Shown here piece by piece: positions 1 to 64,000 of a stretch of DNA of 64,000 nucleotides. Source of the DNA: Acidilobaceae archaeon (GTDB lineage: Archaea > Thermoproteota > Thermoprotei_A > Sulfolobales > Acidilobaceae); contig JALVZQ010000003.1 of assembly GCA_027037535.1 (NCBI GenBank), forward strand, positions 268,890 to 332,889, read 5' to 3'. Under the pieces are notes generated by a model. That model had not been told where the DNA came from. It searched no databases and saw only the letters and a program-made list of their open reading frames with translations. Each line of letters opens with the position of its first letter. The first letter of the stretch is position 1. The position numbers and the translations under genes were made by a program.

Positions 1-377
1 TTAGAGGCTGGTCCCACCAGGAATGTGACTTTGTCTGTTTTAATCATGGAATTATAAGCTGTTGCGGCCGTTACTTTGTCGTCTTTTACATCTTTACAGA
101 CTAGTTCTACTCCATAGATTTTTCCGCCAGCGTCTATTCCATAGGTGTTTGCATCCTCTGCCCAGAGCTCGAGTCCCTTCATTATTTCTTGGCTTATCTC
201 GGCAAATGGGCCTGTAGACGAGTATGAACACCCAATTTTGATTGTTGCCTCTGGAGTCTGAGGTGATAGCCCGTATTTCTTCATTGTTAGTAGTGCTCCG
301 GCGTAGACGCCTGCTAGGATTACTATCACTATAATCGTAACCGTTATCTTGTTAGTTGTTTCCTTTTCTAGGACCAC
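1..377 (-). CDS. LivK-like ABC transporter substrate-binding protein (3' end outside window)
   Basis: The first 125 residues are visible; the C-terminal part lies beyond the window edge. A GTG start at 377 precedes a hydrophobic segment (about residues 11-30), followed by a short linker and the sequence IKIGCSYSSTGPFAEIS, the typical opening of type I periplasmic binding proteins of the branched-chain amino acid/amide family. In that family the protein captures a ligand outside the membrane and delivers it to a LivHMGF permease. No lipobox cysteine follows the hydrophobic segment, so it is probably anchored by an uncleaved N-terminal helix. The ligand cannot be told from this fragment. An upstream ATG is out of frame and soon hits a stop, so GTG is the best start. 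Confidence 0.85.
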   Translation of the reverse strand, partial: MVLEKETTNKITVTIIVIVILAGVYAGALLTMKKYGLSPQTPEATIKIGCSYSSTGPFAEISQEIMKGLELWAEDANTYGIDAGGKIYGVELVCKDVKDDKVTAATAYNSMIKTDKVTFLVGPAS

Positions 378-501
378 CTTACGCCCCCACTGGATACTAA
401 CATTCTAAGTCTTATAAAATAGATTATTGTTAGCTAAGAAAAATGTAATTGGTATATACGAGTATTATCTAGTACGTGAAGTATGTTTATCGCTTTATGG
501 A

Positions 502-1455
502 CTACTCAAAGCATTCTATTGATGCAGGCATATTTCTAGGAGTTACACTTATGACGTCTGCATCTACTCCTGCTATTCTAGATATAAGTTTAAGTGTTTT
601 GACGTCGCTAGCCTCTCGATCCAATGTGGTGAGAGTGTATAGTGTAGGTCCCCAGCTACTTTGTGCTAAGAAGATACCGTCTCGCCAGGCCTCATCGACT
701 ATCCTTGCTAGATCTGCTCTATAGGATCCTCCTTGAATCTTCGAGAAATAGGATCCGGTCGAGGACTGTATCTGTTTAAGACCTGTTACTGCTAGATCTA
801 TGTCTTCGCTTATAACGCCTTTCATGAGGTCTATGAGACCCTGGTATGCAATTCTCTGCACCCTCTCCGGTGCTCTCCAGGGATTCTCGTATGGTATGAT
901 TTGTTCTTCTTCTTCGCTAAAGCCTCTAGATAGCTTAGGGAGAACGAGGATTATTTTCCAGTTTGTTGGTAGGGCTGCATGCCATATTGGTTTGTGGCTT
1001 GGTGCGTTGTTTGTGGCTAGGATTCCTCCGTATAGGAAGGTTTGTATTCCTGCTGAGCTGGGGTATCCTCTCTTGAGCTTTAGTGCTAGTTGGTATGTTT
1101 TGTTTTTTGAGGGGGGTATTTTGTATTCGAGCGCGTATATTCCTGTTGCTATTGCTAGTAATGTTTGTGTTGTAGAACCTAGTCCATGGTGTCTCGGTAT
1201 TTTTTCATAGATAGTTATACAGTAGTTGTTTTGTGCGTTTAGTACTAGTTTTATTTGGTGTAGGATTTTTTCGATGTATGTGTCTGAAGGCTGTATTGTT
1301 GTTTTCTTACATTTCCGTATTGTTATTTTGTTTTTTGGATATGCCGCGTATATTCCGATGCTTGCCCATGCTAGTTTATTGGTTGTGGGGAGTGTGTGGA
1401 ATCCTCCGTGGAGTCTTGAGCCAGTTTCTATTCTGACATGATTGCATTGTGTCAT
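502..1455 (-). CDS. Beta-ribofuranosylaminobenzene 5'-phosphate synthase-like GHMP-family protein
   Basis: A 317-residue GHMP-superfamily protein. It has the N-terminal ETGSRLHGG motif (residues about 10-18), the glycine-rich phosphate-binding loop HHGLGSTTQ (about 93-101), and the C-terminal QSSWGPTLY motif typical of beta-RFAP synthases. In methanogens this enzyme (MptG) joins PRPP and 4-hydroxybenzoate (pABA in some reports) in tetrahydromethanopterin synthesis; non-methanogenic crenarchaea make related modified folates. The assignment rests on motifs; a related sugar kinase is less likely because of the QSSWGPT signature. It is monocistronic as far as seen. A dihydropteroate synthase-like gene at 16542-17627 may serve the same cofactor pathway. 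Confidence 0.72.
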   Translation of the reverse strand: MTQCNHVRIETGSRLHGGFHTLPTTNKLAWASIGIYAAYPKNKITIRKCKKTTIQPSDTYIEKILHQIKLVLNAQNNYCITIYEKIPRHHGLGSTTQTLLAIATGIYALEYKIPPSKNKTYQLALKLKRGYPSSAGIQTFLYGGILATNNAPSHKPIWHAALPTNWKIILVLPKLSRGFSEEEEQIIPYENPWRAPERVQRIAYQGLIDLMKGVISEDIDLAVTGLKQIQSSTGSYFSKIQGGSYRADLARIVDEAWRDGIFLAQSSWGPTLYTLTTLDREASDVKTLKLISRIAGVDADVISVTPRNMPASIECFE

Positions 1456-1625
1456 TCTCGTATACCTCGTCTACTTAGTTTACTAATGGTTTAAAGGATT
1501 CAAATGAAATAAGGGTTCCATATCATGTTGGTCGTACTCTAGTATGTATTCTAGATCCCCTGGTGCTACTCGGCTGACTTCTTTTAATAAACAGGGTTAT
1601 TAAGTCTTTCGATTGGTGAGACGGA

Positions 1626-1883
1626 ATGAGGCTCATCACAGTAAAGATGCCAGAAATATACGTTAACGGGATCGAAGAACTAGTAAAAGCCGGCCGCTAC
1701 TCCTCTAGAAGCGAGGTCATAAGGATAGCCGTAAGAGAACTCCTAAAAAGAGAACTATGGGGAGCCACAGTTCCCGTCGCTGAGAGACCAAAAATAGTCG
1801 GAATTGCACCAGTCGATCTAGGCATAGGAGAAGAAGAGATACCAGGAGCAGCATCAATAGAACTAGACTACGCCTACACTTAG
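1626..1883 (+). CDS. Ribbon-helix-helix (CopG/Arc-type) DNA-binding protein
   Basis: An 85-residue protein whose first 45 residues form a ribbon-helix-helix fold: beta strand RLITVKMPEIYVNGIEEL, then the helix-turn-helix segment with the signature SRSEVIRIAVRELLKREL. Such proteins bind operator DNA as dimers through the paired N-terminal strands. The C-terminal tail (residues 46-85) is of unknown role. A GGTGA motif lies exactly 6 nt before the ATG. No partner toxin gene is adjacent, so a stand-alone regulator is more likely than an antitoxin. Confidence 0.85.
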   Translation: MRLITVKMPEIYVNGIEELVKAGRYSSRSEVIRIAVRELLKRELWGATVPVAERPKIVGIAPVDLGIGEEEIPGAASIELDYAYT

Positions 1884-1958
1884 TGGATAACCGGATAATT
1901 GCTAAACCATATAATGGTTTTCAAGCGATCAATAGATTGTTAGACTAATACTTTACAT

Positions 1959-2441
1959 TTAGAACTCTATGTTTTCACCTAGGAATTTCCCACGGATCCT
2001 CTTAATAAGGAGCTCATACGTTTTATCTCCTTCTCTGAGCCGCCTGTAACTAAACGGGGGCATCCATCCAGGAATTATCCTACGTATCTCCTCCAGCGTC
2101 ACAGGCCTCCTATAAAGCCTAGGCTCAACCACCTCAATAGCCATAGCTCTCTTAGCTCCCCTAACATAGGGCCATGCATCATCCCGTATACCAGTGCCAG
2201 GCTGTCTGACTATACTCCATACCTTCTCCGGGGTCCCAACAATTATCCTGCCAGCTCTGAACTCGCCCACAATACTCTTTACTTTACCACTACTATACAC
2301 GATGATTATGGCTCCCTCCTCGATAAGCGGACCACCAGAGAGCTTCCTTAACTCGTATTTCTTGATACCTGCGAATATCATCCTCGAATACTGTGGCCTG
2401 ATACTCATCAAGTACATTGGTTCCCCGATTATCTGCTCCAT
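1959..2441 (-). CDS. ASCH/PUA-like domain protein
   Basis: A 160-residue protein that opens with YLMSIRPQYSRMIFAGIKKYELRK, the pattern of ASCH-type PUA-like domains (a conserved basic strand and G-x-K-x-x-E-x-R element that forms an RNA or nucleotide-binding cleft). The C-terminal half (about 95-160) is helical and basic. Function in the family is unproven; proposed roles are RNA binding or coactivator-like regulation. It is followed at its 5' side by a 148-nt spacer before the ATP synthase gene and is not obviously part of an operon. Confidence 0.6.
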   Translation of the reverse strand: MEQIIGEPMYLMSIRPQYSRMIFAGIKKYELRKLSGGPLIEEGAIIIVYSSGKVKSIVGEFRAGRIIVGTPEKVWSIVRQPGTGIRDDAWPYVRGAKRAMAIEVVEPRLYRRPVTLEEIRRIIPGWMPPFSYRRLREGDKTYELLIKRIRGKFLGENIEF

Positions 2442-2589
2442 TTTGTCTCCACCTTCTATTGCTTGTTGTCTACCTTGTCGTTGTCTTCGTTGTATAAGGA
2501 GTTCTATGTGGAGTTCATAAATTTCAGATAATTATTCAATGAGAATATTATGAGAAATACTAAAGTTAGAGAAGAGGGACTCAAGTACG

Positions 2590-3630
2590 TTAGATTGTAA
2601 CGATAAGGCCCTTGTACTCGTCATGACCTAGTCTCAGCGCTATACTCGTTAATATTGTTATAAGGTCGAATGCCTCGATCTTAGCCAGCATTAGGAACGC
2701 TGCGAGTAGAACTGGTGTAAACGGATACCCATTGAAGGCCGCCACACTATTCTTGTATGCAGTTCTAAGAGCCTGTCTCTTAGCTTCTTCTAGTGCTTGC
2801 TGATAGTCTTTTTTCGTGTCTAGCTCCACTTGTGGGAGCACGTCTCTTATTGACACAAGTAGTTCTTGTACACTTGGGTCTCTTTCATAGAGTCCTCTTA
2901 TCTGTCTCCATTTAAAGCCGCAGACGTCTAGTTCGCCATATGCCTTGTCTAGCTCTCTTACAGGTATATTGATTGCTTTAGCGTTCAGTATGCTTGCCAC
3001 AAGCTTGTATAATAGATATGGGCATAGTATCTTTTCTACTTCTCTCCTAGTCATGCCCGGAAGGCTCCTGAGAGCCTCCGAGTATAGGAGTACGGAGAGA
3101 GTGAGAGGATACCATAGAAAGACATCGCTATTCTTGACCTCTGTAGCTATCCTATAAGCTTCTCTCGCGTATGGCTTGAACCAGGTCTTCTCGAAGAGCT
3201 CCACTAGTCTCTGAAGCGAGACAAGTGATTCAGGCTCTCTCCTTACCCTATAAGCGAGGGATCCCTCCACATTCATAGTCGGCAACATTGGTAACTCGCT
3301 TCTACCCTCGAAGACAGCCTTCATGATAACAAGAGCGTCCTTGGCCTCCTCCTCCCTATAGAATGCCTGGACTAAGGCTAGTGCCTCCTTAGGAGCATAG
3401 TATTCGATCTTCCTAGCCCTCTCAAGATATACTGTTAGGGCCCCGGATTGTATCTGGTCAGGGGTCTTAGCCTTTATCGCCTCAATGTAAGGTGTATCCC
3501 TTAGAGCAGAGAATGCATCGTCGAGATTCGAGGTCGAGATAAGCTCCCTGAATACCTCGGGCTTAATGAGGCCAGCATACATTGATCTTAGACGAGGAGT
3601 GACACTAGCATACTTCTGGGGCGAGAACAA
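2590..3630 (-). CDS. atpC: A-type ATP synthase subunit C
   Basis: A 346-residue protein matching the C (d-like) subunit of archaeal A/V-type ATP synthase, the central-stalk socket that couples the membrane rotor to the DF shaft. Evidence is the N-terminal KYASVTPRLRSMYAGLI, the all-helical body, the repeated three-fold pattern, and the C-terminal PFTPVLLAAFLMLAKIEAFD segment typical of the family. It is preceded by the subunit H-like gene with a 6-nt gap, so the two are probably co-transcribed. The A, B, D, E, I and K genes are not in the window, so this is a split or partial locus rather than the full operon seen in many euryarchaea. Confidence 0.85.
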   Translation of the reverse strand: MFSPQKYASVTPRLRSMYAGLIKPEVFRELISTSNLDDAFSALRDTPYIEAIKAKTPDQIQSGALTVYLERARKIEYYAPKEALALVQAFYREEEAKDALVIMKAVFEGRSELPMLPTMNVEGSLAYRVRREPESLVSLQRLVELFEKTWFKPYAREAYRIATEVKNSDVFLWYPLTLSVLLYSEALRSLPGMTRREVEKILCPYLLYKLVASILNAKAINIPVRELDKAYGELDVCGFKWRQIRGLYERDPSVQELLVSIRDVLPQVELDTKKDYQQALEEAKRQALRTAYKNSVAAFNGYPFTPVLLAAFLMLAKIEAFDLITILTSIALRLGHDEYKGLIVTI

Positions 3631-3636
3631 GGCAGG

Positions 3637-3975
3637 CTACACCTCTGACAGGAGCTTCTTCAGCTCCTCGACAATCGCTTTGACAGCGGCGTCCTTGTTA
3701 GTTTCTGCTTTATACTTGATCTCTCTTAGCTTCTCCTCCTTCATACTGGCATAGCTTTTCTTCAGCTCCTCCGACTTCTCCTCGACATATTTCCTTATCT
3801 CTTCCTCAAGCTGTTTTACTAGTATATCCACATCGTTCTCTAGCTCCCTCGCCAGCTGATCAGCATACTTTACGATCTCGCCCGCATACTCCTGCGCCTG
3901 TAACGATAACTGGTCCATTTTCTGATCGAACTGTAATACTGCATTGGTGAGTTTTTCAACTGGTGTTCCTGGCAT
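3637..3975 (-). CDS. atpH: A-type ATP synthase peripheral-stalk subunit H-like coiled coil
   Basis: A 112-residue, highly charged protein predicted to be almost entirely helical, with an extended coiled coil from about residue 40 (ELENDVDILVKQLEEEIRK onward) to the C-terminus, ending in EELKKLLSEV. Size, charge pattern and position 6 nt upstream of subunit C fit the H (G-like) subunit, which pairs with subunit E in the peripheral stalk. Coiled-coil sequences have low specificity, so the assignment depends on context. An E-subunit identity is less likely because E proteins are about 190 residues. Confidence 0.65.
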   Translation of the reverse strand: MPGTPVEKLTNAVLQFDQKMDQLSLQAQEYAGEIVKYADQLARELENDVDILVKQLEEEIRKYVEEKSEELKKSYASMKEEKLREIKYKAETNKDAAVKAIVEELKKLLSEV

Positions 3976-4167
3976 CTGGTATACACCTACTTAATCGTGG
4001 ATCGCTTATCGGAATAAAACATTTAGGTCGATTCCAAGACATATGCGGTTGACCCCTAGCATCGGCAGCACTCTAGTGTTGTAGTTTATGTTAATTTGTT
4101 AGCACTACAGTTTACACGAAGGATTATATATATCCCGGTACCTTTATAATATGATGGGTCAATCTCT

Positions 4168-5982
4168 ATGAAAACCAAATATACATACGTAATTCTAGTC
4201 CTAATTATCCTAGTATTTTCCATGGCATCTTATGCTTTCCTAAATAAGTCCAATACAACCCAGGGTGTACTAAAGATTGAGATCGGGGAGTCAGCTTTAA
4301 AAGAGCTAGGCATAAATGATTCCTACACAATTTCATTGGCGACACTCTCTATACCTGGAATAGGAGTATTCGAACCGACAGACGTAGAGAAAGAAGATGA
4401 CAAGGTCACCCTAATCTTCGACTACTCTACTTACATGAATCAAACCATACAATACTATTCATCATATAACAATAGCATCCCAACAGTACTCATTCTGCTA
4501 AAAGACTATAACACATATTCGTCCTACTATATTATAATATCGAGCTATTCAATCAACTTGATCGATTATATTAAAGAAAAGAAATCAATATCAGGAAACG
4601 ACTTATCAAAGATTATGCAAATAACAAAGAAAAACCCGCTCTCACTCCTCTACATGTCAAAAATCAAGATAGATAAAGACGAGATAGTATTCCTGAAGAC
4701 CTTCAAGTTTGCAGGAACAAGTGAAATACCACGACCCGGGATACCACTACTACAAGAGAAAGAAATCATACAGGTTGAAGATCCCGACGATATCTCCATG
4801 CTAGTAGAGTATCCTAAACGTGGAACACACATATTCCAATACGTGGACTCCAGCCTCTACGAAGAATACACATCAAACATACCTATCTGGTGGAGAAATA
4901 ATTACATTGAAGCAAATGACGGAGACAACGTTAGCCAGGAATACCAAAGATTCGTAAAAGACCTGTTGGCATGCAAATACTATGCGGAAAAATCATACTA
5001 TAATGACCTAAATATACTCATAGAAACACTTAGCGACTTAGTCCTCGATGGAGACTTCTATCTGTCAAACCAGTTAGTAAACATGGTATCACTAGACAAA
5101 TACATTGGACAGGATACATGGATGAGTCCAGCGACAAACAAAGTAATTACTAGAGACTTACCCATATTCGTTTTCAATATCGAGAATCCGGGAGACAGAT
5201 ATGATGTGCACGATCTACATTTAAGATTTGTATTTAGCTATACCACTTTTACTGGATCAGCCAGTGGCCTCGCATATAGCGGGCTACCAGTCACGACAAT
5301 ACATAGTCTAAGTACCGAGCCTAAGTTTATCTTTGAAGAATTCTCCTTAGGAAACGAAGACATCGGTTCAGCCGTGCTCCAAGCAGGTAATACCTTGGTA
5401 ACTTACGGTGAAGACGTCATCATGGTTGAATGGATTATTGATTCGTCTAGTTCCGATAAATACTATGTTATAACGCCCGTGGTGACGATCCTTCCCCTTC
5501 TCTCTATCACGTACGACTCCCAAAGCCTTCAAGTAGCATACGTGGACTGGAACGAAGCATGGGATCACGACTATATGGTCGTAAATGAAACGAGTATAAT
5601 AGCACAGACTGAATTGAACGAAGGTCCATTGATTCTATGGAAGATGAATTTCAAAGTAATACCCGAAGAGAACATGTCTAATAATCTTCTAAGCATTCAA
5701 GCACCTCCATACAAATGGATAAGGGAGGACTCAGGAATAATTGGAGAGGATCCAGTATCTGAGAAGCTTTGGGAGAACCTGATGGCTCTAGGAGGCGTTT
5801 ATTACGTCTGTAAGGGTATGTTGATTGATGCTTTTCACGCTCGTATTGAGCTGATACAATATGATTACTTCAGAAACGGCGAGTCAGAAATAACGATAAC
5901 AGGGTATGGCCCCATGTATATGTTCCTTACAGGTAATGATCTCCCATACTACAACGAAATAGTTATAGAAGTGAAACCGTGA
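4168..5982 (+). CDS. Large exported or membrane-anchored protein of unknown function
   Basis: A 604-residue protein with one N-terminal hydrophobic segment (about residues 8-26, YVILVLIILVFSMASYAFL) and a large hydrophilic, aromatic and acidic ectodomain with many N-x-S/T sites, as expected for an S-layer-associated or surface glycoprotein. I recognise no domain. No C-terminal anchor is visible, so the N-terminal segment is either a signal peptide or an anchor. A TATA-like CTTTATAA lies about 22-25 nt before the ATG, suggesting a leaderless or near-leaderless transcript. It stands alone between convergent and divergent housekeeping genes. Confidence 0.75.
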   Translation: MKTKYTYVILVLIILVFSMASYAFLNKSNTTQGVLKIEIGESALKELGINDSYTISLATLSIPGIGVFEPTDVEKEDDKVTLIFDYSTYMNQTIQYYSSYNNSIPTVLILLKDYNTYSSYYIIISSYSINLIDYIKEKKSISGNDLSKIMQITKKNPLSLLYMSKIKIDKDEIVFLKTFKFAGTSEIPRPGIPLLQEKEIIQVEDPDDISMLVEYPKRGTHIFQYVDSSLYEEYTSNIPIWWRNNYIEANDGDNVSQEYQRFVKDLLACKYYAEKSYYNDLNILIETLSDLVLDGDFYLSNQLVNMVSLDKYIGQDTWMSPATNKVITRDLPIFVFNIENPGDRYDVHDLHLRFVFSYTTFTGSASGLAYSGLPVTTIHSLSTEPKFIFEEFSLGNEDIGSAVLQAGNTLVTYGEDVIMVEWIIDSSSSDKYYVITPVVTILPLLSITYDSQSLQVAYVDWNEAWDHDYMVVNETSIIAQTELNEGPLILWKMNFKVIPEENMSNNLLSIQAPPYKWIREDSGIIGEDPVSEKLWENLMALGGVYYVCKGMLIDAFHARIELIQYDYFRNGESEITITGYGPMYMFLTGNDLPYYNEIVIEVKP

Positions 5983-6008
5983 AAGACTTCAATGATGCTG
6001 AGTTATTC

Positions 6009-8555
6009 TTATTCTTTTTCTAGTTCACTCGATAGATCCTGTAGGCTTACTCCTACGGGGTGGTCTTCTTTTATTCCATAGTAGTGTTCTGTTAGTTTTC
6101 TTACGAGTTGTTTTAGGCCGCTCATTATCTTGTATTCTTTGACTCCGAGTTCTGATGCTACCTCGTTCCATGGCTTTCCTTGGAGGACTTTTGCTACTAG
6201 GACGTGTCTCTCGAATTCGTCGAGCCCGGGTCTCTTGTGCGGGGGGTGTATCCAGTAGGTTCTGGCGAGCTCGTATATTAGGTCGTTTGCGCTCTCATAG
6301 GTCATTGGCCCGTAGTTGTATACCCATGCTCTGTCCCTGAGTATAGGAGTTATTCTCGGCTCATAGTTTTCGTCTATCCCTGGCGGATCCTGGTCTAGCA
6401 TTTGGATCGCTATCTCTGTTTCTAGATCCCTGTATGTGTCGTAGAGGCTGTGGAGGAGCTTCCACTTGTATTCGCGGGCGCTTATTTCTACTGCTTTCTG
6501 GGCTGTCTCTGATATGGGGTTTACTACGAGTATCGTGTATTCTCCGCTGACGGGGTTTCGGTCTGGGCTGATGTGGAGGACTCTGAACCCGTTCCTTATC
6601 CAGAATCTTAGTAGCTTGTCGTTTACTCCGAAACCGCTCCCTAGCCAGTCTAGGCTTTTTTCTTCGACTTCTTTGTAGAGGTGTCCAAGTAGTATGCTTC
6701 CTAGTCCTCTGTCCTGGGCTTCTGGATGGGTGGCTATTCTGACGACTCTCCAGCCCTTCATTTTTCCATATTCGATTATCCTCTGGTGCTTGAGTAGCCT
6801 GTCTGGTATGATGTTGCCAGCTATTTTTTCGCCTCGGAGAAGGCGGTCAATCATCTCATCGTCTAGTCCTCCCTCCTCCGCGACTTGTGCGGCTGAGACA
6901 ATCTTCTTTGTCTTGATGGTCCGGAGGGCCCGTATCTTGTGGTGTGGGGCGTCGGCGAGCATTGCTAGGTCGTCTGGCTCGTTACGATAATGTGCGAGAA
7001 CATAAATTCCGAAGAGCTGTCTAAGGGTTTCTTCTCCTTCTTCGCTAAAGAGCCATGCTGGGTCTAGAACAAGGTATTCGACCATACCTTTTCTTATCTG
7101 GTCATAGTCTTCATCGTCTAGTTCAGCGGGCTCCGCGTCTAGGAGGAGTACGTCGAAGAGCCATTTCTCTATAGGGTCGTTCTTCGAATACCTAATGGGT
7201 TCATCCATTGTTAGCCTTATCAGCTTAGTATTCGGGTCTTTCCTCAGGGCTTCTAGAAACCTTACGTTGAATCCTCTCCCGGCGCCCTCGTATCCGTGGA
7301 TTGTTGCGGCAAAAACTAGTCTCTTGTGGGCCTTCCAGATCTTGTGGAGTAGGGGGACGTGGATTCCGCTGGCCTCGTCCACCGCTACAATATCTGCGCT
7401 TAGATTTGGAATATTGATGGGCTCCCAGTATTCGAGGCTGAACTTCTTTCCTTGAATCTCTAGGATTCTCCCTCCACGCTTTATTGGCTTAGGGTTCAAT
7501 CCTGCGGCTTCCGCGGCTTTGAGGGCTAGTTGCATGAGGCTCTGGACGTTTGATAAGCTGGGAGCTGTTACGAGTATTCTTACCCTGTGTTTTACTTCTC
7601 CAAGTACTTTGGCTAGTCCTATTAGGCCTATACCTACCGCACAGCTCTTCCCTCTTCCTCGATCTGCTGTTACCACTATTGCTTTCTTCTGGCCTCGTTT
7701 GGGTTTCTCGTATAGCCATTCGAGGTTCTTTATTACCTTGACCTGGTCGTTGGTTAGGGCGAGCCTGTATATCTGGTCGGGGAAGAGTTTCTTCTCTGGG
7801 AACACTATTTTTTTATCCTTCTTGCTTGGAACGGTCTTGAGTGGTTTACCGCTTAGGAGCTCGTCGTTGTCTGCATCGTATACGAAGATGTTTGTCTCGT
7901 GTTGGAGGAGTTTTCTCTTGAACCAGGTGATGAATATGTGTCTTGGCTCCTCGTAGCCTGGTACGAGGAGATTCTGTTTGAATAGGGTGAGCTTGGTGTC
8001 CCATTCGTTCCATGACGGTGCCTGTATTATGATTAGGCCTCCTCCTTCCACTACGCCTACTAGTCTTCCCACGTCGTTTGGTTTGAGATCGTTCGTTAGG
8101 TCTAGTACGAGTGCCTGGAAGGTGGTTCCTAGGTATTTCTCGCTCTCCTCATAGCGGGCGGTAGTCTGTGAGAGAAGGCTAGCTTTTTCCTTGATGGCTC
8201 GCTTTGTTATCTCTTTACGTATCCTTGCATCGTCGAACTCGTCGTGGAACACGTAGAGTGCTTGGAGAGGCCTCCTCTCCGCAATCTTGCGGTATCTCTT
8301 CTCGTAGTAGAGGAGTGCCCTGGCTGTTATGGCTCCTATCTTATATGGATCATTTCCGGAGACGGCTAGTAGGACCCGGTATCCTGCAGGAATACTCGTC
8401 TTGAGGGCTCTTCCAACCTTCTTGAGCATTCTTAGAGCAGGATTACCAGCTGTCTTCTCTAGTTTCCTAACTACTTCTAATGCTTCCTTCTCTATCTCCT
8501 CTCGCGGCTTCACGGTTACCACACCCGCTCGGTCCAGAGGCTCCTGCCTCACCAC
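6009..8555 (-). CDS. tmcA: tRNA(Met) cytidine acetyltransferase TmcA
   Basis: An 848-residue TmcA/Kre33/NAT10-family enzyme that uses acetyl-CoA and ATP to make N4-acetylcytidine in RNA. In thermophilic archaea the family acetylates many tRNA and rRNA sites. Domain order fits: N-terminal DUF1726-like domain, RecD-like helicase core with Walker A TADRGRGKSCAVG (about residue 300) and Walker B-like VAVDEASG (about 390), GNAT acetyltransferase with RIATHPEAQDRGLGSILLG (about 600), and a C-terminal tRNA-binding region. It is longer than the 671-residue E. coli protein, as usual for archaea. The GTG start gives a long basic lead; a later start is possible. A perfect hairpin lies 35-58 nt upstream. 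Confidence 0.95.
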   Translation of the reverse strand: MVRQEPLDRAGVVTVKPREEIEKEALEVVRKLEKTAGNPALRMLKKVGRALKTSIPAGYRVLLAVSGNDPYKIGAITARALLYYEKRYRKIAERRPLQALYVFHDEFDDARIRKEITKRAIKEKASLLSQTTARYEESEKYLGTTFQALVLDLTNDLKPNDVGRLVGVVEGGGLIIIQAPSWNEWDTKLTLFKQNLLVPGYEEPRHIFITWFKRKLLQHETNIFVYDADNDELLSGKPLKTVPSKKDKKIVFPEKKLFPDQIYRLALTNDQVKVIKNLEWLYEKPKRGQKKAIVVTADRGRGKSCAVGIGLIGLAKVLGEVKHRVRILVTAPSLSNVQSLMQLALKAAEAAGLNPKPIKRGGRILEIQGKKFSLEYWEPINIPNLSADIVAVDEASGIHVPLLHKIWKAHKRLVFAATIHGYEGAGRGFNVRFLEALRKDPNTKLIRLTMDEPIRYSKNDPIEKWLFDVLLLDAEPAELDDEDYDQIRKGMVEYLVLDPAWLFSEEGEETLRQLFGIYVLAHYRNEPDDLAMLADAPHHKIRALRTIKTKKIVSAAQVAEEGGLDDEMIDRLLRGEKIAGNIIPDRLLKHQRIIEYGKMKGWRVVRIATHPEAQDRGLGSILLGHLYKEVEEKSLDWLGSGFGVNDKLLRFWIRNGFRVLHISPDRNPVSGEYTILVVNPISETAQKAVEISAREYKWKLLHSLYDTYRDLETEIAIQMLDQDPPGIDENYEPRITPILRDRAWVYNYGPMTYESANDLIYELARTYWIHPPHKRPGLDEFERHVLVAKVLQGKPWNEVASELGVKEYKIMSGLKQLVRKLTEHYYGIKEDHPVGVSLQDLSSELEKE

Positions 8556-8589
8556 GGGCGCCTAGCATGATCCATGGGGGAGAGCTTCT

Positions 8590-8613
8590 ATCTCCCATAT
8601 CTTTATGGGAGAT
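8590..8613 (-). promoter_or_regulatory. Perfect 10-bp hairpin upstream of tmcA
   Basis: The sequence ATCTCCCATA, four loop bases, then TATGGGAGAT forms an uninterrupted 10-bp stem. It sits 35 nt before the tmcA start and downstream of an AT-rich TATA-like stretch near 8645-8665 on the minus strand, so it would fall near the 5' end of the tmcA mRNA. It could be an operator for a dimeric regulator or a 5'-UTR structure. The neighbouring segment on the same side is also GC-rich with a short GGCC-GGCC repeat. Confidence 0.45.
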
Positions 8614-8810
8614 GTTACGTGGAGGCGAGGCCTCTGGTAGGCCTTATAGTTTTATGATTATTCTCCCGGACCTATAATTCAGTTTCTTGGAGGGAATGGA
8701 TCCTCCTAGTTTATCCTATCTATTCATTATCTGCCAGGATATAGTTTTTTGGATCTCAGTTATATTTTGAAACCCATAACGCTATGTTATAGAATTGGTG
8801 TAGATATGAA

Positions 8811-9584
8811 TTGGAGGAAGGAGCAAGAGTAAAACTACTGGCTATCGCAGGGGACAAACGCAGAGAATACTTCGTCACAGTAAGGAAGAATGCAGTATAT
8901 AGTACTATAGCAGGACCCGTAAAAGGAGATGCCCTTCTGGAGTCAGGATATGGGTCCAGGATCGATACGTTAAGGGGCTCTATATACGTGTTAAAGCCGA
9001 CCTGGCTAGAAGAGCTAGAGAACTGGGCGAGGAGAGGAACCCAAGTCATATATCCAAAGGATTCAGCCTACATGGCTATCAGAGCTGGACTTAGACATGG
9101 ATCAAAGGTCTTCGAGGCCGGTCTTGGAAGTGGATTTCTCTCAGCGAGCATCCTATCTATAATCTGTCCAGGCGGTAAACTCTACGGTTACGAGGTTAGA
9201 AGAGAGTTCTATGAAAACGCCCTACATAACATAAGATCAATAGGATTTGGAGACTGCATTGAAGCCTACAACATGGATGTCGTGGAAGGACTAAAGTTTT
9301 TAGAAAATGAGTCTTTGGACGCCGGGTTTCTTGATTTACCAAGGCCAGAGCATGTCCTAGACGAGGCTTGGAGGGTGTTGAAGCCCTCTTCCCCGCTCAT
9401 AGTATTCCTCCCCACTGTTAGTCAGATCGAAAGACTTGTCTCTACTGTAGATGGAGACAAGTGGATTGTAGAGTCAGTGGAGGAGCTCCTGCTCCGGGAG
9501 TGGGAGGCTAAGCCCGGGGCCTTGAGGCCGCTGCCTAGGATGATAGGGCACACTGGGTTTCTAGTATTCTTGAGAAGAATCTAG
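8811..9584 (+). CDS. trmI: tRNA (adenine-N1)-methyltransferase TrmI (positions 57/58)
   Basis: A 257-residue class I SAM methyltransferase of the TrmI family, which in archaea methylates A57 and A58 of tRNA. The N-terminal beta-barrel domain (about 1-75) is followed by IYPKDSAYM and the SAM-binding loop VFEAGLGSGFLS (about 98-109), acidic residue of YGYEVRREF, and the catalytic-region motif AGFLDLPRPEHVLDEAW, all family hallmarks. The only in-frame start is TTG at 8811; a nearby ATG at 8806 is out of frame and stops quickly. It is divergent from tmcA, another tRNA modification gene. Confidence 0.92.
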   Translation: MEEGARVKLLAIAGDKRREYFVTVRKNAVYSTIAGPVKGDALLESGYGSRIDTLRGSIYVLKPTWLEELENWARRGTQVIYPKDSAYMAIRAGLRHGSKVFEAGLGSGFLSASILSIICPGGKLYGYEVRREFYENALHNIRSIGFGDCIEAYNMDVVEGLKFLENESLDAGFLDLPRPEHVLDEAWRVLKPSSPLIVFLPTVSQIERLVSTVDGDKWIVESVEELLLREWEAKPGALRPLPRMIGHTGFLVFLRRI

Positions 9585-9630
9585 ATTGATGGAGAAAACT
9601 ATGTTTTCCAGAAGGCCGTTTTTATGAGAT

Positions 9631-10449
9631 TCATTCTATTGGTTCTTTGCTGTGTCTCACGTGTTCCTGTCCCGGGAATACTCCTTCTTTAACGTCTTTA
9701 ATGTATTCTTTTACGGCGTCTAGGATTATTTGTTTCAAGTTAACATATCTTTTTGCGAATGGAGGCGTATGATCATATAGTCCTAGTAGGTCATGGTATA
9801 CTAGTACTTGGCCGTCGCAGTATCTTCCACTTCCTATACATATTGTTGGAATATCAAGTTTTTCCGTTATCATCTTGGCGGTCTCCTCGGCGGTGAACTC
9901 GATTACTATGCTGAATGCTCCTGCTTCTTGGAGTGCTAGAGCGTCTTGGAGGAGTTCCTGGGCTTCTTGTCTACGTTTTCCTTGCAGCTTGTATCCTCCG
10001 AGCCTGAGGTATCTCTGGGGGGTCAGGCCTATATGCCCCATAACCGGGATACCAGCGTTAATTATTGCCTTTACGCGGTCAGCGTATTCTGTTCCCCCTT
10101 CAAGTTTTACGGCGTCCGCTCCTGCCTTGACAAAAGCTACAGCAGACTCTACTGCTTTTTGGGTACTGGGCTCGTATGTTCCGAAGGGCATGTCTCCTAC
10201 TATCATTGCGGATGGCTCGGCCCGGGCAACGGCCATTGTATGGCGTATCATATCCTCTAGGCTCACGGTATGGGTGGATTTCATTCCCAGGACGACCATT
10301 CCTAGGCTATCGCCTACGAGTATAATGTCTACTCCTGCCTCATCGACTATTAAAGCGCTTGGATAATCGTAGGCTGTTATCATAACTATTTTCTCATTGT
10401 TTCGTTTCTTTTTTAGAATGTGTTTGATTGTTACTTTTTCTTTGCGCAA
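9631..10449 (-). CDS. panB: 3-methyl-2-oxobutanoate hydroxymethyltransferase
   Basis: A 272-residue ketopantoate hydroxymethyltransferase that adds a hydroxymethyl group from methylene-tetrahydropterin (or its archaeal equivalent) to 2-oxoisovalerate, the first step to pantoate and coenzyme A. Motifs visible: ITAYDYPSALIVDEAG, the metal-binding VGDSLGMVVLG, MPFGTYEPS, KLEGG and GHIGLTPQ. Length is standard. It is the second gene of a panE-panB operon, overlapping panE by 19 nt, so the two consecutive pantoate steps are translationally coupled. Confidence 0.96.
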   Translation of the reverse strand: MRKEKVTIKHILKKKRNNEKIVMITAYDYPSALIVDEAGVDIILVGDSLGMVVLGMKSTHTVSLEDMIRHTMAVARAEPSAMIVGDMPFGTYEPSTQKAVESAVAFVKAGADAVKLEGGTEYADRVKAIINAGIPVMGHIGLTPQRYLRLGGYKLQGKRRQEAQELLQDALALQEAGAFSIVIEFTAEETAKMITEKLDIPTICIGSGRYCDGQVLVYHDLLGLYDHTPPFAKRYVNLKQIILDAVKEYIKDVKEGVFPGQEHVRHSKEPIE

Positions 10450-11384
10450 CGTAGTCTCCCCTCTTCCAATGCTTTAACAAGGATATATAGGTCTTCTATA
10501 GTATTAGCATCAATGCCTGTTTCCCTCGAGTACTCGAGGAGGACGCCAAGAATAGAATCTATCTCTGTCTGTTTACATGCTCTCAGATCTTGAAGCATGC
10601 TGGAAACATTCTTACCCGTTCTCCTAGCAAGTTCTAGAACATAATTGTATAGATCATCGTATACAAGGCCAACATTTTTTGCTCTAGAGAGCTTGACGAT
10701 CTCCTGCAGAACCTTCTCAGCTATTCTCCTAGCCCAGCTATTTTCTGCTATAATAATATTCTCCCAGTCTAGTATTGACGTAATAGTATTAATAACTGCG
10801 TTGGCCGCGGTTTTCCTCCACCGATAATATGATATATTATCGGTACAGCGGCTCTTTAACCCTCCTTGCACTAGGATCCTCGATAATATGCACTCTGGAG
10901 AATTCTCTGCGATGGGGGCATCTCTTCCAAGTAAAAGTTCTCCATGGCCTCTTATCTCATAGAGGATATCAGAAATCCTTGTGACTCCATAATCTGATAC
11001 AATAAAGAATGGGTTCAAGCCATACTTTCTGGCTTCTCTCCCCCCGGCTAATCCATTAACTAGAACTCCGATAGAATCTCTTGAATTCACTAGCTTTGAG
11101 GCAGTCTCCAATGCGTCAGGAAGATCATATGATTTCACAGATACTACAACTATATTACAAGAAGTCCTCCCAGAAGACACATTATAACGAATAGGTATTA
11201 CTGGAACATAGTGGTACACGTCCTGGAGAGCATCATATAGTCTGAGTTTGTTTCTAGAGAGAGCCTCTGCATGGCTTTCTCTTCGAACTATGCAGGGAAC
11301 CGGGTTTCCCATAGCACGATATATTGCATTTGCAAGGAGTGATCCCATCGAACCGCATCCGACTATGCAAATGTCGAATGTTAT
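10431..11384 (-). CDS. panE: 2-dehydropantoate 2-reductase, probable non-canonical ATA start
   Basis: A ketopantoate reductase (PanE/ApbA family) that reduces ketopantoate to pantoate with NAD(P)H. The nucleotide-binding motif CIVGCGSMGSLLANA spans the first ATG (11348), so an ATG start would delete the Rossmann loop. Between the upstream in-frame TGA and the motif there is no ATG, GTG or TTG. An in-frame ATA at 11384 lies exactly 6 nt after GGTGA, the spacing used by neighbouring canonical starts, and gives a 317-residue protein starting TFDICIVGCG after the initiator. Later features fit the family, including the VVSVKSYD segment and the helical C-terminal domain. Downstream panB overlaps by 19 nt. 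A sequence error in the codon is the alternative. Confidence 0.85.
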   Translation of the reverse strand: MTFDICIVGCGSMGSLLANAIYRAMGNPVPCIVRRESHAEALSRNKLRLYDALQDVYHYVPVIPIRYNVSSGRTSCNIVVVSVKSYDLPDALETASKLVNSRDSIGVLVNGLAGGREARKYGLNPFFIVSDYGVTRISDILYEIRGHGELLLGRDAPIAENSPECILSRILVQGGLKSRCTDNISYYRWRKTAANAVINTITSILDWENIIIAENSWARRIAEKVLQEIVKLSRAKNVGLVYDDLYNYVLELARRTGKNVSSMLQDLRACKQTEIDSILGVLLEYSRETGIDANTIEDLYILVKALEEGRLRCAKKK

Positions 11385-11403
11385 AACTAATCACCCTATC
11401 ATC

Positions 11404-11419
11404 AGGTAGATTTCTACCT
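11404..11419. promoter_or_regulatory. 7-bp inverted repeat ahead of panE
   Basis: AGGTAGA, two bases, TCTACCT form a perfect dyad 20 nt upstream of the inferred panE start, where a regulator could block the short-leader transcript. It is separate from the ATGAACAT repeats nearer the methyltransferase gene. No regulator gene is adjacent. Confidence 0.4.
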
Positions 11420-11444
11420 ATAATGTAAAACAACCCAATAGAAG

Positions 11445-11514
11445 ATGAACATATAGAGCGTTTATGTTAGTTGAATTATTCAACGTTTATACATGTTCAT
11501 AATCCTATGAACAT
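11445..11514. promoter_or_regulatory. Three ATGAACAT/ATGTTCAT repeats between panE and the methyltransferase gene
   Basis: ATGAACAT occurs at 11445-11452, its reverse complement ATGTTCAT at 11493-11500, and ATGAACAT again at 11507-11514. The last two form a perfect 8-bp inverted repeat with a 6-nt spacer, 19 nt before the TTG start at 11533. Three copies of an 8-mer in 70 nt of a divergent promoter suggest an operator. The binding protein is unknown. Confidence 0.45.
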
Positions 11515-11532
11515 ACAGGTGAAGGCAAGGCC

Positions 11533-12096
11533 TTGCCGGAAAACAATAATCCTCGGCCCCTACTCACTACTACAGTAAAAGATCCGATCCTGGGGCTTGC
11601 CCTAGTATTGGGAGACAGAAAGATCGTTCCTTATGTGCCTACAAGAGAGGAACTGATCCCTCGAATACTAGACGAGCTAGATCTTGGCCCGGACGATATA
11701 TTTTACGATATAGGATGTGGCGATGGACGTGTCGCAGTATATGCGGCCAAGTATTATGGTGTTAGGAAAAGTATCTGTATTGAGATCGATAAGTATCTAG
11801 TTGAAGAAGCGCTCAAGAGAAGTATCCTTGAAGGAGTAGCAGACAGGGTCTCTGTAATAAACGCTGATTTCAACGAGGTAAACGTATCGGATGCAACCGC
11901 TGTATACCTATACTTATTGACCTCGGTTAACGATTTACTAAAACCTAAGCTTGAAAAAGAACTGAGACCAGGGACTCGTGTAGCAGCTCTCGACTTCCCC
12001 GTACCGGGGTGGAGGCCTTTCAAAAAGGTAGGCATAGACGAGTACTCTGACAAGACTCTATATCTCTACATAATCGGCTCACACAATATGGACTAG
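11533..12096 (+). CDS. Protein-lysine N-methyltransferase, aKMT family
   Basis: A 187-residue SAM-dependent methyltransferase closely resembling the crenarchaeal protein-lysine methyltransferase aKMT, which methylates surface lysines of many proteins, including chromatin proteins. Signature elements: VPYVPT (about 33-38), SAM motif I FYDIGCGDGRVAV (about 57-69), acidic SAM-ribose residue in CIEIDKYLVEEALKR, motif II VSVINADF, and the C-terminal LLTSVNDLLKPKLEKELRPG block. It has about 25 extra N-terminal residues compared with the roughly 160-residue Sulfolobus enzyme. TTG is the only plausible start and follows a GGTGA by 10 nt. The next gene starts 9 nt after its stop. Confidence 0.88.
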   Translation: MPENNNPRPLLTTTVKDPILGLALVLGDRKIVPYVPTREELIPRILDELDLGPDDIFYDIGCGDGRVAVYAAKYYGVRKSICIEIDKYLVEEALKRSILEGVADRVSVINADFNEVNVSDATAVYLYLLTSVNDLLKPKLEKELRPGTRVAALDFPVPGWRPFKKVGIDEYSDKTLYLYIIGSHNMD

Positions 12097-12105
12097 AAGG
12101 GAGGC

Positions 12106-12720
12106 TTGATCATATTGACACTGCACGCCTACGGTAGGAGCCCAGAGGAAGCAATAGCAGACATAATGAGGTGGATGTATAGGAGGGGACTCGTCCAGGT
12201 ACGAGGAGGGAATGCAAGCATAGTTGACAGGAAGAGTAGAAGAGTGTACATTAGCCCGACGGGTGTACCGAGAGACCTCATGGATCCAAGCAATATAGCT
12301 ATACTAGAATTAGACTCTGGAAGAGTCCTCCGTGGAGAGCCGAGCGGAGAGTGGAGAATGCACCTCGAGGTCTATAAGAAGCGTGACTACGAGGTTGCAG
12401 CTGTTCATGCACATCCTAAGCACCTATTGCTTGTTGATAGACTAGGATACGAGCTTGACCTATCTCTTCTAACAGAGGCAAGAATCTATACCAGATGTAT
12501 TTCTCGTGTACCTCCTCTACCACCAGTTAGCCCAGAGCTCGCTAGGGAAGTAGGGAGAGTCCTCGGAGAAACAGAGTGCAATGTAATAATACTTGAGGGA
12601 CACGGAGTACTCGTCACCAGCGACAAGAGCATATACCATGCATTAGACCTCCTAGAAGCCATTGAGGACACAGCCTACATGACTCTTAAAGTGAGAGAAC
12701 ACAGTCACGGGCCCTCATAG
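12106..12720 (+). CDS. Class II aldolase/adducin-family protein
   Basis: A 204-residue class II aldolase fold protein. RGGNASIVD (about 38-46) matches the phosphate-binding loop, and HAHPKHLLLV (about 100) and EGHGVLV (about 163) supply the three histidines that bind the divalent metal in this family. Members include fuculose-phosphate aldolase and methylthioribulose-1-phosphate dehydratase; an archaeal role in pentose or deoxy-sugar phosphate chemistry is likely but the substrate cannot be read. TTG start, 9 nt after the methyltransferase stop, so probably one operon. Confidence 0.85.
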   Translation: MIILTLHAYGRSPEEAIADIMRWMYRRGLVQVRGGNASIVDRKSRRVYISPTGVPRDLMDPSNIAILELDSGRVLRGEPSGEWRMHLEVYKKRDYEVAAVHAHPKHLLLVDRLGYELDLSLLTEARIYTRCISRVPPLPPVSPELAREVGRVLGETECNVIILEGHGVLVTSDKSIYHALDLLEAIEDTAYMTLKVREHSHGPS

Positions 12721-12881
12721 CCAGGGGATTCTTCACCGATCCGCCGATGCAGGCTCCCAACGGTCTGTCATCGGGCCACCACGTATATGTTACTGGGTGC
12801 CATGGGATAATAGTGTATTTGCCGCCTGCTCCTAGGAATAATATCCCCTAACACCCGCTAGTTAATAATGGGGTGCATGAC
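12721..12881. other. GC-rich spacer with two hairpins
   Basis: The gap between the aldolase and DppA-like genes is richer in GC than other spacers. CCGATGCAG pairs with CTGTCATCGG (one bulge) and GGGATA pairs with TATCCC farther on, the latter followed 3 nt later by ACA. This could be a small structured RNA or terminator structures; the H/ACA-like appearance is weak because no clear pseudouridylation pocket is seen. Confidence 0.25.
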
Positions 12882-13715
12882 ATGGCTCCTCGTAAAGTAT
12901 TCATATCAGTAGACGCCGAAGGAATGCCCTACGTCCCATACAGGAAGATGCTCTCTCCCGGTGACCCGCTCTACAACGAGCTGAGAGACATAATGACACG
13001 CGTCACACGCGTCACAGTAGATGCACTACATGACATGGAAGTCGAACACGTAATAGTAGCAGACAGTCATGGATCAATGGTAAATCTAAGGCCCCTGGAG
13101 ATGCCGGGATATGTCGAGCTCATCAGGGGATTCCCACGGAGCCTAATGATGGTTACAGGAGCCGACGAAGCCGATGCAGGCATATTCCTAGGATACCACA
13201 GCAGTCCGGGAATAGGCGGGGTCCTAAGCCACACCTATGCAGGGAGAATCGTGCAACGTGTAACGGTTAACGGGTATTCTGATGTAACCGAATACTACTT
13301 GAACCTACTCGCACTAGGGGAAATGGATGTGCCACTAATAATGGTCGCCGGTGACTCTGCCCTAGAGCCATGCGTGAAGAAGCACACTCCCTGGGCTGTA
13401 TTCTTAGCACTCAAGAAGCATGTATCAACATTAGCGGATAGGAGCATTGGTTGGCCGCAGATAGAGTACCGCTTGAAGAAAGCAGTCGAGAAAGCCATCG
13501 AGATATATGAGGAGGGCAGGGCGGAGCTTGTGAAGCCGGAGAATCCAGAGATATTATTGGAGCTTAAGAGGCCATGGCATGCTGATATAGCAGAGCTGTA
13601 TCCTTGTGTAGAGAGGATCGACGGAGTAAGGGTAAAGCTAACATGTGAAAACTATCTTGATAATCTTAAGTTAATGGAAGGTATAATAATAGCGGCCTAT
13701 AGCCTAGAACGCTAA
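12882..13715 (+). CDS. DppA-like M55 D-aminopeptidase family protein
   Basis: A 277-residue protein of the M55 family, zinc peptidases that in Bacillus form a self-compartmentalised decamer (DppA). Metal-ligand motifs are visible: SVDAEGMP near the N-terminus, VADSHGSM (about 67-74), and FLGYHSS (about 108-114), plus LSHTYAG. ATG at 12882 is preferred over GTG at 12873 because GGTG lies 6 nt before it. The natural substrate in archaea is unknown; many homologues cluster with peptide transporters, which is not the case here. Confidence 0.88.
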   Translation: MAPRKVFISVDAEGMPYVPYRKMLSPGDPLYNELRDIMTRVTRVTVDALHDMEVEHVIVADSHGSMVNLRPLEMPGYVELIRGFPRSLMMVTGADEADAGIFLGYHSSPGIGGVLSHTYAGRIVQRVTVNGYSDVTEYYLNLLALGEMDVPLIMVAGDSALEPCVKKHTPWAVFLALKKHVSTLADRSIGWPQIEYRLKKAVEKAIEIYEEGRAELVKPENPEILLELKRPWHADIAELYPCVERIDGVRVKLTCENYLDNLKLMEGIIIAAYSLER

Positions 13716-13767
13716 TACTAGATGTTAAAGTTAGTCTCTGCAATCTTACTCCTTGTTCCCTACGGGT

Positions 13768-14580
13768 CTAAGTCCTGCCTATACCCTTAACCCCGTGCAG
13801 TCTCGCTTTTCTCCTTGCTTTTCTAGATAGTACATGTACTGTAGACAAGAGTATGCCAATGTATACTAGTGTTACAATGGTCTCTCCTACTAGTCCTAGG
13901 TATGGTTCTGCTCTGTTCACAGCGTATCTCATGATCTCAGAGGGATGACTATAAGGTATAACTATGGCTATGGGCTGTAACACGCCGGGCAGTCTATTTA
14001 TGGGGACGGCTACTCCTCCTACGATGAACAATAGGAAGCTCACTAGGTCCAGTAATGGTGCAGGAACGCTCGTATATAGGCTCAAGTATGCGAGGATTAG
14101 GCCGTAGAGTACTGCTATTAGGAGGATCGCTGTTAGTGAAGCGGCGAGCAGCAATGGGATATCCGCCCTAAGAGCTGGGTACCCGGTTATGTATGTTAGG
14201 AATAGCGCGGCGACTACTCCTATTACGAGCGACTCTACTACGGTGGGAATCGCCCGGAGGCTGAGGAACAGGTTATGGTCTACTCCTGCGAGCTCGTGCT
14301 CTTCGTAGATACCCATATTGATATAGAACCTCATCCAATTCCCAATCGTCCATACAGGCCCAGAGATAAGGCCCCAAGCTATCATAGCCCAGAAGACCTG
14401 TGGAAGGAGAACTGGGTACTCTGCAGGATCCATGAAGACAAGTGCGCCCAGTAAGTATATTGTTAACCATAGGAAATCAGTTATACCCCAGGCTATCAGG
14501 TCCCAAATATAACGCTCTGTTCTCTTAACATGGAGCCACAGCATAGTATAGATATCCTTTACCCTCCCACTCCAGGGCAA
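13768..14580 (-). CDS. ABC-2-type transporter permease
   Basis: A 270-residue integral membrane protein with about six transmembrane segments and the SHPSEIMRYAV segment typical of ABC-2 permeases. It is the third gene of a compact operon (ATPase, permease, permease) and is separated from the preceding permease by 2 nt. The two permeases probably form a heterodimer. Substrate unknown; ABC-2 systems usually export drugs, lipids or glycans. Confidence 0.85.
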   Translation of the reverse strand: MPWSGRVKDIYTMLWLHVKRTERYIWDLIAWGITDFLWLTIYLLGALVFMDPAEYPVLLPQVFWAMIAWGLISGPVWTIGNWMRFYINMGIYEEHELAGVDHNLFLSLRAIPTVVESLVIGVVAALFLTYITGYPALRADIPLLLAASLTAILLIAVLYGLILAYLSLYTSVPAPLLDLVSFLLFIVGGVAVPINRLPGVLQPIAIVIPYSHPSEIMRYAVNRAEPYLGLVGETIVTLVYIGILLSTVHVLSRKARRKARLHGVKGIGRT

Positions 14581-14582
14581 GG

Positions 14583-15395
14583 CTAGTACCCTCTTTCTCT
14601 AACCTTCTTCTCGCCGAGCCTGCTAGCCACGTAGCCGACCAAGTTATAGGCCACTATCATCGCGGACAAACTATACGTGGCCATTATTAGCCCTCTCCAC
14701 GGCTCGCTCGACAAGTTAACGGTTAGCTTCGCCGCCTCCACGACGTAGGTCAAGGGGACTACTCTGCTTAGAACCTCCAGTGATCTGGGAAGTATCTCTA
14801 CTGGATAGAATACCCCAGACACCATAATTATCAGTGGCACTATGAATGATAACAAGTTCCCCTCCTGCTTGGCCACAAGAGCTGTCATGGCGGTGAACGT
14901 TCCGAGCATCGTGAGGGGAAGCATACCTATCAATAGGATTGAAGCCAATACTAATAATACGCCTAGGGACTGGAGACCTCCCAATGCTACGACTACTGGG
15001 GAAATGCTTAGTATCTGGGTCGCGGTAGTGGTTAGGGCCGCTGCTATACCTGCCAGCGTAGAGTATGCTACGAGGCTAGCGGGACTAAGCATAATATATG
15101 GGAGCGTGCCGAGCCATCTATGCCATAATCCTATGCTTGCGGCATTGTCCAATACCCCGAGGCTAACGGTTATTGTAGCGCTCGCCGCCAGTAGATAAAG
15201 GATTACGTTCGCGATACCCATAGTCTCCTGGTACCTCTCGATATCTCCGAATCCCAGGCCTAGGCCTAGCAACACCATTATGGTTGCATAGGGCCAGAGG
15301 AGCTCGGCAACAAGCAAGCTCCTGTTCCTCCTATACCAGGCTATCCTACTATAGAGCTCTGCCTGTAGCATGCTCATATAGAGCCGGAGGCTCAA
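14583..15395 (-). CDS. ABC-2-type transporter permease
   Basis: A 270-residue permease with about six membrane segments and the IMVSGVFYPVEILPRSLEVL segment, the hallmark FYP motif of ABC-2 (NodJ/DrrB-like) proteins. It overlaps the ATPase gene by 4 nt. It is a paralogue-like partner of the downstream permease of equal length, suggesting a heteromeric membrane domain. Confidence 0.88.
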   Translation of the reverse strand: MSLRLYMSMLQAELYSRIAWYRRNRSLLVAELLWPYATIMVLLGLGLGFGDIERYQETMGIANVILYLLAASATITVSLGVLDNAASIGLWHRWLGTLPYIMLSPASLVAYSTLAGIAAALTTTATQILSISPVVVALGGLQSLGVLLVLASILLIGMLPLTMLGTFTAMTALVAKQEGNLLSFIVPLIIMVSGVFYPVEILPRSLEVLSRVVPLTYVVEAAKLTVNLSSEPWRGLIMATYSLSAMIVAYNLVGYVASRLGEKKVRERGY

Positions 15396-16423
15396 GGCTC
15401 CTCACCGGATATCTTGATGAATACGTCTTCTAGTGTTGGTTCAATGATTCTGGCATCTGTGATCCTTGCTCCCTTATCTACGAGTTTCTGCACGGTCTCC
15501 GCGAGGATTTGTTCCTCGGAGCCTACTGGGGAGAGAATTATAAGAGATAATCTCTCGTTTTCTCTGGCTACGACCTTGTACCTTGAACCACTGTACTTGT
15601 CTACAATGTATCTGCCAGTTTCTTCGAATACTTCTCGTGTACCTCTGCCTGTAACACGCACGCTGTAATACTCTGAGACCATTCTCTTAAGCTGGCTAGG
15701 GGATCCCTCGGCTACTAGTTTCCCTTTTCTGATTATTCCCACGGTATCGCATATTTCCTCGGCCTCATACATGTTGTGGGTCGTTAGGAGGATTGTCTTG
15801 CCCTGTCTTCTCGCTAGATCTGTGAGGAGGTTTCTAAGTCTACGTGCACTTGTTGGGTCCAGGCCGAGTGTCGGTTCGTCTAGTATTAGTACTGGTGGGT
15901 CTTTGAGTAGGGCTCTTGCGAGGCCTAGTCTGGCCCGCATCCCGAGACTCATGTCTTCAAAGTGCTTCTCGTCGCCTCCCAGTTCCTTTAGCCCAACAAG
16001 TTTTAGTAGCTCCTCTACTCTCTCCTCGGCTTCTCGTCGAGGCATCCCATAGATCATGGCGAAGTATAGTAGGTTCTCGTAGCCGGAGAGCTTCCAGAAG
16101 AATCCTCTCTCGACCGATAGCATTACGCCAATGTTTTTCCTTACGGTCGGCGCTTCTCTGAGTACATTATAGCCGAGTACTCTTGCATCTCCCTTATCTG
16201 GTAGTAGGAGAGTCGTGATTATCTTAACAAAGGTCGTTTTACCAGCTCCATTGGGGCCTAGTAGTCCGTATATTACTCCTTTAGGCACACGTACCGTGAG
16301 GCCTCTAAGCGCCTCTACCTTTATCCTCTTTCTCTTTATACCGCCGCTACTCGTATAGAAGGTCTTCCAAAGATCGACGCCTTCTATCGCGTACCCCGCA
16401 CTGTCTACTACGTTGTTGCTCAT
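15392..16423 (-). CDS. ABC transporter ATPase (ABC-2/DrrA type)
   Basis: A 343-residue ATPase with Walker A GLLGPNGAGKTTFVK (about 53-67), signature segment MSLGMRARLGLARALLKDP in place of LSGGQ, Walker B VLILDEPTLGLDP and an H-loop LLTTHNMYEAEEI. The C-terminal 100 residues form a DrrA/CcmA-like regulatory domain. It energises the two permeases encoded immediately downstream; the three genes are an exporter operon. Confidence 0.92.
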   Translation of the reverse strand: MSNNVVDSAGYAIEGVDLWKTFYTSSGGIKRKRIKVEALRGLTVRVPKGVIYGLLGPNGAGKTTFVKIITTLLLPDKGDARVLGYNVLREAPTVRKNIGVMLSVERGFFWKLSGYENLLYFAMIYGMPRREAEERVEELLKLVGLKELGGDEKHFEDMSLGMRARLGLARALLKDPPVLILDEPTLGLDPTSARRLRNLLTDLARRQGKTILLTTHNMYEAEEICDTVGIIRKGKLVAEGSPSQLKRMVSEYYSVRVTGRGTREVFEETGRYIVDKYSGSRYKVVARENERLSLIILSPVGSEEQILAETVQKLVDKGARITDARIIEPTLEDVFIKISGEEP

Positions 16424-16541
16424 ATTCTTGGTCCTCGCCCTTATCGGCGTCTCCTCTGCCAGTCCTCTCTGCGTTGGGCATTACAATACATGTGGTCCTG
16501 GACGGTATATATCGCTCATTGATAGGACTCCTGCACTGGGC

Positions 16542-17627
16542 TCACCTCTTAGACTTCAAAAACAATAGTCTAACCGGGTAATCCTTCGGAGGAGTACCAT
16601 AAAACAGGGCCAACTCTACTAGAGAAGCCGCCAGCCTAGTCTCCAACACAGCACCACGAGCCTTCGGAGACTCCTCACTTACCAAGATAACGCTAACACC
16701 AGCTTCTCCTGCAAGAGATAAAAGAAGAGTTATAACCCCGGGAGTATCAGCATCAACAAGCTCATACACATTGTTTATACCAAGCATGAATGGGGCACTA
16801 ATCGAAGAAGCCAACTCCCGTGCATATAGGAACCTTTCCAATACTCCCGGCCGTATAGGAGGATAAAGCACAGGATCAATAATAGGATAGGAGTATCCTG
16901 CTCGCAATGCTTCCTCGTAGACATGTACTAGTTCGCCTACTACGTTCCTGGTCTCGGGGATAAACACGTAGGCGGCCTTGTCACGCAACCTAACAGGCAA
17001 ATTATGCATAGTTGTATGTGTTAAGCTGAGGCCACAGACTGCCCCTCTCTCTATCGCAGACGCCATAATCTGGTAGTTTACCGTATCAATACAAACGCTA
17101 GTATCCTTTGACAGCTCCTCCACTAGTCCAAGTAAAATATTTTGACTTGGTTCAAGGCCGGGGATTATACCGATGGATACTGCGTCTGCCCCCGCCGCCG
17201 AGAAAGTGTATGCTTTCTCTAGGGTCCATTCATATCCTCTGTAGTATACTTCGGCAATTATAGTGAAGGGAGGAGGCCTAAGCGATAATGGTAAACCCCC
17301 ATACGGTCTCTTCTTTTTATGAATAACATCTAGTCTCTCCAGTAGATATAGTGCCATCGCCCTAGGCCCATCATCGCTGAAAACCACACCCGACGCTACT
17401 AGATCGGGTACAAGTTGTATGTGGGGTATCCAGTCTACGAGGACGCATTCCTCTACTCGATACTTCTCCCTTGATCCAGGACGAACAATGTTAAGATATT
17501 CATCTTTACAGATAGGGGATTGCGAGAACGAAGCATTGTATCCTAAATTTTGGAGCTTGCTCAGTACCCTCCTTATCTGAGATGTAGCCTTCTCATTTAC
17601 GATCACTATTCTCCATTTATCATTCAT
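16542..17627 (-). CDS. Dihydropteroate synthase-like protein
   Basis: A 361-residue protein. Residues 110-300 resemble the TIM barrel of archaeal dihydropteroate synthase-related proteins: TIIAEVYYRGYEWTLEKAY, AAGADAVSIGIIPGLEPSQN (pterin-site strand) and VCIDTVNYQIMASAIERGA. The N-terminal about 100 residues form an additional domain. Related archaeal proteins are annotated in methanopterin synthesis, but direct activity is not established for this family. Together with the beta-RFAP synthase-like gene at 502-1455 it points to a modified-folate C1 carrier. Confidence 0.7.
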   Translation of the reverse strand: MNDKWRIVIVNEKATSQIRRVLSKLQNLGYNASFSQSPICKDEYLNIVRPGSREKYRVEECVLVDWIPHIQLVPDLVASGVVFSDDGPRAMALYLLERLDVIHKKKRPYGGLPLSLRPPPFTIIAEVYYRGYEWTLEKAYTFSAAGADAVSIGIIPGLEPSQNILLGLVEELSKDTSVCIDTVNYQIMASAIERGAVCGLSLTHTTMHNLPVRLRDKAAYVFIPETRNVVGELVHVYEEALRAGYSYPIIDPVLYPPIRPGVLERFLYARELASSISAPFMLGINNVYELVDADTPGVITLLLSLAGEAGVSVILVSEESPKARGAVLETRLAASLVELALFYGTPPKDYPVRLLFLKSKR

Positions 17628-17667
17628 TACCTGCTATCACCTTTCCACGTATAGATGGTTACAAGTC

Positions 17668-18246
17668 CTAAACTAGTCCTATATAGTATAGACCCTTACA
17701 TAATACGAGTAAGAGTAATGGTGACAATGTAGAGAGAACAAGGTGTCTCCTCCAGTTATACGCTAATATTGTTGTTGAGACCGCTACTAGTAGCGACGTG
17801 ATCGAGTCTATTATGGCTGTATTGCATGAAGAGGAGTAGAAGTAGCCATAATGGATTAGCCCATAGATTGTTGTCACTAATACGAGCATGTTTATTGATG
17901 CCAGTGATGTCCCTATTTTTATGTTGTCTCGTAGGAGGATGGCTATTGACGCGATTAATCCTATGAGAGCGCTTGTTGAGGGGAAGAATGTGTAGGATAA
18001 GTGTGTGGATGGGATTCTTACCAGTAGGGCTAGTGCTGGGGCAACTAGTGCTATTGTCTTTGTTAACTCGTCCAGTGGTTTGCATAGGTAATAGAGTAGT
18101 GTTATGAGGAATAGGAGTTTGAAGGCTAGTGTGAGTGTGTCGAGCTGTACTAGTTCATTCCTCAGTCTTATAGCCATGATTAACTCGAATAAGATCCATA
18201 TTATTATGAGTATTATTCCTAGCATTCTAAGCTTGTTTGTTGGCAT
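17668..18246 (-). CDS. Polytopic membrane protein of unknown function
   Basis: A 192-residue protein made almost entirely of hydrophobic helices, about seven transmembrane segments, with very short loops. No family is recognised. It lies 40 nt upstream of the dihydropteroate synthase-like gene on the same strand and may be co-transcribed. The N-terminal MPTNKLRMLG is a positive-inside start. Confidence 0.65.
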   Translation of the reverse strand: MPTNKLRMLGIILIIIWILFELIMAIRLRNELVQLDTLTLAFKLLFLITLLYYLCKPLDELTKTIALVAPALALLVRIPSTHLSYTFFPSTSALIGLIASIAILLRDNIKIGTSLASINMLVLVTTIYGLIHYGYFYSSSCNTAIIDSITSLLVAVSTTILAYNWRRHLVLSTLSPLLLLVLCKGLYYIGLV

Positions 18247-18473
18247 GGATCCACACTGTTTATTTATGCATAACTAAGTGGGTTTTCAATATTATTCCCT
18301 GGCCATATGTATGGTTACTGATATATCTACATGCTACATAATTTAATACCGCGTAACACATCCCATGACACGCCGGAAAACGGGAGAGTAAGAACTCCAA
18401 GAGACTCTAAACATAGACTCAACGACGAAGCTCTTCGAACAATAACACTGGTGCCATACGAGGGAAAGAAATA

Positions 18474-19709
18474 ATGGACCAAGACCCAATGTATCGAGCA
18501 ACCATGAAGAAGGTAATTATACTAGGCCTACTGCTAGGAGTCTCACAGGGCCTAATATGGAGCATTCTAGCACCATACCTCAGACTCCTAGGATACTCTG
18601 GCACCCAGTACGGCCTAGTCGGAAGCACCGCAGTATTATCAGGAGGATTATTCACTCTCGTAGGAGGAATCCTAAGCGATAAGATAGGAGCCCGCAAAGT
18701 AGTAGCGATAGGCCTCTTAGTACTCAGCCTAGGACTCTACCTAATATCGAGCGGAGACATGATACTAGTAGCAGTAGGATTCTTCCTATCAGGAATAGCC
18801 AACGGATTCATATTCACAAGTGAACAAGCTCTCCTAGCAAGGATAGGAAAAGACGAAGTACTACACTACACATTCAGCTACGTTATGGCGGCATCCACCC
18901 TTGGAGGAGCAATGGGTAGCTTTATAGGATGGGTACCGGTATACATAAGCAAGACTCAGGGTATAGAGCTGGCAGAGCTCTACAGGCTCTCAATAATCTT
19001 TGCTGGAGTGATTCCTCTCCTCCTGGTTCCACTCGCACTTTCAATCAAGGAAAGAGGAGTAAAAGAACAAGGCAAGACCAAAATAAGTATCCGGGGGCTA
19101 CCGAGAAGATTCTACTACATCGCCATAGTAAACATCCTAATAGGATTCGGAGCAGCCATGAGCATACACAACATAGACTACTACTTCGTATCCAAATACG
19201 GAGTCACCAGCCAAGAGCTAGGAAGCGTACTAGGACTACAACAACTCGTGATGGCGTACCTAATGCTACACATGCCACGCCTCGCAGACAAATACGGCGG
19301 AGTACTACGAGTATACCTAATAGTATCAGCAAGCAGCATACCCCTCCTAATAGGAATGACACTAACAAACAACTTCATCATAGCAGCAGGACTCTACCTG
19401 GTCAGAAGCATACTAATGAACGTGGCGAACCCAATATTCAACGCGTTCGTAATGAAACTAGTCCCCGACGAGAAACGGGGACTAGCAAGCGCATTCCTAA
19501 GCCTCTCATGGACTATACCCGCGGGGGGAGGAAGAGCAGTAGGAGGATACCTCCTAGACATAAACCTAGAGCTCCCACTAAGACTAACAGCACTACTCTA
19601 CACAATAGCACTAACAACACTAGCATATATCTTCAGAGACGAACTATACGTGTCCAAGCCCGCCCAAAAGCAACCAAAGGTGCCTAGTACTGGGATAACG
19701 GATACTTAA
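18474..19709 (+). CDS. Major facilitator superfamily transporter
   Basis: A 411-residue, 12-segment MFS permease. The loop 2-3 motif GGILSDKIGARKVV (about 62-75) is the MFS signature, and the loop 8-9 counterpart MPRLADKYGGVLRVY is also present. The long central loop includes KERGVKEQGKTKISIRG. Substrate unknown. It ends with an 80-nt gap before the export cassette and shares no operon with it that I can see. Confidence 0.92.
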   Translation: MDQDPMYRATMKKVIILGLLLGVSQGLIWSILAPYLRLLGYSGTQYGLVGSTAVLSGGLFTLVGGILSDKIGARKVVAIGLLVLSLGLYLISSGDMILVAVGFFLSGIANGFIFTSEQALLARIGKDEVLHYTFSYVMAASTLGGAMGSFIGWVPVYISKTQGIELAELYRLSIIFAGVIPLLLVPLALSIKERGVKEQGKTKISIRGLPRRFYYIAIVNILIGFGAAMSIHNIDYYFVSKYGVTSQELGSVLGLQQLVMAYLMLHMPRLADKYGGVLRVYLIVSASSIPLLIGMTLTNNFIIAAGLYLVRSILMNVANPIFNAFVMKLVPDEKRGLASAFLSLSWTIPAGGGRAVGGYLLDINLELPLRLTALLYTIALTTLAYIFRDELYVSKPAQKQPKVPSTGITDT

Positions 19710-19835
19710 AAACTTTTACAAGGGGGGAGAATTGAAACAATCTCAAAAAGGAAAAATCTGCACTATAACAGCAAGTAGGTCTATTAGGGAATGTGCGCGA
19801 GAATATCGCTAGTGTATCAATATGAGGCTGAAAAC

Positions 19836-21692
19836 ATGTATTTAAGGAGCATTGTGAAGACAGTGTTTGTTTTTTCTTTAATTATATCTATTATAGTTAA
19901 TGGTGTGGTTACATATTCAATGGCTCCGGCGGAAGATGAAAAATATAATCTTATAGTATATGGGGGATCGAGTGGAAGTGGCTCAATAGTCCTGGCCACT
20001 TCCGACAACGTAGTCCCCCTGGTTCCTGCTCGTGACTTTGTGCGGGAGAATTGTAATTATTCGTCGGAAACGCCGAACCTGCAGACCGTAAATGGGTTTG
20101 AGACAGATTATAATGGTACACGTTACAGGATAATAATAGTTGTTGATATATATCATGGCTGTAGTAATGAGCTGGAAGTCCTAAACATAAGTAAGAAAAT
20201 ATCGGTTGAAAATAAAATTATACGTGTGTACATAAGAGTCGCCACTCCCCCAGTCGTAAACCTCTCTACGAGTATACCGCTCATGATGGATGCCAGAAAT
20301 GTCATTGTGGTGTATAGGTATATCAATGAGACATACATAGAGCTCGACATAGAGCTAAAGGAGATTATTCCTCCTACGATACAGTTTTTAGGGTTAAAGT
20401 ATAAGGCTCCCAGCGTTGAAATGAGGTTCCTTGTAGATACCAGAACTTGGCAGGCGAGCTACTGGGATGGAAACGAATGGATACCCGTCGGCTATATGCC
20501 CTTGGCAAACCCAGGGCTCAACGTGTCTAAGTTGTTGAGAGACCTTTATACTAGTTATAGGGAGGCTGCGCAATACTATATAGATCACCCTCAAGAGCTA
20601 GACACTATTATGGCCAAAGTACGGACATTTATAGAGAACAATGAGTCGGATAAGGTTAATCAATTCATAGACAGCCTAGTATATGGTTCCCTACCCGGTG
20701 AATGGAAGAATAGGTATCTTAAACTAAATTATCTCGGCTATAACTACACGCTAGACATGTTTCGAGGAAGCGAATCAACAAACTATGTAGTTAGGTATAC
20801 GATTCCTAATTACACCAACTATATAGTAAACGCATACATACCTGCTGGCGCAATGTCTAGTATCAAAGGGGCTGTTATGGACTATCTACAGAATGATTCC
20901 ACATATGGCCTTGAGCAGATAGTAAGAGAGTATAATGGATTCGTGAGGATCTTCCGCGAACATGATATAAGTGGAAATTTCTGGGGAGGAATGCCAGTCT
21001 ACATCCTTAATACTCCCCTGTATCTATTACCTGCCACGTTGCCAATACCGGCTGAACCCTTCAAGGAAAACTATAATGTTAGCGTCGTAAAAGCCATGCT
21101 CGAGATATCGAAGCCTTCCGAGAATAAACCGGGGCTAATACTATATAATACTACACTGGATGATCCTCGAATAGCTAACTTCACTAGGCTACAGTACTCG
21201 AAGCTTATTATAGCAATTGATACTCGTCTGGCAGAGAAATTCTCCGTCTATAATATTACCAACGTGAGGAATAGGGCTCAGATACTGGAGAATTTGTTGA
21301 GTAAGACCTTGTTCGATTATAAGATAACATGGTATAGGATCATATCTATGGGTAAGGATCCAGAAGTAGAACTCTCGATGTTCATTAATAATCTAACATT
21401 GGCAGTATATGCGACAGCTCTTCAGTTAGGAGACAATAAGTCGCTAGAGTACATAGGGCTTTCTGCCATGAGTAACACAAGTAGCGGGGCCGTCACAGAG
21501 ACTCCTAGCAGCTTGGTGGATACTATAGATCAGACATCTAACAGTGTTATGGGCAAGGAAGGAGAAAATAGTATTGTGGAGGACACCGGGAACTGGGATC
21601 CCAAGACGCTCATAATAATCGGAGTAATCCTAGTAGTTGTAGCGAGTCTAATAATGGTTATAGGCAGGGGTAAGCCTGGTGGCGTCGCGTAA
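19836..21692 (+). CDS. Large surface protein with N-terminal signal and C-terminal anchor, ABC cassette partner
   Basis: A 618-residue protein with a signal-like segment (TVFVFSLIISIIVNGVV, about 7-25), a roughly 560-residue extracytoplasmic domain with over ten N-x-S/T glycosylation sites, a Ser/Thr-rich stalk, and a C-terminal transmembrane helix IIIGVILVVVASLIMVI followed by a short basic tail. No known domain is recognised. Its stop overlaps the next gene by 14 nt, and two further overlapping genes follow, ending with an ABC ATPase. It is therefore a candidate ectodomain subunit of a transporter complex. ATG at 19836 is chosen over earlier starts because it directly precedes the signal segment. 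Confidence 0.75.
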   Translation: MYLRSIVKTVFVFSLIISIIVNGVVTYSMAPAEDEKYNLIVYGGSSGSGSIVLATSDNVVPLVPARDFVRENCNYSSETPNLQTVNGFETDYNGTRYRIIIVVDIYHGCSNELEVLNISKKISVENKIIRVYIRVATPPVVNLSTSIPLMMDARNVIVVYRYINETYIELDIELKEIIPPTIQFLGLKYKAPSVEMRFLVDTRTWQASYWDGNEWIPVGYMPLANPGLNVSKLLRDLYTSYREAAQYYIDHPQELDTIMAKVRTFIENNESDKVNQFIDSLVYGSLPGEWKNRYLKLNYLGYNYTLDMFRGSESTNYVVRYTIPNYTNYIVNAYIPAGAMSSIKGAVMDYLQNDSTYGLEQIVREYNGFVRIFREHDISGNFWGGMPVYILNTPLYLLPATLPIPAEPFKENYNVSVVKAMLEISKPSENKPGLILYNTTLDDPRIANFTRLQYSKLIIAIDTRLAEKFSVYNITNVRNRAQILENLLSKTLFDYKITWYRIISMGKDPEVELSMFINNLTLAVYATALQLGDNKSLEYIGLSAMSNTSSGAVTETPSSLVDTIDQTSNSVMGKEGENSIVEDTGNWDPKTLIIIGVILVVVASLIMVIGRGKPGGVA

Positions 21693-22446
21693 GTTACGGG
21701 TTCTGGCCAGGTTTTATTCTTTCTCTCTATCCGACCCCTCGTTGGCAGAAGTATTAGCCGTGGTGCTCGGCCTAGTTGTCGGGGTATCCGCTGTTTTGCT
21801 CATCTTTCATAGATCAGCTTATGAGGCAGCACTCTATGCTACGCCTATTTCTCCGTTCGGTGGAGTTAAACCGTATGTGCCGGGTTACATTAATCCGCCG
21901 ACACAGCCCAGCGAGGAAATGATATATATGGCTGCGGGGACAACGTATCCTTCAATGATATACAAGTATAAGCTCCAAATATGGATTGTATGGGCTGTGT
22001 CTCAGCTCTCGGTACTCTATCCCCTGATAAGAAGGGTAAGGGCCTCCATAATATCTGCGGCGGGGATCCTGAATAAGTCCCCGCTGGTATTCTACTGGGC
22101 TGGTCTTTTGCCAGTTGTATTGGTTGTGGCTGGCCAGAGCTTGTCGTTTTATATCCTGGCACTAGGGGTGGGCGACGTATTCTTTAATTACATATCATAT
22201 GAGATGATGACAGAGTATGTGGCTGGCGTGCTATTATATGGTGTTGCTCTTGGGGTATGGTTCTATACGATCACCGTAACCAGCGGTAGACTAGAGATAG
22301 GAGCCATGTATATCTTACTGGCTAGTCTAGGAATAGATAGACTTGTCCCAGATCCAGGTCTCTTACTTATTGTCTCAATCCTATTTACTGCCGCCGGCAT
22401 CATAGTACTGTATACATTGTTGTGGAGGAGGTGGCTCAGGATATGA
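21679..22446 (+). CDS. Probable ABC transporter membrane subunit
   Basis: A 255-residue protein with about six hydrophobic segments and one large extracytoplasmic loop between the first two (about residues 45-97, rich in Pro, Gly and Tyr). The GTG start overlaps the preceding gene by 14 nt; its stop overlaps the next gene as ATGA. The topology is similar to ABC-2 permeases, but no diagnostic motif is visible, so the assignment relies on linkage to the ATPase 450 nt downstream. Confidence 0.65.
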   Translation: MASRKLRVLARFYSFSLSDPSLAEVLAVVLGLVVGVSAVLLIFHRSAYEAALYATPISPFGGVKPYVPGYINPPTQPSEEMIYMAAGTTYPSMIYKYKLQIWIVWAVSQLSVLYPLIRRVRASIISAAGILNKSPLVFYWAGLLPVVLVVAGQSLSFYILALGVGDVFFNYISYEMMTEYVAGVLLYGVALGVWFYTITVTSGRLEIGAMYILLASLGIDRLVPDPGLLLIVSILFTAAGIIVLYTLLWRRWLRI

Positions 22447-22907
22447 AGGCGTCGACGTTCGCTATGGCTGTCATACTAGTCTATATCGGGGTACTGTTGA
22501 TAGGATATGCTCTTGTGCTCGACGGAGCGGGGCTACCCGGCCGATTCGTGGGATACTACCAGCTCGATGGAATACAAATAATGTATGGTCTGGCCCGGCA
22601 ATCAGGATCCCCGCTAATATATGAGTGGGTTGTAGCCGGCGTCCTGAAGCCGGGTAATACAACTGTTAATGTAGGAATAGAATCATTCGATAACCTACTA
22701 TGTAGCAATGGAACCTCGCCTTTCGAGCTAACAGTGAGCGTCGGCGATAGTAGTATAAGTCATAATAGTTTAAATGCTTCGATAACACTGTACAGGCAAA
22801 ACGCCCTGATAATATCCCATGTAAAAGTAGTCGTCAATACAACAATGTGTAGGATTAATCCAGACCAAGTCTATGTCTACGTAGAGGCGAACGTCAATGA
22901 AAAATAA
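22443..22907 (+). CDS. Small membrane-anchored ectodomain protein of the ABC cassette
   Basis: A 154-residue protein with an N-terminal hydrophobic segment (AMAVILVYIGVLLIGYALVL) and a beta-rich ectodomain with N-x-S/T sites and two cysteines that may form a disulphide. The ATG start overlaps the upstream stop (ATGA), which favours it over a GTG 21 nt earlier. It overlaps the ATPase gene by 11 nt. No family recognised; likely an accessory extracytoplasmic subunit. Confidence 0.65.
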   Translation: MKASTFAMAVILVYIGVLLIGYALVLDGAGLPGRFVGYYQLDGIQIMYGLARQSGSPLIYEWVVAGVLKPGNTTVNVGIESFDNLLCSNGTSPFELTVSVGDSSISHNSLNASITLYRQNALIISHVKVVVNTTMCRINPDQVYVYVEANVNEK

Positions 22908-23592
22908 TCGGGAGAATTCTGGGCAAGGATCCGTACTCGTAGAGGTCGAGGATCTCCTCGTAAAGTACGGGAAAAACATTGCATTACAGGTAGAAAAGCT
23001 CACCGTTCCACGTGGGAGAATACTAGTCATAGGGCCAAATGCAAGCGGCAAGACAACATTCATCAAAGCAGTCCTAGGCCTGCTAAGACCCAAGAGAGGC
23101 AAGATAAGAATCCTGGGATTGAACCCATTAAAAGAAATGAATCGTCTCTACGAGATGACCACATATGTTCCAGACGGTAATCCCCTACCAGGAGGGTTAC
23201 GTCTCTCATCCCTAGTATCCATGCTGTCTGAAATATATGGAGACACTAGGGTAGGAGAAGTTGTCAAAATGCTGGGACTCACACCCTACATGGAGAAAAG
23301 ACTCGGCGACTTAAGCAAGGGCACTCTGCGCAAAGCAAGCCTCCTAATAGCACTCGTATCCGATAAGGAACTAATCGTAATAGACGAGCCTTTCAGCGGT
23401 CTAGATAGTAAAACACGGAGCATAGTTTCTAAGATCTTGGGAGAAAGAGAAGGGAGCTTAGTAGTGATAAGCCATATTCCTCTAAAGATAGAATTTGATT
23501 ATCTTCTAATAATAGAGGCTGGAAAGATAGCCTATGCGGGTGAATACAGGGATCCAGCAGAGCTTGGCTATGATTTGTTCTCGTGGCGCTAG
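22897..23592 (+). CDS. ABC transporter ATPase of the overlapping four-gene cassette
   Basis: A 231-residue ATPase: Walker A GPNASGKTTFIK (about 47-58), signature DLSKGTLRKASLL, Walker B ELIVIDEPFSGLD, and H-loop VVISHIPLKIEF. The H-loop histidine is followed by an unusual hydrophobic segment. It closes a cassette in which every gene overlaps the next, so subunits are probably made in fixed proportion. It resembles ABC-2 exporter ATPases. Confidence 0.9.
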   Translation: MKNNRENSGQGSVLVEVEDLLVKYGKNIALQVEKLTVPRGRILVIGPNASGKTTFIKAVLGLLRPKRGKIRILGLNPLKEMNRLYEMTTYVPDGNPLPGGLRLSSLVSMLSEIYGDTRVGEVVKMLGLTPYMEKRLGDLSKGTLRKASLLIALVSDKELIVIDEPFSGLDSKTRSIVSKILGEREGSLVVISHIPLKIEFDYLLIIEAGKIAYAGEYRDPAELGYDLFSWR

Positions 23593-23672
23593 CTACTATG
23601 TACTACTCTTATTGTATTCTCCGTGTTATGAGGTACGAAACAGTAGCTTGGTTAGGATACATTCATTTTATT

Positions 23673-25154
23673 TTACTTGGAGGATAATCCAATGGCCTCT
23701 GCCAGGCCAACTATGTCGAGTCTATTTATCTTGTCAGAAAACGGGTAGTGAGACGCGAGTGTTAGATCCCATATAGTCGCGTGTAGCAGGTCATCTCTTG
23801 GTGTTTCTCCAGTGGATGCCTGATACGCACTCAGAGTATATGCTTGGAGTATTTCTTTGTCGGATAAGTTTTCTTCCTTTATGGAGCAGGCAGGTGTTTT
23901 GGGGCATGCTCCTAGTGCTGCCTTTATCGTTTCAACGGGATCGAATGGCTCCACTGGCGAGTCCGTGCTGAGTGCTAGTTTTACTCCGTTCTTTATCATT
24001 GTCTTGTACCTGTATGCTAGCCTATGTACTCTTTCTTCTCCGAGACGCTTGTCTAGCCACCAGTCGCTTATCCTGAACCTCGGCTGGCCCACGACGGTTA
24101 CTCCAAGGGCCATTAGTTTCTCTATACTGTTGTCGTCGGCTAGGCTTGCATGCTCGACCCTGCATTCATGTGAGCATCCTAGGCTGTCATAGGCTTCTAT
24201 AACGTGGTATAGTGCCTCGTCTCCTATAGCATGGGTAGCGACTCTTAGCCCTTTGTTTAAGGCTTCTCTCGCTATTCTTTGTATTTTCTCGCTGTCTAGG
24301 AGAAGCATTCCTCTAGTACTGGGGTCATCCTCGTATGGTTGCCTTAGTCTAGCAGTTCGTGCTCCTAGGCTACCGTCTGTGTACAGTTTTATTCCAGTAA
24401 TCCTCCAGTATCTGCCTCGTCCACCAGATTGTTCTAGTGCCTCTTTAAGCCTGTCGTAGTCGGGGTAGCATGCTACTCTCACTCTCAGCTTGTCTTCTTC
24501 ATCTAGTTTTTTAAGCGCAGAGGCTTCTCCTGGGAGACACGACATCGAGGAGGCTCCTGTTACTCCTCTATTGCGCAGGGCCTTTAGCGCTGTCTCGGGG
24601 TATGTTGTTAGATCGGTCCCGGAGAGAAGCTTGTTTAGGACGTATCCTGCGGCGTCTTCCCATACTAGTCCGGTCTCCTTATCGACTAGACCCGGATATT
24701 TATCCCAGGGCCTTGTTAGTTCGAGGGCTAACGTATTTACTACTGCTACGTGTCCGCATATTCTTGAGGCGTATGCTGGCCTATCGGGTATAAGGATATC
24801 GAGGTATCTTCTGGTAGGGAATTCATTATTCATTTTTTCCTGGTCCCATCCTCTACCATAGGCTATGGGTCCTCGTGTCCGGGATAGGAGGAGTGCTAGT
24901 TGCTTCTCGTCTTTGACTCCACGGAGATCAGCGCCATGGAGGTATAGTCCAAGCCATGTGAGGTGTAGGTGTGCGTCTACTATTCCGGGAATGATTACTC
25001 CGCTGAGTTTTTTAATGGTTGCATATTTTGAGTATATTCCGTGTCCTATACGGGTGATTTTCTCGTCTTCTACTAGTATTGTGTCTCCTATTTCTTCAGC
25101 GTAGTGGTTCAGGATCTTGTCCGCAGTTATTATGATAGACGGCATAGCGCACAC
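23673..25154 (-). CDS. YtcJ-type metal-dependent amidohydrolase
   Basis: A 493-residue amidohydrolase-superfamily protein of the YtcJ/NfdA group. Metal-site motifs: GIVDAHLHLTWLG (about 54-66), ATHAIGDEALYHVIEAY (about 300), and the catalytic aspartate in LALSTDSPVEPFDP (about 400). The N-terminal composite beta-sandwich precedes and the C-terminal strand returns to it. Members hydrolyse amide or formamide bonds; the substrate here is unknown. Confidence 0.88.
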   Translation of the reverse strand: MCAMPSIIITADKILNHYAEEIGDTILVEDEKITRIGHGIYSKYATIKKLSGVIIPGIVDAHLHLTWLGLYLHGADLRGVKDEKQLALLLSRTRGPIAYGRGWDQEKMNNEFPTRRYLDILIPDRPAYASRICGHVAVVNTLALELTRPWDKYPGLVDKETGLVWEDAAGYVLNKLLSGTDLTTYPETALKALRNRGVTGASSMSCLPGEASALKKLDEEDKLRVRVACYPDYDRLKEALEQSGGRGRYWRITGIKLYTDGSLGARTARLRQPYEDDPSTRGMLLLDSEKIQRIAREALNKGLRVATHAIGDEALYHVIEAYDSLGCSHECRVEHASLADDNSIEKLMALGVTVVGQPRFRISDWWLDKRLGEERVHRLAYRYKTMIKNGVKLALSTDSPVEPFDPVETIKAALGACPKTPACSIKEENLSDKEILQAYTLSAYQASTGETPRDDLLHATIWDLTLASHYPFSDKINRLDIVGLAEAIGLSSK

Positions 25155-25379
25155 AGCTCGTTAACCGTATATATCGTGTATGTATGTGTGAGTTATTACT
25201 GGTTCCCTGGTAGGACAAGTGTATATTCGTTGTTTATATCTATAGCCTTAATATTCCCTTCCGCTTCATTACACTAACCGTATACGCTGGAGATATACTG
25301 TAACCAGGAACACGAACACGATGCCAGAGCACGAAGACAAGCACCATAGACGCTAATCCATTGGAGGTATTAGGAGGAG

Positions 25380-26780
25380 ATGAGCGGAGACGGTCTCGCA
25401 CGCCAGGTAAGCGAACGGCGTAGAAAGATACTAGAGCATCCACGGATAACAATGTTAATCATAGAGCTCAGCATCCCATTATTCATATCTGGAAGCCTCC
25501 AAAGTCTATACAGCATCATAGACACGTTCTGGCTCTCCAAGCTGGGAAGCGCTGCTCTAGGAACGCCAACCGTTTCATGGCCATATCGAGGAGTATTGAT
25601 GAGCCTAGGATTCGGACTGGCGAGTAGCCTAAGCGCGCTGACAGGACAATATATTGGGGCAGGAGATTATCGGAGAGCCAGTAAGAGCGTTGGACAAGTC
25701 CTCGGACTCCTCCTGGCAATAGGGGTACCTGGCAGCATATTATTCTACTATCTCAGGGGTATGTACATCTCTCTAACAGATATGCCCGCCGACGTCGCTA
25801 GCCTTGCAGACTCATATATAGCGATAACACTCGCGGGAATACCCTTCACATACCTATACCTAGTATTCAACTTCGCACTAGGAAGCGCGGGAGACACAAA
25901 GACTCCTATGAAGGTCAGCGTAGCGACCACAATCCTCAACTTCGTCCTAGACCCCATAATGATATTCAGCATGGGACTAGGCGTGGTAGGCGCGGCCCTT
26001 GCGACACTAATATCGAATATCATAGCAGGACTCTACGCATTATATAGTCTTTTCACCGGTAGACATGGCCTCAGAGTATATTTAAAAGACTTCTTACCCG
26101 ATCTGGAGATCTATAGGCTTGTCGCCTATGTCGGGGCTCCGACCACGCTGCAAAGGCTCCTAACCACCTTTGGCTTTCTAGTCATGATAAGGATAGTTAA
26201 TGGCTTGGGAACCCCGGTGGTCGCTGCCTACAGTATCGGCCAAGTAATGCTTAGCATAGACCATATAATCGTGTTCCCACTTGTCAGAAGCACCAGCATA
26301 ATAGTGGCACAGAGCCTCGGCGCTGGACTAATAGATAGGGCGAAGCAAGCGTTCAAGACAGGGCTCAAACTCATACTAGGACTAGTAACCATATACGTCG
26401 TCTTCTTAGTGTTCGCCAGGAACCACTTCATCGGAGTATTCACAGAGGACCCAGAAGTATTCGAGGCAGCAAGCAGGATGCTACTCATATTTGGTCCAAG
26501 CGTTCTCGGATTCGACCTGACAATATTTGCAGGAGCAATTGCGAGAAGCAGCGGGCACACGCTACTAGTGTCAATCATTAGCGCAGCAAGACTATGGCTA
26601 CTGCGGGTCCCCCTCTCATACTATCTCGCCTATATGCTGGAGATGGGAGACAAGGGTCTATGGACCGGTATGGCCCTGAGCAACTGGATAACAGGCCTCA
26701 TACTTCTAGTATGGCTATTCACATATACCTGGGCGAAGCCAATTATAAACAAGCAGTCTCAGGCTAAGCCTCCAGTGTAA
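25380..26780 (+). CDS. MATE family efflux transporter
   Basis: A 466-residue, 12-segment protein with the two-lobed MATE layout. PLFISGSLQSLYSIIDTFWL near the N-terminus and the FNFALGSAGDTKTPMK segment (about 162-177) are typical of DinF/NorM relatives, as is IVAQSLGAGLIDRAKQAF in the second lobe. These export cationic drugs or metabolites using Na+ or H+ gradients. Expression may end at the 9-bp hairpin just downstream. Confidence 0.93.
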   Translation: MSGDGLARQVSERRRKILEHPRITMLIIELSIPLFISGSLQSLYSIIDTFWLSKLGSAALGTPTVSWPYRGVLMSLGFGLASSLSALTGQYIGAGDYRRASKSVGQVLGLLLAIGVPGSILFYYLRGMYISLTDMPADVASLADSYIAITLAGIPFTYLYLVFNFALGSAGDTKTPMKVSVATTILNFVLDPIMIFSMGLGVVGAALATLISNIIAGLYALYSLFTGRHGLRVYLKDFLPDLEIYRLVAYVGAPTTLQRLLTTFGFLVMIRIVNGLGTPVVAAYSIGQVMLSIDHIIVFPLVRSTSIIVAQSLGAGLIDRAKQAFKTGLKLILGLVTIYVVFLVFARNHFIGVFTEDPEVFEAASRMLLIFGPSVLGFDLTIFAGAIARSSGHTLLVSIISAARLWLLRVPLSYYLAYMLEMGDKGLWTGMALSNWITGLILLVWLFTYTWAKPIINKQSQAKPPV

Positions 26781-26808
26781 TAGGAGGGGTTTTGAGTAGT
26801 ATGATATG

Positions 26809-26832
26809 GGTGTTAACCGGGGAGTTAACACC
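26809..26832. terminator. 9-bp perfect hairpin after the MATE gene
   Basis: GGTGTTAAC, six loop bases, GTTAACACC form an uninterrupted 9-bp stem 28 nt after the MATE stop. No T-run follows on the plus strand, so it may not be a simple terminator. On the minus strand it would form the 3'-terminal hairpin of the structured RNA proposed for the adjacent island. Confidence 0.4.
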
Positions 26833-26849
26833 TCCTATAGTGAACAACA

Positions 26850-27110
26850 CCACATAAACCTCTCCGGGAGCCCTCTCCCCAGCCAAGAGGGACCAGAGAA
26901 CTCCACTACTCCGCCCTTCACCGGGTCTCCGGTTACCCCAGAGGATCTCATAGGCACACACAGAGTCCTCGTTCCGGGCACAACTATCCTCATTCCCTCA
27001 GGCGGAGCGAGAGTCCTCCGGCCCCATTTGCTCGCCTGGGGAGAGGGCTCTCTCCGGACTATCCCCTTGGGGCTACGCCCAGATAATAACAGAGACCAGG
27101 GGAGACCATA
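26850..27110 (-). ncRNA. Candidate novel structured RNA in a GC-rich island
   Basis: The 361-nt gap from 26781 to 27141 has no credible protein gene, and its core is about 60% GC against about 45% in flanking genes, as is usual for structured RNAs in hyperthermophiles. Visible pairing: an uninterrupted 15-bp stem (26868-26882 with 27036-27050) closing a 7-bp stem (26909-26915 with 27001-27007), an 8-bp bulged hairpin (26941-26949 with 26963-26970) and a 5-bp hairpin (26920-26924 with 26929-26933). A TATA-like AATATTTATGG on the minus strand at 27107-27117 would start a transcript that contains all stems, so the minus strand is preferred. I could not match it to SRP RNA, RNase P RNA or 5S rRNA hallmarks. 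Ends are approximate. Confidence 0.6.
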
Positions 27111-27141
27111 AATATTGGAGGATCCTTCATGACACGGGATC

Positions 27142-28017
27142 CTATTGTCTCAGCAATTTAGCTATCTGCTCAATAACAGGCGACAGAATATCAATACCAT
27201 AGCCCCGATAAGGATCCTCCAAATATGGGAGGCCAAGGTCAAACATTGTGCCAGCCAATGATACTACCTCAGACGCATTAGGCACAACACCTGATCCACC
27301 CAGCAACCCAAGAGCCTTCACATATCTATCGCCGTCAACAACGCCAATGCGTCCAGGGGCAACAGCCACAACCAAGCCAGGATATAATCCTTTCCGCAGA
27401 GGAACAGCAACGTCATGATTAGACTCTACCAAGACAACCTCATAGCCCTCTAATAACCTACCATAGCAGGAGAGTATCTGATCCTCATACTCTCCCCTTA
27501 CAAACCGAGAAACAAACTCGTCTCCTACCTTCAACGGGTATGGCTTAACAGCCACCGCCATATCCGTAAATGCTTCCTCTAACCCGCTAGGCAAACGCTT
27601 CAAGGCCTCGATATTGATAAAGTGGAGCGTCTCGACACGGCTCTCCTGACAGCTGGAGATCCTCCCCAGGACTCCAATCCTAGACATCTCGTCTACGCCC
27701 ATAAGAGCGGGACCACGCCATCTATTCCTAGCGACGTCAAACTCTCCCAACACGAGGGCCCCGGGATTAACATGCTCTAAGGAGAGCTCCTGATCCATGC
27801 TCTCCCAAAGCATCAAGGCATCCATTCCAACAAGGAGGTGTCTAGAAACAGTCTCGCGATAAATACCAGGACTACCCCAGAGCCTTCCCGCCGCATAAGG
27901 CTTGAACCCAGCCGCCCTATATCCTCCCGTTCTAAGAGTAGACACTAGGCTAGCCGCAACAACAGTCTTCCCACTATCCTCTCCCCTAGCACCGACAACC
28001 AGCACGGTAAGACCCAT
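27142..28017 (-). CDS. P-loop ATPase of the BioD/CobB-like (dethiobiotin synthetase) fold
   Basis: A 291-residue protein with the P-loop VVGARGEDSGKTVVAASL (residues 6-23) typical of the BioD/CobB/CobQ fold, followed by GYRAAGFKPYAAGRLWG, which matches the substrate-contacting region in these amidoligase-like enzymes. It lacks a glutaminase domain. Archaeal relatives are annotated only as predicted P-loop ATPases, so no reaction is assigned. No biotin or cobamide genes are adjacent. Confidence 0.7.
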   Translation of the reverse strand: MGLTVLVVGARGEDSGKTVVAASLVSTLRTGGYRAAGFKPYAAGRLWGSPGIYRETVSRHLLVGMDALMLWESMDQELSLEHVNPGALVLGEFDVARNRWRGPALMGVDEMSRIGVLGRISSCQESRVETLHFINIEALKRLPSGLEEAFTDMAVAVKPYPLKVGDEFVSRFVRGEYEDQILSCYGRLLEGYEVVLVESNHDVAVPLRKGLYPGLVVAVAPGRIGVVDGDRYVKALGLLGGSGVVPNASEVVSLAGTMFDLGLPYLEDPYRGYGIDILSPVIEQIAKLLRQ

Positions 28018-28098
28018 AGTTTATCGTCCCCAGAAAAAATCGTTACAAGTAGAGTTAAAAACCCAGAATAGACAATCCATACAGCGGTGACACACGGG

Positions 28099-28404
28099 AT
28101 GGCAAAAAAGAAGAAAAAAGACACAGGCAAGCAATCTAAGGGAAGAAGCATAGTCCAACAGGCAGAATACGACGTAAGCCTACCAAAAGAACTTGTAGAA
28201 AGAGCAAAAAGAGACATAAAACGAGAAAAATACCTAACACCATTCAAACTACATCAAAAATACAATATAAGCCTAAGCACCGCGAGAAAACTCCTACGAG
28301 CACTAGAAGAAGAAGGAGTACTAGTAAAATTCAGTGCAAACAGAAGATCACCAGTATATGTACCAAAAGAATCGGCACCAACAAAAACATTCTCACAGAT
28401 CTAA
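28099..28404 (+). CDS. rps25e: 30S ribosomal protein S25e
   Basis: A 101-residue archaeal/eukaryotic-type ribosomal protein S25e. It has the lysine-rich N-terminus AKKKKKDTGKQSKGR followed by the winged-helix segment EKYLTPFKLHQKYNISLSTA and ARKLLRALEEEGVLVKFSAN, which binds near the small-subunit head. ATG at 28099 is preferred over GTG at 28087, since GGTGA overlaps the latter and lies 8 nt before the ATG. The 3' end overlaps the convergent wHTH gene by 4 nt. Confidence 0.95.
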   Translation: MAKKKKKDTGKQSKGRSIVQQAEYDVSLPKELVERAKRDIKREKYLTPFKLHQKYNISLSTARKLLRALEEEGVLVKFSANRRSPVYVPKESAPTKTFSQI

Positions 28405-29612
28405 ACAGCCACCCTTAACTCCTCATACCACCACTTAGGAGGCCTCCGCAACCATTTCAGAATCCCCGCGTCGACAAGCCTCTTCAACAAAACGACAATC
28501 TCCTTATAATCAAGTTCCTTCCACCTAGTCCTCGAATCATACTCACCAGTAATCCTACCACCGCTTGTGAATATGAGCTTAGAAGCCTGATCTACAAGCA
28601 TTGAGTCTAGAATTTTGCAGCCCAGCTTCTCGTGAGCCGTTAAGAAGAAGTCCTGCACCTGACCATAGTATCCCCTGGGAACAAGTATTGCCACTTGAAG
28701 AAGCTTCTCATCATAACTAGTCTTTATAATTGCAGTACCAGGCACAAGAGGATGAGTAGCCAGCGTTAGCGCCGCATCTTCTAGATTAACACACTTTGAC
28801 CTATATATCAACTGAAACTGTGAGTTTTCCACCACTCTTTTTATTTGAGAAATACGGTATCCTCTAATAAGGTTCTCTGCATGCTCTATATGTCTATTTA
28901 AGTTACCTGCAAGAACTATCTCGTTCCTTCTACTAGCATATATTTCCTCCTTATATTTTTCTTCAAGCTTCTGCTTGAGATGACGTTGTTTCAAGAAGGG
29001 ATACTTACTCATGACCTGGAGAATATCTAAATCAACTCCATCTATCTTTCTCTTTTTTGGATAAAGGTCTAACGGAATTCTATAGAGAATATTATTAATA
29101 TTATTTGGGCTGAGAAGTTCATGAAAAGATCCTTGTATAGCCTTGTAAAGATATAATATCTTGGGGCGTGATCCTATAGTATCCAAGAGACAACTATAAT
29201 CGAAGTCTTTCAATATTTCCGAGATTATTCTGCACTCGATAGGAGTATCGAAAGTGATGTGCAGCACGTTGTGGGGTATTATGTTATACATGCTTCTGAT
29301 ATATAATGCTGATTTAAGAGGCTTATCTTTGGGTTTTAGAAGAATTAAACCAGGTATTTCGATAATAATTCTGTTCAGGCCATACGCTGTATAAAGTACT
29401 TCTGGTTTTACTATTATTCCTTCTTCTTTCTTAAGTTTGCTGAAAAGGCTCACTATTTTGGTTGCATCGACATTTAACTCTCTGGCTATTCTCGTCGATG
29501 TCAGTCTTCTAGTAGTGTACAGTCGCTCGAGCATTTCTAACCGTAAGTAATTAATTGCTTGGGGACGATAATATTTTAATTGGAAGAATATATAACTGAT
29601 AACTTTCTGCAA
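28401..29612 (-). CDS. Putative Lrp-like winged-helix regulator with long C-terminal region
   Basis: A 403-residue protein with an N-terminal winged helix (about 35-70, RRLTSTRIARELNVDATKI) and a second wHTH-like segment at the C-terminus (about 365-392, YKEIVVLLKRLVDAGILKWL). The middle is alpha/beta and contains VDLDILQVMSKYPFLKQRHL, another possible helix-turn-helix. No recognised ligand domain. It may be a DNA-binding regulator with several HTH units. It overlaps rps25e 3' end by 4 nt. Confidence 0.6.
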   Translation of the reverse strand: MQKVISYIFFQLKYYRPQAINYLRLEMLERLYTTRRLTSTRIARELNVDATKIVSLFSKLKKEEGIIVKPEVLYTAYGLNRIIIEIPGLILLKPKDKPLKSALYIRSMYNIIPHNVLHITFDTPIECRIISEILKDFDYSCLLDTIGSRPKILYLYKAIQGSFHELLSPNNINNILYRIPLDLYPKKRKIDGVDLDILQVMSKYPFLKQRHLKQKLEEKYKEEIYASRRNEIVLAGNLNRHIEHAENLIRGYRISQIKRVVENSQFQLIYRSKCVNLEDAALTLATHPLVPGTAIIKTSYDEKLLQVAILVPRGYYGQVQDFFLTAHEKLGCKILDSMLVDQASKLIFTSGGRITGEYDSRTRWKELDYKEIVVLLKRLVDAGILKWLRRPPKWWYEELRVAV

Positions 29613-29728
29613 TATATCTTATATTCTTAAATATAAGGTTTCTGCTCATTTGGCAAAATTGTTATGACTATAAAAAGCTTGTGGATCCTCGACCTATATA
29701 TTATCATGAGCCTTGAGGGTGAGAAGGC

Positions 29729-29878
29729 ATGAAGATAAGGAAGAGGATTGCGGTCCTACTCGTGAACCATCCTAAGATACTCAAGCTCGCGATAGCTGGC
29801 ATACTATTAGTGGTAGCTGCTACAGTGGGCGTAGCTCCAACAGGTGAGAGGGACGACGAAGACGAGCTCCTATGGTAG
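29729..29878 (+). CDS. Small single-span membrane protein (49 aa)
   Basis: A 49-residue reading frame with a basic N-terminus, one hydrophobic helix (LKLAIAGILLVVAATVGVA) and an acidic tail ending GERDDEDELLW. Its start is well supported: GGTGA lies exactly 6 nt before the ATG. An 8-codon upstream frame starting at 29705 ends in an ATGA overlap with this start, which may couple or tune translation. Function unknown. Confidence 0.55.
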   Translation: MKIRKRIAVLLVNHPKILKLAIAGILLVVAATVGVAPTGERDDEDELLW

Positions 29879-30000
29879 GGTTCTTTCCCTATTCTCAACC
29901 AGCACTTTTAAGTTTTTCTATCATGGGTTTTTGGCTCATGATTGTTTTTTGAATAAGTACGCGTTGACATATAATATGGTTGGAGAGGGGTGGCTCTCTA

Positions 30001-30219
30001 TTGGATGATAATAGTGGGTCGAGGAGAAGTTTCCCAGGCCTGAAGGCCCTACTAGATCTGAAGCTTAGGATGAAGTATGGAAAGGGCCTTTCCCAGGCCT
30101 CGGAGGAAGAGTTAGAGGAGGCTATAGAGGAGATCTACAATGACGAGATTTCAGAGGTTGTAGCAAAGCGGTTACGCGAGGAATCCATTTCTTCTAATGT
30201 TATATGGGCGACAGGGTAG
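30001..30219 (+). CDS. Small acidic protein of unknown function
   Basis: A 72-residue, mainly helical and acidic protein. LKALLDLKLRMKYGKGLSQA is followed by an EEELEEAIEEIYNDEISEVV helix. The TTG start at 30001 is chosen because GGGGTGG lies just before; an earlier TTG at 29980 is possible. No family recognised. It is 123 nt after the small membrane protein and convergent with the DUF389 gene. Confidence 0.5.
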   Translation: MDDNSGSRRSFPGLKALLDLKLRMKYGKGLSQASEEELEEAIEEIYNDEISEVVAKRLREESISSNVIWATG

Positions 30220-30262
30220 CCTTTTAGGGATTTTGATGCTTGTGTGGATTTACGATTTTCCT

Positions 30263-31189
30263 CTATCCCTCCCCTCCCCCATTATTTCGGGCAGAGAGTA
30301 GGCCTAGGATAGCTTGACCAATTAAGCCTCCTACTACGAGTCCAAATATGTTTAATGATAAGAGCTCTGTGGATCCTAGTATTAGCTCTATGCTACCGGT
30401 AGTTATAGTCCATGCCAGCGTAGCTGTAGGTGGAATAATAGCGGCGGCTACTGCTACGCCGGTTAGTGCCTCGGTTATCGTTGTGGCTATGCTGAATGCT
30501 CCTGCTATTCCTAGTAGTATCGGTAGGACGATGTCATAGCCGGTGACTCGTGTACGCATTAATAGCTCATCGGTTTCATTTAGTTCTCCTCCTACTATAA
30601 TGATTGCAACTAGTGCTATTAGTGAAGCAATAAAGGGGCTAGCTATAAGTATCGCTGTGCTCTTAGCCCCCATAATAGCCAGCCTTCTGTTTTTCCAATA
30701 TATGCCGAGGCTAATACTATATAGGGGACCTAGTATCGGGCTTATTAGCATTGATCCAATAATTACATAGGGATTGTTCAAGAGTAAGCCTACCAGGGCT
30801 GTTAGGCCGGCGATCATGCTTAGGAGTGGTTGTGTTGGCTGGAGCTCTGCCTTTTCTATTGTCTCCTCTTCTAGCATGAATTTTGGCGCTGAGACATATT
30901 GTTTTAGCCTGGATCTCCATTTCCTCTTAGTTACACGGTAAGGGGATCCTAGCCCTGCCTCTACATCTATTACTAGTATTAGGTTTTCCTTCTTCCTCAG
31001 GTCTAGTATTGCTCTGAGCTCTCCAATAATGTCGTCTATTACATATATTGGGGCATAGAATGATAGTTTACATGTTTTCTTTTCCCGTGACTCTATAGGG
31101 GACTTGTACCAGTATATGCCCCATTTATCGAGTAGAGAAGTGACTTTATCTGCGGTGCCTGTTTCACAGTAGACTTCTACTTTTTTCAT
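30263..31189 (-). CDS. DUF389 family membrane protein
   Basis: A 308-residue DUF389 protein: an N-terminal ferredoxin-like cytoplasmic domain (MKKVEVYCETGTADKVTSLL) and a membrane domain with the family signature LLNNPYVIIGSMLISPILGP (about 136-155) and ALTGVAVAAAIIPPTATLAW. About six transmembrane segments. Function is unproven in archaea. ATG at 31189 is preferred over GTG at 31216 since homologues begin at the MKKVEVY strand. Confidence 0.88.
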   Translation of the reverse strand: MKKVEVYCETGTADKVTSLLDKWGIYWYKSPIESREKKTCKLSFYAPIYVIDDIIGELRAILDLRKKENLILVIDVEAGLGSPYRVTKRKWRSRLKQYVSAPKFMLEEETIEKAELQPTQPLLSMIAGLTALVGLLLNNPYVIIGSMLISPILGPLYSISLGIYWKNRRLAIMGAKSTAILIASPFIASLIALVAIIIVGGELNETDELLMRTRVTGYDIVLPILLGIAGAFSIATTITEALTGVAVAAAIIPPTATLAWTITTGSIELILGSTELLSLNIFGLVVGGLIGQAILGLLSARNNGGGEG

Positions 31190-31341
31190 GCTGGTCGGCA
31201 AGCCTGGATACCTCACTATATACTTTATGAGGGTTAATCTAGTTGTTCTATCTGTTTTGAATATTTTGTCTCATCCTTTCATTTATTTAGAAGAATCATA
31301 CTATAATATTATATATGGTGATTACTAGGAGGTGGACGGAT

Positions 31342-32217
31342 ATGATATTATTTGATTGGGGAACCTATAACGGGCTAGGAAAACTAAAAATCGCTGCAAC
31401 CCTAGGCTTAAAGCTCACAGAGATACCTCCAAGAGACCTTGCATACAGGAGGGATCCCTCATACTTCGACGAGTACCGGAGCTTCTCGCAGAAAGCCTTC
31501 ACATCGATAACAGCTCATGCACCCTACTATAACGTTGTATCAGTTGATAAGGAGACGATGGAGAAGAGCTGGAGGGGCCTAATAGCTGGGGCAGAGAAAG
31601 CTAAGAGGGCAGGGGCCGAGATCTACAACCTTCATCTGGGCTGGAGAGCATACATGGATCATAGAGACCTCGACTACGCCGTAGAATTCTTCAAACGCTT
31701 GACAGAAAAAGTCCCAGGCATCATGATAAGCATAGAGGTCCCATATACAAGGAGAATGCTTGGAGACTGGGAAGAAATAAGGCATATTAGGGAGGCTGTA
31801 GGAGAAGACAAAATAATAGTAAGCGTACAGCTTGAGAACGCATGGCTATACGAGACCGGGGCAGGAGACACGGGGTTACTAGAAGAAGCCAACAAGACAG
31901 CCACGAAAGAATTCTGGACGAAAATGCTCGACAAGGCACTCTCCCTAAGCCATAACTATCTAAGCCTAAGATTCAGCCAAATAATAGCATTCGCGTTAGG
32001 ACGCAGAATACTCAAAAAGAGAACACCTCTAGGGAAAGGATACCCAGACATAGAGCCTTTAGCAGACGCAATCGCCGAGTTCCTCGTAAAGAACATTCAT
32101 AGAAAAGCACTACCGCTAAGAGCACACATAATATACACGGGTCCTCCAGAGACAAAATACAAGGATACAATAGCACTATACGCGGCAATAATGCAGGAAG
32201 CGACGAGACACCTGTAG
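31342..32217 (+). CDS. Endonuclease IV-like/xylose isomerase-like TIM barrel protein
   Basis: A 291-residue AP-endonuclease family 2 TIM barrel. Typical metal-site strands are seen: TSITAHAPYYNVVS (about 59-72), IYNLHLGW (about 94-101) and ISIEVPYTRRMLGDWEEI (about 131-148). The glutamate-to-lysine pattern of canonical endonuclease IV is not complete at the C-terminal end, so it may be a divergent DNA-repair nuclease or a sugar isomerase. AGGAGGTGG precedes the ATG at 31342. Confidence 0.72.
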   Translation: MILFDWGTYNGLGKLKIAATLGLKLTEIPPRDLAYRRDPSYFDEYRSFSQKAFTSITAHAPYYNVVSVDKETMEKSWRGLIAGAEKAKRAGAEIYNLHLGWRAYMDHRDLDYAVEFFKRLTEKVPGIMISIEVPYTRRMLGDWEEIRHIREAVGEDKIIVSVQLENAWLYETGAGDTGLLEEANKTATKEFWTKMLDKALSLSHNYLSLRFSQIIAFALGRRILKKRTPLGKGYPDIEPLADAIAEFLVKNIHRKALPLRAHIIYTGPPETKYKDTIALYAAIMQEATRHL

Positions 32218-32447
32218 CCAGAAATATAATATTAGGATCACTTTTAGTTTTTCCCCTACAGTGAACCATCCTCTAGTGAGCCGACGTCTCTAAGACGAAG
32301 TATATGATTATCCGAGTACACAGGAGAAAATGGAGGCTCAAACCCAAGGCTCCTAATAAATAGAAGTCAGGACTGAGAGCAATAGCCGTACTGGGAGGAG
32401 CCCTGAATCATTCAGTGGAACCAGTATGGAGCCTCTTGGTGGGGGAG

Positions 32448-34211
32448 ATGAAGAAGCGCAGACTCAGACCACGAGACTACCAAATAGAAGCCTATCGATG
32501 GGCTCTAGAGAAGAAACGTGCAGTGGTCTGCATGCCGACAGGAACCGGGAAGACTCTGGTAGCTGCTTTATGGATAGAGGAGCTTCTCTCCTCGCGAAAG
32601 GCAAAGAAGATCCTCGTGTTGGAGCCTACACGGTTCATGGTGGAGCAGACCTCGAGGTTCCTGACTATGTATGGGTTGGAGGTTAGGCCTCTCCACGGTA
32701 GCTTGCCGGAGTCTTTGAAGAGGAAAGCGCTTGATGCGAGGATTATAGTGGCTACTCCCGAAATACTTCTGGGCGAGTATGGAAGGGTACTAGACTGTAT
32801 AGATGCTGTTGTGGTAGACGAGTCTCATCATACTACTGGCCAGGACGCCTACCTGAAGGTCATGGAGAAGATACACGCCTCTTATAGGCTGGGTTTATCA
32901 GCGTTTATTCCTAGGAGCAGGCATGGCCTGATTAGAAAATATATTGGCGAGATAAGGTGCTGGTCCTGGAGTGATCCCCGTATAAGGAGATATGTTCCTG
33001 ACTGGTACGGTGAAGTCTATGAGGCACCTTTCAACGATGAAGAAAGGAAGCTCTATAATCTGCTTGAGTCCTTGTGGGAGAAGAGCCATGGATCCCTGAG
33101 AGTATTAATTGGCAATGCCCTGAGATGGTATTCTCGTGACGGTGCCCTGGCACTTTGGGAGACTTATAGGAAGCCTGGGAGCAGGCTTAGGAGGATACTG
33201 CGGGAGTATGAGCCGCTACTGACATCGCATCATATACGTCCGCTCCACAAACTCGACGCCCTTAAAAGAGTCCTGTCAGATTATGAGGGAGAATATACCA
33301 AGGCTATAATTTTCGTGGAGAGAGTAGCCATAGCCTTATACTTGTATCGTGTCCTCCATAACTATAGGCCTGTCTTAATCATTGGGAGGAGAAGGATTGA
33401 GCCGAGAAAAGCCATCGAGCAGGCCAGGCGCCCGGAGACGAGGATAATCATTGCAACGAGTGCTGGAGAAGAAGGTATAGATCTTCCAGAGGCGGATCTC
33501 CTAGTTATATGGAGCAATATAGCGAGTCCTCTAAGATTTATCCAGAGACTGGGACGGATACTGCGTCCTAAGAAGGGAGTCAAGAAGACTAAATACGCTG
33601 TATTTATCGCGACACCTGATACAGTGGATACCGATAGCTTAATCGACGGGCTTTTGCTAGCGGAGAAGGCTGGTGTTAAGCTGGGAGTTGAGCCTGAAAC
33701 TATGAGGTATCTCCTTAATCTTAGTAGGAGGAGAAGAATACTAGACCTCATATCGGAGAACCCTCTGCCAGCCGATATAATTGCAAGGGCACTAGAAGCC
33801 CCGCTTGAACGAATACAGAGAAGCCTAGCCTGGCTATTACGACACGGTCTCGCAGCATATATCTATACGGGCATAGGTAGGATCTACTTCACAAGCGACT
33901 CAGTAGAGAAACTACTAAGAGAATATAGGGAGTACCTAAACCCGGATCCCTCACTGTACGCATCTATAACGTTCTACCCCGAGACCGGTAAACCGGTCAC
34001 GTATAGAGGAACCTATATGCAGGTACGTAGACGGGCTGTAAAGATAATTTGTAGGCATAGTATATCTAGGGTCAGGGCTTCGATTCAACTTATTATCCGT
34101 CGAGGTTTCGTTAGGCTAGTTAACTTGACTTATAGTTTTCCGGTTGCTGACGAGGTGTTGCTTGATATTGTTTTGAGGAATATTTATTCTGCTGGTAGGA
34201 TTGTTGTTTAG
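32448..34211 (+). CDS. Superfamily 2 DEAD/DEAH-like helicase
   Basis: A 587-residue helicase. Motif I MPTGTGKTLVAAL (about 29-41), motif II VVVDESHHTTG (about 125-135), motif Ib ATPEILLGEYG, motif V ATSAGEEGIDLPEADL and motif VI QRLGRILRPKKG are all visible. It resembles Hef/FANCM helicases in the core but the roughly 200-residue C-terminal extension shows no ERCC4 nuclease motif. It may act in fork repair. ATG at 32448 has GGTGG 5 nt before it; an in-frame GTG at 32415 is an alternative. Confidence 0.88.
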   Translation: MKKRRLRPRDYQIEAYRWALEKKRAVVCMPTGTGKTLVAALWIEELLSSRKAKKILVLEPTRFMVEQTSRFLTMYGLEVRPLHGSLPESLKRKALDARIIVATPEILLGEYGRVLDCIDAVVVDESHHTTGQDAYLKVMEKIHASYRLGLSAFIPRSRHGLIRKYIGEIRCWSWSDPRIRRYVPDWYGEVYEAPFNDEERKLYNLLESLWEKSHGSLRVLIGNALRWYSRDGALALWETYRKPGSRLRRILREYEPLLTSHHIRPLHKLDALKRVLSDYEGEYTKAIIFVERVAIALYLYRVLHNYRPVLIIGRRRIEPRKAIEQARRPETRIIIATSAGEEGIDLPEADLLVIWSNIASPLRFIQRLGRILRPKKGVKKTKYAVFIATPDTVDTDSLIDGLLLAEKAGVKLGVEPETMRYLLNLSRRRRILDLISENPLPADIIARALEAPLERIQRSLAWLLRHGLAAYIYTGIGRIYFTSDSVEKLLREYREYLNPDPSLYASITFYPETGKPVTYRGTYMQVRRRAVKIICRHSISRVRASIQLIIRRGFVRLVNLTYSFPVADEVLLDIVLRNIYSAGRIVV

Positions 34212-34296
34212 GTCTTTCTTTTCTTATTGTATTTTTGCTTTATGATTCAGAATATATTTAAATATCGTTTACTAATTTATAAATATGGTGTAAGAT

Positions 34297-35259
34297 ATGG
34301 TGAAAATACTACTAGATTTCTTCAAGATAAAGCGCAAACACGAAAAACCTGCTAGCACAGATTATCTACTAGAATCATATCAGCAGGTACTATCAAAAAT
34401 CGAGAAGGGAGACATAAACTACATAATAAAAACGGGAGTACCTAGCTGTAGACTAGGCCATCCTCCTCCCCCGAAACCAGGAGTAAAACCATATATTGCT
34501 TCGGGACTCAGATACGGAAGTCTCTTCATAAAAGATACCGAGCTACTATTAGAGATAACACTACACGGAATATACAGTACGTCTACAGTATTCGTCGAGA
34601 TTACAGGCGACCAGTTACTTGAACGCATTGCGGACTATACACTCCTCCGCAAAGGCAAGGCATTCCTGTTCCAGGGTACACTAGAAGGACTAGGCAAAGC
34701 CAGGATACTCTCTACCGACGGCTACGTTACTGGAATAATCCTAGAAACGAAAGATATAACACACACAGGAATAGATGCTTACCTCTATATAGAAGAAAAA
34801 TTGATAGAGAAAGCGGTATTCAACGTTATATATATTCCGGATATCCTGGTAGAGTGGAGAGACGAGGAATATTCAATACGGATACCTGGAATTGATAGAC
34901 AACACAGATTACTCGTAAACTTAGTGAACTACCTCTATAAGTCCTTGATAAATGGGGCATCAGCACGTGTCATAACCAAGGTAACTGATCTCCTAGATCT
35001 ATACATTAAAATCCACTTCCGTAGCGAGGAACTACTAATGGAGCATTTCGATTACCCAGAGCATCTATACAGGAAACATTTAGAGGAACACAGAGAATTC
35101 GAGAATGCAGTAATAAGATATAAGGAGATAATAGATGCTACAACAGCAATACCTACGCTAGAGTTATTCAAGTATCTAGTGATCTGGATACAGGATCATG
35201 TACGTGGAACAGACAGGGAGCTCGGACACTATCTTGCACCAGTCGCTCTCCAAGCATAG
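34297..35259 (+). CDS. Protein with C-terminal hemerythrin domain
   Basis: A 320-residue protein. Residues about 185-315 form a hemerythrin-like four-helix domain: IPGIDRQHRLLV, HFRSEELLMEHFDYPEH, LYRKHLEEHREFE and LVIWIQDHVRGTDRELG supply the histidines, glutamate and aspartate that bind a di-iron centre for O2 or redox sensing. The N-terminal 180 residues form an unfamiliar domain with the PXPKPG-containing loop HPPPPKPGVKPYIASGLRYG. A TATA-like ATATATTTAAATAT and GGTG 6 nt before the ATG give a short-leader promoter. Confidence 0.85.
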   Translation: MVKILLDFFKIKRKHEKPASTDYLLESYQQVLSKIEKGDINYIIKTGVPSCRLGHPPPPKPGVKPYIASGLRYGSLFIKDTELLLEITLHGIYSTSTVFVEITGDQLLERIADYTLLRKGKAFLFQGTLEGLGKARILSTDGYVTGIILETKDITHTGIDAYLYIEEKLIEKAVFNVIYIPDILVEWRDEEYSIRIPGIDRQHRLLVNLVNYLYKSLINGASARVITKVTDLLDLYIKIHFRSEELLMEHFDYPEHLYRKHLEEHREFENAVIRYKEIIDATTAIPTLELFKYLVIWIQDHVRGTDRELGHYLAPVALQA

Positions 35260-35316
35260 TCCTCCATAACTAGTGAGAGTTTTATGGTGGAGGAAGAGAA
35301 TCTTCTCTTTCCCGCG

Positions 35317-36771
35317 TTATGCTTTATCTTTTTCCAGAAGTATACCTGTAACAGCGATAATTGTGGATGCTACTAGTAGCCATGCCGATATAGGAGCTCC
35401 AGACACAGTATAGACGAATACTTTAACTGGGTTCTTCCAATAGGCGAAGAGTATAACTGATGCCAGAGGCGGCAGTACAATGCTGGCTCCAGCGAGTTCT
35501 GGTTTTATTCTGTAGCCTGCGATAAGTAGTAGTGTTGTGGGAGCTAGTCCTATTAGCATCACGCTAGATAATACGCTTAGCCCTACAATGTATGAGATTC
35601 TCAACGCCGCTATACTGGCCATTGCTAGTCCGACTATTAGAATTGCTATGATACCTATTCTCTTCCGGGTGGATTGATCCGCGTTATCGGGTGCTAGGTC
35701 TATGCTAGCTGTGCTTGCTAGTGTTAGTAGGATGCTGTCTGCGGTTGAGACGCTGGCTGCTATAATGCTTGTGAAGACTATTGCGCCGAGTAGTGGATTG
35801 ACTATTGTTAATAGTAGTGGTGTGACTTGGTCTTTTGATTCTGGGCTTATCGATATGATTCCTGCTTCCACCCCTGCACGTGCAAGCAATCCTATTAGGG
35901 TTACTATTATTGTGTATGAGAGGCCGAATACTGCGAACCATTTTATCATGGTTGAGAGGCTTTTCTCGTCTCTGGGCATGTAGAGTCTTTGTACTACTTG
36001 TGGGTTTGTTACTGCGAAGAATATCCATGGTAGGGTGAAGGCGAGGAATATTTCTGGTTTCCAGAAACCTGTTCCAACACTTAGGAGTCCTTGGCTTGAT
36101 AATATCTCTCCTGTATTGCTGAGTGTTAGTCCATTACTGTTTAAGATTCCGATTATCCATCCGAGGAGTAGTAGTGATGCTATTATCATCCATAGTCCTT
36201 GGAGCGCGTCGGTGATCGCGACACTCCATATCCCGGCTAAGCTGCTCCAGACAAGCATTACCAGTAGTCCTATTATGATTCCTATGAGGTAGTAGTGCTC
36301 GCCTCCGCCTGCTGCGGCTATGACTTCTCCTATTGCTTTTAGCTGGGCGGAGGCGTAGGGTACGAGTGCTACTAGGTATACTATTGATATGAGTACTGAG
36401 AGTTTTCTGGAGCCTGCGAGGTCTGCGAGCATCTGGGCTGGTGAGACCCAGTTTTTCTCCTTTGCCTGTCTCCATACTTTTCCCGCTATTAGGATTAGTA
36501 GGCCTAGTGTTGCTATATAGTATGCGAGCTCGAATCCGAGGCTTCCTACGCCCGTAAAGTATGAGAATCCTACTAGTCCTACTATCATGAAGCTGCTATA
36601 GGTGGTGGCGGCGTAGGTCATTGCGGCGAGGAATCCTCTTAGCCTCTGGTTGCTTGTGTAGAAGTCTGTGATGTCGCCTTTCTGGTATTTTCTGCTGATT
36701 ATGGCTAGTATGGTTCCGAGTGTTAGGTATAGTGCGAGGACTGCTAGGAATATTATGAATAGGCTTGTCAT
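35317..36771 (-). CDS. Sodium/solute symporter family transporter
   Basis: A 484-residue, about 13-segment SSS-family protein. Near the N-terminus it has SRKYQKGDITDFYTSNQRL, where this family carries a cytoplasmic sequence before TM2, and internal TVSTADSILLTLAS resembles the Na+ site serine pattern (SAADS). Such proteins import sugars, amino acids, proline or carboxylates with Na+. It overlaps a tiny partner gene by 4 nt and is divergent from a PBP-domain regulator that probably senses its substrate. Confidence 0.9.
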   Translation of the reverse strand: MTSLFIIFLAVLALYLTLGTILAIISRKYQKGDITDFYTSNQRLRGFLAAMTYAATTYSSFMIVGLVGFSYFTGVGSLGFELAYYIATLGLLILIAGKVWRQAKEKNWVSPAQMLADLAGSRKLSVLISIVYLVALVPYASAQLKAIGEVIAAAGGGEHYYLIGIIIGLLVMLVWSSLAGIWSVAITDALQGLWMIIASLLLLGWIIGILNSNGLTLSNTGEILSSQGLLSVGTGFWKPEIFLAFTLPWIFFAVTNPQVVQRLYMPRDEKSLSTMIKWFAVFGLSYTIIVTLIGLLARAGVEAGIISISPESKDQVTPLLLTIVNPLLGAIVFTSIIAASVSTADSILLTLASTASIDLAPDNADQSTRKRIGIIAILIVGLAMASIAALRISYIVGLSVLSSVMLIGLAPTTLLLIAGYRIKPELAGASIVLPPLASVILFAYWKNPVKVFVYTVSGAPISAWLLVASTIIAVTGILLEKDKA

Positions 36772-36938
36772 CTTGTCTGCTCACCCCAGTTCGATAGGTA
36801 TCCTGTGGCGAGTGCTACGAGTGATATGGTTACGTAGTATATGTATAGTCCCCATCCCGTGGGGTGTTCACTGTATAGGGGTAGGTACATGAGTAGTAGG
36901 AGTACCAGGTAGATTATTGCAAGTGTTTTTCTGTTCAT
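36768..36938 (-). CDS. Small two-helix membrane partner of the symporter (56 aa)
   Basis: A 56-residue protein with two hydrophobic helices (LAIIYLVLLLLMYLPLY and YYVTISLVALATGYL), encoded directly before the symporter with a 4-nt overlap (ATGA-like). Small DUF3311/DUF4212-like subunits commonly accompany SSS-family transporters. An ATG at 36938 with GGTG 8 nt upstream is chosen; a longer reading frame upstream is cysteine- and leucine-rich without a start signal and runs across the palindrome, so I reject it. Confidence 0.7.
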   Translation of the reverse strand: MNRKTLAIIYLVLLLLMYLPLYSEHPTGWGLYIYYVTISLVALATGYLSNWGEQTR

Positions 36939-36954
36939 TACCGATACACCGAGT

Positions 36955-36970
36955 GGAAACAATTGTTTCC
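36955..36970. promoter_or_regulatory. Perfect 16-bp palindrome between symporter operon and regulator
   Basis: GGAAACAATTGTTTCC lies in the 65-nt divergent promoter. The TATA-like CTATATAAATA next to it (36976-36986) is 18-28 nt before the regulator ATG at 37004, fitting a leaderless transcript, and also reads as a TATA box toward the symporter, whose mRNA would then begin at or beside the palindrome. This suits repression of the symporter and autoregulation by the adjacent winged-helix protein. Confidence 0.7.
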
Positions 36971-37003
36971 AAATCCTATATAAATAACAAAGCAACAATA
37001 ATA

Positions 37004-37990
37004 ATGAATCAGGATACAGTCTTGACACAAAAAACCCATCGAACAGAATACACCATTCTAAAACACCTAATAGACCACGGCCCACTAAGCATAAACGAGC
37101 TAGCAGAAAAAACAGGCTACAACAGAACATGGATATGGAAAAAACTACGCGAACTAGAGAAGAAAGGACTAGTAAAACTCTCAAAGAAGGGAAGAATACT
37201 AATAGCAGATTACAAAGAGCCAGTAAAAGAACCCCAAGTAATAATCCTAGGAATCCTCAGAGCAGCAGAATACCCCTACATACTAGACTTCCACAAACGC
37301 CTACAAAAGAAATGGAACACAATAATCAAGATATACGACGACGCATACACGCTTGCCATGCACCTCGCAACAGGCAGAGTACACCTTGCAATGAATCCAT
37401 CAGTCACACTACTCCTAGCGCACAGAATAAGTGGAGGAAAAGTGTTCATAGCAGGAGGAGGAAGCGGTGGAGGAGCAGGCATAATAGAAAATCCCCGCGG
37501 CAGAGAAGGCCACACAACGACTATGGCCTCCTCAATGGAGTACTGTGCAGTAAAGGAACGCCTCCCAGGTCCACGCATCTATGCTAGAGGAGGAGACGAG
37601 ATAATAGAAAACGTATCGAGAGGAATAACACGATACGGTGTAGTCTGGGAACCATACCTAGGACTAGCACAAGCCAAAGGTCTCAGAACAAGAGCATGCG
37701 ACCTACCAGTATGCTGTCTACTAGGAATACACGACAGCATGATACACCACGTAGACAAGCTAAAAAGACTATTCGCGTACAGTGTAGAAAAAATAGCCAA
37801 GAGACTCGACAGCCCAGTCCTAATAGACTCCTATTCAAACCTCATAGGTCTACCCAGAGACCTTGTAAAGAGGGCAATCCTATCATATAGGTATTACCCT
37901 GAGACACCATACGATGTTCTCCAAAACAACGCTCAATTGATAAGGGAGACACTAGTACCATTCGACTTGGTGAGAAGAGCTGTCATCTAG
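37004..37990 (+). CDS. Winged-helix regulator fused to a substrate-binding-like domain
   Basis: A 328-residue protein. Residues 8-65 are a winged helix (PLSINELAEKTGYNRTWIWK and LRELEKKGLVKLSKKGRIL). Residues 75-320 resemble type 2 periplasmic binding proteins of the nitrate/sulfonate/thiamine-precursor kind: VIILGILRAAEYPYILDF, GRVHLAMNPS, the glycine-rich IAGGGSGGGAGII and YGVVWEPYLGLAQAKG. It lacks a signal peptide, so it is a cytoplasmic one-component sensor. It is divergent from the symporter operon across the palindrome. The downstream HAD gene overlaps its end by 11 nt when the CTG start is used. Confidence 0.8.
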   Translation: MNQDTVLTQKTHRTEYTILKHLIDHGPLSINELAEKTGYNRTWIWKKLRELEKKGLVKLSKKGRILIADYKEPVKEPQVIILGILRAAEYPYILDFHKRLQKKWNTIIKIYDDAYTLAMHLATGRVHLAMNPSVTLLLAHRISGGKVFIAGGGSGGGAGIIENPRGREGHTTTMASSMEYCAVKERLPGPRIYARGGDEIIENVSRGITRYGVVWEPYLGLAQAKGLRTRACDLPVCCLLGIHDSMIHHVDKLKRLFAYSVEKIAKRLDSPVLIDSYSNLIGLPRDLVKRAILSYRYYPETPYDVLQNNAQLIRETLVPFDLVRRAVI

Positions 37991-38606
37991 AAAGCCCTGT
38001 ATAGAACTAGTACTATTCGACCTAGACGGCACCATAATAGACACTATGGACGAATATGCTGAGGCCGTAGCCGACATTGTATCACCAGTACTGGGCCTTG
38101 ATAAAGAAACTGTGAGGCAGAAATACTTGTCGTTGAGCGGTAGACCGTTCAGAGAACAATTAAGACTGATGGGGGTTCCACCCGATAAAATAGAAGAGCT
38201 AGCCGTGGAATTCGAGAGAAGAAAAATAGAGATACTTAACAAGTACTATCCCGAGAAAATAGTGTGGGAACGAATAAACAAGTTGAAGAAATACGGTATA
38301 CGGACGGCAGTGTCAACGAACAATGAATGTCATCTTGTAGAAAGGATACCATGGATGAATCAGCTCTTTGACATAGTTCTCTGCTATGATCCTATTAAAG
38401 GACTATCAAAGGGAGAACCACATCTTTCTAGGCTGGAAGAACTGGGATACATCCGGGAGAAAACGGTGTTTGTAGGGGACAGCAAGTATGATCTCGAGGT
38501 GTACGCTCCTTATGGGGTGAAATCAGTGAAGACCGTAGGTTTGTGGAGACAGGATGATAACGTAATTGATACAATATTAAGATTAGCTTCTGAATGCAAT
38601 AAGTAA
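37980..38606 (+). CDS. HAD-family phosphatase, probable non-canonical CTG start
   Basis: A HAD-superfamily hydrolase. Motif I LVLFDLDGTIIDT lies upstream of the first ATG (38046), so that start would remove the nucleophile aspartate. No ATG, GTG or TTG exists between the preceding in-frame TGA and motif I. A CTG at 37980 follows GGTGA by exactly 6 nt and gives 208 residues, normal for the family; an ATA just before LVLF is the other candidate. Motif II is AVSTNNECH, and motifs III/IV are the KGLSKGEPH lysine and VFVGDSKYDLEVY. The substrate is unknown (phosphoglycolate phosphatase-like). It overlaps the regulator gene by 11 nt. Confidence 0.85.
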   Translation: MSSRKPCIELVLFDLDGTIIDTMDEYAEAVADIVSPVLGLDKETVRQKYLSLSGRPFREQLRLMGVPPDKIEELAVEFERRKIEILNKYYPEKIVWERINKLKKYGIRTAVSTNNECHLVERIPWMNQLFDIVLCYDPIKGLSKGEPHLSRLEELGYIREKTVFVGDSKYDLEVYAPYGVKSVKTVGLWRQDDNVIDTILRLASECNK

Positions 38607-38623
38607 GTGTGGGGCATAGGCTA

Positions 38624-39904
38624 ATGAAAAAACTAGCATTTAGACATATAGGGATCGTACTAGTATTATTGCTTGTTGTAGCCCAGTTAGGCGGCTTAGC
38701 CCTACATGCATATGCAGAGGAGCAGTCTATTATATGGCGATACGCTGCCCGGGGGAAAATAATCTCTCTTCAGGTGTCATATGATGCAAAGCACATATTT
38801 GTCCTAGATGATTCCGGATATGTATATTTCCTAGATAAAGACGGGAACGAGATCACGATAAAACGATTCACCGACATCGCATTTGACGACTTGTTTAATC
38901 CTGTCTTCAAGTTAGCAGACAAGAAGGTCATATTACTTGTAGCGGAGACTGTCGAAGATGGCCAGGTCTACTATGCGTATAGTGGCGACGGTAAAAGGCT
39001 ATGGAGTGTACTCATACCTGGCTATACGCTCTCCTACGATATAAGTCACGGAGGGAGCTACGTGGCGATAGCATATAGACCTTTAGAAGTAGATTCCGCA
39101 AACCCATACTTCGTCCTGGAACTTTACAGTAATGGAGAGAAAACAGCGAGCCTCAACCTACAGCTATCGAGTATAATCTACTTCACGGGCATAAGAGTTG
39201 CAGTGACTGATAATGGTATAGTGGCGGTGTTCAGGCCTGATATAAGAAAAGTAGAATTATATGATTCAAGCGGAACACTCATCAAATCATATGCTGTGGA
39301 CGGGGAAGGATCATTAGCGATGCTATCGATAGACGATGAGGGAACCAGGCTTGGATACTGTCTCGTTTCCGGACTGCAATGTACATTGACAGAGATCACT
39401 ATCGCTGACGGAGGGTCTTGGAGTGCAAGGTTTAAGATAAGTAGTATACCGGTGATCGCCTATAGTGCTGATTTGAGCCTTATCGCGTTGAAGAACGATG
39501 ATATCAATGTAACCTTTGTTGACACAGTAGAGAAGACATCTCGGACAGAGATAGTTAGGGATGCATCATATATAGCTGTCGACTATGAGGGTGATAACAT
39601 AGTTGTGTCAGGTGATAAGACAATCTATATTTTCAGGAAAGGCCTAGACGAAGCATATGAGACAACGATCTATGGGACGATAACTAGTCTAGCTATATCG
39701 GGCGACGGAAGGCTTATTCTAGCAGGCGATGATTGGGGTAGAGTATACGCGATAATGAACCCTGCAGAGGAGAAGACTTCGCAGATAGTCTCTATAATAG
39801 TGGGGGGGATAGTGATCGTTCTCGGCACGATGGCTATAGTGATAGTCATGAGGAAGAAGGAAAAGCCGGAGCCGGAGGAGGAAGAGGAGATTTATCCCGC
39901 ATAG
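38624..39904 (+). CDS. Membrane-anchored beta-propeller protein
   Basis: A 426-residue protein with a signal peptide (MKKLAFRHIGIVLVLLLVVA), a beta-propeller ectodomain made of repeated blades with patterns such as ISLQVSYDAKHIFVLDDSGYV and LAISGDGRLILAGDDWGRV, and a C-terminal transmembrane helix IVGGIVIVLGTMAIVIV followed by an acidic PEPEEEEE tail. WD40/PQQ-like propellers act as interaction platforms. ATG at 38624 directly precedes the signal peptide; a GTG at 38609 is upstream. Its function is unknown. Confidence 0.75.
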   Translation: MKKLAFRHIGIVLVLLLVVAQLGGLALHAYAEEQSIIWRYAARGKIISLQVSYDAKHIFVLDDSGYVYFLDKDGNEITIKRFTDIAFDDLFNPVFKLADKKVILLVAETVEDGQVYYAYSGDGKRLWSVLIPGYTLSYDISHGGSYVAIAYRPLEVDSANPYFVLELYSNGEKTASLNLQLSSIIYFTGIRVAVTDNGIVAVFRPDIRKVELYDSSGTLIKSYAVDGEGSLAMLSIDDEGTRLGYCLVSGLQCTLTEITIADGGSWSARFKISSIPVIAYSADLSLIALKNDDINVTFVDTVEKTSRTEIVRDASYIAVDYEGDNIVVSGDKTIYIFRKGLDEAYETTIYGTITSLAISGDGRLILAGDDWGRVYAIMNPAEEKTSQIVSIIVGGIVIVLGTMAIVIVMRKKEKPEPEEEEEIYPA

Positions 39905-39985
39905 CAGTATTGACTGGGATCGATGGTATCCCGGTATGGTAGTTCTCCCTAGTATTATATAATATTGGTTGGGGAGGATACATCG

Positions 39986-41317
39986 GTGATGCACGGGCGT
40001 AAACGCTTAGGGCTAATAATACGTTCGGCATATGGTGCAAAAAATGCGTTCTCGCCACTAATAGGTGTAATTGAGGATACTAAGTGGTATAAGGAGAATA
40101 GGATAAAGATTCTATTAACGGAAGAGGATCCGAGGCTCTATGCGAAAGAGTTCGTTGAACGAGGCTATGATGTCATTATTCTGTATGGGCTCTCCACCCT
40201 AGTATATCTTGATTTGAGAGACGAGATAAGAAGTGTAGCGTCCGAGTACAGAGTAGTTGCAGGAGGGCCACATGTTGAAGGTGCATACTGGCAAGTGCTT
40301 AGAGACGGCGTAGACATAGCTGTGGTAGGAGATGGAGAGCCCGCATTAGAGGCTATAGTAGAATACTATATGGGCTATAGGGAGAAGGAGGAGATCCCGA
40401 ACATAGCTTTTTGGGATGGTTCAAGGTTCAGGGTTGCCAGGATAACTCACATCGAACTAGACGACTATAAAGGCTACTCGGAGACTATGGATCTATATCC
40501 TCCGATAGAAATCATGAGGGGATGCCATAATACTTGCAAGTTCTGTCAAGTTCCATGGCTCTTCAAAAAGAAGGTACGATACCGGTCAATTCGATCCGTC
40601 CTTGATATAGTAAGGCATTATGTAGTGAAGGGGAATCGAAGAAGGATCAGGTTCACAGCACCCATTGGGTTCGCGTATATGAGTCCAGGGGAAGGAGTAA
40701 TCAACCATGACGCGATAGGAGAACTCCTAAAAGGCGTTAGAAGACTTGGAGGAGTACCGTTCCTAGGAAGCTTCCCGAGCGAGACACGGCCGGAATACGT
40801 TGATAGAAGAGTTCTACGAATAGTTAGACGATATGCTGGTAACAAGAAGATAAGCATAGGCCTCCAATCAGGCAGTGATAGGCTCTTATCGAGTATGAGG
40901 AGGGGTCATAGTGTGGAGCAGGCGCTCGATGCGGCTAGGCTCATCGTAGAGGAGGGATTCGTACCTGTGATCGACATATTGTTTGGGCTACCGGGAGAGA
41001 CAGAGGACGATGTCGTGGCCACAATAGAAGTCATGAATAAGCTTGTAGAGCTAGGTGCGAGACTACGACTCCACACTTTCATGCCGCTACCAGGAAGCCC
41101 GTTGGCACTAGCCAAGCCCCTAGGAATACACCCTCGCTATAAACGTGCGATAACCAGGCTTCTTGGTAAGGGAGTACTTGAAGGATACTGGGAGGAGCAG
41201 GAAGAGTGGGCAAGGAAAATATATTGTTTGATGGCGGGTGATCCGGCGCCGACCCCTGAACCTTCGCCACTATATGCGCCAGAGTGCTCTACCGAGACCG
41301 TGTCATCCTCTTCTTAA
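39986..41317 (+). CDS. B12-binding-like domain radical SAM protein
   Basis: A 443-residue radical SAM enzyme. The N-terminal domain (about 1-150) has the flavodoxin-like fold of B12-binding regions (VVAGGPHVEGAYW), and the [4Fe-4S] triad is in MRGCHNTCKFCQ (about 180-191). The barrel continues with SIGLQSGSDRLLSSM and DILFGLPGETEDD. The family carries out methyl transfers or methylthiolations, but this one is unassigned. The 3' end overlaps the convergent ABC permease gene by 29 nt. GTG at 39986 or ATG at 39989 both suit a GGAGG upstream. Confidence 0.85.
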   Translation: MMHGRKRLGLIIRSAYGAKNAFSPLIGVIEDTKWYKENRIKILLTEEDPRLYAKEFVERGYDVIILYGLSTLVYLDLRDEIRSVASEYRVVAGGPHVEGAYWQVLRDGVDIAVVGDGEPALEAIVEYYMGYREKEEIPNIAFWDGSRFRVARITHIELDDYKGYSETMDLYPPIEIMRGCHNTCKFCQVPWLFKKKVRYRSIRSVLDIVRHYVVKGNRRRIRFTAPIGFAYMSPGEGVINHDAIGELLKGVRRLGGVPFLGSFPSETRPEYVDRRVLRIVRRYAGNKKISIGLQSGSDRLLSSMRRGHSVEQALDAARLIVEEGFVPVIDILFGLPGETEDDVVATIEVMNKLVELGARLRLHTFMPLPGSPLALAKPLGIHPRYKRAITRLLGKGVLEGYWEEQEEWARKIYCLMAGDPAPTPEPSPLYAPECSTETVSSSS

Positions 41318-42599
41318 GCCTCATTATAAGTGGGTGACCGGTTATCAGGGCTTCACTACTCAATAGCCTGGTCGCTATCAATGTCCAGAATATTCCCTGT
41401 GCTACGAGTATGCCGAACCCGGTTAGCACCATCTGGTGGTCTCCAGTGATACTAGACGTTGCAATCATGCTGAGGACAGCGTATGGATCCAAGGCCAAGA
41501 GTATCTTTACACCGGTAGACAGCTGGGCTAAGTCTACTCCGAAGAACATCATGAACAACGGTATTGCTAGGGCGAAGCTTATATAGCTGGCGGCTAGCTG
41601 GCTACCTCTAACATCACTGGCTTGACTGCCCACAATGAATCCTATGACTATGCTAACGTATAGTGTCAGTGCTAGACCAATGCCTAGAACGATTATAGCG
41701 GATGTAGGAAGGGTTATAGTAAAGCCAAGGGTAGCTTCCTCTCCCGTCTGCTCTGCTGCTGCGACGGCGAAGCCTCTTTCAACCATTTTCAAGTAGATGT
41801 ATAGCCCAGCCATATAGCTGAGTACTCCTCCAATCGCTAGCACGGTTACAGCAGCTAGTTTCGAAACAAGTAGACTTCTACGTGAAACAGGAAGGGTGAA
41901 TAGTTTCTCGAGGGTCTTAGCCTCTTTCTCGAGGCCGAAGCTGATAGCTGCTACCTGGGTGGCGGATACAGCGGTCATAAGTACTGCTAGGGGGATGGCT
42001 AGGCTGACCCCCATTACTAGGCCTTGGAGCTGGTTAGCTGTGAGCAGTTCTCCCTTATAATAATATTCAATGTTTGTTCTTACAGGATTGCTTAGGAATC
42101 CTGCACTTATATCGGGCATATATTGTTTGAGGTAATCTGCTACAACTTGTAGTACTATGGATGATACTGCTCCAGCTATTCCTTGAGGCTTGCTGAGCTC
42201 GACGAATCCTATGCTTTCAGGCTTGTATATGAGCGTGATCGATGCAGGTATACCCTTCGTAATGTTCTCTTCAAAGCTATTGTTCAGCAAGAGGATAGAA
42301 TTGTATCCTTTGTTTAGAAGATCCTCTACCGAGATACCCGTATATATAGTAGCGTTCAACGCCTGTGCTAATGCCTTGGTTATATTCCCTGGCTCGCCTC
42401 CCTCGAAGAGTATAGCTACTTTAGGAGGCTTCGCTGCCTGCTCCACGACCTTACCCGCTGCTGCTCCCGCTAATCCACCCATTACCGCGTACATTATTAG
42501 GGGGCCTAGCAGGAGCCCGAAGAGAACGATTCTCTCCTTTATGAGCTCCTTAAGCTCTTTAACGATAAGTATCTTTAGCTTACTCTTCTTACGCGACAT
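41289..42599 (-). CDS. ABC-2-type transporter permease (NatB/YhgE-like)
   Basis: A 436-residue permease with an N-terminal helix (ELKELIKERIVLFGLLLGPL), a large extracytoplasmic domain (about 60-190, rich in N-x-S/T), and five or more C-terminal membrane segments, the layout of NatB-like ABC-2 permeases. ATG at 42599 is chosen because GGTGG lies 6 nt before; it overlaps the ATPase gene by 11 nt. Substrate unknown, possibly ions or drugs. Confidence 0.85.
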   Translation of the reverse strand: MSRKKSKLKILIVKELKELIKERIVLFGLLLGPLIMYAVMGGLAGAAAGKVVEQAAKPPKVAILFEGGEPGNITKALAQALNATIYTGISVEDLLNKGYNSILLLNNSFEENITKGIPASITLIYKPESIGFVELSKPQGIAGAVSSIVLQVVADYLKQYMPDISAGFLSNPVRTNIEYYYKGELLTANQLQGLVMGVSLAIPLAVLMTAVSATQVAAISFGLEKEAKTLEKLFTLPVSRRSLLVSKLAAVTVLAIGGVLSYMAGLYIYLKMVERGFAVAAAEQTGEEATLGFTITLPTSAIIVLGIGLALTLYVSIVIGFIVGSQASDVRGSQLAASYISFALAIPLFMMFFGVDLAQLSTGVKILLALDPYAVLSMIATSSITGDHQMVLTGFGILVAQGIFWTLIATRLLSSEALITGHPLIMRLKKRMTRSR

Positions 42600-43341
42600 G
42601 TTCCTCCACCTCTCCACCGACTGCATTTATGAATGCCTCTTCTAGGTTTGATGCATTGAATTGTTGCTTGAGCTCCTCGGGCGTACCAATAGCTATTATT
42701 TGGCCCTTGTCTATGAACGCTACTCTATCGCAGAGGTATTCTACTTCCAGCATGTTATGGCTAGACAATAGTACCGAGGCTCCAGTCTCTTTTACATAAT
42801 TTTTGATAGCTTTCCTCATAAGAACACTATGGTAGACGTCCAGTCCGCTTGTCGGCTCGTCTAGTATTGCTAGTTTTGGTCTTGTCATGAGGGTCGAGGC
42901 TAGCAATAGTCTTCTTTTCATTCCCTTGCTATAGCTCTTCATTGGATCCCATAGTCTTTCTCCAAGTCCTGAGATCCTGCTACCATACTCTACCATTTTT
43001 TCGGCTTCCTCACTGGTCTCGGCGTATATTTCTGCGAGGAAATGGAGGAATTCTATTCCTTTGAGGAACCGGTATACTCCGGCGTCTTCGGGGAGGTAGC
43101 TTATAATGCGTTTGACCTCGACTTCATCGCGCTTAGGATCTTTGCCATATATTCGTATGACTCCCTTGTCTGGGTGTAGGATGCCTGCAATTATTCTGAG
43201 AGTTGTTGTTTTTCCAGCTCCATTCGGCCCTATTAGTCCGAATATTTCTCCTTTCCCAATCTCAAAGGATACGCCTTTTAATGCAGTGACTTGGTCATAG
43301 GATTTCCAGAGGTTTTCTACTATTAGTGCGGTTTCTGTCAA
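42589..43341 (-). CDS. ABC transporter ATPase (NatA/CcmA type)
   Basis: A 250-residue ATPase with Walker A GPNGAGKTTTLR (about 37-48), signature YSKGMKRRLLLASTL, Walker B LAILDEPTSGLD and H-loop LLSSHNMLEVEYL. It is the first gene of a two-gene exporter operon with the ABC-2 permease. The start is divergent from the trkH locus. Confidence 0.93.
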   Translation of the reverse strand: MTETALIVENLWKSYDQVTALKGVSFEIGKGEIFGLIGPNGAGKTTTLRIIAGILHPDKGVIRIYGKDPKRDEVEVKRIISYLPEDAGVYRFLKGIEFLHFLAEIYAETSEEAEKMVEYGSRISGLGERLWDPMKSYSKGMKRRLLLASTLMTRPKLAILDEPTSGLDVYHSVLMRKAIKNYVKETGASVLLSSHNMLEVEYLCDRVAFIDKGQIIAIGTPEELKQQFNASNLEEAFINAVGGEVEEHVA

Positions 43342-43440
43342 TTATTCATGCACCGTTGATAATATAGGCGCCGAGGTTAGAGATTAAGGTTACGTTGTAT
43401 GGATGAGCTAACAATATAATTTACCCTGTAATCATCCCAA

Positions 43441-43474
43441 ATGTATATGAACCGCATAGTTATGCGTAATACAT
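43441..43474. promoter_or_regulatory. Nested dyad in the ABC/trkH divergent spacer
   Basis: CGCATA, two bases, TATGCG (43453-43466) is a perfect dyad, enclosed by ATGTAT (43441-43446) and ATACAT (43469-43474), also exact reverse complements. The 242-nt divergent spacer therefore holds a two-tier inverted repeat that could be a control site for the ABC exporter, the trkH gene, or both. Confidence 0.45.
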
Positions 43475-43490
43475 ATGAGAAGTTAGGTAG

Positions 43491-43550
43491 ATATGAATGA
43501 AACCTCCGACTCTGACCTTTGAACTGGATGATGAGGCCCTGCGATGAGGA
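43491..43550 (+). ncRNA. Weak C/D-box-like small RNA candidate
   Basis: Between the dyad and trkH, 60 nt carry TGAATGA, then CTGA (43512-43515), a 12-nt spacer, ATGATGA (43528-43534) and a final ATGA. The order and spacing resemble C, D', C' and D boxes of archaeal methylation guides, but the first C box and the final D box are imperfect. I give it low weight. Confidence 0.25.
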
Positions 43551-43583
43551 TCTATTAAGAGTATAATGTGCGAGGTCTAGGTA

Positions 43584-45077
43584 ATGGGCGTCGTCGATGT
43601 GTTGAGAAGGCTGGCCTGGGTAACTGGCCTCGCTATAATGGCGACAAGCCTATCACTTCTAGCCGCAGGAATATATGGGCTTATCAGATACGATTTCGGT
43701 TATAACTATGAACAATGGCCGGGAACAGTGATGTTTCTATCCGGGCTCCTATTCATTGTTGTGGGATGGATCCTCTACAATGTAGGTCGGGGTGCGACGA
43801 TAAGGCAGAAAGAGGCTATACTCACAACTGTTCTTCTCTGGCTCCTTATTCCACTCCTCGCAGCCTTACCCTTCAAGATAGCCGCTGGGATACCATACGT
43901 TGACGCTGCATTCGAGAGTGTGAGTGGATGGACTACAACAGGCCTCACTATTCTAACTGGTGAGCCTAGTAGCTGGCATGGAGTATATGTACCTAGCGTG
44001 GACGAGGTTCCAGATACAATTAAGATATGGAGGACGTTGATGCAATGGGAAGGCGGCCTCGGAATAGTTATATTAACGATCGCAATCCTGGCCCCTCCCG
44101 GCGTATCCGCGGCTGTACTATACCTGGCCGAGGGAAAATTTGAGCGGTTAGAGGCGAGCTTTAAACGGACAGCCGTACTGATGGCAGTCATATATCTAAT
44201 ACTTACAGGTATTGGAATCCTCCTATTTGTAGCGGCTGGCACAAGCGTATATGACGCCGTTAACCACGCAATGACAGGTATTGCCACTGCAGGTTTCTCG
44301 CCTCACAGTGATAGCCTCGGATACTATATGAATAAGCCAGCTGTTCTCGTCGCGGGCATGATAGTGATGTTCTTGGGAGCAGTAAGCTTTAGCGATCACT
44401 ATAACATGCTTAAAGGAAATTTCTCACAGGTGTTCACTAGTATAGAGTTACGGGCTCAGCTCTCAATCACTGCTCTAGCTATAATATTCTCGGTAATGGC
44501 GTGGGAGCTCTATTCATCATTCCACAACTCGTATAGTCTTCTCCAAGTAGTATTCCACGTAGTATCGGCTTTCGCAACGGCAGGATTCCAGGCAGGAAAC
44601 CTCCACACTACCCCCGAGGCATACAAGCTGTTGCTAGCGGTCCTCAGTATTATAGGAGGAAGCGCCTTTTCGACGGCTGGAGGAATAAAAGTACTCAGAC
44701 TGATAATAGCTGCGAAAGCCATCTCTATGGAGTCAGATCTGCTGACCCATCCGCCCGGATATGTGCCTAGACGGACCGTAGGAAAGTATTTTCTGGATGA
44801 GACATTGGTGAGAAGAACTCTGGCCACAGTAGCAGCCTTTATTGGTGCTTATACGCTCCTTGTAATGACTTTGGCGCTTGTGGCACCACGCTATGACCTA
44901 GGAGACATTATATTCGAGGTTGCAAGCGCGATGGGCAACGTAGGCCTGAGCGCGGGTATATCGGCGGCGTCAGCAGCGGTATCTGTAAAGCTCATATTGA
45001 TAGCGGCTATGCTTCTCGGACGATTAGAGGTTATAACTTATCTAGTAGTGATCCGTATGCTCTACAGCAAGAAGTAG
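43584..45077 (+). CDS. trkH: TrkH/KtrB-family potassium uptake protein
   Basis: A 497-residue membrane protein with four-fold M1-P-M2 repeats of the Trk/Ktr family. P-loop sequences include SGWTTTGLTIL (about 112-122), MTGIATAGFSPHSD (about 229-242), SAFATAGFQAGN (about 327-338) and SAMGNVGLSAG (about 449-459); the glycines are the selectivity filter. It should import K+ with H+ or Na+ and usually needs a TrkA/KtrA ring, which is absent nearby. The following gene is 16 nt downstream. Confidence 0.92.
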   Translation: MGVVDVLRRLAWVTGLAIMATSLSLLAAGIYGLIRYDFGYNYEQWPGTVMFLSGLLFIVVGWILYNVGRGATIRQKEAILTTVLLWLLIPLLAALPFKIAAGIPYVDAAFESVSGWTTTGLTILTGEPSSWHGVYVPSVDEVPDTIKIWRTLMQWEGGLGIVILTIAILAPPGVSAAVLYLAEGKFERLEASFKRTAVLMAVIYLILTGIGILLFVAAGTSVYDAVNHAMTGIATAGFSPHSDSLGYYMNKPAVLVAGMIVMFLGAVSFSDHYNMLKGNFSQVFTSIELRAQLSITALAIIFSVMAWELYSSFHNSYSLLQVVFHVVSAFATAGFQAGNLHTTPEAYKLLLAVLSIIGGSAFSTAGGIKVLRLIIAAKAISMESDLLTHPPGYVPRRTVGKYFLDETLVRRTLATVAAFIGAYTLLVMTLALVAPRYDLGDIIFEVASAMGNVGLSAGISAASAAVSVKLILIAAMLLGRLEVITYLVVIRMLYSKK

Positions 45078-45093
45078 GTTTGGTGGAATAGGC

Positions 45094-45789
45094 TTGGACG
45101 CAACGACAGTATTCTTCAATCATCTTCCATTCATAATAGTAACTGTCTTACTTCCGCTAGTAGGAGCTATCTATATCAGCATAAGGCATATCTATACGGT
45201 TGTTCGAGATAGGAGGATATATCCTGTAACAGGTGAAGCGTATAGTATTTATCTTCTACTAGCCCTTGCAGGGTTAATTGTTTTAGGCCTTGTATTCTTC
45301 AGGGTAGCTTATGATTATACTTATACGTCTATGGAGCTAGTTGTTAGGCCAGATACAGGCCAGGCAGTTATGGTTACTCGTAACTGGGTGATAATCAAGG
45401 ATTTAGAGGATCTTAACCTCTACATCGGGATTGTTGATTTCTTGAGGGTATTCTATTTCCTGGCCGGCGTCACAATTGGTCTCGGAGCTATACCGTTGAT
45501 GCTTAGGATGGCTCATAAGCTCTGGATGATAGAAGTAATGATATTTGTATTCAACCCCCTCATGTTCGTATACCTTGAGATTAAGCCATTGCAAAGGATG
45601 AAGTATTCTTATGCTCTTACACAAGGATACAATCTTAGTCTGAGGAGCTCGCCTTATAATGATTATGCTTATGGCCTTATACATTTCTGGTTTCCTGCTG
45701 GGCTAATACTTGGTCTTATCATTTCTGTATCTTTATTGTTATTTGTTAGACGGTGGGCTGTTAATTTAGAGTTATTGAAAAAATACTAG
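45094..45789 (+). CDS. Membrane protein of unknown function linked to trkH
   Basis: A 231-residue protein with about five transmembrane segments and a short C-terminal basic tail. The first segment starts at about residue 11. A soluble loop of about 40 residues (YTYTSMELVVRPDTGQAVMV) lies between segments 2 and 3. TTG start, 16 nt after trkH, so co-transcribed. It could be an accessory subunit in place of TrkA but shows no nucleotide-binding motif. Confidence 0.6.
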   Translation: MDATTVFFNHLPFIIVTVLLPLVGAIYISIRHIYTVVRDRRIYPVTGEAYSIYLLLALAGLIVLGLVFFRVAYDYTYTSMELVVRPDTGQAVMVTRNWVIIKDLEDLNLYIGIVDFLRVFYFLAGVTIGLGAIPLMLRMAHKLWMIEVMIFVFNPLMFVYLEIKPLQRMKYSYALTQGYNLSLRSSPYNDYAYGLIHFWFPAGLILGLIISVSLLLFVRRWAVNLELLKKY

Positions 45790-45977
45790 TATGAATAATT
45801 TTTATGATATATAGTATTCTATTTTATCTTTTTAGTACTATTAAGTATTGTCTTTATAGATTAATAATTATTGTGTAGTGATGGAGTAAATAGATATTGA
45901 TTCTAGATAAAATTTTTTGTTAAAGAATTTATCTTAGAGTTTTTATAGTTATTTTAAGAATAAATACTTTAAGATAT

Positions 45978-46005
45978 ACAGTATGTAATGACTGTATAAA
46001 CAGTC
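45978..46005. promoter_or_regulatory. Three overlapping half-sites ahead of the fibre genes
   Basis: ACAGT (45978), ACTGT (45991) and ACAGTC (46000) alternate orientation. GACTGT-ATAA-ACAGTC (45990-46005) is a perfect 6-bp dyad, 12 nt before the ATG at 46018; ACAGT-ACTGT (45978-45995) is a second possible dyad using the same middle half-site. The 228-nt upstream spacer is otherwise very AT-rich with a TATA-like region near 45955-45970. This arrangement suits a switch between alternative bound or folded states. Confidence 0.45.
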
Positions 46006-46017
46006 GGAAAATACAAA

Positions 46018-46674
46018 ATGAAAAGTAAAGAAAAGTTAGCCCTTGTCTTGGCTATAGTCCCGTTATTACTGCTCACAATGAGTGGTATGACGCTTTCACA
46101 CTGGGACGACGACGTCAAGGTAGAGGGAAGCATAAGCATGGGTACTTTTGATGTCCAGATGAGTCTCGAAGACTTTTACGATAATGAGACCTCGTTGGAC
46201 GTCGGCCATATCTCCGCATCGCTAGCTGATTGGAACGATGGAGACGACGTAGATGGAGGAGTCAACGACTCATTGATAATAACAATGAGCAATGTCTATC
46301 CAGGATACGAGGGATGCGTAGTATTCAACATCGACAACAACGGAACAATCCCTGCAGAGACAAATGAAACAATGATAACCCTAACAGGTAGTAGCACGTT
46401 CGACTGGGATACATACGGAGAATACGTAATAGCAGAACTATACTACTTAGGAGGAGGAACACCCTTACTCTTAGCACATCTAGACAATGGAAGCCTAGTA
46501 TACGACTATGACTTCACAACAGACCCACAAGGACTACTAACACTAGACGTCGGAGAATCACAGTGGTTCCAACTATGCATAGGCCTAACACAGGATCCTA
46601 ACGCACCAGAAGCAATGATGGACACCAGTATGGAGTTCAGCCTAGTTCTAACATGGATACAGGCGGTTCCATAA
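46018..46674 (+). CDS. TasA/AbpA-like fibre subunit (first paralogue)
   Basis: A 218-residue exported protein. The signal segment LALVLAIVPLLLLTMSGMT is followed by the family signature LSHWDDDVKVEGSISMG, which the second paralogue shares, and by a beta-sandwich core with YEGCVVFNIDNNGTIPAET. TasA-type subunits of bacterial biofilm fibres and AbpA of Pyrobaculum bundling pili have this layout, polymerise by donor-strand complementation, and are processed by SipW-type peptidases, one of which lies downstream. No strong SD is visible, fitting a leaderless mRNA. The assignment is by motif and context. Confidence 0.75.
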   Translation: MKSKEKLALVLAIVPLLLLTMSGMTLSHWDDDVKVEGSISMGTFDVQMSLEDFYDNETSLDVGHISASLADWNDGDDVDGGVNDSLIITMSNVYPGYEGCVVFNIDNNGTIPAETNETMITLTGSSTFDWDTYGEYVIAELYYLGGGTPLLLAHLDNGSLVYDYDFTTDPQGLLTLDVGESQWFQLCIGLTQDPNAPEAMMDTSMEFSLVLTWIQAVP

Positions 46675-46696
46675 GACGAGAACAGCATAGCCACGG

Positions 46697-46766
46697 CACG
46701 GAGACAGGATATGATACACGGAGCCATTAAGGTGGCATTGACTATGTATCATGTCGTTGAGCCGTG
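46697..46766 (+). promoter_or_regulatory. Multi-tier hairpin between the two fibre-subunit genes
   Basis: CACGG (46697-46701) pairs with CCGTG (46762-46766), ATGATAC (46711-46717) with GTATCAT (46746-46752), and GCCATT with GGTGGC inside (46723-46736, two wobble pairs). This 70-nt imperfect hairpin would lie in the intercistronic mRNA and might adjust relative expression of the two subunits or stop most transcripts. Confidence 0.5.
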
Positions 46767-46809
46767 TCGATAACTCAAATCAAGTGAGAAATTAGAGAGG
46801 AGATGGGGT

Positions 46810-47586
46810 ATGAATAACAAATACGCAATAGTAGCCTTGCTCGGAATACTAGCAGTACTAGCACTAACAATGACGGGACCAGGACTAACAGTATCACATT
46901 GGAATGATCAAGTAAAGATCGAAGGATCAATGTCAACGGGAAGCCTAGAATGGGATATAACACCGACAGGACTATCCTGGAACACCAACACAGTAATGCA
47001 CTTCGACGCAGGTGTGAGAGCAAGTGGTGATGGACCGGGACAGACAGGTATAATAGGAATCAATCTAGTAAATGCATATCCTAATGGATACGGTGCATAC
47101 GTCTTCCAAGTACGGAACGAAGGAACAATACCGGTACATGTAACGTTCTGGTTCGAGACCGGAACAGGATGCGCAGGAAACCTGGCAGACTATATACTGA
47201 TCAACCCTGTATTTGACGCGCCATTCTATAATGGCGAGTTCGACCTACTAAACTACAGTATTGCATCGATACAAGACGGATGGACAAGCCCATATACTAG
47301 GCCACTCTCATGGTGGCTTAACAACGTCAACAGTATGAGTACAGCAATGAGCCTAGAGTCAAACATGGAATCGGGCACAGTACTCTACACAAACACAACA
47401 AGTACAACGATAATGCAATATGACACCGATAATATCCTGATGCCGGGAGAGAAGACAATAATATTTGTATGGATAGGGATAAGTGACGAGCTACAGCAAC
47501 ACGAAGAATACATGGGAGAGAGCTGTGGAGACGCCTATAACCCAGCGTTCTACATCCACTACTACGCGGTACAAGCTCTCCCATAA
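46810..47586 (+). CDS. TasA/AbpA-like fibre subunit (second paralogue)
   Basis: A 258-residue exported protein: signal segment IVALLGILAVLALTMTGPG, shared signature VSHWNDQVKIEGSMSTGSLE, and a beta-rich domain with NGYGAYVFQVRNEGTIPVHV and several N-x-T sites. It matches the first paralogue at both the mature N-terminus and the YP-x-GY block, but is 40 residues longer with a Ser/Thr insertion (about 180-200). Cysteines near residues 121 and 238 could pair. GGAG lies 7 nt before the ATG. It may be the major subunit while the first is minor or an initiator. Confidence 0.78.
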   Translation: MNNKYAIVALLGILAVLALTMTGPGLTVSHWNDQVKIEGSMSTGSLEWDITPTGLSWNTNTVMHFDAGVRASGDGPGQTGIIGINLVNAYPNGYGAYVFQVRNEGTIPVHVTFWFETGTGCAGNLADYILINPVFDAPFYNGEFDLLNYSIASIQDGWTSPYTRPLSWWLNNVNSMSTAMSLESNMESGTVLYTNTTSTTIMQYDTDNILMPGEKTIIFVWIGISDELQQHEEYMGESCGDAYNPAFYIHYYAVQALP

Positions 47587-47630
47587 CACACAATGAATAA
47601 CACTAATGTTATGCGAGGCGGAGACATAAA

Positions 47631-48827
47631 ATGAACGATTTTTCCCACGGCCTCAAAAGGCACACAAACGAGATATTTCTCCTATTATCTATCATTTCAT
47701 TCTACAGAATATCCAATTTTATTCCAAGAATATCTTCGCAGCTATCACAGTCGCTCACAGGTTACTATATGCTTCTAGCAACATTCTCTCTGGGGATCCT
47801 AGCTGTCCTAGGCTCGCTATACATTTATACCTATAAGCCAGAGGGGGCGAAACACCCAAAGATACAAGCTCGAGCATTCACTGCAGGTGTTGCCTTAGCA
47901 GGAGTGTCATATATTGTATTTCTTGGACTTCAATGGATAATGTACGATTTTCAGTCCGTTGATTTTGGAGGACTATCATTTGTCTTATTCTGGATATATG
48001 CGTTGTCAATAGGACTATCATTCTCTCTTATAATAAAGATAGTTGAGTTAATAGTCTACGAGAGTGATGAAGATAAGTCGCTACTTGCACTAATAGCAGG
48101 AGGAATACTATCTGTACTCTACATTTTCTCACCCGGGACAACATATATCTCGACGCTAATACTCTTGTTCGGATTAGGAATGGCCGCCACACTGCTATAC
48201 CAGAAATACGGGTTACTGGCATCAACAGGATTCATAGCAACGGTATATTTGGCATGGTCATTGTCTCCCATTAAGTTTAATGGCTCCGTCCTAGCACACT
48301 CGATACTCTCAACAATAACAATCATAATAGTAGGCTATACGTACACGTCACTTTCAAAAGAGAAGTTACAGGAATATAGAGAAAATCTATCGTGGAAAAC
48401 ACTACTCGTCATCGGAGTATTGTCCTTAGCTCTTGTAGGGATCTTGGCGGGGCTATCAAGTGGTTATAGGGCGTATGTAGTGGTCACAGGAAGCATGGAG
48501 CCAACATTGAACATTGGCGACTTCGTAATAGTCGCACCAAAGCCCTGCTATAATATTGGAGACATTATCTCATTCAACTATAATGGTGTTGTAATAACTC
48601 ACAGGGTCCACACCATACTAAACGATGATACTATGAGGACTAAGGGAGACGCAAACGCAGAACCTGATCCATATATTGTAACAAGCGATATGGTTATAGG
48701 TGAATTAAGGCTGAGGATACCAGTTATCGGATGGATTATAATCTTGTTAAACTGGAACATCTATACACGGCTTGCAATAGCAGGAATAAGCATAATAGTG
48801 ATAGCATATCTATTATTCAAGAGATAA
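47631..48827 (+). CDS. SipW-type signal peptidase with extra N-terminal membrane domain
   Basis: A 398-residue protein. The C-terminal catalytic domain (about 270-398) has VVTGSMEPTLNIGD (catalytic serine about 288), the serine-histidine type motif ITHRVHTI, and TKGDANAEPDP, as in archaeal/ER-type S26B peptidases and SipW. The first 250 residues are eight or so transmembrane segments not found in ordinary signal peptidases. Its place after the two TasA/AbpA-like genes argues for dedicated processing of these fibres. GGAG precedes the ATG by 7 nt. Confidence 0.85.
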   Translation: MNDFSHGLKRHTNEIFLLLSIISFYRISNFIPRISSQLSQSLTGYYMLLATFSLGILAVLGSLYIYTYKPEGAKHPKIQARAFTAGVALAGVSYIVFLGLQWIMYDFQSVDFGGLSFVLFWIYALSIGLSFSLIIKIVELIVYESDEDKSLLALIAGGILSVLYIFSPGTTYISTLILLFGLGMAATLLYQKYGLLASTGFIATVYLAWSLSPIKFNGSVLAHSILSTITIIIVGYTYTSLSKEKLQEYRENLSWKTLLVIGVLSLALVGILAGLSSGYRAYVVVTGSMEPTLNIGDFVIVAPKPCYNIGDIISFNYNGVVITHRVHTILNDDTMRTKGDANAEPDPYIVTSDMVIGELRLRIPVIGWIIILLNWNIYTRLAIAGISIIVIAYLLFKR

Positions 48828-48868
48828 CTAGTATTTTATTATTACATGATGTAACTAGCCTAAATTCG

Positions 48869-49669
48869 TTATATTGTTTTTCTATGGAGTCCTCCGTCAA
48901 CAGGTATAATTGCCCCATTAATGTAGCTTGAAAGGTCACTTAGAAGGAACAATGCCGCATAACCCATATCTTCGGTGGTACCTATTCGTCCTAACGGTAT
49001 CTTCCCTCTTAAGCTATCAAGATATCTCTCTGGGTTATCCGGCATTCTTTTCGCTGCCAGACTCATCAGCCTATCTGTTAAAATGTATCCTGGAACTATG
49101 GCGTTTACTCTAATACCATACCTTCCTAGGTCTCTTGCAAGAACCTGGGTGAGCCCATGTAATGCTATACGAAGAGCGCTACTGGTTGTTATAACGGGAT
49201 CAGGCTCCCACGCAGCAATACTTGTTACGAATACGATGCCAGGATTCCTATGTAAGCGGGCGCTCTCTTTCAATGAGTCCAGTGCTGTCTTAACTATTTC
49301 TATAGCGCTATGAATAAGAACCTGGCTACTATGTTTCCAGTCTTCTAATGTGAGCTCGTCAAAGAATCCTTGGGGAGGAGGCGGAGGTACATAAACTATG
49401 CCGTCTAATCCATTCATCGACTCCAGGGCTTCTTTTACAATTCTAGAACCATTTCCAGGCTTGGACAGATCAGCGGCAGTATAACCTACTACCTTTCCTC
49501 TAGTATCTGGGTCCTGCTCGATCTTTTGCACAGCCTTTTCTAAACGGTTAGGGCTAAGACTCGTCAAGTAGAGAAGTGCTCCATGACGAGCCAGTATTTT
49601 GGAAATACCAAAGCCTATTCCTCTACTTGCCCCAGTAACAATGATTCTTTTACCATTCAGCAAGAACAT
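48869..49669 (-). CDS. Atypical short-chain dehydrogenase/reductase
   Basis: A 266-residue SDR with the NAD(P) loop TGASRGIGFGISK (about 10-22) and the C-terminal RVNAIVPGYILTDR and GAIIPVDGGLH motifs. Where most SDRs have Y-x-x-x-K the sequence reads SSALRIALHGLT, so the catalytic tyrosine and lysine are serine and arginine. This subset may have a changed mechanism or be a binding protein. ATG at 49669 follows GGAG by 6 nt; an upstream extension of 45 residues lacks family similarity and is rejected. Confidence 0.8.
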   Translation of the reverse strand: MFLLNGKRIIVTGASRGIGFGISKILARHGALLYLTSLSPNRLEKAVQKIEQDPDTRGKVVGYTAADLSKPGNGSRIVKEALESMNGLDGIVYVPPPPPQGFFDELTLEDWKHSSQVLIHSAIEIVKTALDSLKESARLHRNPGIVFVTSIAAWEPDPVITTSSALRIALHGLTQVLARDLGRYGIRVNAIVPGYILTDRLMSLAAKRMPDNPERYLDSLRGKIPLGRIGTTEDMGYAALFLLSDLSSYINGAIIPVDGGLHRKTI

Positions 49670-49869
49670 TTTCATCTCCAATTGATAGTGGAAGAGTCTT
49701 AGATAATTAGGATTAATGATGATTACCCGGTAAAGGATTTTCATTCTCAAGGTGAGATATGGTATTGTCTCTAAGGAGACAATATCTATTATATTTTCTG
49801 TCATAAATTTGATATTTACTGATGATTATCAATGTAGAAGGATAATAATTTAGATCGTGGAGGACTACA

Positions 49870-50292
49870 GTGAACGAGAACACGTATGAGTCGGTCTCAC
49901 ATGAAATGGAGCATGGCATATACATATATAATGGAAGGGGCTGGGCACGTCTGTCTAGTTTGAAAGATTTACCGAATGGTGCTTCCATATTATATTTCTC
50001 CAATGTGAGATGTCCTGCCTGTAAGAAATTTAATAAAATATAAAATAGTATGACGGGAGAGTTAGAGGAGAAGACTTCACTCGTGGTAGTGGTTTGTGGC
50101 TGGTTTGAGGAGGATTGTAGATCGCGTGAAGCGGCGAAACTCTTTGATACCATGGCTGTTTATGGGACTCCTACTATAGTATCCGTATGCAAAAAGAATG
50201 GAGAAATAGTCTCGGTCTCTGTTCATCCCGGTTTTAAGTCCCCAGAAGAACTACGTGATATAGTTCAAAGGCTCTTGGAAAAATGTAAGTAG
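49870..50292 (+). pseudogene. Thioredoxin-fold protein interrupted by one in-frame TAA
   Basis: A GTG start at 49870 with GGAGG 7 nt upstream opens a frame whose residues about 49-56 are the active site VRCPACKK. Translation meets TAA at 50041-50043, then continues in the same frame with ATG at 50050 and the rest of the fold: strand TSLVVVVCGWF, then VYGTPTIVSV holding the conserved cis-proline. The stop occupies a position where relatives usually have an aromatic residue. Read through, the protein would be about 140 residues. Both halves appear intact, so this is a recent break, a sequencing error, or recoding. The downstream part alone lacks the active site. Confidence 0.75.
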
Positions 50293-50329
50293 AATTAGAA
50301 GGATATGATATCAACTCTGTTCTTCTTCC

Positions 50330-51637
50330 TTATTCTGCCGTTATTCTTGTTTTGACTATTATATGGGGAAGGAGGCTAGGTATACTTACCTCCCACCACT
50401 GGATTGGCCATAGCTCCTTGCCCAAGCCAACAATATTCCTTATGAGATCTCTTAGAGAGCCAGTGATCCGGGCTCGTTTAGAACATCCAACTGGCTTACC
50501 ACCGCGTACTAGTAGTAGTGCGTCTCTGGTGACTGTGGAGAATGTGCCCTCAACATAGTTCTGGAACCTCGTATACCAGTTGTTTGTAGCGTATATTCCA
50601 TCGCCTAGAGCTTCTAATAGCTCTTCTTCTTTTATGTCTCCTGGCTCTACGATTATGTTGAACGGTGTTGGCTGGATTATCCCCGCATTACCTGTTGTTT
50701 CTCCACCAAGTAATCGTGCTGTTTTACTATTATGTAGAATGTTCTCGAGTATTCCTCTGTTCAAGATATGTTTCCTAAAGGTCTTAATGCCCTCGTCGTC
50801 GAAGAGTCTATAGCCTGGGAGATCCTCGTTATGTGGATCATCGATTATGCTTAGTTGTTCGCTGGCGACCGGTTGTTTGATATCGTCTGGGCGGAAGAAG
50901 CTCATTCCAAAGATCATGCTTGCTCCACTAGCTGCCATCGTCACGTATTGTAGCAAATTTCCTACTATCATTGGGGATAGTAGCACCTTGTAATTTCCAG
51001 TTTCAAGCTTTACTTGCGGAAGAGACTGGCATGTCTCAGCAAGCTCTACGGCTTTCTCTATTGCTTTTTTGGCCTTGCCTGGCTCGTATCGCGTGGAGGT
51101 CCAGCTCCACTGCCCGCTAGCATCGTCGCCGCGGAAGATTCTTAGATAGCCTTGGAAACTAGTGGACTCTCCTTTTAGCCAGGCACCGTTGCTTCCCGCA
51201 AGTAACTGAGACTTGTAGGATAAGGTTATTGCGCCAGCGGAGTTCGTTAGTTCCGTTAAGGACAAGTCTGATATCATCTGTGATATGTCTCCCGATATAG
51301 CCATTTCCTTAACGTTCTCGTCAACAAGCCAGTAAGGTGCTCCGTTTGACTCGGGTAGGGGAGCGTATAGTGGTGAGGGGGTCAATTTATCAAGTATCTG
51401 GATGGATTTTTCTATTGCTTCGTCAGGGCTACTCGTCCTAAAACTTGACACGGTCATCTTGCCGTCTTTCGCGAAGTATAGGTTGACGCTGATTTCGCTC
51501 CAGGACTGTGTTACCGATGGCTTGCCATTGGCTAGTTTTAGCATTACCGAGTTTTCGGCTTCTAACTGTACTATGTATTCGGGAACGTGTCCTTTTATAT
51601 TCTCGACTAGTTTCTTTGCGAACTCTTCTAAGTTCAT
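50330..51637 (-). CDS. pmbA: TldD/PmbA family protein, PmbA-like partner
   Basis: A 435-residue TldE/PmbA-type protein. It lacks the HExxxH site but has the family's GNAGIIQPTPFNIIVEPG segment near the C-terminal core. With TldD it forms a heterodimer in which TldD carries the metal; together they cleave unfolded peptides or process modified peptides in bacteria. It overlaps the tldD gene by 4 nt. Archaeal substrates are unknown. Confidence 0.85.
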   Translation of the reverse strand: MNLEEFAKKLVENIKGHVPEYIVQLEAENSVMLKLANGKPSVTQSWSEISVNLYFAKDGKMTVSSFRTSSPDEAIEKSIQILDKLTPSPLYAPLPESNGAPYWLVDENVKEMAISGDISQMISDLSLTELTNSAGAITLSYKSQLLAGSNGAWLKGESTSFQGYLRIFRGDDASGQWSWTSTRYEPGKAKKAIEKAVELAETCQSLPQVKLETGNYKVLLSPMIVGNLLQYVTMAASGASMIFGMSFFRPDDIKQPVASEQLSIIDDPHNEDLPGYRLFDDEGIKTFRKHILNRGILENILHNSKTARLLGGETTGNAGIIQPTPFNIIVEPGDIKEEELLEALGDGIYATNNWYTRFQNYVEGTFSTVTRDALLLVRGGKPVGCSKRARITGSLRDLIRNIVGLGKELWPIQWWEVSIPSLLPHIIVKTRITAE

Positions 51638-53052
51638 ATTATTCTCACCCCTCTCATCCGGATGTGCGGTCCTCCGAACCAGACAGGGACTCCTTGGCCG
51701 GGTTCTCCTTTGCCACAGGTCCCGGTGTAGAATGCTAGATCCTTTCCTACCGCGTCTATGCTTGAGAAGAATTCTACGCTGTTTACTTCTAGTGCGGGAT
51801 TCTTTACTGGTCTAGTTATTCTGCCGTTTTCTACTAGGTAGGCTTCTAGGCCTACGTAGCGAGCTCTCCACCGGTAGTCGTCAATGTTCCACTCCATATA
51901 CTTCTTAATGTACATGCCATTCTTTACGTCTTCTAGGAGTTCGTCGAAGCTGTAGTCTCCGGGTACGAGATAAGTATTCGCCATCCTAACTATAGGCTCA
52001 GCCCACCATTCCTTGGCCCTCGCGGATGCATTGCTATGGGTGTTCATTTCATAGGCCGTCTCCCTGTTGTGAAGGTATTCTTCCAGGTATCCGTTTCTAA
52101 TCAGGTATCTTGGCCTAGCAGGGACACCTTCGTCGTCCACAAGGTAGAATCCATGGCTACCCGGTATTGTAGGATCGTCAACTACTGTTACATGCTCGCT
52201 GCCTATCTTGTAGCCTGGCTCAAGCCTCCTCCTATAACTTAATCCTGCCTGGGCAGCTTCTCTGCCGAGGACTCTGTCCGCCTCGCTTGGGTGTCCTGCG
52301 GCTTCATGCATTGCTAAGCCGACTATCTCTGGGCCTAGTACTACGTCCATTTTGCCGGTGGGGCTGGGTTTAGCCTCACGCAGATAAATCGAGAGGCTGC
52401 TGGAGTCGTCTTCAAGGTTTTCGGCGATTTTCATTTTTTCCAATAGTTCTAGGCCTCCACTACCGCCTAGTTGATTCCATCTATTAGCTCTTTCACCCTG
52501 ATACTCGGCGGTTATCGAGTAGAATACTTCTATTCTTGGAATATATGATTTCACGAATGCTCCATCGCTTGTTACTAGGAGTTTCTCCTCTATGTCGTAT
52601 TTGAACATTAGCAGGACTTGTGTAATGTTTATCCTCTTATCCAGGTCAAGGCCCTTGTATAAGTCTTGGAAATACTTTATGAGGTCTTCATCGCTCCAGT
52701 CACTTATAGGCTTCTTCTCCGAAACACGGTAAGAGATTCTAGCGAGATATTCCTCGGAGAGTCCTATTCTCGGCTTGAAGTCTTTCTGTGACTTTGCAGC
52801 TTTTAATGCTCGACTGGCAGATTCAAGGATCGAGTCTTTTGTTAATAGGCTTGTAGAGGAGAAGCCAAGCCCCCCGCTGGCTATTGATCTTAGAGCTACT
52901 CCTGTCGAGTCCTCGTAGCTTGCTCCTATCAGCTGACCGTTGAGAATGGTGAAAGAGAAACCTGTTAGCTTATGAAACCTTGCTTCACTATAGGAGGATC
53001 CATTTTTCTGCATATAGTCAAGGGCTTTTTCGAGGAATGATTGATCTATCAC
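51634..53052 (-). CDS. tldD: Metalloprotease TldD
   Basis: A 472-residue TldD protease with the zinc motif MHEAAGHPSEADRVLG (about 248) and the following TVVDDPTIPGSHGFYLVDDEG. It is the catalytic subunit of the TldD/PmbA heterodimer. The gene pair is an operon, tldD first. Conservation from bacteria to archaea suggests a housekeeping role. Confidence 0.93.
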   Translation of the reverse strand: MIDQSFLEKALDYMQKNGSSYSEARFHKLTGFSFTILNGQLIGASYEDSTGVALRSIASGGLGFSSTSLLTKDSILESASRALKAAKSQKDFKPRIGLSEEYLARISYRVSEKKPISDWSDEDLIKYFQDLYKGLDLDKRINITQVLLMFKYDIEEKLLVTSDGAFVKSYIPRIEVFYSITAEYQGERANRWNQLGGSGGLELLEKMKIAENLEDDSSSLSIYLREAKPSPTGKMDVVLGPEIVGLAMHEAAGHPSEADRVLGREAAQAGLSYRRRLEPGYKIGSEHVTVVDDPTIPGSHGFYLVDDEGVPARPRYLIRNGYLEEYLHNRETAYEMNTHSNASARAKEWWAEPIVRMANTYLVPGDYSFDELLEDVKNGMYIKKYMEWNIDDYRWRARYVGLEAYLVENGRITRPVKNPALEVNSVEFFSSIDAVGKDLAFYTGTCGKGEPGQGVPVWFGGPHIRMRGVRII

Positions 53053-53276
53053 AGTTATCCACGCCCTCTCATAGAAAATATGGGTATTAACGGATTATTA
53101 TTCATGCCGATATATTGGATTATATCACGGTTATTGCATTGTTAGATACTTCCGGAATATTAATGTGTTCTAAGAGCCTATTTAGAATGGGGTGACGGAC
53201 GGGAGGCTAACAACTCCAAGTACGTAATATAGCATGGAACCAATCGCGATAATAGAATATTGAAGGGAGTTGAGAG

Positions 53277-53834
53277 TTGCTAAGTAACTCGCATCACGTG
53301 ATACCAGGTGCACCCTCAGGAGCGACAACAGGAGGATTACTCAATAATACAGGCCAGCAGATACTAGTAAATACAACGTTCATCCCTCAGACTACAACAG
53401 CTATACAAGGTAATCCAGAGTCCTATAGTAATATATGGTCGGTACTTGGAACGTTAGCCATATACGCTATAGTGTTTTTAATCGCACTCTACATAATATA
53501 TACATTATATAGGAAAGAGAGCCCTGTTAAGACCCAGCTCGAAGGAATTGAAGGTACCGGGAGAATCAGTGCTGCTTATAGTTATCAGGGGCTTAGAAAA
53601 AGACTCCGCCAAGTATACTTGTTTTTACGGAGCTCGCTTGAACAATCAATGGGAAGGAGTTATTCTTCGAAGACCATGAGAGAACTGGCTAAAGTATTAG
53701 ATAATCCAGATTCTCTTATCCTAGCAGATCACTATGATAAATCCATGTATGGAAAAGGAGAGCCTACGACCGACCAGGTCGAGTCTATAGAAAGGACGGC
53801 AAGGGGTCTAGTAGATTGGCTAAGAAAGCACTGA
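53277..53834 (+). CDS. DUF4129-like membrane protein
   Basis: A 185-residue protein with an N-terminal Ser/Thr/Gln-rich segment, one transmembrane helix (VLGTLAIYAIVFLIALYII, about 60-80) and a cytoplasmic C-terminal helical domain. YQGLRKRLRQVYLFLRSSLE and SSKTMRELAKVL match the DUF4129 pattern seen next to transglutaminase and MoxR genes. TTG start after GGGAG. It overlaps the next gene by 19 nt. Confidence 0.65.
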   Translation: MLSNSHHVIPGAPSGATTGGLLNNTGQQILVNTTFIPQTTTAIQGNPESYSNIWSVLGTLAIYAIVFLIALYIIYTLYRKESPVKTQLEGIEGTGRISAAYSYQGLRKRLRQVYLFLRSSLEQSMGRSYSSKTMRELAKVLDNPDSLILADHYDKSMYGKGEPTTDQVESIERTARGLVDWLRKH

Positions 53835-54838
53835 TAGTTCTAATAATAGGACTCTTGCTCGTTGTCGCGATGAGTCCCGGGGAAAAACCCAGCCAGCGAT
53901 ATCCATTGCTATCAACTAGTCCCGAAAATAATGGTCCGGGAGGAACAAGCCTATTCGTGTCCGATCTTATACGTTCATATCATAACGTGGTGCTTGGAGG
54001 AGTAAAGGATCTCTCCTCTCAGGACGGAGGTAGGATACTCTATATTGTACTAGGACCAGATAAACCATTCAACAAGACAGAGGCGAATATTATAGCTGAG
54101 GAAGTGAAGACGGGTAAGCTTAATCTTCTTATAGCAGATGAATCTGGAAATGTTTCTGTTTTATTAAACTCGCTTGGGGTCGGCGGAATAGGAGAAATAA
54201 TATTCAATGGGTCCCGGGCCCATCAAGGCGAGGGCTGGGGATACGTTGTAGGCCTGAATTGTGGATCAGAGCATTATTATACTACTAAGGCTGCTAGGCT
54301 CGATACTGTACCGGGTGGAGAGGTACTATGTAGTTATGAGGACGGTAGCCCGGCCGCAGTACTCTACAGGGTAGGAAAGGGAGTTGTATTGGTTGTGGGT
54401 GACTCGTCTATATTTGCTAACTTCCTATATGGAGGATACTTGACGGGGTTTCCTCCCACAAGAACTCTTGCACAGCAACTCGTCGATAATGTTACACAAA
54501 ATATTTCCGTCATCATAGTAGATAACACGCATTACACCATTTTATCCTCTAAGAAAACGAATATCCTGAAGAGACTTACAGATGAGCTAGCAGCTACAGT
54601 CGCCGATATTCCGGGTATAGTAGAAGATCGTTCTCCCATAATAATATTAGCTGTTTTATTGCTGGCAACAGTTCCATGGCCAATTCTATTCCTATATCCT
54701 GGAGAGACGCCTAGAACGAGATCTGATCCTTTAGAGGACGCGGAAGAGTACTTGTTATCGGTTTTGGCCTCCCGCCTCGGTATAGAGGGAGAAGATATTG
54801 ATCCTCGAGAGCTACTCGAATCTGTTGGAGACGAGTAG
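53816..54838 (+). CDS. DUF4350-like membrane protein of the MoxR cluster
   Basis: A 340-residue protein with N-terminal membrane helix (ALIVLIIGLLLVVAM), a soluble domain containing YPLLSTSPENNGPGGTSLFV and the glycine motif YRVGKGVVLVVGDSSIF, and a second helix near residue 280, then a cytoplasmic acidic tail. This matches the DUF4350 genes commonly found with MoxR and DUF58. TTG start overlapping the previous gene. Confidence 0.68.
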   Translation: MAKKALIVLIIGLLLVVAMSPGEKPSQRYPLLSTSPENNGPGGTSLFVSDLIRSYHNVVLGGVKDLSSQDGGRILYIVLGPDKPFNKTEANIIAEEVKTGKLNLLIADESGNVSVLLNSLGVGGIGEIIFNGSRAHQGEGWGYVVGLNCGSEHYYTTKAARLDTVPGGEVLCSYEDGSPAAVLYRVGKGVVLVVGDSSIFANFLYGGYLTGFPPTRTLAQQLVDNVTQNISVIIVDNTHYTILSSKKTNILKRLTDELAATVADIPGIVEDRSPIIILAVLLLATVPWPILFLYPGETPRTRSDPLEDAEEYLLSVLASRLGIEGEDIDPRELLESVGDE

Positions 54839-54865
54839 GAATTATCATAGAGTGGTGTATATGAG

Positions 54866-55777
54866 TTGGCCCTGATAGATCGGGTAAGAGAAGAAGTATC
54901 AAAGGTAATAGTAGGTAAGACAAGGGAAATCGAGACAATAGTCGCAGTCCTGCTCGCAGGAGGCCACGTTTTGCTAGAGGGAGTTCCAGGAGTCGCCAAG
55001 ACCCTTATTGCAAAAACTGTAGCACAAGTGCTTGGACTAGACTTTAAACGCGTTCAGTTCGTACCAGACTTGTTGCCTAGCGATATAACGGGCACCATGG
55101 TTTGGAGAGAGGGGAGATTTGTCTTCGAGAAGGGTCCAGTATTCACGGAGATACTCTTAGTCGACGAGGTGAACAGAGCACCACCAAAGACGCAGGCGGC
55201 ACTTTTACAGGCTATGCAAGAAAGGGAGGTTACGGTATGGGGCACTACCTATAAATTGCCCGAGCTCTTCACGGTTATAGCCACTATGAATCCCGTCGAG
55301 TTCGAGGGTGTTTATCCTCTGAGTGAGGCACAGGTAGACAGGTTCATGGCTAAGGTGGAGATAGGATATCCTAGCTTGGAAGAAATGGTGGAGATTATAG
55401 ATAAGCTCCATGACATAGAGGAGTTCAATGTTAAAAACGTGACTAACAGGGAAGAACTCTTAAGGTTAAAGAGCGAGATATGGAATGTCCACGTCGATCG
55501 AAACATAAAGGTTTATGCATCGTTGATAGCGATGGAAACTAGGAAGGATCCACGTGTACTCCTAGGGGCTAGCCCTAGGGGAGTAATAGGTATGATCCAG
55601 CTGGCTAGGGCGAAGGCTCTACTAGAGGGCAGAGATTATATTACGCCCGATGATATCAAGGAGGCAGCATATCCGGTACTACTACATCGTATAGTATTGA
55701 AACCTGAGGCCAAACTATCGGGTATTACTGCTAGAGAAATAATAGATAACGTATTAGAGAAGATAGAGCCGCCATAA
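54866..55777 (+). CDS. MoxR-family AAA+ ATPase
   Basis: A 303-residue MoxR ATPase with Walker [17 protein letters not shown] (about 38-53), Walker B and following [20 protein letters not shown] (about 101-120), sensor 1 [20 protein letters not shown] and arginine finger region [11 protein letters not shown]. MoxR proteins act as chaperones that load cofactors or remodel partners with DUF58/VWA domain proteins. TTG start. It is central to the five-gene cluster. Confidence 0.93.
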
Positions 55778-55812
55778 AGAGGCTATCGAGATAATCTGGG
55801 AGGATAACGTAG

Positions 55813-57075
55813 TTGAGGATCGAACCTACATGGAGAGCAGTATACTTGGCAATTGCATCCTTATCGTTTCTACTAGCAGGATTATTCGGAGTAGCTAGAT
55901 TACTTTCCCTTGCAACAGCATCCTTCATTATAATAGTTCTTGCGGCCTCCTATGGTGTTGCAAGTCGCTCGGCAAGACAACTCTACAATATTGAGGTTGT
56001 CCGTAGTCATAATGTTAGGACAGGTGAAGGGGCTCCACTCAAAATTATAGTCGAAGCTAGGAAAAAGAATGGAGATTGGCCCCCTTACATACTTGTCGAA
56101 GACAGGCCTCCCAAAAGGCTCAGAGCTAAGGGTACAACGAGAATACTATTGAAGCCTGTAAAGAGCAAAGAAAAGATAACAGCAGAATACCAAGCTACGC
56201 CGGCTCCAGGATATCATCAGTTAGATTACCTGGTTTCGTCAACTGGAGATCCTTTTGGATTATTCAAACACTACAGGATTCACAGAGTCAGAACCAGTAT
56301 AAGCGCCTATCCTATAAGCATTGGAGAATTCATGATATCATCGTCTAGGAGAGGACTATCAGAGATAACATATAGTCGTTACAAAGGACTTGAAACAGAG
56401 TTCTACCAGATAAGGGAATATGTGCCCGGCGATGATATCAGACGAATAGTCTGGACAGCAACAGCGAGGACAGGAAACCTCATGGTCTGGGAGGGATTGA
56501 TGGGGGCCAAAGAGGATGTAGCGCTATTCCTGGATTTGGCCCTAGAATCATGGCCTGGCTCCCCTGGGATGGCTCCCGCCGACTGGATAATGAGGACTTC
56601 GCTTGAGATCACTAAGAGAGTAGCGGGATCAGGAGGAAACGTATACTATTACATCTATAGAGGGAATACATGGGAGTCCTGGGGACCTCTTAGGGGAAGC
56701 GAGGCAGTAGATGTTCTTAGACTTAGACTAAGTGTCACAGGCCCAGGAACAGTCGACAACGACATCAATAAAGTGCAAGCCCTCGATCGTTTCTTTATGG
56801 AGACGCCAATACATGCTAGGAAAATCGTTCTAGTTGGGCCCGGAACAAGGCTAAAGGCTCTAAAACAAGTGTTAAAGAGGTACCCGCTCAATCCATTAAA
56901 CACGGTAATCGCTGTTTATCTCCCCTCTGGAAATAGCGAGTTGGACACTGTTATCCGAAAAGTGGTGATGCACCTGTTGAGCAAGGAACAAGAAGGTATT
57001 CCGGTGGACAAGGCGAGATTAGTTATAGTCGATAGTTTATCAAAGGTACTGTATCTAATGGAGGCGATTAAGTAG
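55813..57075 (+). CDS. DUF58 (VWA-like) protein
   Basis: A 420-residue protein with two N-terminal hydrophobic segments (about 9-45) followed by a cytoplasmic part. The DUF58 signature YVPGDDIRRIVWTATARTG (about 199-217) is present and a VWA-like fold with the MIDAS-like ALFLDLALESW follows (about 237-247). DUF58 partners with MoxR. It starts 35 nt after moxR, and its stop overlaps the next start by one base. Confidence 0.88.
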   Translation: MRIEPTWRAVYLAIASLSFLLAGLFGVARLLSLATASFIIIVLAASYGVASRSARQLYNIEVVRSHNVRTGEGAPLKIIVEARKKNGDWPPYILVEDRPPKRLRAKGTTRILLKPVKSKEKITAEYQATPAPGYHQLDYLVSSTGDPFGLFKHYRIHRVRTSISAYPISIGEFMISSSRRGLSEITYSRYKGLETEFYQIREYVPGDDIRRIVWTATARTGNLMVWEGLMGAKEDVALFLDLALESWPGSPGMAPADWIMRTSLEITKRVAGSGGNVYYYIYRGNTWESWGPLRGSEAVDVLRLRLSVTGPGTVDNDINKVQALDRFFMETPIHARKIVLVGPGTRLKALKQVLKRYPLNPLNTVIAVYLPSGNSELDTVIRKVVMHLLSKEQEGIPVDKARLVIVDSLSKVLYLMEAIK

Positions 57076-57812
57076 TGTTAGAAGATAGGGGTATATCTGA
57101 TTATAGAATTCTCTCCCTAGCCTACTCTATGGTTGCAATATTGATGATTGCCTCGTTTAACTCGTTGGACCTAGTCCTACCATCTATAATAGTATTTGTA
57201 GGAGCTATACTCCTATCTGCAAAGAGGCTTGACGGTCATATTCTCATAATAATAGGATACATAGGCATTGGCCTGTTGACAAGATCTGTTTTGCCTATGG
57301 TAATGGCTTTGCTTGGTCTAGCCTCGTACATGTTTTTGGGATCTCCAGCGTTATTCTCCAAAGAATCAGCGAGGATAATGTCTCTCTCCATGATAGCTTT
57401 CATATACTTGTTTATCTTGGGTTTATTGGCTACTTATACAGCAAGTTATTCTGCATATAGTATAGGATATTATGTCGTATTATTAGTCTGGCTGACAATA
57501 ATGGCGTCGTTAATAATAGAAAGCCTACTGGGTCCCGTGAATAACTTTAGTCTTGTAGAATTCATCTCAGGGATTCTAGCAAGGAATAAGATTCTCCCAT
57601 TGGAGCTTTTCACAGCTTACTATGTCTACTATTCGCTCCAATCTAAGCAGATAATGATGATATCATTACTACTTGCTGGAGCGGCATATGCTTGGTCTAG
57701 GATGCTTGGCCACGGTAGGGCGACGAACCTCGCGGTGTTCGTGACTGTCTATATAATGCTAGCATTTTTGACAGGTAGCATTGATTTGATTGATATTATT
57801 CTTTCGCGGTAA
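57075..57812 (+). CDS. Polytopic membrane protein of the MoxR cluster
   Basis: A 245-residue, about seven-segment hydrophobic protein with a GTG start that overlaps the DUF58 stop (TAGTG). No family is recognised. Position at the end of the DUF4129, DUF4350, MoxR, DUF58 run suggests a membrane component of the same system. Confidence 0.65.
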   Translation: MLEDRGISDYRILSLAYSMVAILMIASFNSLDLVLPSIIVFVGAILLSAKRLDGHILIIIGYIGIGLLTRSVLPMVMALLGLASYMFLGSPALFSKESARIMSLSMIAFIYLFILGLLATYTASYSAYSIGYYVVLLVWLTIMASLIIESLLGPVNNFSLVEFISGILARNKILPLELFTAYYVYYSLQSKQIMMISLLLAGAAYAWSRMLGHGRATNLAVFVTVYIMLAFLTGSIDLIDIILSR

Positions 57813-57906
57813 CGATATATTAACAATACCTATCGTTTATTTTAGCACTAGAATTATTTCTCTATATAAGAGCAGCTAATATTTAACCATATGACGGGAT
57901 GATAGC

Positions 57907-58566
57907 ATGAAGACCATATATCTCGCAATTATTATCGCGGTTATTGTAGCCGGAGCCGTAGGCGCAGGATACATGATCTCAAAGAATACACAGTCAACTC
58001 CCGAAACACAAGAACAGACTACAGGTCACGGACAGGGCCATGGCGGAATGGGCCAGGGCGCAGGTCAAGGAGGAATGATGGGAGAAGGTTCTTGGATGAA
58101 TATGACAACATGTAATAGTCTAGGAAACTTGACAATCGGGCAGAGCATAAACTGGCTCTTCGACCACCACAGCCTCTTTAAGTTTAAATACTACGAGTAC
58201 CCCGAGAACAAGACAATCATATGGATTATAACGGCACCAAACAGTACCGCCGCAGACATACTTGCAAATCACATTAAGCAGATGGAGTGCGTAATCGAGA
58301 ACGGAGGAACACCTAGACCTAACGATCCAGTCTTCCAGGTAGACGCTAACATAACTCGAGAATACGTGCATACCACCATTATCAGGCTAAACGAGACCAC
58401 GATAAAAGTAGTAAAAGTTGCCGATAATGACTGCGCATACGAGGTAATTAAACTACACGCAGAGATAGTTAAGGGCTTTTTCACAATAGGCAGAGAAGAA
58501 GCGATGAAGACCCACGAAGTACCATCAGATGTTGAATCAATATGCCAGCCATACCTGTCGCCGTAA
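57907..58566 (+). CDS. Exported protein with Gly/His/Met-rich linker
   Basis: A 219-residue protein with N-terminal helix (LAIIIAVIVAGAVGAGYMI), a short linker rich in Gly, His, Met and Gln (about 44-65, with repeats such as GHGQGHGGMGQG), and a C-terminal domain with two parts containing MNMTTCN, DHHSLFKF, ADILANHIKQMEC and KLHAEIVKGFF. The histidine, methionine and cysteine pattern suggests metal (copper or haem) binding outside the cell. I do not recognise an exact family. A TATA-like CTATATAAG lies upstream. Confidence 0.65.
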   Translation: MKTIYLAIIIAVIVAGAVGAGYMISKNTQSTPETQEQTTGHGQGHGGMGQGAGQGGMMGEGSWMNMTTCNSLGNLTIGQSINWLFDHHSLFKFKYYEYPENKTIIWIITAPNSTAADILANHIKQMECVIENGGTPRPNDPVFQVDANITREYVHTTIIRLNETTIKVVKVADNDCAYEVIKLHAEIVKGFFTIGREEAMKTHEVPSDVESICQPYLSP

Positions 58567-58629
58567 CACTCATTATAATAATATAACAGTATACAATAGC
58601 AGAATACACCGTGGAGAGTGCAGAGACAA

Positions 58630-58836
58630 ATGGCAACAGAAAAACCAAAAGTAAGAGAAAGAAAAACAACAGATATCATAGGAATATTATTAATTACCTT
58701 TTCTCTAATATTATTTATAACAAGTATTTACATGGCTTATAACGGTAAAATAAGCGCGGGCCTCCTAGCTGCTACAATAGGAGGCGTCTCATTAATAACG
58801 GGGGCAGACCTGCTTAAAACAGGAAAGACAATATAG
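58630..58836 (+). CDS. Small two-helix membrane protein
   Basis: A 68-residue protein with a basic N-terminus (KPKVRERKTTD) and two hydrophobic segments (IIGILLITFSLILFITSIY and ISAGLLAATIGGVSLITGA). It is 63 nt downstream of the exported metal-binding-like protein and may be co-transcribed. Function unknown. ATG at 58630 chosen over one 12 nt upstream. Confidence 0.55.
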   Translation: MATEKPKVRERKTTDIIGILLITFSLILFITSIYMAYNGKISAGLLAATIGGVSLITGADLLKTGKTI

Positions 58837-58896
58837 CATTTATCCGTTTAAGTTATATTGATACGGGTTCTATATATCAATCCTAGCTGGAGAGGA

Positions 58897-58912
58897 TTCC
58901 GAATTATCGGAA
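58897..58912 (+). promoter_or_regulatory. Hairpin next to the glycosyltransferase SD
   Basis: TTCCGA, four bases, TCGGAA form a perfect 6-bp stem ending just before the GGTG that precedes the ATG at 58922. It could affect ribosome access or bind a dimeric protein. Confidence 0.3.
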
Positions 58913-58921
58913 GGTGTAATA

Positions 58922-59968
58922 ATGAATAGCTACTCTGATCCAAAAGTATCAATAATTATACCCACATATAACGAGGCGGAAAACATAGAAATACTTATAA
59001 AAAAGTTAGTTAATGTATTAGAATCTATTAATGTTGGCTTTGAGATTCTAGTCGTAGACGATAACTCTCCTGATGGAACATGTAGTATAGTAAAACAAAT
59101 TTCGAGAAGAGATCCAAGAATTAAGTGTATTCTAAGGATCAATGAAAAAGGACTGGCCTCAGCCGTGGTGGAAGGGCTTCGCCAAGCAAAAGGGTCCTAT
59201 ATCGTTGTAATGGATGCTGATCTCCAACATCCACCTGAGGTTGTTCCAAGGCTTTTGAAGACGATTGATGAAGGAGCTGATCTTGCGGTAGCTTCGAGGT
59301 ATGCTGAAGGAGGAGGTGTGGAGGGCTGGAGTAAGACTAGGTTAATAATGAGCCGCGTCGGAACAATATTAGTGTCTTTACTGATTGATGAGGCATCGAA
59401 GACGACTGATCCTCTTTCTGGGTTTTTTGCAGTTAGACGAGATAAAATTATTATAGATTCTCTTAAACCTAAGGGTTTTAAAATTCTCTTAGAAATTCTA
59501 GTTCGTCATAAAAATCTTAGAGTTGTAGATGTACCTTATGTATTTTCTACACGATATCGAGGAATGAGCAAGCTAGATGCTGGTGTGATTACAGATTTCT
59601 TAAGAGTTGCTTGGGCCTCTTATTTAAGTTTTAAAATTCATTTGCTTGGCTTAATAGGTATCGTATTGTATTTTATGTTTGTGGGATTGTTTTTTATAGT
59701 AGGCATAAATGCTATCCAAAGTCTGTTATTAGGAGCAATTACAGGATCTGCTATTTCTTTTCTATTGTTATTTTATTTTCTACGTGGTGAAGAGGATCGT
59801 GGAAAGTATATTAGGAGGTTTGTGTCCGGTTTTGCTCTGTCTGTGGGCTTCATTGTGTCATTGAGCTCTCTTGTATTTATATATACTGGATTATATGTAA
59901 TGGTTTGCATGTTGGTGTCTTGTATAATATTGTTTTTAATAAAAATAATTATATCTAAGAAATATTGA
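58922..59968 (+). CDS. Family 2 glycosyltransferase (dolichol-phosphate mannosyltransferase-like)
   Basis: A 348-residue GT2 enzyme. The GT-A domain (1-230) has IIPTYNEAENIE, ILVVDDNSPDGTCSI, and VVMDADLQHPPEV with the D-x-D metal site, all typical of polyprenyl-phosphate mannose/glucose synthases. The C-terminal third has four membrane helices, as in archaeal DPMS. The product would be the sugar donor for N-glycosylation, consistent with many N-x-S/T sites in surface proteins here. Confidence 0.9.
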   Translation: MNSYSDPKVSIIIPTYNEAENIEILIKKLVNVLESINVGFEILVVDDNSPDGTCSIVKQISRRDPRIKCILRINEKGLASAVVEGLRQAKGSYIVVMDADLQHPPEVVPRLLKTIDEGADLAVASRYAEGGGVEGWSKTRLIMSRVGTILVSLLIDEASKTTDPLSGFFAVRRDKIIIDSLKPKGFKILLEILVRHKNLRVVDVPYVFSTRYRGMSKLDAGVITDFLRVAWASYLSFKIHLLGLIGIVLYFMFVGLFFIVGINAIQSLLLGAITGSAISFLLLFYFLRGEEDRGKYIRRFVSGFALSVGFIVSLSSLVFIYTGLYVMVCMLVSCIILFLIKIIISKKY

Positions 59969-59989
59969 TTGTTATTACTTTACTACACG

Positions 59990-60019
59990 TAAAGATATAT
60001 ACCTAATAAAATATCTTTA
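59990..60019. repeat. 9-bp perfect inverted repeat, AT-rich
   Basis: TAAAGATAT and ATATCTTTA, separated by 12 nt, lie 22 nt after the glycosyltransferase stop and upstream of the MobA-like gene. It may be a terminator stem or an operator for the downstream gene. Confidence 0.35.
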
Positions 60020-60126
60020 TAATTTAACAGCAATGGGCAATGTCTATGTTATCGGCTGCAGCGATCTAAAAGACAGTATTGTATATCTCACAATATAGGG
60101 AAGAAATATAGTATAGGAGTGGTCTT

Positions 60127-60930
60127 ATGGAGGCGGCCATACTGCTTGTTGGAGGAAAAAGTAAAAGATTCGGCTCAAACAAAGCATTGAAAGTAATAAG
60201 AGGTAAAACTTTCTTCGAGCATGTATATGATGCTTTAAAACGAGTAGTCGATAACATATACGTGTCAGTATCCATACACACACCCCCCGCAATCTACGCG
60301 CTAACTACGGTAAAAGGAGGTATTCTAGTCTCCGATGAGCCCTTGCCATGTGGCGGTCCACCCAGAGCAATTATATCAGTACACAGCAGGTATAAGCATA
60401 ATAAGTATTTAGTAATCGGTGTCGACTATCCGAACATATCTTCAGAAGTACTAGAAAAAATGCATACGTATAGTTTAAAGTCACGCATATCAGCTCTAAC
60501 ACCAGTACTTTACAAGGGATATCCTTTAATTATGTTAGGAATATTATCTAGCCGAGTCATAGAGGTATTGAAAAAGGCTTGCTATATCAAACAGTCAAAA
60601 ACTAGGCTCACAGACGCATACAGGGCAGCCTATAGAGCCGGTTATTACGGCTGGACGCTGTTCACAGATACTCCTGAAACTTTCGCTAATGTTAATACTC
60701 CAGATACTCTTAGTAAAAATATGCAGCGAGACTTACTTGCCAACGGGGAAAGAATCCACATAGTAAACACGTACTATTCAAGATATCTTGACTGTATAGG
60801 AGACGGAAACATAAAGTGCGCAGTATCATTACTGGAAAAAGAGTACGAACTGTATAAGAGGAAGAATCTAAAATTACTAGCGAGACATGTAGAGCAAGAT
60901 ATTGTATGGATACGTAATGAACATTTATAA
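60127..60930 (+). CDS. MobA-like nucleotidyltransferase with C-terminal extension
   Basis: A 267-residue protein. The first 190 residues match molybdenum cofactor guanylyltransferase-like NTP transferases: AAILLVGGKSKRFGSNKAL (2-20), the loop VSDEPLPCGGPPRAI and GVDYPNIS. The last 75 residues form a helical extension, not typical of MobA, containing YYSRYLDCIGDGNIKCAVSL. GGAG is 7 nt before the ATG. Its neighbour is a tungstate uptake operon, consistent with a role in tungstopterin nucleotide attachment. Confidence 0.75.
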   Translation: MEAAILLVGGKSKRFGSNKALKVIRGKTFFEHVYDALKRVVDNIYVSVSIHTPPAIYALTTVKGGILVSDEPLPCGGPPRAIISVHSRYKHNKYLVIGVDYPNISSEVLEKMHTYSLKSRISALTPVLYKGYPLIMLGILSSRVIEVLKKACYIKQSKTRLTDAYRAAYRAGYYGWTLFTDTPETFANVNTPDTLSKNMQRDLLANGERIHIVNTYYSRYLDCIGDGNIKCAVSLLEKEYELYKRKNLKLLARHVEQDIVWIRNEHL

Positions 60931-61027
60931 CATAAATAGGGAAGCTCGAGTAGTGTAATTTTAAACCTAGGGAAAAGCATGGGTTATGAAGCTTGATCTC
61001 CTGGGAATCGTGCTATATTTTCATACG

Positions 61028-61732
61028 TTATGAATTACAGGAGTATTCATACAGTTTTTCTATTATTTGTCTTGTAGGACCAAAGCATAGAGCTTTTCCA
61101 TTCTCGAGGACTAGGATCTTTGAACTTATTTTTTCTATCATTAGTGTATCGTGGCTGGCCAATATAATTGTTTTTCCCTGAGATGCCTGAGAGTCTATTA
61201 CGTCTAAAAGTATTCTTCTTTTATGATAATCTAGGTTCGAAAACGGTTCATCCAGTACTATAACTTCCGGATCATATATTAAGGCCCTAGCTATACCAAT
61301 AATCTGTTTTTCACCCGTGCTTAGGGTTTTAGCATTTTTTCCCAGGAGATCTTGTATTCCAAAAAGCCGCGAGACCCTATCTATCCTCTTATTAATCTCC
61401 TCTTTGCTTATACCTCTTATTTTTAAGGGATAAGCAAGATTATTGTAGACGCTAGCTCTTATCATTATGGGTTTCTCGTGAACATAAGCAATAGATCTCC
61501 TATAAAATACAACGTTATTCCACGGATCGCTATTGTTATATAGTAATTTTCCCTTATTCGGTTTATAGATTAAAGCAATTATCTTGAGGAGAGTTGTTTT
61601 ACCAGCTCCGTTCGAACCTATTAGTCCGTAAACTATACCTGGGTTAAATTTGATAGAAATTTCTGATACTGAGTATCGATTCTGGCCAGGGTACTTATAG
61701 GATACATTGTCTAGGCTTATTCTATATCCCAT
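61028..61732 (-). CDS. tupC: Tungstate ABC transporter ATPase TupC
   Basis: A 234-residue ATPase with Walker A GLIGSNGAGKTTLLK (about 34-48), signature TLSTGEKQIIGIARAL, Walker B EVIVLDEPFSNLD and H-loop ILASHDTLMIEKI. It is the third gene of the tungstate operon, overlapping the permease gene by 16 nt. Assignment to tungstate is through the substrate-binding protein. Confidence 0.9.
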   Translation of the reverse strand: MGYRISLDNVSYKYPGQNRYSVSEISIKFNPGIVYGLIGSNGAGKTTLLKIIALIYKPNKGKLLYNNSDPWNNVVFYRRSIAYVHEKPIMIRASVYNNLAYPLKIRGISKEEINKRIDRVSRLFGIQDLLGKNAKTLSTGEKQIIGIARALIYDPEVIVLDEPFSNLDYHKRRILLDVIDSQASQGKTIILASHDTLMIEKISSKILVLENGKALCFGPTRQIIEKLYEYSCNS

Positions 61733-62355
61733 CTTTTTCTCACCAACCTTACTAGTAGTGAGATACCTATAGTCAGTAGGACTAGGACCATACCTAGCAT
61801 GATTGCGTTCTCGTATTCTCCCATTGCTGTATATAGGGCTATGCTTGTAGTGATTGTTCTCGTGAGTCCTTTAATGTTTCCTCCGACTATTAGGGCTACT
61901 CCTAGCTCTCCGATCGCCCTTGAGTACCCCATTACTATGGCTGCTAGGAGGTTTGGAAGTGATTGTGTTATCACGAGTCTAGCTGCTTGTTGCTTTGTTG
62001 CTCCAAGGCTTAATGCTAGCTCAGTGTATCTGGTTCTGGTTTCTTTTAGTGTCTGGTAGGAGACTGCGGTTATGAGTGGTGTTATGAGGAGGGCTTCTCC
62101 GATTATGATTGCTTGCGGTGTGTAGAGGAGTTGGAGGAAGCCTAGGGGGCCGGCGTTGCTTAGTAGCATGTATAGGAGGAGTCCTACTAGGACTGTCGGG
62201 ATTCCTACTAGTGCTTCTAGTAGGTATGCTATGTGTCTTAGACGGTATGATCCGCTAAGTAGGTATGCTAGGGGGATACTCCAGGCTGATGCGAGTAGAG
62301 TTGCTGTACCGCTTATAGCGATACTTCTTAGTATTATGGTTGTTAACTCGTTCAT
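61717..62355 (-). CDS. tupB: Tungstate ABC transporter permease TupB
   Basis: A 212-residue permease with about five segments. The EAA-like loop ELALSLGATKQQAARLVITQ and the GELGVALIVGGNIKGLTRT segment are typical of TupB-type oxyanion permeases. It lies between the binding protein and ATPase genes with a 14-nt gap to the former. Confidence 0.9.
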   Translation of the reverse strand: MNELTTIILRSIAISGTATLLASAWSIPLAYLLSGSYRLRHIAYLLEALVGIPTVLVGLLLYMLLSNAGPLGFLQLLYTPQAIIIGEALLITPLITAVSYQTLKETRTRYTELALSLGATKQQAARLVITQSLPNLLAAIVMGYSRAIGELGVALIVGGNIKGLTRTITTSIALYTAMGEYENAIMLGMVLVLLTIGISLLVRLVRKRWDIE

Positions 62356-62369
62356 TACAGGCTATCCTC

Positions 62370-63275
62370 TTAGCTATTACCCGCTATTTGGTTCCAGATT
62401 TCTTGTAGCTCGTCTAGTTTGTCTTGGGCTGGATAGAAGAGTGGTTGGCCATACTTGTCTAGTCCGTAGCTGGCTATTAGCTGTTGTCCCTCTGGTGATA
62501 CTAGGAAGTCTATGAATCCTTGTGCTTTGGCTTTTTCTTGTTCTGGGCAAGATGAGACTAGGTATGCGCTGTAGATGTTTATGAGCGAGGTGTCGTTGCT
62601 GTATAGTATGGTTAAGGAGGGTATTCTTCCGTCTTTCTTATATTTCAGGTATGTTCCGATGTCGCTTAGTGTGTATGCGTGTTTCTCACTGGCTATTACT
62701 AGTGTTTCTCCCATTCCTTGTCCTGATTCGAGATACCATTTTTTGCCCTGGGGTTCTAGTCCTGCCTGTTCCCATAGTTGGAGCTCTTTTACGTGTGTTC
62801 CGGAGTTGTCTCCTCTGCTTATGAATAGTGCCTTCCCTTCTTCTCCGGCATTGTATATTCTTTTCATGGCGTCCTCTAGGCTTGTTGCATTGCTTATGTT
62901 TGCTGGATCATCTGGAGGACCGACTATTATGAAGTAGTTGTATGCGAATATCTTATGGTATGTGATTATTCCTTTGTCTATGTATTCTTTTTCGAGGCTG
63001 GGTGCGTGGACTAGGACCATGCATGCGTCTCCGCGTTCTGCTCTTTTTAGGGCTTCTCCGCTTCCTACTGCTATGAAGTTGATAACGGTGTCCGGGTGTT
63101 GTTTATGATATTCTGTTCCTAGGTAGTCTAGTAGTCCTGTCGCGTAGAGGCTTGTGGTTGTTGTTGCTCTTACGTTGATTGTGTTATTGTTATTGAAAAA
63201 TATTGTTGCCGAGGCTACTATTCCTATTAGGAGGATGGCTATTATTGCTATGTGTTTTAGTTGCAGGTTCAACAT
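62370..63275 (-). CDS. tupA: Tungstate-binding protein TupA
   Basis: A 301-residue binding protein with an N-terminal membrane helix (HIAIIAILLIGIVASATIFF) and the TupA signature ATTTSLYATGLLDYLG (about 37-52), NFIAVGSGEALKRAERGDAC (about 66-85) and MVLVHAPSLEKEYIDKG (about 86-102), all oxyanion-binding elements. No lipobox; the helix acts as anchor. Tungsten is the usual metal for pterin enzymes in hyperthermophiles. Confidence 0.93.
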   Translation of the reverse strand: MLNLQLKHIAIIAILLIGIVASATIFFNNNNTINVRATTTTSLYATGLLDYLGTEYHKQHPDTVINFIAVGSGEALKRAERGDACMVLVHAPSLEKEYIDKGIITYHKIFAYNYFIIVGPPDDPANISNATSLEDAMKRIYNAGEEGKALFISRGDNSGTHVKELQLWEQAGLEPQGKKWYLESGQGMGETLVIASEKHAYTLSDIGTYLKYKKDGRIPSLTILYSNDTSLINIYSAYLVSSCPEQEKAKAQGFIDFLVSPEGQQLIASYGLDKYGQPLFYPAQDKLDELQEIWNQIAGNS

Positions 63276-63374
63276 GCATCCCCGTTATCAAGACTCTGAT
63301 AACGAAATATAAAACGATAGATCCACCAAGCACATATACCAGAAACAATATAACAACATCAAAGGTGACAGCAA

Positions 63375-64000
63375 CTGCTCAAACCCCAAAAAATACACAT
63401 CCTAGACGGATCAGACAAGACAAGCACCCAACTACAAGCTTCACTCGAATATCTCATAGGACAACATCTCGAGGGAAAAATACAATCAGGACTCATAATA
63501 GGAAAATGGAAAGAATACTCTCTCCTCCTAGGATACTACCAGCCTTACAAGTCACTCAAAAAATATAGGGTTCTAAGAAGAATAACCGGTGGACGAGAGG
63601 CCCTACTCACACCAGACCATACATACCTAGGACTTGTATTTGCAAGCGAGAACCTTAAAGAAATAGTAGAAGTAGGAAACAAGTTCATTAGATGCATAGG
63701 AAACAATAAAGATATTACTATGGGAACTACGAGGATCGGTCCAAGACCTCTAGCAACAGGAGTCCTGGAAATAATGGGAGAATTCGAAATAGAAGATGCA
63801 GTACAATGCATCACGAGAAATCTCTTCGATCAAAGATTAAGAGTCCAATCTCTTCGAAGAGATTTAGACCTGCAACGACTAACCAAGCCCTATGAGGATC
63901 CTAGATGGACACGCTTCAATGGAGTAGAGGCTTATCCAAAAAAGTGCTCCCTAAGAAACGGAAACTTTCATCTTAGACTAGGGATTAGCATTATTGAGGA
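63375..64000 (+). CDS. Lipoate-protein ligase-like gene, probable CTG start, 3' end outside window
   Basis: The frame runs open to the window end. Conserved-looking sequence starts at KIHILDGSDKTSTQLQ, but no ATG, GTG or TTG precedes it after the last in-frame TGA. GGTGA lies exactly 6 nt before a CTG at 63375. RRITGGREALLTPDHTYLG resembles the RR-x-x-GGG-x-V loop of LplA/LipB enzymes that transfer lipoate or biotin, though the last glycine is replaced. The rest is unrecognised. It is divergent from tupA with a 99-nt gap. Confidence 0.6.
   Translation, partial: MLKPQKIHILDGSDKTSTQLQASLEYLIGQHLEGKIQSGLIIGKWKEYSLLLGYYQPYKSLKKYRVLRRITGGREALLTPDHTYLGLVFASENLKEIVEVGNKFIRCIGNNKDITMGTTRIGPRPLATGVLEIMGEFEIEDAVQCITRNLFDQRLRVQSLRRDLDLQRLTKPYEDPRWTRFNGVEAYPKKCSLRNGNFHLRLGISIIE

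Follow-up and report, generated by a model that had tools for sequence, protein, structure and literature searches.

Where translation of a HAD phosphatase gene begins is the question raised by this locus, which lies in a 64,000-nt stretch of DNA (the window, G000:C3:268890-332889) from an Acidilobaceae archaeon genome of 1.65 Mb in 8 contigs (G000). The reading frame of the gene is opened by the TGA at 37971-37973, itself part of a GGTGA motif, and it contains no ATG, GTG or TTG between this stop and position 38046. The sequence bears out the preliminary description on two points: the catalytic DLDGT motif is encoded upstream of the first ATG with no usual start after the in-frame TGA, and a CTG lies exactly 6 nt past GGTGA. 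The first codons of the frame are GAA GAG CTG TCA TCT AGA AAG CCC TGT ATA, and those following ATA 38004 are GAA CTA GTA CTA TTC GAC CTA GAC GGC ACC.

The protein itself is ordinary. Read from the CTG, it matches Pfam HAD_2 (PF13419) over its whole length with 61.3 bits (gathering cut-off 23.8) and carries the N-terminal DxD motif, as a HAD-like hydrolase does; no equivalog cut-off was reached by the product. The nearest solved structure is PDB 2nyv, a phosphoglycolate phosphatase, in which residue 3 aligns with residue 8 of the HAD product. A scan of the genome_contigs collection turned up only distant bacterial HADs. Compared with phosphoglycolate phosphatase-like HADs, DLDGT and HAD_2 are the same and the start codon alone is unusual. 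The upstream winged-HTH gene overlaps the proposed start by 11 nt.

Table 1. Positions of the genes, motifs and tRNA halves (window numbering unless a contig or locus is named).
Feature	Position	Strand	Basis or context
Upstream winged-HTH gene (stop-to-stop frame)	36893-37990 (TAG 37988-37990)	+	HTH_24 match; overlap kept in G002 and G004
GGTGA, Shine-Dalgarno (SD)-like motif	37969-37973	+	sequence; kept in G000, G002, G004
HAD open frame	37974-38606	+	sequence
CTG, proposed HAD start codon	37980-37982	+	6 nt past GGTGA stop; orthologue comparison; position statistics
HAD-like hydrolase CDS read from CTG, 208 aa	37980-38606	+	Pfam HAD_2; PDB 2nyv
DLDGT catalytic motif, upstream of first ATG	38022-38036	+	sequence; 2nyv comparison
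First in-frame ATG of HAD frame	38046-38048	+	downstream of DLDGT; start here would lose the nucleophile Asp
Ketopantoate reductase-like (ApbA/PanE) CDS	10431-11384	-	read from ATA 11384-11382; second putative non-canonical start in the window
GGTGA within GGTGAT, TGA as in-frame stop	11391-11395	-	6 nt upstream of ATA 11384
Trm10 methyltransferase	C7:184932		CTG at 6 nt past GGTGA stop
Dph2	C8:164943		ATA at 6 nt past GGTGA stop
Cmr4	G000:C3 147683-148650 (L035:7682-8650)		CTG in register behind GGAGGTG
Cas4-like ORF (weak likeness)	G000:C7 234562 (L176:14562-15170)	+	ATA-ATA after GGTGA
Initiator tRNA halves, G000	C7 58247 to 57006 (L167)	-	3' half 1.24 kb downstream, same strand
Initiator tRNA halves, G011	C5 117025/116453		3' half 0.57 kb downstream, same strand
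Initiator tRNA halves, G004	L052/L061		at contig ends

Orthologues of the HAD gene and rival readings

The gene was found in three genomes of one genus: the source genome, G002 and G004. The G004 orthologue (52% identity) reads GGTGA GGG ACG CTG TCG CCA, with the 6-nt spacing and without a usual start. The G002 orthologue (60% identity) reads GGTGA AGG ATG TCG TCA, with ATG one codon earlier and a spacing of 3 nt. The comparison with relatives that the preliminary description had proposed is favourable to its CUG reading: G004 keeps both the motif and CTG, and G002 keeps GGTGA with a usual start one codon earlier. Both arrangements fit initiation at this place and speak against a sequencing error.

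All three congeners share the overlap at the end of the winged-HTH gene (VRRAVI, VKDVVRA and VRDAVAR, each followed by the stop), and GGTGA is kept in each although the upstream protein reads LV, VV or TV at this place. There the motif is encoded by the third base of the Leu, Val or Thr codon, a GTG Val codon and the A of the next codon. The chances of GGTGA arising from codon usage are 0.016, 0.071 and 0.046 (codon usage of G004 stood in for G002), and because their product is about 5e-5 if they are independent, GGTGA itself appears to be selected in the overlap. In the upstream gene the CTG falls across two codons, GCT and GTC (Ala-Val), and the probability of GCT given Ala is 0.21-0.23. Its presence in two species is modest evidence alone, since the overlapping gene partly imposes it.

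A start at ATG 38046 would use the first usual start codon of the frame and yield a shortened protein. Such a protein would lack beta-strand 1 and the DLDGT nucleophile, the latter kept in all orthologues; this ATG has no SD, and protein conservation extends upstream of it, where 15 of 21 residues are the same as in G002. It is hardly credible as the start of the gene. A sequencing or assembly error that erased an ATG or GTG deserves just as little credence: the sequence comes from a single assembly, but the independent genome G004 shares the GGTGA-6nt-CTG arrangement and Dph2 shows the same kind of pattern in two genomes.

Production of the HAD domain as a fusion, by +1 frameshifting from the overlapping HTH gene, is only slightly less far-fetched. 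In all three congeners a +1 shift would lead from the overlapping gene into the HAD frame. However, the G002 gene carries an independent ATG after this GGTGA, which does not fit a fusion, HAD orthologues in other genera are free-standing with usual starts, and GGTGA is kept at the right place for HAD initiation; inspection of the aligned overlap by eye revealed no slippery site. Initiation at another non-canonical codon, for example ATA 38004, is the least improbable of these rivals and still very unlikely. That codon comes closest to where HAD proteins usually begin (Ile-Glu-Leu-Val-Leu-Phe-Asp), and ATA starts appear to be used elsewhere in G000, but it is replaced by CCT in G002 and CCG in G004 and has no SD in register. 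Judged by these comparisons, the HAD phosphatase very probably begins at CUG.

Start positions behind GGTGA stops

Where GGTGA serves as an in-frame stop, it sets the expected start position of the gene that follows. The G000 sample was the 864 kb taken by stretches, in which a simple codon-usage method called 694 genes, 66 of them opening after a GGTGA stop. In 49 of the 66 the codon exactly 6 nt past GGTGA is a usual start (31 ATG, 13 GTG, 5 TTG), and in a further 13 a usual start occurs among the first six codons. The remaining four all carry CTG (HAD, Trm10) or ATA (Dph2, ketopantoate reductase) at this position. The CTG of the HAD gene stands at the spacing of canonical genes in the same genome. 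Its placement is not chance, because 49/66 GGTGA-stop genes use exactly the same codon position and CTG makes up 0.9% of codons. The preliminary description had cited three canonical starts of the window for this spacing; 1626 and 29729 do follow GGTGA in this way, but 34297 follows GGTG, one base less.

The same count was applied to 694 kb of G004 and to 760 kb of G011, which belongs to a different genus. CTG or ATA stands at the expected position in 5 of 11 unexplained GGTGA-stop genes of G004 and in 1 of 3 of G011. Pooling the three genomes gives 10 such genes among the 18 unexplained ones, where 1.05 would be expected (P 1.3e-8); 5 have CTG (0.31 expected, P 1.1e-5) and 5 have ATA (0.74 expected, P 6e-4). 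At 11 other codon positions of the same genes CTG or ATA occurs in 10 of 198 cases. The two codons thus recur across separate genes and genomes more often than codon frequency predicts. When all SDs are taken in bulk, ATA is only weakly enriched in G000; the case was made by the strict GGTGA-stop test and by orthologues.

Protein family matches indicate that several of the CTG or ATA extensions are needed, since conserved domains would otherwise be cut. With the next usual codon as the start, acetate-CoA ligase of G004 would lose most of ACAS_N, a tubulin-like protein of G004 its first strand, and a nitroreductase and a DHH protein of G011 their N-termini. The G011 DHH gene is preceded by GAGGTGAT, not by a GGTGA stop.

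CTG and ATA starts in other genes

The preliminary description had counted three cases of this kind in the window, of which two were confirmed: the HAD gene and, on the minus strand, the ketopantoate reductase-like gene with ATA 11384. No other ORF of 60 aa or more in this stretch combines an SD-spaced CTG, ATA or ATT start with the lack of a usual start upstream. In the reductase gene the next usual start (ATG) falls within the GxGxxG motif. The G000 sequence ATA ACA TTC GAC ATT TGC ATA corresponds to ATG AAG GGT AGA GTC TGC ATA in G013, whose ATG aligns with the G000 ATA.

Dph2 reads GGTGA GAAGCA ATA ACA TGC AAT GAT ATC in G000 and GGTGA GGAACG ATA ACA TGC AAT GAT ATC in G003, where the protein is 92% identical. 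The spacers differ at 3 of 6 bases, whereas GGTGA and ATA are identical. The residue aligned to ATA is encoded by ATG in G010 and by TTG in G016. Trm10 has CTG in G000 and ATA in G002, each exactly 6 nt past GGTGA. In G008, a member of another genus, Trm10 (L259) has no usual start upstream of the conserved sequence and possibly begins at ACG or another codon. Cmr4 reads CTG TCA TCT AGT AAA in G000, TTG TCG AGC AAA in G001 and TTG TCA AGC AAG in G013. An in-frame TTG also occurs upstream of its SD, and CTGTCATCTAG is found exactly twice in the G000 genome, at the Cmr4 start and at the HAD start. The Cas4-like ORF of G000 runs for 136 codons before any usual start. Taken together, the alignments show a conserved SD-like motif and spacing, with a non-canonical codon at the putative start position and usual codons there in relatives.

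Other candidates were set aside. The tblastn candidates, in which alignment continued beyond the first usual start on its upstream side, were gone through singly and mostly showed stops in the frame of the relative or trivial extensions. Cbf5 (G000:C3 52089-53190, plus strand) is split over two frames, which fits the archaeal cbf5 intron (a pre-mRNA intron known in archaea, PMC2738675), and a ribbon-helix-helix gene (C3 252280) has a TTG start in both species. The Cbf5 split, the GGTGA-type SD and the archaeal initiator tRNA would fit a thermophilic crenarchaeon. ThyX (G000:C3 225974-226933, minus strand; L039:5974-6933) has no ATG, GTG or TTG in its first 76 codons and homology from codon 13. 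It was left out of the count because it has no CTG or ATA behind a convincing SD; three ATA codons without a clear SD are possible starts.

Frequency, initiation and comparison with known systems

The good cases in G000 are 5 of 694 called genes, or roughly 0.7% (HAD, Trm10, Dph2, ketopantoate reductase and Cmr4). From the survey of one family (G000, G004, G011), CUG and AUA starts would account for about 0.5-1% of genes, and in G000 for about 6% (4/66) of GGTGA-stop genes. The best explanation, in which confidence is high, is that the HAD gene starts at CUG 37980. It would be one case of the low-frequency CUG/AUA starts, each preceded by a well-spaced SD, that sequence statistics and orthologue comparison point to in this genus and in one or more further genera of the family. 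The lineage-specific CUG habit suggested in the preliminary description gains from the recurrence in several genes and genomes, but it must be described as rare and as including AUA. Use of the two codons appears to be a real, rare and minor habit of the lineage, broader than CUG.

At the HAD start GGUGA would pair with the 16S rRNA 3' end and so position the 30S subunit; an Rfam search of the G000 assembly found no 16S. Ribosomes terminating on the overlapping HTH gene 8-11 nt downstream would probably help initiation. The initiator Met-tRNA would decode CUG with a first-position mismatch, and the HAD protein would therefore start Met-Ser-Ser-Arg-Lys.

The initiator tRNA gene is broken after CTCATA in G000, G004 and G011. 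Complementary GC-rich 13-mers border the two halves (GGGGCTGTCGGCC and GGCCGACAGCCCC in G000), and with the 3' exon as read the 31:39 pair is non-Watson-Crick. The gap in G000 holds a 342-residue stop-to-stop frame with LAGLIDADG-like stretches seen by eye (GLFLTDGY, FSGIIEGDGYIG); a Pfam search of this frame gave no match. Contiguous initiator tRNA genes occur in G008, G014, G017 and G023. The interruption would be due to a giant intron or to splitting of the tRNA; split and permuted tRNAs are known in archaea, among them the permuted initiator tRNA of Thermofilum (PMC4090602). A correspondence between genomes without a contiguous GGGCTCATAACCC and those with CTG or ATA starts is insecure, as the 13-mer occurs in G002 together with an apparent ATA start in Trm10. 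The G002 13-mer could belong to an elongator tRNA. That start selection is relaxed in the family, with CUG and AUA as regular starts owing to changed initiation machinery, possibly the initiator tRNA, is unlikely, and a causal tie between the tRNA interruption and start-codon choice is speculation.

Archaeal initiation uses aIF1/aIF2 instead of IF3. If CUG and AUA starts are regular in the family, it would be a natural system for probing the determinants of archaeal start-codon stringency, a question that is testable because the orthologue series has ATA or CTG versus ATG or TTG at one residue. Regular use of CUG and AUA in the family would also mean that annotation truncates or misses conserved genes, some of them without their catalytic residues. 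Prodigal considers ATG, GTG and TTG only and ignores CTG, ATA and ATT (PMC2848648).

No report of recurrent CUG/AUA starts in a crenarchaeal family was found in a literature search that covered few subscription journals. Bacterial CUG/AUU/AUA starts (PMC5622118) are alike in that a near-cognate codon stands in a good SD context and is swapped with AUG or UUG between relatives; AUA starts are not mentioned in the text of that paper. CUG starts in prokaryotes are, however, vanishingly rare according to that survey, with 2 of 61,358 ancestral AUG codons having gone to CUG (Belinky, Rogozin and Koonin 2017, PMC5622118), whereas in the archaeal family studied here CUG and AUA appear to recur. Possible CUG starts in Haloferax volcanii comprise HVO_1510 (PMC8305020) and small proteins with CTG starts (PMC12482152). 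These too are archaeal genes without ATG, GTG or TTG upstream of conserved or mass-spectrometry-detected sequence, but they are isolated haloarchaeal cases, while those described here come from several genes and species, have matched SD spacing and include AUA. In Aeropyrum pernix, a thermophilic crenarchaeon with relaxed start choice behind SD motifs, TTG is used more than any other start (52%; Yamazaki 2006, cited in PMC5911459). ATG, GTG and TTG are the only starts reported there, whereas here ATG still dominates and CTG and ATA would be added.
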